Shown: positions 1 to 11,098 of the stretch, piece by piece
Layout of the letters: the number at the start of each line of letters is the position of its first letter
How positions within the stretch are numbered: the stretch's first letter is position 1
Assembly (NCBI GenBank): GCA_017471085.1
Contig: JAFUWW010000062.1
Coordinates: 1 to 11,098 of the forward strand
Reading direction: 5' to 3'
Source: Bacteroidales bacterium
Lineage (GTDB): Bacteria > Bacteroidota > Bacteroidia > Bacteroidales > UBA932
Length of the DNA: 11,098 bases
Program-made: the position numbers and the translations under genes
Notes under the pieces: generated by a model
The model's input: the letters and a program-made list of their open reading frames with translations, nothing else
What the model was told of the DNA's origin: nothing
Databases searched by the model: none

Positions 1-53
1 AAATTTTGGGACACAAGGCCCGTTAAACATATAGACTATTGCGGCGCGCCGAG

Positions 54-72
54 AGGCGACGACCGCTCGCCT
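54..72. repeat. Short inverted repeat upstream of the protease gene
   Basis: AGGCGA at 54-59 and TCGCCT at 67-72 are exact reverse complements around a 7-base loop. A competing 4-bp stem, CGCC (47-50) with GGCG (55-58) around a GAGA loop, overlaps it. The GC-rich stem could be part of a terminator of an unseen gene to the left or of a transcript leader. No T-run follows directly, so a terminator role is weak. The pairing is seen in the sequence; the function is unknown. Confidence 0.3.
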
Positions 73-73
73 A

Positions 74-81
74 CAAAGATA
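74..81 (-). promoter_or_regulatory. Possible divergent promoter -7 box (TATCTTTG on minus strand)
   Basis: Read on the minus strand, 81 to 74 is TATCTTTG, an exact fit to the Bacteroidota -7 consensus TAnnTTTG. A TTG lies on the same strand about 23 bases upstream (near 105-107), a little farther than the usual 19-21. A minus-strand ATG at 28-30 opens a frame that stays open to the window edge, so a divergent gene could start there. Only ten codons are visible and none is recognisable. The box may also be chance. Confidence 0.3.
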
Positions 82-94
82 AGACAGCGGTCTT
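81..94. repeat. Short hairpin followed by a T-rich run
   Basis: AAGAC (81-85) and GTCTT (90-94) form a perfect 5-bp stem with an AGCG loop, followed by GATTTTTAT. Read on the plus strand this has the outline of a weak intrinsic terminator for a gene entering from the left, but the stem is short and the T-run is interrupted. It overlaps the candidate divergent -7 box by one base. Confidence 0.25.
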
Positions 95-113
95 GATTTT
101 TATGCAACTGGCC

Positions 114-131
114 TAAAATCGCAAGATTTTA
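114..131. repeat. 7-bp hairpin with GCAA tetraloop just before the promoter box
   Basis: TAAAATC (114-120) and GATTTTA (125-131) pair perfectly around GCAA, a GNRA-type tetraloop. The repeat ends three bases before the TACATTTG box, in the promoter spacer. It could be a dyad operator for a regulator of the protease unit or the 3' end of a transcript arriving from the left. Only the pairing itself is certain. Confidence 0.3.
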
Positions 132-133
132 TG

Positions 134-141
134 TACATTTG
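134..141 (+). promoter_or_regulatory. Likely promoter -7 box (TACATTTG) for the protease/glycosyltransferase unit
   Basis: TACATTTG matches the Bacteroidota sigma-ABfr -7 consensus TAnnTTTG exactly and lies 20 bases before the ATG at 162, which would leave a short leader. A matching -33 TTTG is not present at the usual distance; the nearest candidate is a poor CTGG around 108-111. The leader before the ATG is A/T-rich with no clear Shine-Dalgarno sequence, as is usual in this phylum. Confidence 0.5.
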
Positions 142-161
142 AAGACTAAACCTGTTTTTAT

Positions 162-3100
162 ATGAAAAAAATCCTCCTTGCCCTCGCCATGCTGGTCCCG
201 GCCATGGCTCTGGCTCAAGAAACGCCCTCCTGGATCCGCAGGAATGCCATTTCCCCGGACGGGAAAACCGTAGCCTTCAGTTATAAAGGAGACCTCTACA
301 CGGTTCCCGCCACCGGCGGAACCGCCCGCCAGATCACTTCAAACGCCGCTTACGAGTCGGATCCGGTCTGGACCCGGGACGGCAGGCAGATCGTTTTCAC
401 CAGCTGGCGCGAAGAGAGCAAGGACATTTACGTGACTTCAAAGGACGGCGGCGCCCCCAGACGCCTCACCACCCTCCCCGGCAATGAGACCCTCCTCACC
501 GTAGACAAGGACGGCAATGTCTGGTTCACCTGGTACGATACCGACCTGATGACCGCCGGCTTCGACGGGTTCCCGGGCACGCAGCAGCTCTACCGGACCA
601 ACCTGGAAGGAAAGGCCCCCGAACTGGTCACCTCCCTCACCATGAATGCCCTCAGCATCAGCGCCGACGGCAAGATGCTGTACGAAGACTACAAGGGCTA
701 CGAGGACGCCCTCCGCAAGCACCACACCTCGTCGGTCACCCGTGACATCTGGCTCTACCAGCCTGCAACGGCAGGAAAAATCGGCCCAGAAGGGACTTTC
801 ACCAAGCTTTCCACCTTTGAGGGCGAAGACCGCAATCCGGTTTTTGCGGCCGACGGTAACACTTTCTATTTCCTGAGCGAACAGGACGGAAAAACCTCCA
901 ACCTGTACCGCAGCTCCCTGAGCAATCCCCAGCAGCAGACCCAGCTCACCTTCTTCGACAAGAACCCGGTCCGTTTCCTCTCCGTGGCCGATGACGGCAC
1001 CTATGCCTTCTCTTACAACGGAGACCTTTACGTGAACGGCAACAAATTGGACATCAAGATTTTCCGTGACGAACAGGAGCGGCAGAAAGAGCGCCTCAAC
1101 CTGAGGAACGCCACCGCCATCGCCGTCTCTCCCGGCGGGAAGGAAGTGGCCGTGGTCATCCGGGGCGATGTCTTCGTGACCTCCACCGACTACGCCACCA
1201 CCCGCCGCATCACCAACACGGCGGAGCAGGAACGCGGAGTCAGTTTCTCCGAAGACGGCCGCGAACTGTACTATGCCTCCGAAAGGAACGGCTGCTGGAG
1301 CATCTACAAGACCTCCCTCGTAAACAAGGAAGACAAACTGTTCACCTATGCAGTGGCCATGAAAGAGGAACGCGTGAGCCCCGCAGGCGAGACTTCGTTC
1401 CAGATGCAGGTTTCGCCGGACGGCAAGTGGATCGCCTACCTCAGGGACCGCACCGAGCTGGTGATCCTGAGCACAAAGGGCGGCACGCCCAAATCCCTCC
1501 ACAAAGGCGTGAACTACTCGTACTCGGACGGCGACCAGCACTTCGCCTGGAGCCCCGACAGCCGCTACATCCTCACCAACTGGCAGGTGGACGGAGGCTG
1601 GAACAACGAAGACGTGGCGATGGTGGACATCGAGACCGGCGCCATTACCAACCTTACCCGCAGCGGCTACTCCGACGGCAGCTTCCGCTGGGCCCTCGGC
1701 GGCAAGGCCATGACCTGGGAGAGTGACAAGAACGGTTACCGCAGCCACGGCAGCTGGGGTGCCGAAGGCGACATCTACATCATGTTCTTCGACGGCAAGG
1801 CCTACACGGAATTCGGCCGCAGCAAAGAGCAGGTGGAGATTGACAAGCTCCTGATGGGCGAGAAAGCCGTGGCCAGGCAGGAGAAGCAGGAAAAGAAAGA
1901 CAGCATCGCCAAGAAGGTGGAGAAACTGAATCCGGACCTCGCCAACAGGGACGACCGCATCCGCCGTCTCACCCGCTTCTCCAACATGCTGGGCGACCAC
2001 TATCTCACGGCCGACGGTGCCAAGCTCTACTTCACCCAGCGCCTGGAAAGAGGCTATGACCTCTGCAGCATCGACATGGAAAAGGGCGACATCACCGTGG
2101 TGAAGAAGGGCGTCTCCGGCCAGTTCACCCCCTCGGCCGACGGGAAGACCCTCTATGTCCTCGCCGGCAGCAGTATCTCCAAGATCGAGCTGGACAAGGG
2201 CGACAAGGTCACCGACATCCCCTTCTCCGGCGACTACGAGTTCAAGGCCCCCGAGGAGCGCACCTACATCTTCGAACACTGCTGGAAGCAGGTGAAGGAT
2301 AAATTCTACGTGGAAGACCTCCACGGAGTGGACTGGCAGTATTATCACGACAACTATGCCGCCTTCCTCCCCTACATCAACAACAATTTCGACTTCCAGG
2401 ACCTGCTGTCCGAGATGCTGGGCGAATTGAACGGATCCCACACGGGAGGCCGCTACCGTCCCGCCGCCACCCGCAACCTGGGTCACCTGGGCGTCCTCTA
2501 CGACAACAATTACACCGGTGAGGGACTCCGGATCGCCGAGGTGCTGCCCGGCGGCGTACTCTCCAATGCCGATGCGGCCATCAAGGCCGGCGACATCATC
2601 ACCGCCATCGAAGGCAAACCGGTGAATACCGGAACCGCCTGGATGGAAGCCCTTTACGAAAGAGCCGGCAAGAAAACCGCCATCCACGTCAAGGTCGACG
2701 GCAAAGTGAAGGAGTACATCGTCACCCCTTCCTCTTCCGACGCCACCCTCCTGTACCGCCGCTGGGTGCGCAACCGTGAGGAGATGGTCCGCCGCCTGTC
2801 CGGCGGCCGCGTGGGTTACGTGCACATCGAAGGCATGGACAGCCCCAGCTACCGCGAACTCTATTCCAAGGCCCTGGGCAAATACCGCGGAGCCGAGGCG
2901 CTCATCGTGGACACCCGCCACAACGGCGGCGGCTGGCTGCACGACGACCTGGTTACCTTCCTGGGCGGCAAGGAATATGTGACGTTCACGCCCAGAGGCC
3001 AGTACATCGGCCATGAGCCCTTCAGCAAATGGACGAGGCCCTCATGCGTCCTGGTGGGCGAAGACAACTACTCGGACGCCTCCGGCTTCCCCAGCGCTTA

Positions 3101-3371
3101 CAGGAGCCTGGGCATCGGCAAGCTGATCGGCGCCCCCATCCCCGGCACCATGACCGCCGTGTGGTGGGAGACCCAGATCGACCCCACCCTCGTGTTCGGT
3201 ATCCCGCAGGTGGGAAACTACGACGTAAAGAACGGCTATTACATTGAAAATCATCAGATAGAGCCGGACATCCTCATCTACAACGACCCTGCCTCCGTGC
3301 TCGGCGGCCGCGACCTCCAGCTGGAAGCCGCCGTCCAGGAAATGCTTAAACAAATAGACCATGCACAGTAA
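162..3371 (+). CDS. Exported tricorn-type S41 serine protease
   Basis: This 1069-residue protein resembles tricorn, an S41 protease that in archaea trims peptides in a large assembly. Residues 1-18 are a clear signal peptide (MKK, hydrophobic core, ALA before Gln19), so it should act in the periplasm or at the envelope, unlike cytosolic archaeal tricorn. Residues about 25-690 contain repeated WSPDSR- or SPDGK-like strands typical of two beta-propellers. Then come a C1 helical segment (about 700-765), a PDZ domain (about 772-860) and the S41 core (about 884-1040). Matching archaeal tricorn S745/H746/S965/E1023, I see S759-H760, S971 (in NYSDASG) and E1029 (in ENHQ). The S-to-E spacing of 58 equals that of tricorn, so the enzyme is probably active. 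A charged linker rich in Lys and Glu lies near residues 565-600. The stop overlaps the next gene by 11 bp. Substrates are unknown; degradation of oligopeptides is inferred. Confidence 0.93.
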   Translation: MKKILLALAMLVPAMALAQETPSWIRRNAISPDGKTVAFSYKGDLYTVPATGGTARQITSNAAYESDPVWTRDGRQIVFTSWREESKDIYVTSKDGGAPRRLTTLPGNETLLTVDKDGNVWFTWYDTDLMTAGFDGFPGTQQLYRTNLEGKAPELVTSLTMNALSISADGKMLYEDYKGYEDALRKHHTSSVTRDIWLYQPATAGKIGPEGTFTKLSTFEGEDRNPVFAADGNTFYFLSEQDGKTSNLYRSSLSNPQQQTQLTFFDKNPVRFLSVADDGTYAFSYNGDLYVNGNKLDIKIFRDEQERQKERLNLRNATAIAVSPGGKEVAVVIRGDVFVTSTDYATTRRITNTAEQERGVSFSEDGRELYYASERNGCWSIYKTSLVNKEDKLFTYAVAMKEERVSPAGETSFQMQVSPDGKWIAYLRDRTELVILSTKGGTPKSLHKGVNYSYSDGDQHFAWSPDSRYILTNWQVDGGWNNEDVAMVDIETGAITNLTRSGYSDGSFRWALGGKAMTWESDKNGYRSHGSWGAEGDIYIMFFDGKAYTEFGRSKEQVEIDKLLMGEKAVARQEKQEKKDSIAKKVEKLNPDLANRDDRIRRLTRFSNMLGDHYLTADGAKLYFTQRLERGYDLCSIDMEKGDITVVKKGVSGQFTPSADGKTLYVLAGSSISKIELDKGDKVTDIPFSGDYEFKAPEERTYIFEHCWKQVKDKFYVEDLHGVDWQYYHDNYAAFLPYINNNFDFQDLLSEMLGELNGSHTGGRYRPAATRNLGHLGVLYDNNYTGEGLRIAEVLPGGVLSNADAAIKAGDIITAIEGKPVNTGTAWMEALYERAGKKTAIHVKVDGKVKEYIVTPSSSDATLLYRRWVRNREEMVRRLSGGRVGYVHIEGMDSPSYRELYSKALGKYRGAEALIVDTRHNGGGWLHDDLVTFLGGKEYVTFTPRGQYIGHEPFSKWTRPSCVLVGEDNYSDASGFPSAYRSLGIGKLIGAPIPGTMTAVWWETQIDPTLVFGIPQVGNYDVKNGYYIENHQIEPDILIYNDPASVLGGRDLQLEAAVQEMLKQIDHAQ

Positions 3372-4086
3372 ACTTGTCATCATCCCCACTTACAACGAGA
3401 AGGAGAATATCGCCGACATTATCGCTGCCGTATTCGCCCTGGAAGGAAACTTCCACATCCTGGTCATCGACGACGGCTCCCCGGACGGGACGGCCGGCAT
3501 CGTAAAGGGCATTCAGGAAAAGGAAGCGGAGCGCCTGCACCTGCTGCAGCGCGCCGGTAAACTGGGCCTGGGAACCGCCTACCTGATGGGGTTCAAATGG
3601 GCCGTGGAAAAAGGCTACGACTATATCTTCGAGATGGACGCCGACTTCTCCCACAACCCGGCCGACCTGGTGCGCCTCTACCATGCCTGTGCGGGAGATG
3701 ACGCCGACCTCGCCATCGGCTCCCGCTACTGCAACGGCGTGAGCGTGGTGGACTGGCCAATGGGCCGTATCATCATGTCGTACTTCGCGTCCGCCTATGT
3801 ACGCACCGTGCTGGGCATGCAGGTGTACGACACCACCGCCGGTTTCGTCTGCTACTCCCGGAGAGTGCTGGAAACCATCGACCTGGACGCCGTGAAGATG
3901 AAAGGCTACGGTTTCCAGATCGAGATGAAATACACCGCCTACCGCCTCGGCTTCCGGCTGAAGGAGGTTCCCATCATCTTTGTGAACAGGCAGAAAGGCA
4001 CCTCCAAGATGAGCGGAGGGATCTTCGGCGAGGCCTTCTGGGGCGTGCTGGGCCTCCGTTTCCGGAAGCTCCGCCCCAGAGCCTGA
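3361..4086 (+). CDS. Polyprenyl-phosphate mannosyl/glycosyltransferase, DPM1-type (GT2)
   Basis: This 241-residue GT-A enzyme should transfer a sugar from a nucleotide donor (in the family, mannose from GDP-mannose) to a polyprenyl phosphate at the inner face of the cytoplasmic membrane. Visible motifs are IPTYNEKENI near the N terminus, IDDGSPDGT (about 36-44), the metal-binding DAD at 93-95 followed by FSHNP, GSRY near 120, and the C-terminal VNRQKGTSKMSGGI stretch that is typical of DPM1. There are no membrane helices at the C terminus, so it is the short, soluble-looking type. The ATG lies inside the last codons of the protease gene (11-bp overlap, different frame), which indicates co-transcription and probable translational coupling. 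Donor sugar and final acceptor (glycoprotein or envelope glycan) cannot be read from the sequence; a glucosyl or other transfer is possible. Confidence 0.9.
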   Translation: MHSKLVIIPTYNEKENIADIIAAVFALEGNFHILVIDDGSPDGTAGIVKGIQEKEAERLHLLQRAGKLGLGTAYLMGFKWAVEKGYDYIFEMDADFSHNPADLVRLYHACAGDDADLAIGSRYCNGVSVVDWPMGRIIMSYFASAYVRTVLGMQVYDTTAGFVCYSRRVLETIDLDAVKMKGYGFQIEMKYTAYRLGFRLKEVPIIFVNRQKGTSKMSGGIFGEAFWGVLGLRFRKLRPRA

Positions 4087-4089
4087 CGG

Positions 4090-6228
4090 CTATTTTACCA
4101 GCGACAGGCCGATACGCCTGCGGTCCAGGTCGACCGAAATCACCCGCACCGTCACGTGCTGATGCAGTTTGAGCACCTTGGAAGGGACCGCCATCCCGCG
4201 GACGCCCATCTGTGAGGCGTGGATAAGGCCGTTCTCATGCAGGCCGATGTCCACGAAAGCCCCGAAAGCCGTGAGGTTGGTGACCAGGCCCGGCAGTTCC
4301 ATGCCGGTTTTGAGGTCTTCCATCTCGTGGATGTCGCTGGCGAAGGAAAACTCCTGGGCCGATTCGCGCGGATCGCGTCCGGGCTTCTGCAGCTCCTGCA
4401 GGATATCGTTGATGGTGGGAAGGCCGAAATCGCCTTCCACATAGTCTGCCGCCTTGATAGTACGGCACAGTTCCGCATTGCCCACCAGGTCTTTCACCGG
4501 GACGCCCAGGTCGCGGGCCATCTTGTCCACAATATGGTAGGCTTCCGGATGCACGGCGGAATTGTCCAGCGGATTCTCCGCCCCCTGGATGCGCAGGAAG
4601 CCGGCACACTGCTGGAAAGCCTTGACCCCCAGGCGCGGCACCTTCTTCAGCTCTTCCCTGCTCCGGAATCCGCCGGCACCGTTGCGGTATTCCACGATGG
4701 AACGTGAAAGCGCCGGGCCGATACCGGACACGTACTGCAACAGATAAGGGCTGGCGGTGTTCAAGTTCACGCCAACGCTGTTCACGCAGCTTTCCACCGT
4801 ATTGTCCAGCTTCTCCTTCAAAAGCCCCTGGTCCACGTCGTGCTGGTACTGGCCGATGCCCAGGGACTTCGGGTCGATTTTCACCAGTTCCGAAAGCGGG
4901 TCCATGAGACGCCGGCCGATGGAAACGGCTCCGCGGACAGTCACGTCGTACTCGGGGAATTCTTCCCGGCCCACGTCGGAGGCGGAATAGACCGAGGCAC
5001 CGTCTTCACTCACCGAAAAGATGCGTACGGAGGGGTCCAGGCCCACTTTCCGGACAAACTCCTCCGTCTCCCGCCCGGCCGTTCCGCTGCCGATGGCAAT
5101 CACTTCTATCCTGTACTTCTCCACCAGATCGGCCACCGTGGTGATGGCCTGGATCTTTCTGGCAGCCGGCGGGTGCGGGAAAATCACGTCATGATGCAGG
5201 AGCGTGCCCTGCTCGTCCAGGCAGACCACCTTGCAGCCCGTCCGGAAGCCCGGGTCGATGGCCATGACGCGCTTCTGCCCCACGGGAGGGGCCAGCAGCA
5301 GCTGCCGGAGATTCTCCCCGAAGACCTGGATGGATTCCACATCGGCCTTTTCCTTGGCTTCGCGGAGGACTTCTCCGGTGATGGAAGGATCCAGGAGGCG
5401 CTTCCAGGCATCGTCCACGGCCTCGCGGATCTGCAGCCCCGTCTCCCTGGAGGGATAGCCGTGCTCCTGGCAGTAGTCGTAGTAGATTTTGTTGCCGCAT
5501 TTTTCGCCGTCGGCATCGATCTCCACCCGCAGGAAGCCTTCGTCCCTGGCCCGGAGCATGGCCAGCAGGTTATGGGAAGGGATTTTGGCAACCGGCTGGC
5601 TGAAAGTGAAATAGCTGCGGTACTTGGCCGCTTCCGGGGTAGTTTCGCCCGCCTTGGTCACCTTGGACTGCACACGGCGGGTACGGTAGATGCCGCGCAG
5701 GTTTTCCCGCACGGCAGCGGTCTCGCTCAGGCGTTCGGCCATGATGTCGCGCGCCCCCTGCAGGGCGTCTTCTACGGAGGCCACCTCCCCTTTCACGTAC
5801 TTCTCGGCCTCCCGGGAAGGATGGACGGTACGCCCGTTCCAGAGGGCATCGGCCAGCGGCTCCAGTCCCTTGGCCACGGCCACCGTCGCCCGCGTTTTGC
5901 GTTTGGGCCTGTACGGCAGGTACAGGTCTTCCAGCTCGCTGGCTACCAGGCAGTCCTCGATTTGCTTCTGCAACTCCGGAGTCAGTTTTCCCTGCTCTTC
6001 GATGGTGCCCAGGATGGAGGCTTTCCGCTTCTCCATCTCCGCGTACACCTCCGTCCAGTGCTTGATTTCGGCCACGTCGATATCGTTCAGTCCGCCGGTG
6101 CGCTCCTTGCGGTAACGGCTGATGAAGGGGATGGTGCATCCGTCGGCAAAAAGTTCCGCGCAGTTTTCCACCTGCCAGGGCTGTATTTTCAAAAGCCCCG
6201 CTATCTGCTTGATATATATCTCTTTCAT
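4090..6228 (-). CDS. tex: Tex family RNA-binding transcription accessory protein
   Basis: This 712-residue cytoplasmic protein has the full Tex architecture. An N-terminal helical Tex domain comes first (IPFISRYRKERTGGL near residue 35, LYLPYRPKRKTRA near 100). A YqgF/RNase H-like domain starts at about 318 (MAIDPGFRTGCK). Helix-hairpin-helix repeats follow at about 476-560 (VNTASPYLL-like and GIGPALSRSIVEYR). A C-terminal S1 domain runs from about 638 to 710 (GLVTNLTAFGAFVDIGLHENGLIH). Tex proteins bind nucleic acid and affect transcription, and in some pathogens toxin expression or stress survival; the exact role here is unknown. The length is slightly below that of many homologues because the protein stops right after the S1 domain. 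It converges on the glycosyltransferase gene with only 3 bp between stop codons and no visible terminator. The ATG follows an A/T-rich leader without a clear ribosome binding site. Confidence 0.95.
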   Translation of the reverse strand: MKEIYIKQIAGLLKIQPWQVENCAELFADGCTIPFISRYRKERTGGLNDIDVAEIKHWTEVYAEMEKRKASILGTIEEQGKLTPELQKQIEDCLVASELEDLYLPYRPKRKTRATVAVAKGLEPLADALWNGRTVHPSREAEKYVKGEVASVEDALQGARDIMAERLSETAAVRENLRGIYRTRRVQSKVTKAGETTPEAAKYRSYFTFSQPVAKIPSHNLLAMLRARDEGFLRVEIDADGEKCGNKIYYDYCQEHGYPSRETGLQIREAVDDAWKRLLDPSITGEVLREAKEKADVESIQVFGENLRQLLLAPPVGQKRVMAIDPGFRTGCKVVCLDEQGTLLHHDVIFPHPPAARKIQAITTVADLVEKYRIEVIAIGSGTAGRETEEFVRKVGLDPSVRIFSVSEDGASVYSASDVGREEFPEYDVTVRGAVSIGRRLMDPLSELVKIDPKSLGIGQYQHDVDQGLLKEKLDNTVESCVNSVGVNLNTASPYLLQYVSGIGPALSRSIVEYRNGAGGFRSREELKKVPRLGVKAFQQCAGFLRIQGAENPLDNSAVHPEAYHIVDKMARDLGVPVKDLVGNAELCRTIKAADYVEGDFGLPTINDILQELQKPGRDPRESAQEFSFASDIHEMEDLKTGMELPGLVTNLTAFGAFVDIGLHENGLIHASQMGVRGMAVPSKVLKLHQHVTVRVISVDLDRRRIGLSLVK

Positions 6229-6292
6229 AATAGGTTACAAGGCAAAAAAGAAGGATGGTATCCACGAAGTTAAGAATAATCCTTGAAAAATC

Positions 6293-6530
6293 ATGATATT
6301 TGCGTCTCCAAATTGGTTAGTTACAGTGGAAGAAAAAAAGGCAGGTTGGTTCTACTGAAGCCTGGACGCGGACAATATCCCGCCGGAAGGCACGCCCCTT
6401 CTCATCGTATCCAACCACCAGAATTGCCTCAACGACGCCTTCGGATACACCCGGATGGCTTTCGAGGCGGCCGTTCCTTTTCCGCCTGATGGTCAAGGTG
6501 CCGTTCTTCCGGAAATCCATGCTGGGCTAA
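6293..6530 (+). pseudogene. Remnant of a lysophospholipid (PlsC-like) acyltransferase gene
   Basis: From an ATG at 6293 one frame reads to a TGA at 6356-6358 (ending GWFY), then continues as SLDADNIPPEGTPLLIVSN and HQNCLNDAFG to about 6445. That run has the acyltransferase block I seen in Bacteroidota PlsC-like enzymes: an ENIP-type lead, a hydrophobic strand, then SNHQN with an Asp five residues after the His. After about 6463 the coherent reading moves to another frame, RPFLFRLMVKVPFFRKSMLG, and ends at TAA 6528-6530, overlapping the ClC stop codon. Complete enzymes of this type are several hundred residues long, so most of the gene is missing. The stop, the frameshift and the truncation together mark it as a decayed gene. 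The second fragment may be the original C terminus after an internal deletion; that part is inference. Confidence 0.65.
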
Positions 6531-8305
6531 TCCTGCGAGAAATCCTTCAGTTCTTCGCGGTAGGCCGAAAAAATCTTGGACTTGGAGAGAAAGCCCAGGT
6601 AGGTACGGTCTTCCCGGATCACCGGCAGGTTCCAGGCCCCGGTCTTTTCGAATTTCCGCATCACGGAATCCATGGATTCTTCCGGGAAAACGTACTCGGG
6701 AGCCGTCCGCATGTAATTGTACACATGCTTTTTCTCATACAGGCCGGTCTGGAACATGTCCTTGCGGATATCGGCCAGGGAGACGAATCCCTGGAAGCGG
6801 CGGCGTGAGTCCAGCACCGGGAAAATGTTCCGCTCCGAGTTGGACACCACCTCTACCAGCTCGCCCAGGGTGGCATCGATGCGCACCGGTGCAAAGTCCT
6901 TTTCCAGCAGCGTTTCCGTCTTCAGGAGCGTGAGCACGGCCTGGTCGGAATCGTGCGTGAGCAATTCGCCGGAAGTGGCGATGCGTTTGGTATAGATGGA
7001 GTATTTTTCGAAAATGCGCGTAACGCCGAAGGAGATGGCCGATGTCAGGATGAGGGGCACCAGCAGCTCGTATCCGCCACTGATTTCGGCAATGAGGAAG
7101 ATGGCCGTGAGGGGGGCCTGCATCACGCCCGCCATGAGGCCGGCCATGCCCACCAGGACAAAGTTGGAGACGGGGACCAGCCCTTCCGAGAAAAGATTGA
7201 GCGTGGAAGCGAGCACGAAGCCCGCCATGGCGCCTACGAAAAGGGTGGGGCCGAAAGTTCCGCCTACGCCGCCGCCGGCATTGGTGAAGGTCATGGAAAA
7301 TACCTTCAGGAGGAGCACCAGCAGGAAAAACACCGGGATGGCCCATTTCCACTGAAGGGCGATGGACAGCGGCGTCACCCCGCCGAAGTCTACGGCGCCG
7401 TTATTGAGCAGCGGCCGGAGGAAATTGTATCCCTCCCCGTGCAGGGGCGGGAAAAGAAAGATGAGCACGCCCAGCGAAAGGGCCGATATCACCCACCGGA
7501 GCCAGGGATTCCTGAGTTTCCCCAGCCGGTCTTCCATGGAGAGGGTGGTGCGGATGAAATACAGGGCACAGAAGCCGCAAAACACGCCCAGGACGGCGTA
7601 AAACGGCACATTCCGGATCGAGAAAGCAGCCAGGGTGGAAGCGAACTGCGTCTCCTGTCCCAGACAGATATAACTTACCAGCGTGGCCGATATGGAACTG
7701 AGCAGAAGGGGCAGCATGCCTGTCATGGAGATGTTGAAAAGCAGGATCTCCAAAGTGAACAGCACCCCGGCCAGAGGGGCGTTGAAGATGCCCGCCACGG
7801 CACCCGCGGCGCCGCAGCCCAGCAGCAGCGTCATGCCCCTGTACGACATGCCGCAATACCGGCCCAGGTTGGAGCCGATGGCTGCGCCCGTATACACGAT
7901 GGGCGCCTCCGCTCCCACGGAACCGCCGAAACCGATGGTAAGGGCGCTGGTCACGAGCGAAGACCACACATTGTGGCGCTTGATTTTGGATTCGTTCTTG
8001 GAAACGGCCTGCAGCACCTTGGTGACTCCATGGCCGATATTGTCCCGCACCAGATATTTGACGATAAGCGCGCTGAGCAGCATGCCCACGCCGGGAAGCA
8101 CCAGATACGGCCAGCGGGAGCCCGGGAACAGCGAGTCCAGGCCGCCCTGGATGGCATGGATGGTGATTTTGAGCAGGACGGCCGCCAGGCCGCACAGAAG
8201 ACCCGTCACGACGGAGAGCACCAGCAGGCTGGTATGCTCCGGCAACCTACGCAAAAGGGCCCTTGCGGGGCCCCAGATGTATTTGATGCCACTGTTTTGC
8301 GCCAT
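6527..8305 (-). CDS. ClC family chloride transporter or channel with two CBS domains
   Basis: From ATG 8305 this is a 592-residue inner-membrane protein moving chloride or a related anion. The ClC membrane domain spans about residues 18-440. Signatures are GHGVTKVL where ClC-ec1 has GSGIPE, GSVGAEAP with E133 at the gating-glutamate position, FNAPLAGVLFTLE, GGGVGGTFGP, and SIYTKRI carrying the likely central tyrosine. Two cytosolic CBS domains follow (about 468-522 and 535-588), which usually bind adenine nucleotides. Aligned on the FNAPLAG motif, the internal proton glutamate (E203 of ClC-ec1) is I187, so channel versus exchanger behaviour is open. The start is chosen at 8305, one base after the upstream TAA; the alternative ATG at 8317 overlaps that gene by 11 bp, and still earlier starts would overlap further with no family similarity. 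It probably belongs to the operon from rlmI. Confidence 0.93.
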   Translation of the reverse strand: MAQNSGIKYIWGPARALLRRLPEHTSLLVLSVVTGLLCGLAAVLLKITIHAIQGGLDSLFPGSRWPYLVLPGVGMLLSALIVKYLVRDNIGHGVTKVLQAVSKNESKIKRHNVWSSLVTSALTIGFGGSVGAEAPIVYTGAAIGSNLGRYCGMSYRGMTLLLGCGAAGAVAGIFNAPLAGVLFTLEILLFNISMTGMLPLLLSSISATLVSYICLGQETQFASTLAAFSIRNVPFYAVLGVFCGFCALYFIRTTLSMEDRLGKLRNPWLRWVISALSLGVLIFLFPPLHGEGYNFLRPLLNNGAVDFGGVTPLSIALQWKWAIPVFFLLVLLLKVFSMTFTNAGGGVGGTFGPTLFVGAMAGFVLASTLNLFSEGLVPVSNFVLVGMAGLMAGVMQAPLTAIFLIAEISGGYELLVPLILTSAISFGVTRIFEKYSIYTKRIATSGELLTHDSDQAVLTLLKTETLLEKDFAPVRIDATLGELVEVVSNSERNIFPVLDSRRRFQGFVSLADIRKDMFQTGLYEKKHVYNYMRTAPEYVFPEESMDSVMRKFEKTGAWNLPVIREDRTYLGFLSKSKIFSAYREELKDFSQD

Positions 8306-8306
8306 C

Positions 8307-8675
8307 TTATTCGTCATCCCCGGGCGTCGAGTACTGGGAGATGTTGTCGTCCGGGAGGGTTTCTCCTGCGGCATCCGATGCATCGGCGCTGCCTCCGGCT
8401 ACGGCCTCGTTCTCGGCGTCTTCTTCGCCTTCCAGCCAACGGGCCACATCTTCCATATCGTCTGTCTTTACATTGATCTTGACCAGGTAGATGGCTTCCA
8501 AGGTTTCCACCGTCACTGCGTAGAAGGTTGTTCCGTCCGGCTTGGGATATTTGATCAGGTCCGTAAGATAGTCACTGAACCCGCGGGGGTATTTTTCGGC
8601 GAATGCCGCTGCCAGATCCGGATGGGTTCCCATCTTCTCATAACTCACCACGTGTCTTTTCTTGATGTCAGCCAT
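8307..8675 (-). CDS. Conserved small hypothetical protein with acidic tail
   Basis: This 122-residue protein lacks a signal peptide and membrane segments, so it should be cytoplasmic. Residues 1-75 look like a compact domain (KKRHVVSYEKM, AEKYPRGFSDYLTDLIKYPKPDG, then FYAVTVETLEAIYLVKINVK). About 78-122 form an acidic, Ala/Gly/Ser-rich tail, probably disordered. From memory, similar RHVVSYEK proteins of unknown function occur in Bacteroidales; I cannot name a family or activity. It lies 12 bp after the ygiQ stop and ends one base before the ClC start, so translation of the two is probably coupled. The start at 8675 fits the clean N-terminal reading and the tight spacing. Codon use resembles its neighbours, and the operon position supports a real gene. 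Confidence 0.85.
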   Translation of the reverse strand: MADIKKRHVVSYEKMGTHPDLAAAFAEKYPRGFSDYLTDLIKYPKPDGTTFYAVTVETLEAIYLVKINVKTDDMEDVARWLEGEEDAENEAVAGGSADASDAAGETLPDDNISQYSTPGDDE

Positions 8676-8687
8676 AGTCAGGTTTTA

Positions 8688-10511
8688 TTACTTTTTCTTT
8701 CGAGGTGCAATAATAAGGCTTTGTTTTGAACTCTGCAAGCGGTTTTCCTTTTTTTTCGTAGAATTTTTAAAGAAAAACGACTTTTGCTGCTGTTTTTTCA
8801 CAGGATCATGCTCGCAGAACACGGGTTTCATATCCCGCGGGTCCAGCCCGGTATAGAACATCACGGAGGACGTGGTCATGGGAGTGGGGGTGAAATCCTG
8901 CACCTGGTCCATCCAGATTCCCTTGAGGGCCGGATGGGAGGCGAGGTGCTCCATATCCTTGAGGGTGCAGCCGGGATGGGACGATATGAAATAAGGCACC
9001 AGCCCCACATGGGTGCCGGCTTCCCGGTTCACGGTATCGAATTCTTTCCGCAGGCGCTCGAAAAGCGCGAAGGTCGGCTTGGCCATTTTTTGCAGCACAT
9101 GGTCTTCCGTATGCTCCGGGGCCACTTTCAGACGGCCGGAGGTGTGGTCCAGGACCAGGGTCTTCAGATAGGGTTTGGAACTGGGGTCCACAAACCCGTC
9201 CTTTGTCAGGAACAGGTCGTAGCGGATACCGCTGCCGATGTAACTGTGGCGGATGCCCTTGGTGGCGTCGATCCGCTTGTAGAGCTCCATCAGGCGGGTA
9301 TGGTCGCAGTCCAGGTTGGGACAGCGGGCCGGGAACAGGCAGCTGCGGCGCTTGCACTTGTCGCACAGTTCCAGGTTCTTCCCGTGCATGCCGTATATGT
9401 TGGCGGTAGGGGCGCCCACGTCGGATATGTTTCCCGCAAAGTCCGGCAGGTTGTTCAGGGCCTTCACCTCTTTGAGGATGGACGCCTCGCTCCGGGACGA
9501 GATGAACTTTCCCTGATGGGCGGCGATGGTACAGAAATTACAGCCGCCGAAGCAGCCCCGGTGCGTATTCACGCTGAATTTAATCATGTCGTAGGCCGGG
9601 ATGCGCTTGCCTTTGTAGCGCGGATGCGGCAGCTTGGTGTAAGGCAGGTCCCAGAAAGAATCCATCTCTTCGGTGGTGGCGGGAGGATAAGGCGGATTGA
9701 TCTGCACGAACCCGTCTTCCACCGGTTCGATGATGGTGTCGGGATGCATCATGTTGGCATGCGTCTCAATCCAGTGGAAATTCTCCGCGAACGCCCGCTT
9801 GTCTTTCTGACATTCCTCAAAGGAATGGAGCACCAGATGCCCGGTCGGAGCCGGGCATGACCCGCCATTCCCGGCTTGACCGGGCATCTTTCCCTTTACA
9901 TAGAAGGCCAGCTGGGGAATCTGCCGCATGCGGTGGCGGGACCAGCCTTTCTCGATGCCCCGGGTCAGTTCCAGCATCGGCCTTTCGCCCATGCCGTAGC
10001 AGAGCCAGTCGGCGCCGGAGGACACCAGGACGGAAGGCATCAGGCAGTCTTTCCAATAGTCGTAATGGGTGAGGCGGCGAAGGGAGGCCTCGATGCCGCC
10101 GATCACGACCGGGACGTCCGGGAAGAGTTCCTTCAGGATCCTGGTATAGACGGTGACGGCGTAGTCCGGACGGGCGCCGGCCTTTCCGTCGGGGGTATAG
10201 GCATCGTCGTGACGGAGGCGTTTGGAGGCGGTGTAATGGTTCACCATGGAATCCATCGCCCCGGAATTGAGGCCGAAATAGAGCCTCGGGGCTCCCAGTT
10301 TCCGGAAATCGCGCAGGTCGTCCCGCCAGTTGGGCTGCGGCACCACAGCCACGCGGTAGCCCCATTTCTGGAGCCAGCGGGCGATGACGGCCGTTCCGAA
10401 GGAGGGATGGTCCACGAAGGCGTCGCCGGTGAACAGGATTACGTCTATGTAATCCCAGCCCAGCGCCTGCACCTCCTTCACGGAAGTGGGAAACATGTAA
10501 GCCTCTGCCAT
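8688..10511 (-). CDS. ygiQ: YgiQ family radical SAM protein (UPF0313)
   Basis: This 607-residue protein has the YgiQ N terminus (LGWDYIDVILFTGDAFVDHPSFG), then a B12-binding-like segment, then a radical SAM domain with the cluster motif CFGGCNFC (C320, C324, C327). A second Cys-rich patch follows near 375-405 (LCDKCKRRSC and CPNLDC). SIGSGIRYD-like and KVAPEHTEDHVL segments typical of the family come next. Its chemistry is not established to my knowledge. Oddities: residues 208-226 are encoded by a 55-bp palindrome that looks like an insertion, and the last ~40 residues are a Lys-rich tail encoded by A/T-rich DNA ending in tandem TAA stops. The chosen ATG lies 5 bp after the upstream rlmI stop; an internal ATG at 10496 would also fit. 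It is shorter than E. coli YgiQ (about 740 residues), mainly at the C terminus. Confidence 0.93.
   Translation of the reverse strand: MAEAYMFPTSVKEVQALGWDYIDVILFTGDAFVDHPSFGTAVIARWLQKWGYRVAVVPQPNWRDDLRDFRKLGAPRLYFGLNSGAMDSMVNHYTASKRLRHDDAYTPDGKAGARPDYAVTVYTRILKELFPDVPVVIGGIEASLRRLTHYDYWKDCLMPSVLVSSGADWLCYGMGERPMLELTRGIEKGWSRHRMRQIPQLAFYVKGKMPGQAGNGGSCPAPTGHLVLHSFEECQKDKRAFAENFHWIETHANMMHPDTIIEPVEDGFVQINPPYPPATTEEMDSFWDLPYTKLPHPRYKGKRIPAYDMIKFSVNTHRGCFGGCNFCTIAAHQGKFISSRSEASILKEVKALNNLPDFAGNISDVGAPTANIYGMHGKNLELCDKCKRRSCLFPARCPNLDCDHTRLMELYKRIDATKGIRHSYIGSGIRYDLFLTKDGFVDPSSKPYLKTLVLDHTSGRLKVAPEHTEDHVLQKMAKPTFALFERLRKEFDTVNREAGTHVGLVPYFISSHPGCTLKDMEHLASHPALKGIWMDQVQDFTPTPMTTSSVMFYTGLDPRDMKPVFCEHDPVKKQQQKSFFFKNSTKKKENRLQSSKQSLIIAPRKKK
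9835..9889. repeat. REP-like palindromic element inside the ygiQ coding sequence
   Basis: AGATGCCCGGTC (9835-9846) and GACCGGGCATCT (9878-9889) are perfect 12-bp reverse complements. Nested inside is a second perfect stem, AGCCGGG (49-55 of the 9800s) with CCCGGCT (9870-9876), and a further ATG/CAT pairing near the tip. The element forms a long hairpin on either strand. It is read in frame as part of YgiQ (residues 208-226, beginning KMPGQAGNGG), and the surrounding protein is normal YgiQ on both sides. The core word, CCCGGTC next to AGCCGGG, resembles dispersed small palindromic repeats of bacterial genomes. No second copy is seen in this window. That it was inserted is inference. Confidence 0.75.
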
Positions 10512-10516
10512 AACGG

Positions 10517-11098
10517 TTATTCTACATACAGCAACAGTCCCTTCAGGTATTCGCCTTCGGGGTGATAGATGTTCACGGGGTGGTCGGCGGGCTGGTTCAG
10601 GCGGTCCAGGATGCGGACGCTGCGGCCGGTCTGGGCCGCGGCGGAAAACACGGCCAGGGCGAAGGCCTCCTTGTCCACCACCTGCGAGCAGCTGAAGGTG
10701 AACACGAAACCGCCGGGCGCCACCTTGGAGATGGCGGCGGCATTGAGACGCTGATAGGCCCTGAGGGCGTTCTTGAGGGCGCCGCGGTGCTTGGCGAAGG
10801 CCGGCGGATCCACAATCATGAGGTCATATTTCCCTTCCGGTACATCGCGGAGAAAGTCAATGGCGTCGGCACAATAGGAGGTATGCACCTGAGGCGTAAA
10901 ACCGTTCAAGGCCACGTTCCTGTCCACCATGTCCATCGCCTTGCGGGAACTGTCCACGGAATCGACATGGACCGCACCGCCATTTAAAGCATAGATGGAG
11001 AAGCCGCCAGTGTAACAGAAGAGATTCAGAACGTTGCGTCCTTTGGCCAGACGACCCACTGCGGCGCGGTTCTCCCGCTGGTCCAGGAAGAAGCCGGT
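10517..11098 (-). CDS. rlmI: RlmI-like 23S rRNA (cytosine-C5) methyltransferase, C-terminal part
   Basis: The C-terminal 193 codons are present; the N terminus, with the expected PUA domain, lies beyond the right edge (full-length enzymes are about 390-400 residues). RlmI methylates C1962 of 23S rRNA using S-adenosylmethionine. Visible signatures are TGFFLDQREN at the edge, the SAM-binding NLFCYTGGFSIYAL, the acidic strand VDSVDSS, the active-site VDPPAF, FTFSCS with the likely catalytic Cys, and the terminal QPADHPV...YPEGEYLKG stretch shared with E. coli RlmI. A GTG at 11059 is not the start, because the homologous frame continues without a stop through the window edge. The stop lies 5 bp before ygiQ, making this the most upstream visible gene of the minus-strand unit. 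A related RlmK/RlmI-type target cannot be excluded. Confidence 0.9.
   Translation of the reverse strand, partial: TGFFLDQRENRAAVGRLAKGRNVLNLFCYTGGFSIYALNGGAVHVDSVDSSRKAMDMVDRNVALNGFTPQVHTSYCADAIDFLRDVPEGKYDLMIVDPPAFAKHRGALKNALRAYQRLNAAAISKVAPGGFVFTFSCSQVVDKEAFALAVFSAAAQTGRSVRILDRLNQPADHPVNIYHPEGEYLKGLLLYVE

Follow-up and report, generated by a model that had tools for sequence, protein, structure and literature searches.

How a nested palindrome comes to lie within the coding sequence of a conserved enzyme gene, and whether it belongs to a mobile family, is the question raised by the window analysed here, an 11,098-nucleotide stretch of DNA from a Bacteroidales bacterium whose best genome matches were uncultured Bacteroidales, several of them from rumen. 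The genus is possibly Cryptobacteroides, judging by a single named record (L011, 73% identity). In-frame palindromes in proteins were, as Ogata et al. are said to have put it in 2002, unique to Rickettsia yet recurrent there, and scattered cases are known from other organisms. The features of the locus are as follows:

8688..10511, minus strand: host gene, YgiQ-family radical SAM protein of 607 aa (TIGR03904, 753 bits; cut-off 462)
9831..9902, minus strand: the slot, a loop of YgiQ that varies (residues 204-227), flanked by the conserved F203 and LHSFEEC
9835..9889, no strand assigned: CGTC-type REP dimer of 55 bp, units head to head (tags inward), residues 208-226 (KMPGQAGNGGSCPAPTGHL)
9835..9862, plus strand: REP unit 1, 28 nt, AGATGCCCGGTCGGAGCCGGGCATGACC, from the consensus scan
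9863..9889, minus strand: REP unit 2, 27 nt, AGATGCCCGGTCAAGCCGGGAATGGCG, from the consensus scan

RESULTS

The palindrome is a head-to-head dimer of hairpin units read in frame within YgiQ

The 55-bp nested palindrome reported at 9835..9889 by the initial annotation was confirmed. Its outer arms (AGATGCCCGGTC/GACCGGGCATCT) were complementary at 12 of 12 positions and its inner arms (AGCCGGG/CCCGGCT) formed seven perfect pairs. It resolved into two units which abut and together exactly fill 9835-9889. Unit 1 (9835..9862) has an AGAT head, a stem (ATGCCCGG/CCGGGCAT) paired at 8 of 8 bp, a loop of 6 nt and the end ATGACC, compared to ATGACG in the consensus. Unit 2 (9863..9889) has a stem paired at 7 of 8 bp, a loop of 5 nt and the end ATGGCG, compared to the same consensus. 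The CGTC tags carry one change each (GGTC and CGCC), and since both are changed, the window copy is probably an old one. The predicted folding energy of the 55 nt was -42.3 kcal/mol. No other perfect 12-bp inverted repeat with arms at most 40 nt apart was present in the window; at least one such repeat was found in 12 of 300 dinucleotide shuffles of the window, so that the outer arms by themselves are mildly unusual for one window. The palindrome is regarded as non-random because it resolves into two copies of a hairpin consensus that is dispersed in related genomes.

The YgiQ open reading frame was open throughout, with a PF08497 match at residues 7-313. Positions 2-557 of TIGR03904, the NCBIfam YgiQ profile, aligned to residues 7-580, making the protein 18 residues longer than the profile, in agreement with the earlier claim that the palindrome adds about 18 residues (208-226) and leaves the frame intact. 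The tryptic peptide of the window protein covering the insert would be MPGQAGNGGSCPAPTGHLVLHSFEECQK. An alignment of 229 YgiQ proteins, a set that includes the 120 closest homologues listed and loci enriched in split ones, gave 183 insertion calls of 4 aa or longer, of which 182 fell in the loop; the single call outside the loop was N-terminal, in L006. No solved relative of YgiQ was found by PDB sequence search, and the loop is putatively surface-exposed.

Elsewhere in the window, a possible degenerate CGTC unit was observed at 8310-8341, at the junction of ORF 8307-8675 (minus strand) and the ClC channel gene (6527-8383, minus strand). Translated, it would supply STPGDDE at the C terminus of the former and, close to the start of the latter, an RPGMTNKM stretch. 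Its pairing is weak and it was absent from the consensus-scan output.

Related units are dispersed in related genomes

When CCCGGCTTGACCGGG was searched with up to one mismatch, 47, 35, 25, 12, 3, 1 and 1 copies were found in seven of 11 related genomes and none in the other four, with 0-5 matches per genome for reversed-pattern controls. Within one genus, 58 of 151 genomes contained the exact pattern CCGGTCAAGCCGGNNATGAC (18 fixed bases), and its reversed control gave one match among the matches listed. In relatives, the unit was mostly AGAT-nnCCGR-TCnnG-YCGGnn-ATGACG (CGTC-AT...AT-CT on the other strand), a consensus derived from copies in the genomes G004 and G007. A strict scan of relatives' copies, demanding an AT start and at least 7 stem pairs, gave 22 and 26 units compared to 0-2 for each scrambled foot, the foot being part of the search. 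The loop was 5 nt in 36 of these 48 units and 6 nt in nine, and the sequence past the stem was usually CT followed by a variable base, not CCA. A loose scan of 400 kb from G007 and as much from G004 found 70 units, of which 55 were kept by a consensus filter written after the units had been viewed; six scrambled-foot controls gave 4-15 loose matches each and none after the filter. Units were paired tag-inward in 15 cases and tag-outward in one. Moreover, 31 of the 55 units had an opposite-strand unit within 100 bp, the partners being drawn from the 70 loose-scan units. The earlier expectation of related copies elsewhere was thus borne out to the extent that related genomes can show it. As part of the best explanation taken as a whole, the window palindrome is very probably a member of a dispersed, non-autonomous family of CGTC-tagged REPs across this Bacteroidales lineage.

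The survey of CGTC-tagged REPs by Di Nocera et al. (2013, PMC3733652) reported them from five phyla, Bacteroidetes among them. As that survey describes them, they have an 8-9 bp stem starting with AT, a loop of 4-5 nt and a CGTC tag with TGTC and CCTC variants, a short unpaired tail fits CCA in most but not all of them, and they occur as head-to-head dimers, heterodimers and intragenic units, without a linked transposase. The AT-starting 8-bp stem, CGTC tag, head-to-head dimers and heterodimers, and intragenic units are common to the repeats found here. The tag is represented by the ATGACG end in relatives' copies, from which the window copy differs by one change per tag; the window units have 8/8 and 7/8 stem pairs; dimers predominate, at the 15 to 1 given above; many dispersed copies per genome were counted in relatives; and, for the Y1 class, no repeat-flanked transposase was seen at 12 loci. 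The window loops measure 6 and 5 nt, and the tail starts with CT instead of the usual CCA. The features tested place the palindrome of the window in the CGTC REP superfamily, the agreement being less clear for loop length and tail.

Most units lie inside genes

The 55 filtered units in 800 kb of G007 and G004 were distributed as 40 inside predicted genes (from a custom caller), seven at gene edges and eight in intergenic sequence. With a coding share of 0.892 in the sampled sequence, unit density was 0.056 per kb in coding compared to 0.093 per kb in non-coding sequence, indicating that gene avoidance is only mild. In contrast to these two genomes, where most units were intragenic, REPs in the 2013 survey were mostly intergenic (PMC3733652).

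A Pfam family above cut-off was found in 16 of the 21 host ORFs with inside units: shikimate kinase, MurE, methionyl-tRNA synthetase, HydF (two inserts), dihydrofolate reductase, a SufE/FeS-assembly fusion, Fe superoxide dismutase, a UvrA-like protein, WecB, M16 peptidase, an NtrC-type regulator with inserts in two linkers, an endonuclease/phosphatase-fold protein, an epimerase, a glycosyltransferase, an MFS transporter and a DegT aminotransferase. The remaining five ORFs gave no family match above cut-off, and one of them (L162:8080-10995) resembles an antisense ORF. Two phase classes prevailed among the 40 inside units, 18 reading approximately E(I/M)(P/A)(G/D)Q(A/V)G(N/H)D and 17 approximately V(I/M)PGLTGNL. 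The preferred peptide classes were found in 25 of 26 insertion events compared to 17.9 expected from open frames (simulated p 0.0002); because the classes were set after the data had been viewed, this preference, although consistent with selection on the peptide, is a lead only.

The YgiQ loop holds different palindromes in different relatives

A YgiQ match was found in 120 of the 151 genus genomes. In 25 of them the listed match was split within a single contig at this loop; both halves lay in the same open frame in 24 of the 25; the exception was G134 (locus L198), where the YgiQ frame is broken at a second palindromic element described below. The 91 genus loops that were compared consist of all 25 split cases except L198 and the 67 best-scoring unsplit ones, and do not sample the 120 YgiQ-matching genomes at random. 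A larger set of 113 loops was obtained from 114 by leaving out the frame-broken L198.

Loop length was 20-25 residues in 61 of the 91 genus loops and 40-109 residues in the other 30, which are referred to as inserted. The DNA of all 30 inserted loops was different. A perfect inverted repeat of at least 10 bp was present in 23 of the 30 inserted loops, compared to 3.7% of shuffled ones and none of the 61 short loops, and inverted repeats of at least 8 bp were found in two of the 61. At the DNA level, a CGTC unit was recognised in one of 113 loops, that of the window, and recurrence of the CGTC family at the loop therefore rests on peptides. A CGTC-type peptide was found in the loop of eight of the 120 closest homologues listed, in forms like the window dimer, like single units, and in tandem in P0099. 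Most relatives lack residues 208-226, whose presence in close and distant YgiQ proteins would have counted against the initial annotation. The signature of the second element, drawn up after the sequences had been viewed, was found in 22 of the 30 inserted genus loops and in none of the 61 others. Over all 35 inserted loops, 24 carried the second-element signature, three a third type, one the CGTC signature, and seven none of these. These findings show that the YgiQ loop is a slot shared by different palindromes in different relatives.

In the second element, copy-specific arms enclose a conserved core

The second element consists of a conserved core between long arms. The core is usually GTCGC-TTC-GCGACCCCTCCC, a variable hairpin, GGGCCCCTCCCTC and GGCCGAGGGTGGCC, and its exact pattern was present in 44 of the 151 genus genomes. 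With a few mismatches allowed, the arms were at least 24 nt long in 20 of 25 matches and 20-22 nt in two more. In its terminal inverted repeats the element agrees with MITEs, which measure approximately 70-300 bp. Arm pairing was analysed in 21 of the 25 matches, with L284 (Ns), L285 (cut off), L287 (10-nt arm) and L280 (a duplicate of L278) dropped. Over the inner 20 arm positions, 19.3 of 20 were paired within a copy compared to 9.6 of 20 between copies, and in all 21 copies, from four genomes, the own arm was the best or joint best partner. Several arm positions showed all four Watson-Crick pair types. Like the CGTC units, the element was found in genes: for nine ORFs hand-chosen from 16 candidates, a Pfam family above cut-off was found in eight, including RibF in two genomes.

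The L195 and L199 loci have near-identical YgiQ arms with the core inverted, and the same inversion is suggested by peptide for a THUMP-like protein in L144 and L271. The YgiQ loop of L204 was grouped with L195 and L199, having copy-specific complementary arms and a core that seems inverted between related species. It was also observed that 14 of the 30 arm mismatches in the 21 copies were A.C on the GGCCGAGGGTGGCCA strand, equivalent to G.U on the opposite strand, and only three were G.T on the GGCCGAGGGTGGCCA-bearing strand. This excess of A.C hints that the strand opposite to GGCCGAGGGTGGCCA is the one that folds.

A joint reading of these data, which we put forward tentatively and consider rather doubtful, is that conserved proteins of this genus hold designated slots repeatedly visited by unrelated palindromic families, and that the second family is defined by structure. 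Its arm middles would then vary freely and yet stay complementary, through arm-to-arm correction or through recognition of the folded strand. With a core that is invertible within the same arms between related species, a gene might on this reading switch between two insert peptides.

Shared slots occur in other conserved enzymes

Similar behaviour was seen in other conserved enzymes. Fe superoxide dismutase (Fe-SOD) was matched in 29 of 61 genomes and WecB in 22 of 61, and the units in their loops were recognised by eye. Clear extra sequence was present in four of 20 Fe-SOD loops, consisting of CGTC units in two of the genomes and of TGTC-type units in the other two. In WecB, extra sequence was present in two of 12 loops, one with a CGTC dimer and one with a TGTC-type unit. 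Sharing of a slot by different sequences thus extends beyond YgiQ. In the Fe-SOD loops of L310 and L311, the TGTC-type repeats read CHSERSEES and VILSEAKNL, and in L312 a different palindrome-like stretch reads VPELVEG.

The Y1 transposase loci examined have no CGTC unit nearby

Y1 transposase genes were found in seven of the 11 genomes examined (20 matches). No CGTC unit was found within approximately 1.5 kb of the 12 loci examined out of these 20. Moreover, G001 and G011 carry Y1_Tnp genes despite having 0 and 1 CGTC matches, respectively. The suggestion that a RAYT-type (Y1) gene might be connected with the palindrome was therefore not supported, and a RAYT was rejected as mobiliser. At four Y1 loci (L112, L117, L118 and L119), inverted repeats of at least 11 nt, unrelated to CGTC, were observed on both sides of the transposase, flanks being judged where the called ORF was the transposase itself. 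A search of six sources (the window, L001, L003 and L143-L145) against Rfam at the gathering threshold gave three tRNAs and an SRP RNA, and matched neither element.

DISCUSSION

We consider it highly likely that the 55-bp palindrome is a CGTC REP dimer that was copied in frame into a tolerant loop of ygiQ. Dispersed REP dimers would insert widely across the genome, by copying that is probably transposition-like, and the palindrome or its ancestor would have entered the ygiQ loop in a frame-preserving phase. The inserted DNA would then be read as a Gly/Pro-rich segment of YgiQ, which is presumably translated in vivo and is likely to be near-neutral for the protein. The surviving copies would be those that lie in tolerant loops and leave the frame intact, the filter being frame and loop tolerance. 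Inserts would survive in the YgiQ loop because they are tolerated there, YgiQ otherwise taking almost no insertions. The same loop in relatives would have taken other palindromic elements and, judging by peptide, single CGTC units.

The most serious alternative is that the YgiQ, SOD and WecB loops are targeted insertion sites, chosen by a sequence or structure preference such as a hairpin scar, so that target choice and not tolerance would explain the slot. Many different palindromes at one loop would fit such targeting, as would the short loops of the window's clade with scar-like partial inverted repeats (such as L163, L166 and L006), and REPs are described as known targets of IS insertion (PMC3733652). 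However, the genome-wide copies lie in many unrelated genes and linkers, as tolerance predicts, and an inverted repeat of 10 bp was found in none of the 61 short loops, with at least 8 bp in two. Targeting is for these reasons unlikely, though it deserves more weight than the other alternatives, and loop tolerance appears to be the better explanation of the slot. It is improbable that the insert is adaptive and loop diversity selected. The different DNA of all 30 inserted genus loops and the post hoc reading-frame preference would agree with selection, but the hosts include housekeeping enzymes of unrelated function and 61 of 91 genus loops have no insert.

Bypassing elements are hairpins within coding regions, and the strong predicted hairpin of the 55 nt (-42.3 kcal/mol) would suit a mobile insert that is spliced from the RNA or bypassed by the ribosome, leaving a protein without the segment. 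A bypassed insert needs neither frame nor stop-free sequence, however, so that the open frame across the loop in 24 of 25 split genomes, with G134 as the frame-broken exception, makes this very improbable. Least probable of all, and hardly credible, is a native origin of the segment as protein sequence, with a palindrome in its DNA that arose by chance or serves RNA regulation. The 12 of 300 shuffles with a 12-bp inverted repeat leave some room for it, but the hairpin consensus recurs across genomes and genes and the segment is missing from most relatives. A chance palindrome was rejected on the dispersed copies.

Copying of a CGTC REP dimer into a tolerant loop has parallels in several known systems. 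RPE-4 and RPE-6 of Rickettsia are, according to the 2013 survey, themselves CGTC repeats (PMC3733652), and the comparison with Rickettsia palindromic elements made in the initial annotation is therefore apt. As with RPE-4 and RPE-6, short palindromes are found in frame within conserved protein genes, here, at the level of DNA, in the window and in the 16 host ORFs, out of 21, that match a family. Unlike them, the present repeats belong to another phylum, and the likeness is drawn through the published CGTC assignment. An RPE-bearing guanylate kinase is reported to be produced as an active enzyme whose substrate affinity is altered (PMC2229807). The enterobacterial and neisserial MITEs fused in frame that Delihas described (PMC2229807, PMC2759123) are likewise small mobile inverted repeats, but of other sequence families and in other hosts. 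GTAG REPs, REPINs and RAYTs (PMC3116915, PMC2817692) share the short hairpin repeats in inverted pairs; unlike the GTAG REP/RAYT system (REPtron), the tag here is CGTC-type, GTAG is absent and no unit lay beside the 12 Y1 loci. Coding palindromes of Nematomorpha mitochondria (PMC6649704) are also perfect inverted repeats within translated genes, but they are eukaryotic mitochondrial sequences in which both arms encode conserved regions, and the abstract describes no dispersed family.

What is unusual here is the intragenic majority in the sampled genomes together with one protein loop shared by several palindromic families. A smaller precedent for a shared site is recB of two Xanthomonas, the one case of different REPs at about one site given in the survey (PMC3733652). 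Among the titles listed from the open-licence literature, none apart from PMC3733652 dealt with palindromic repeats inside Bacteroidales genes, which is weak evidence of absence. With REP copies mostly intragenic in two sampled gut Bacteroidales genomes, and many of their hosts being housekeeping enzymes, these genomes offer a dense natural experiment in how selfish repeats become protein sequence and in which loops tolerate insertion. They also bear on what moves CGTC repeats, a question that the 2013 survey did not settle (PMC3733652).

Growth of such segments after insertion is suggested by two ORFs (L125:5504-7030, encoding MurE, and L137:13214-16324), in which single CGTC units are followed by short tandem copies of the unit end, with the tandem repeats reading QARDEE four times and ARNEAKD-like.
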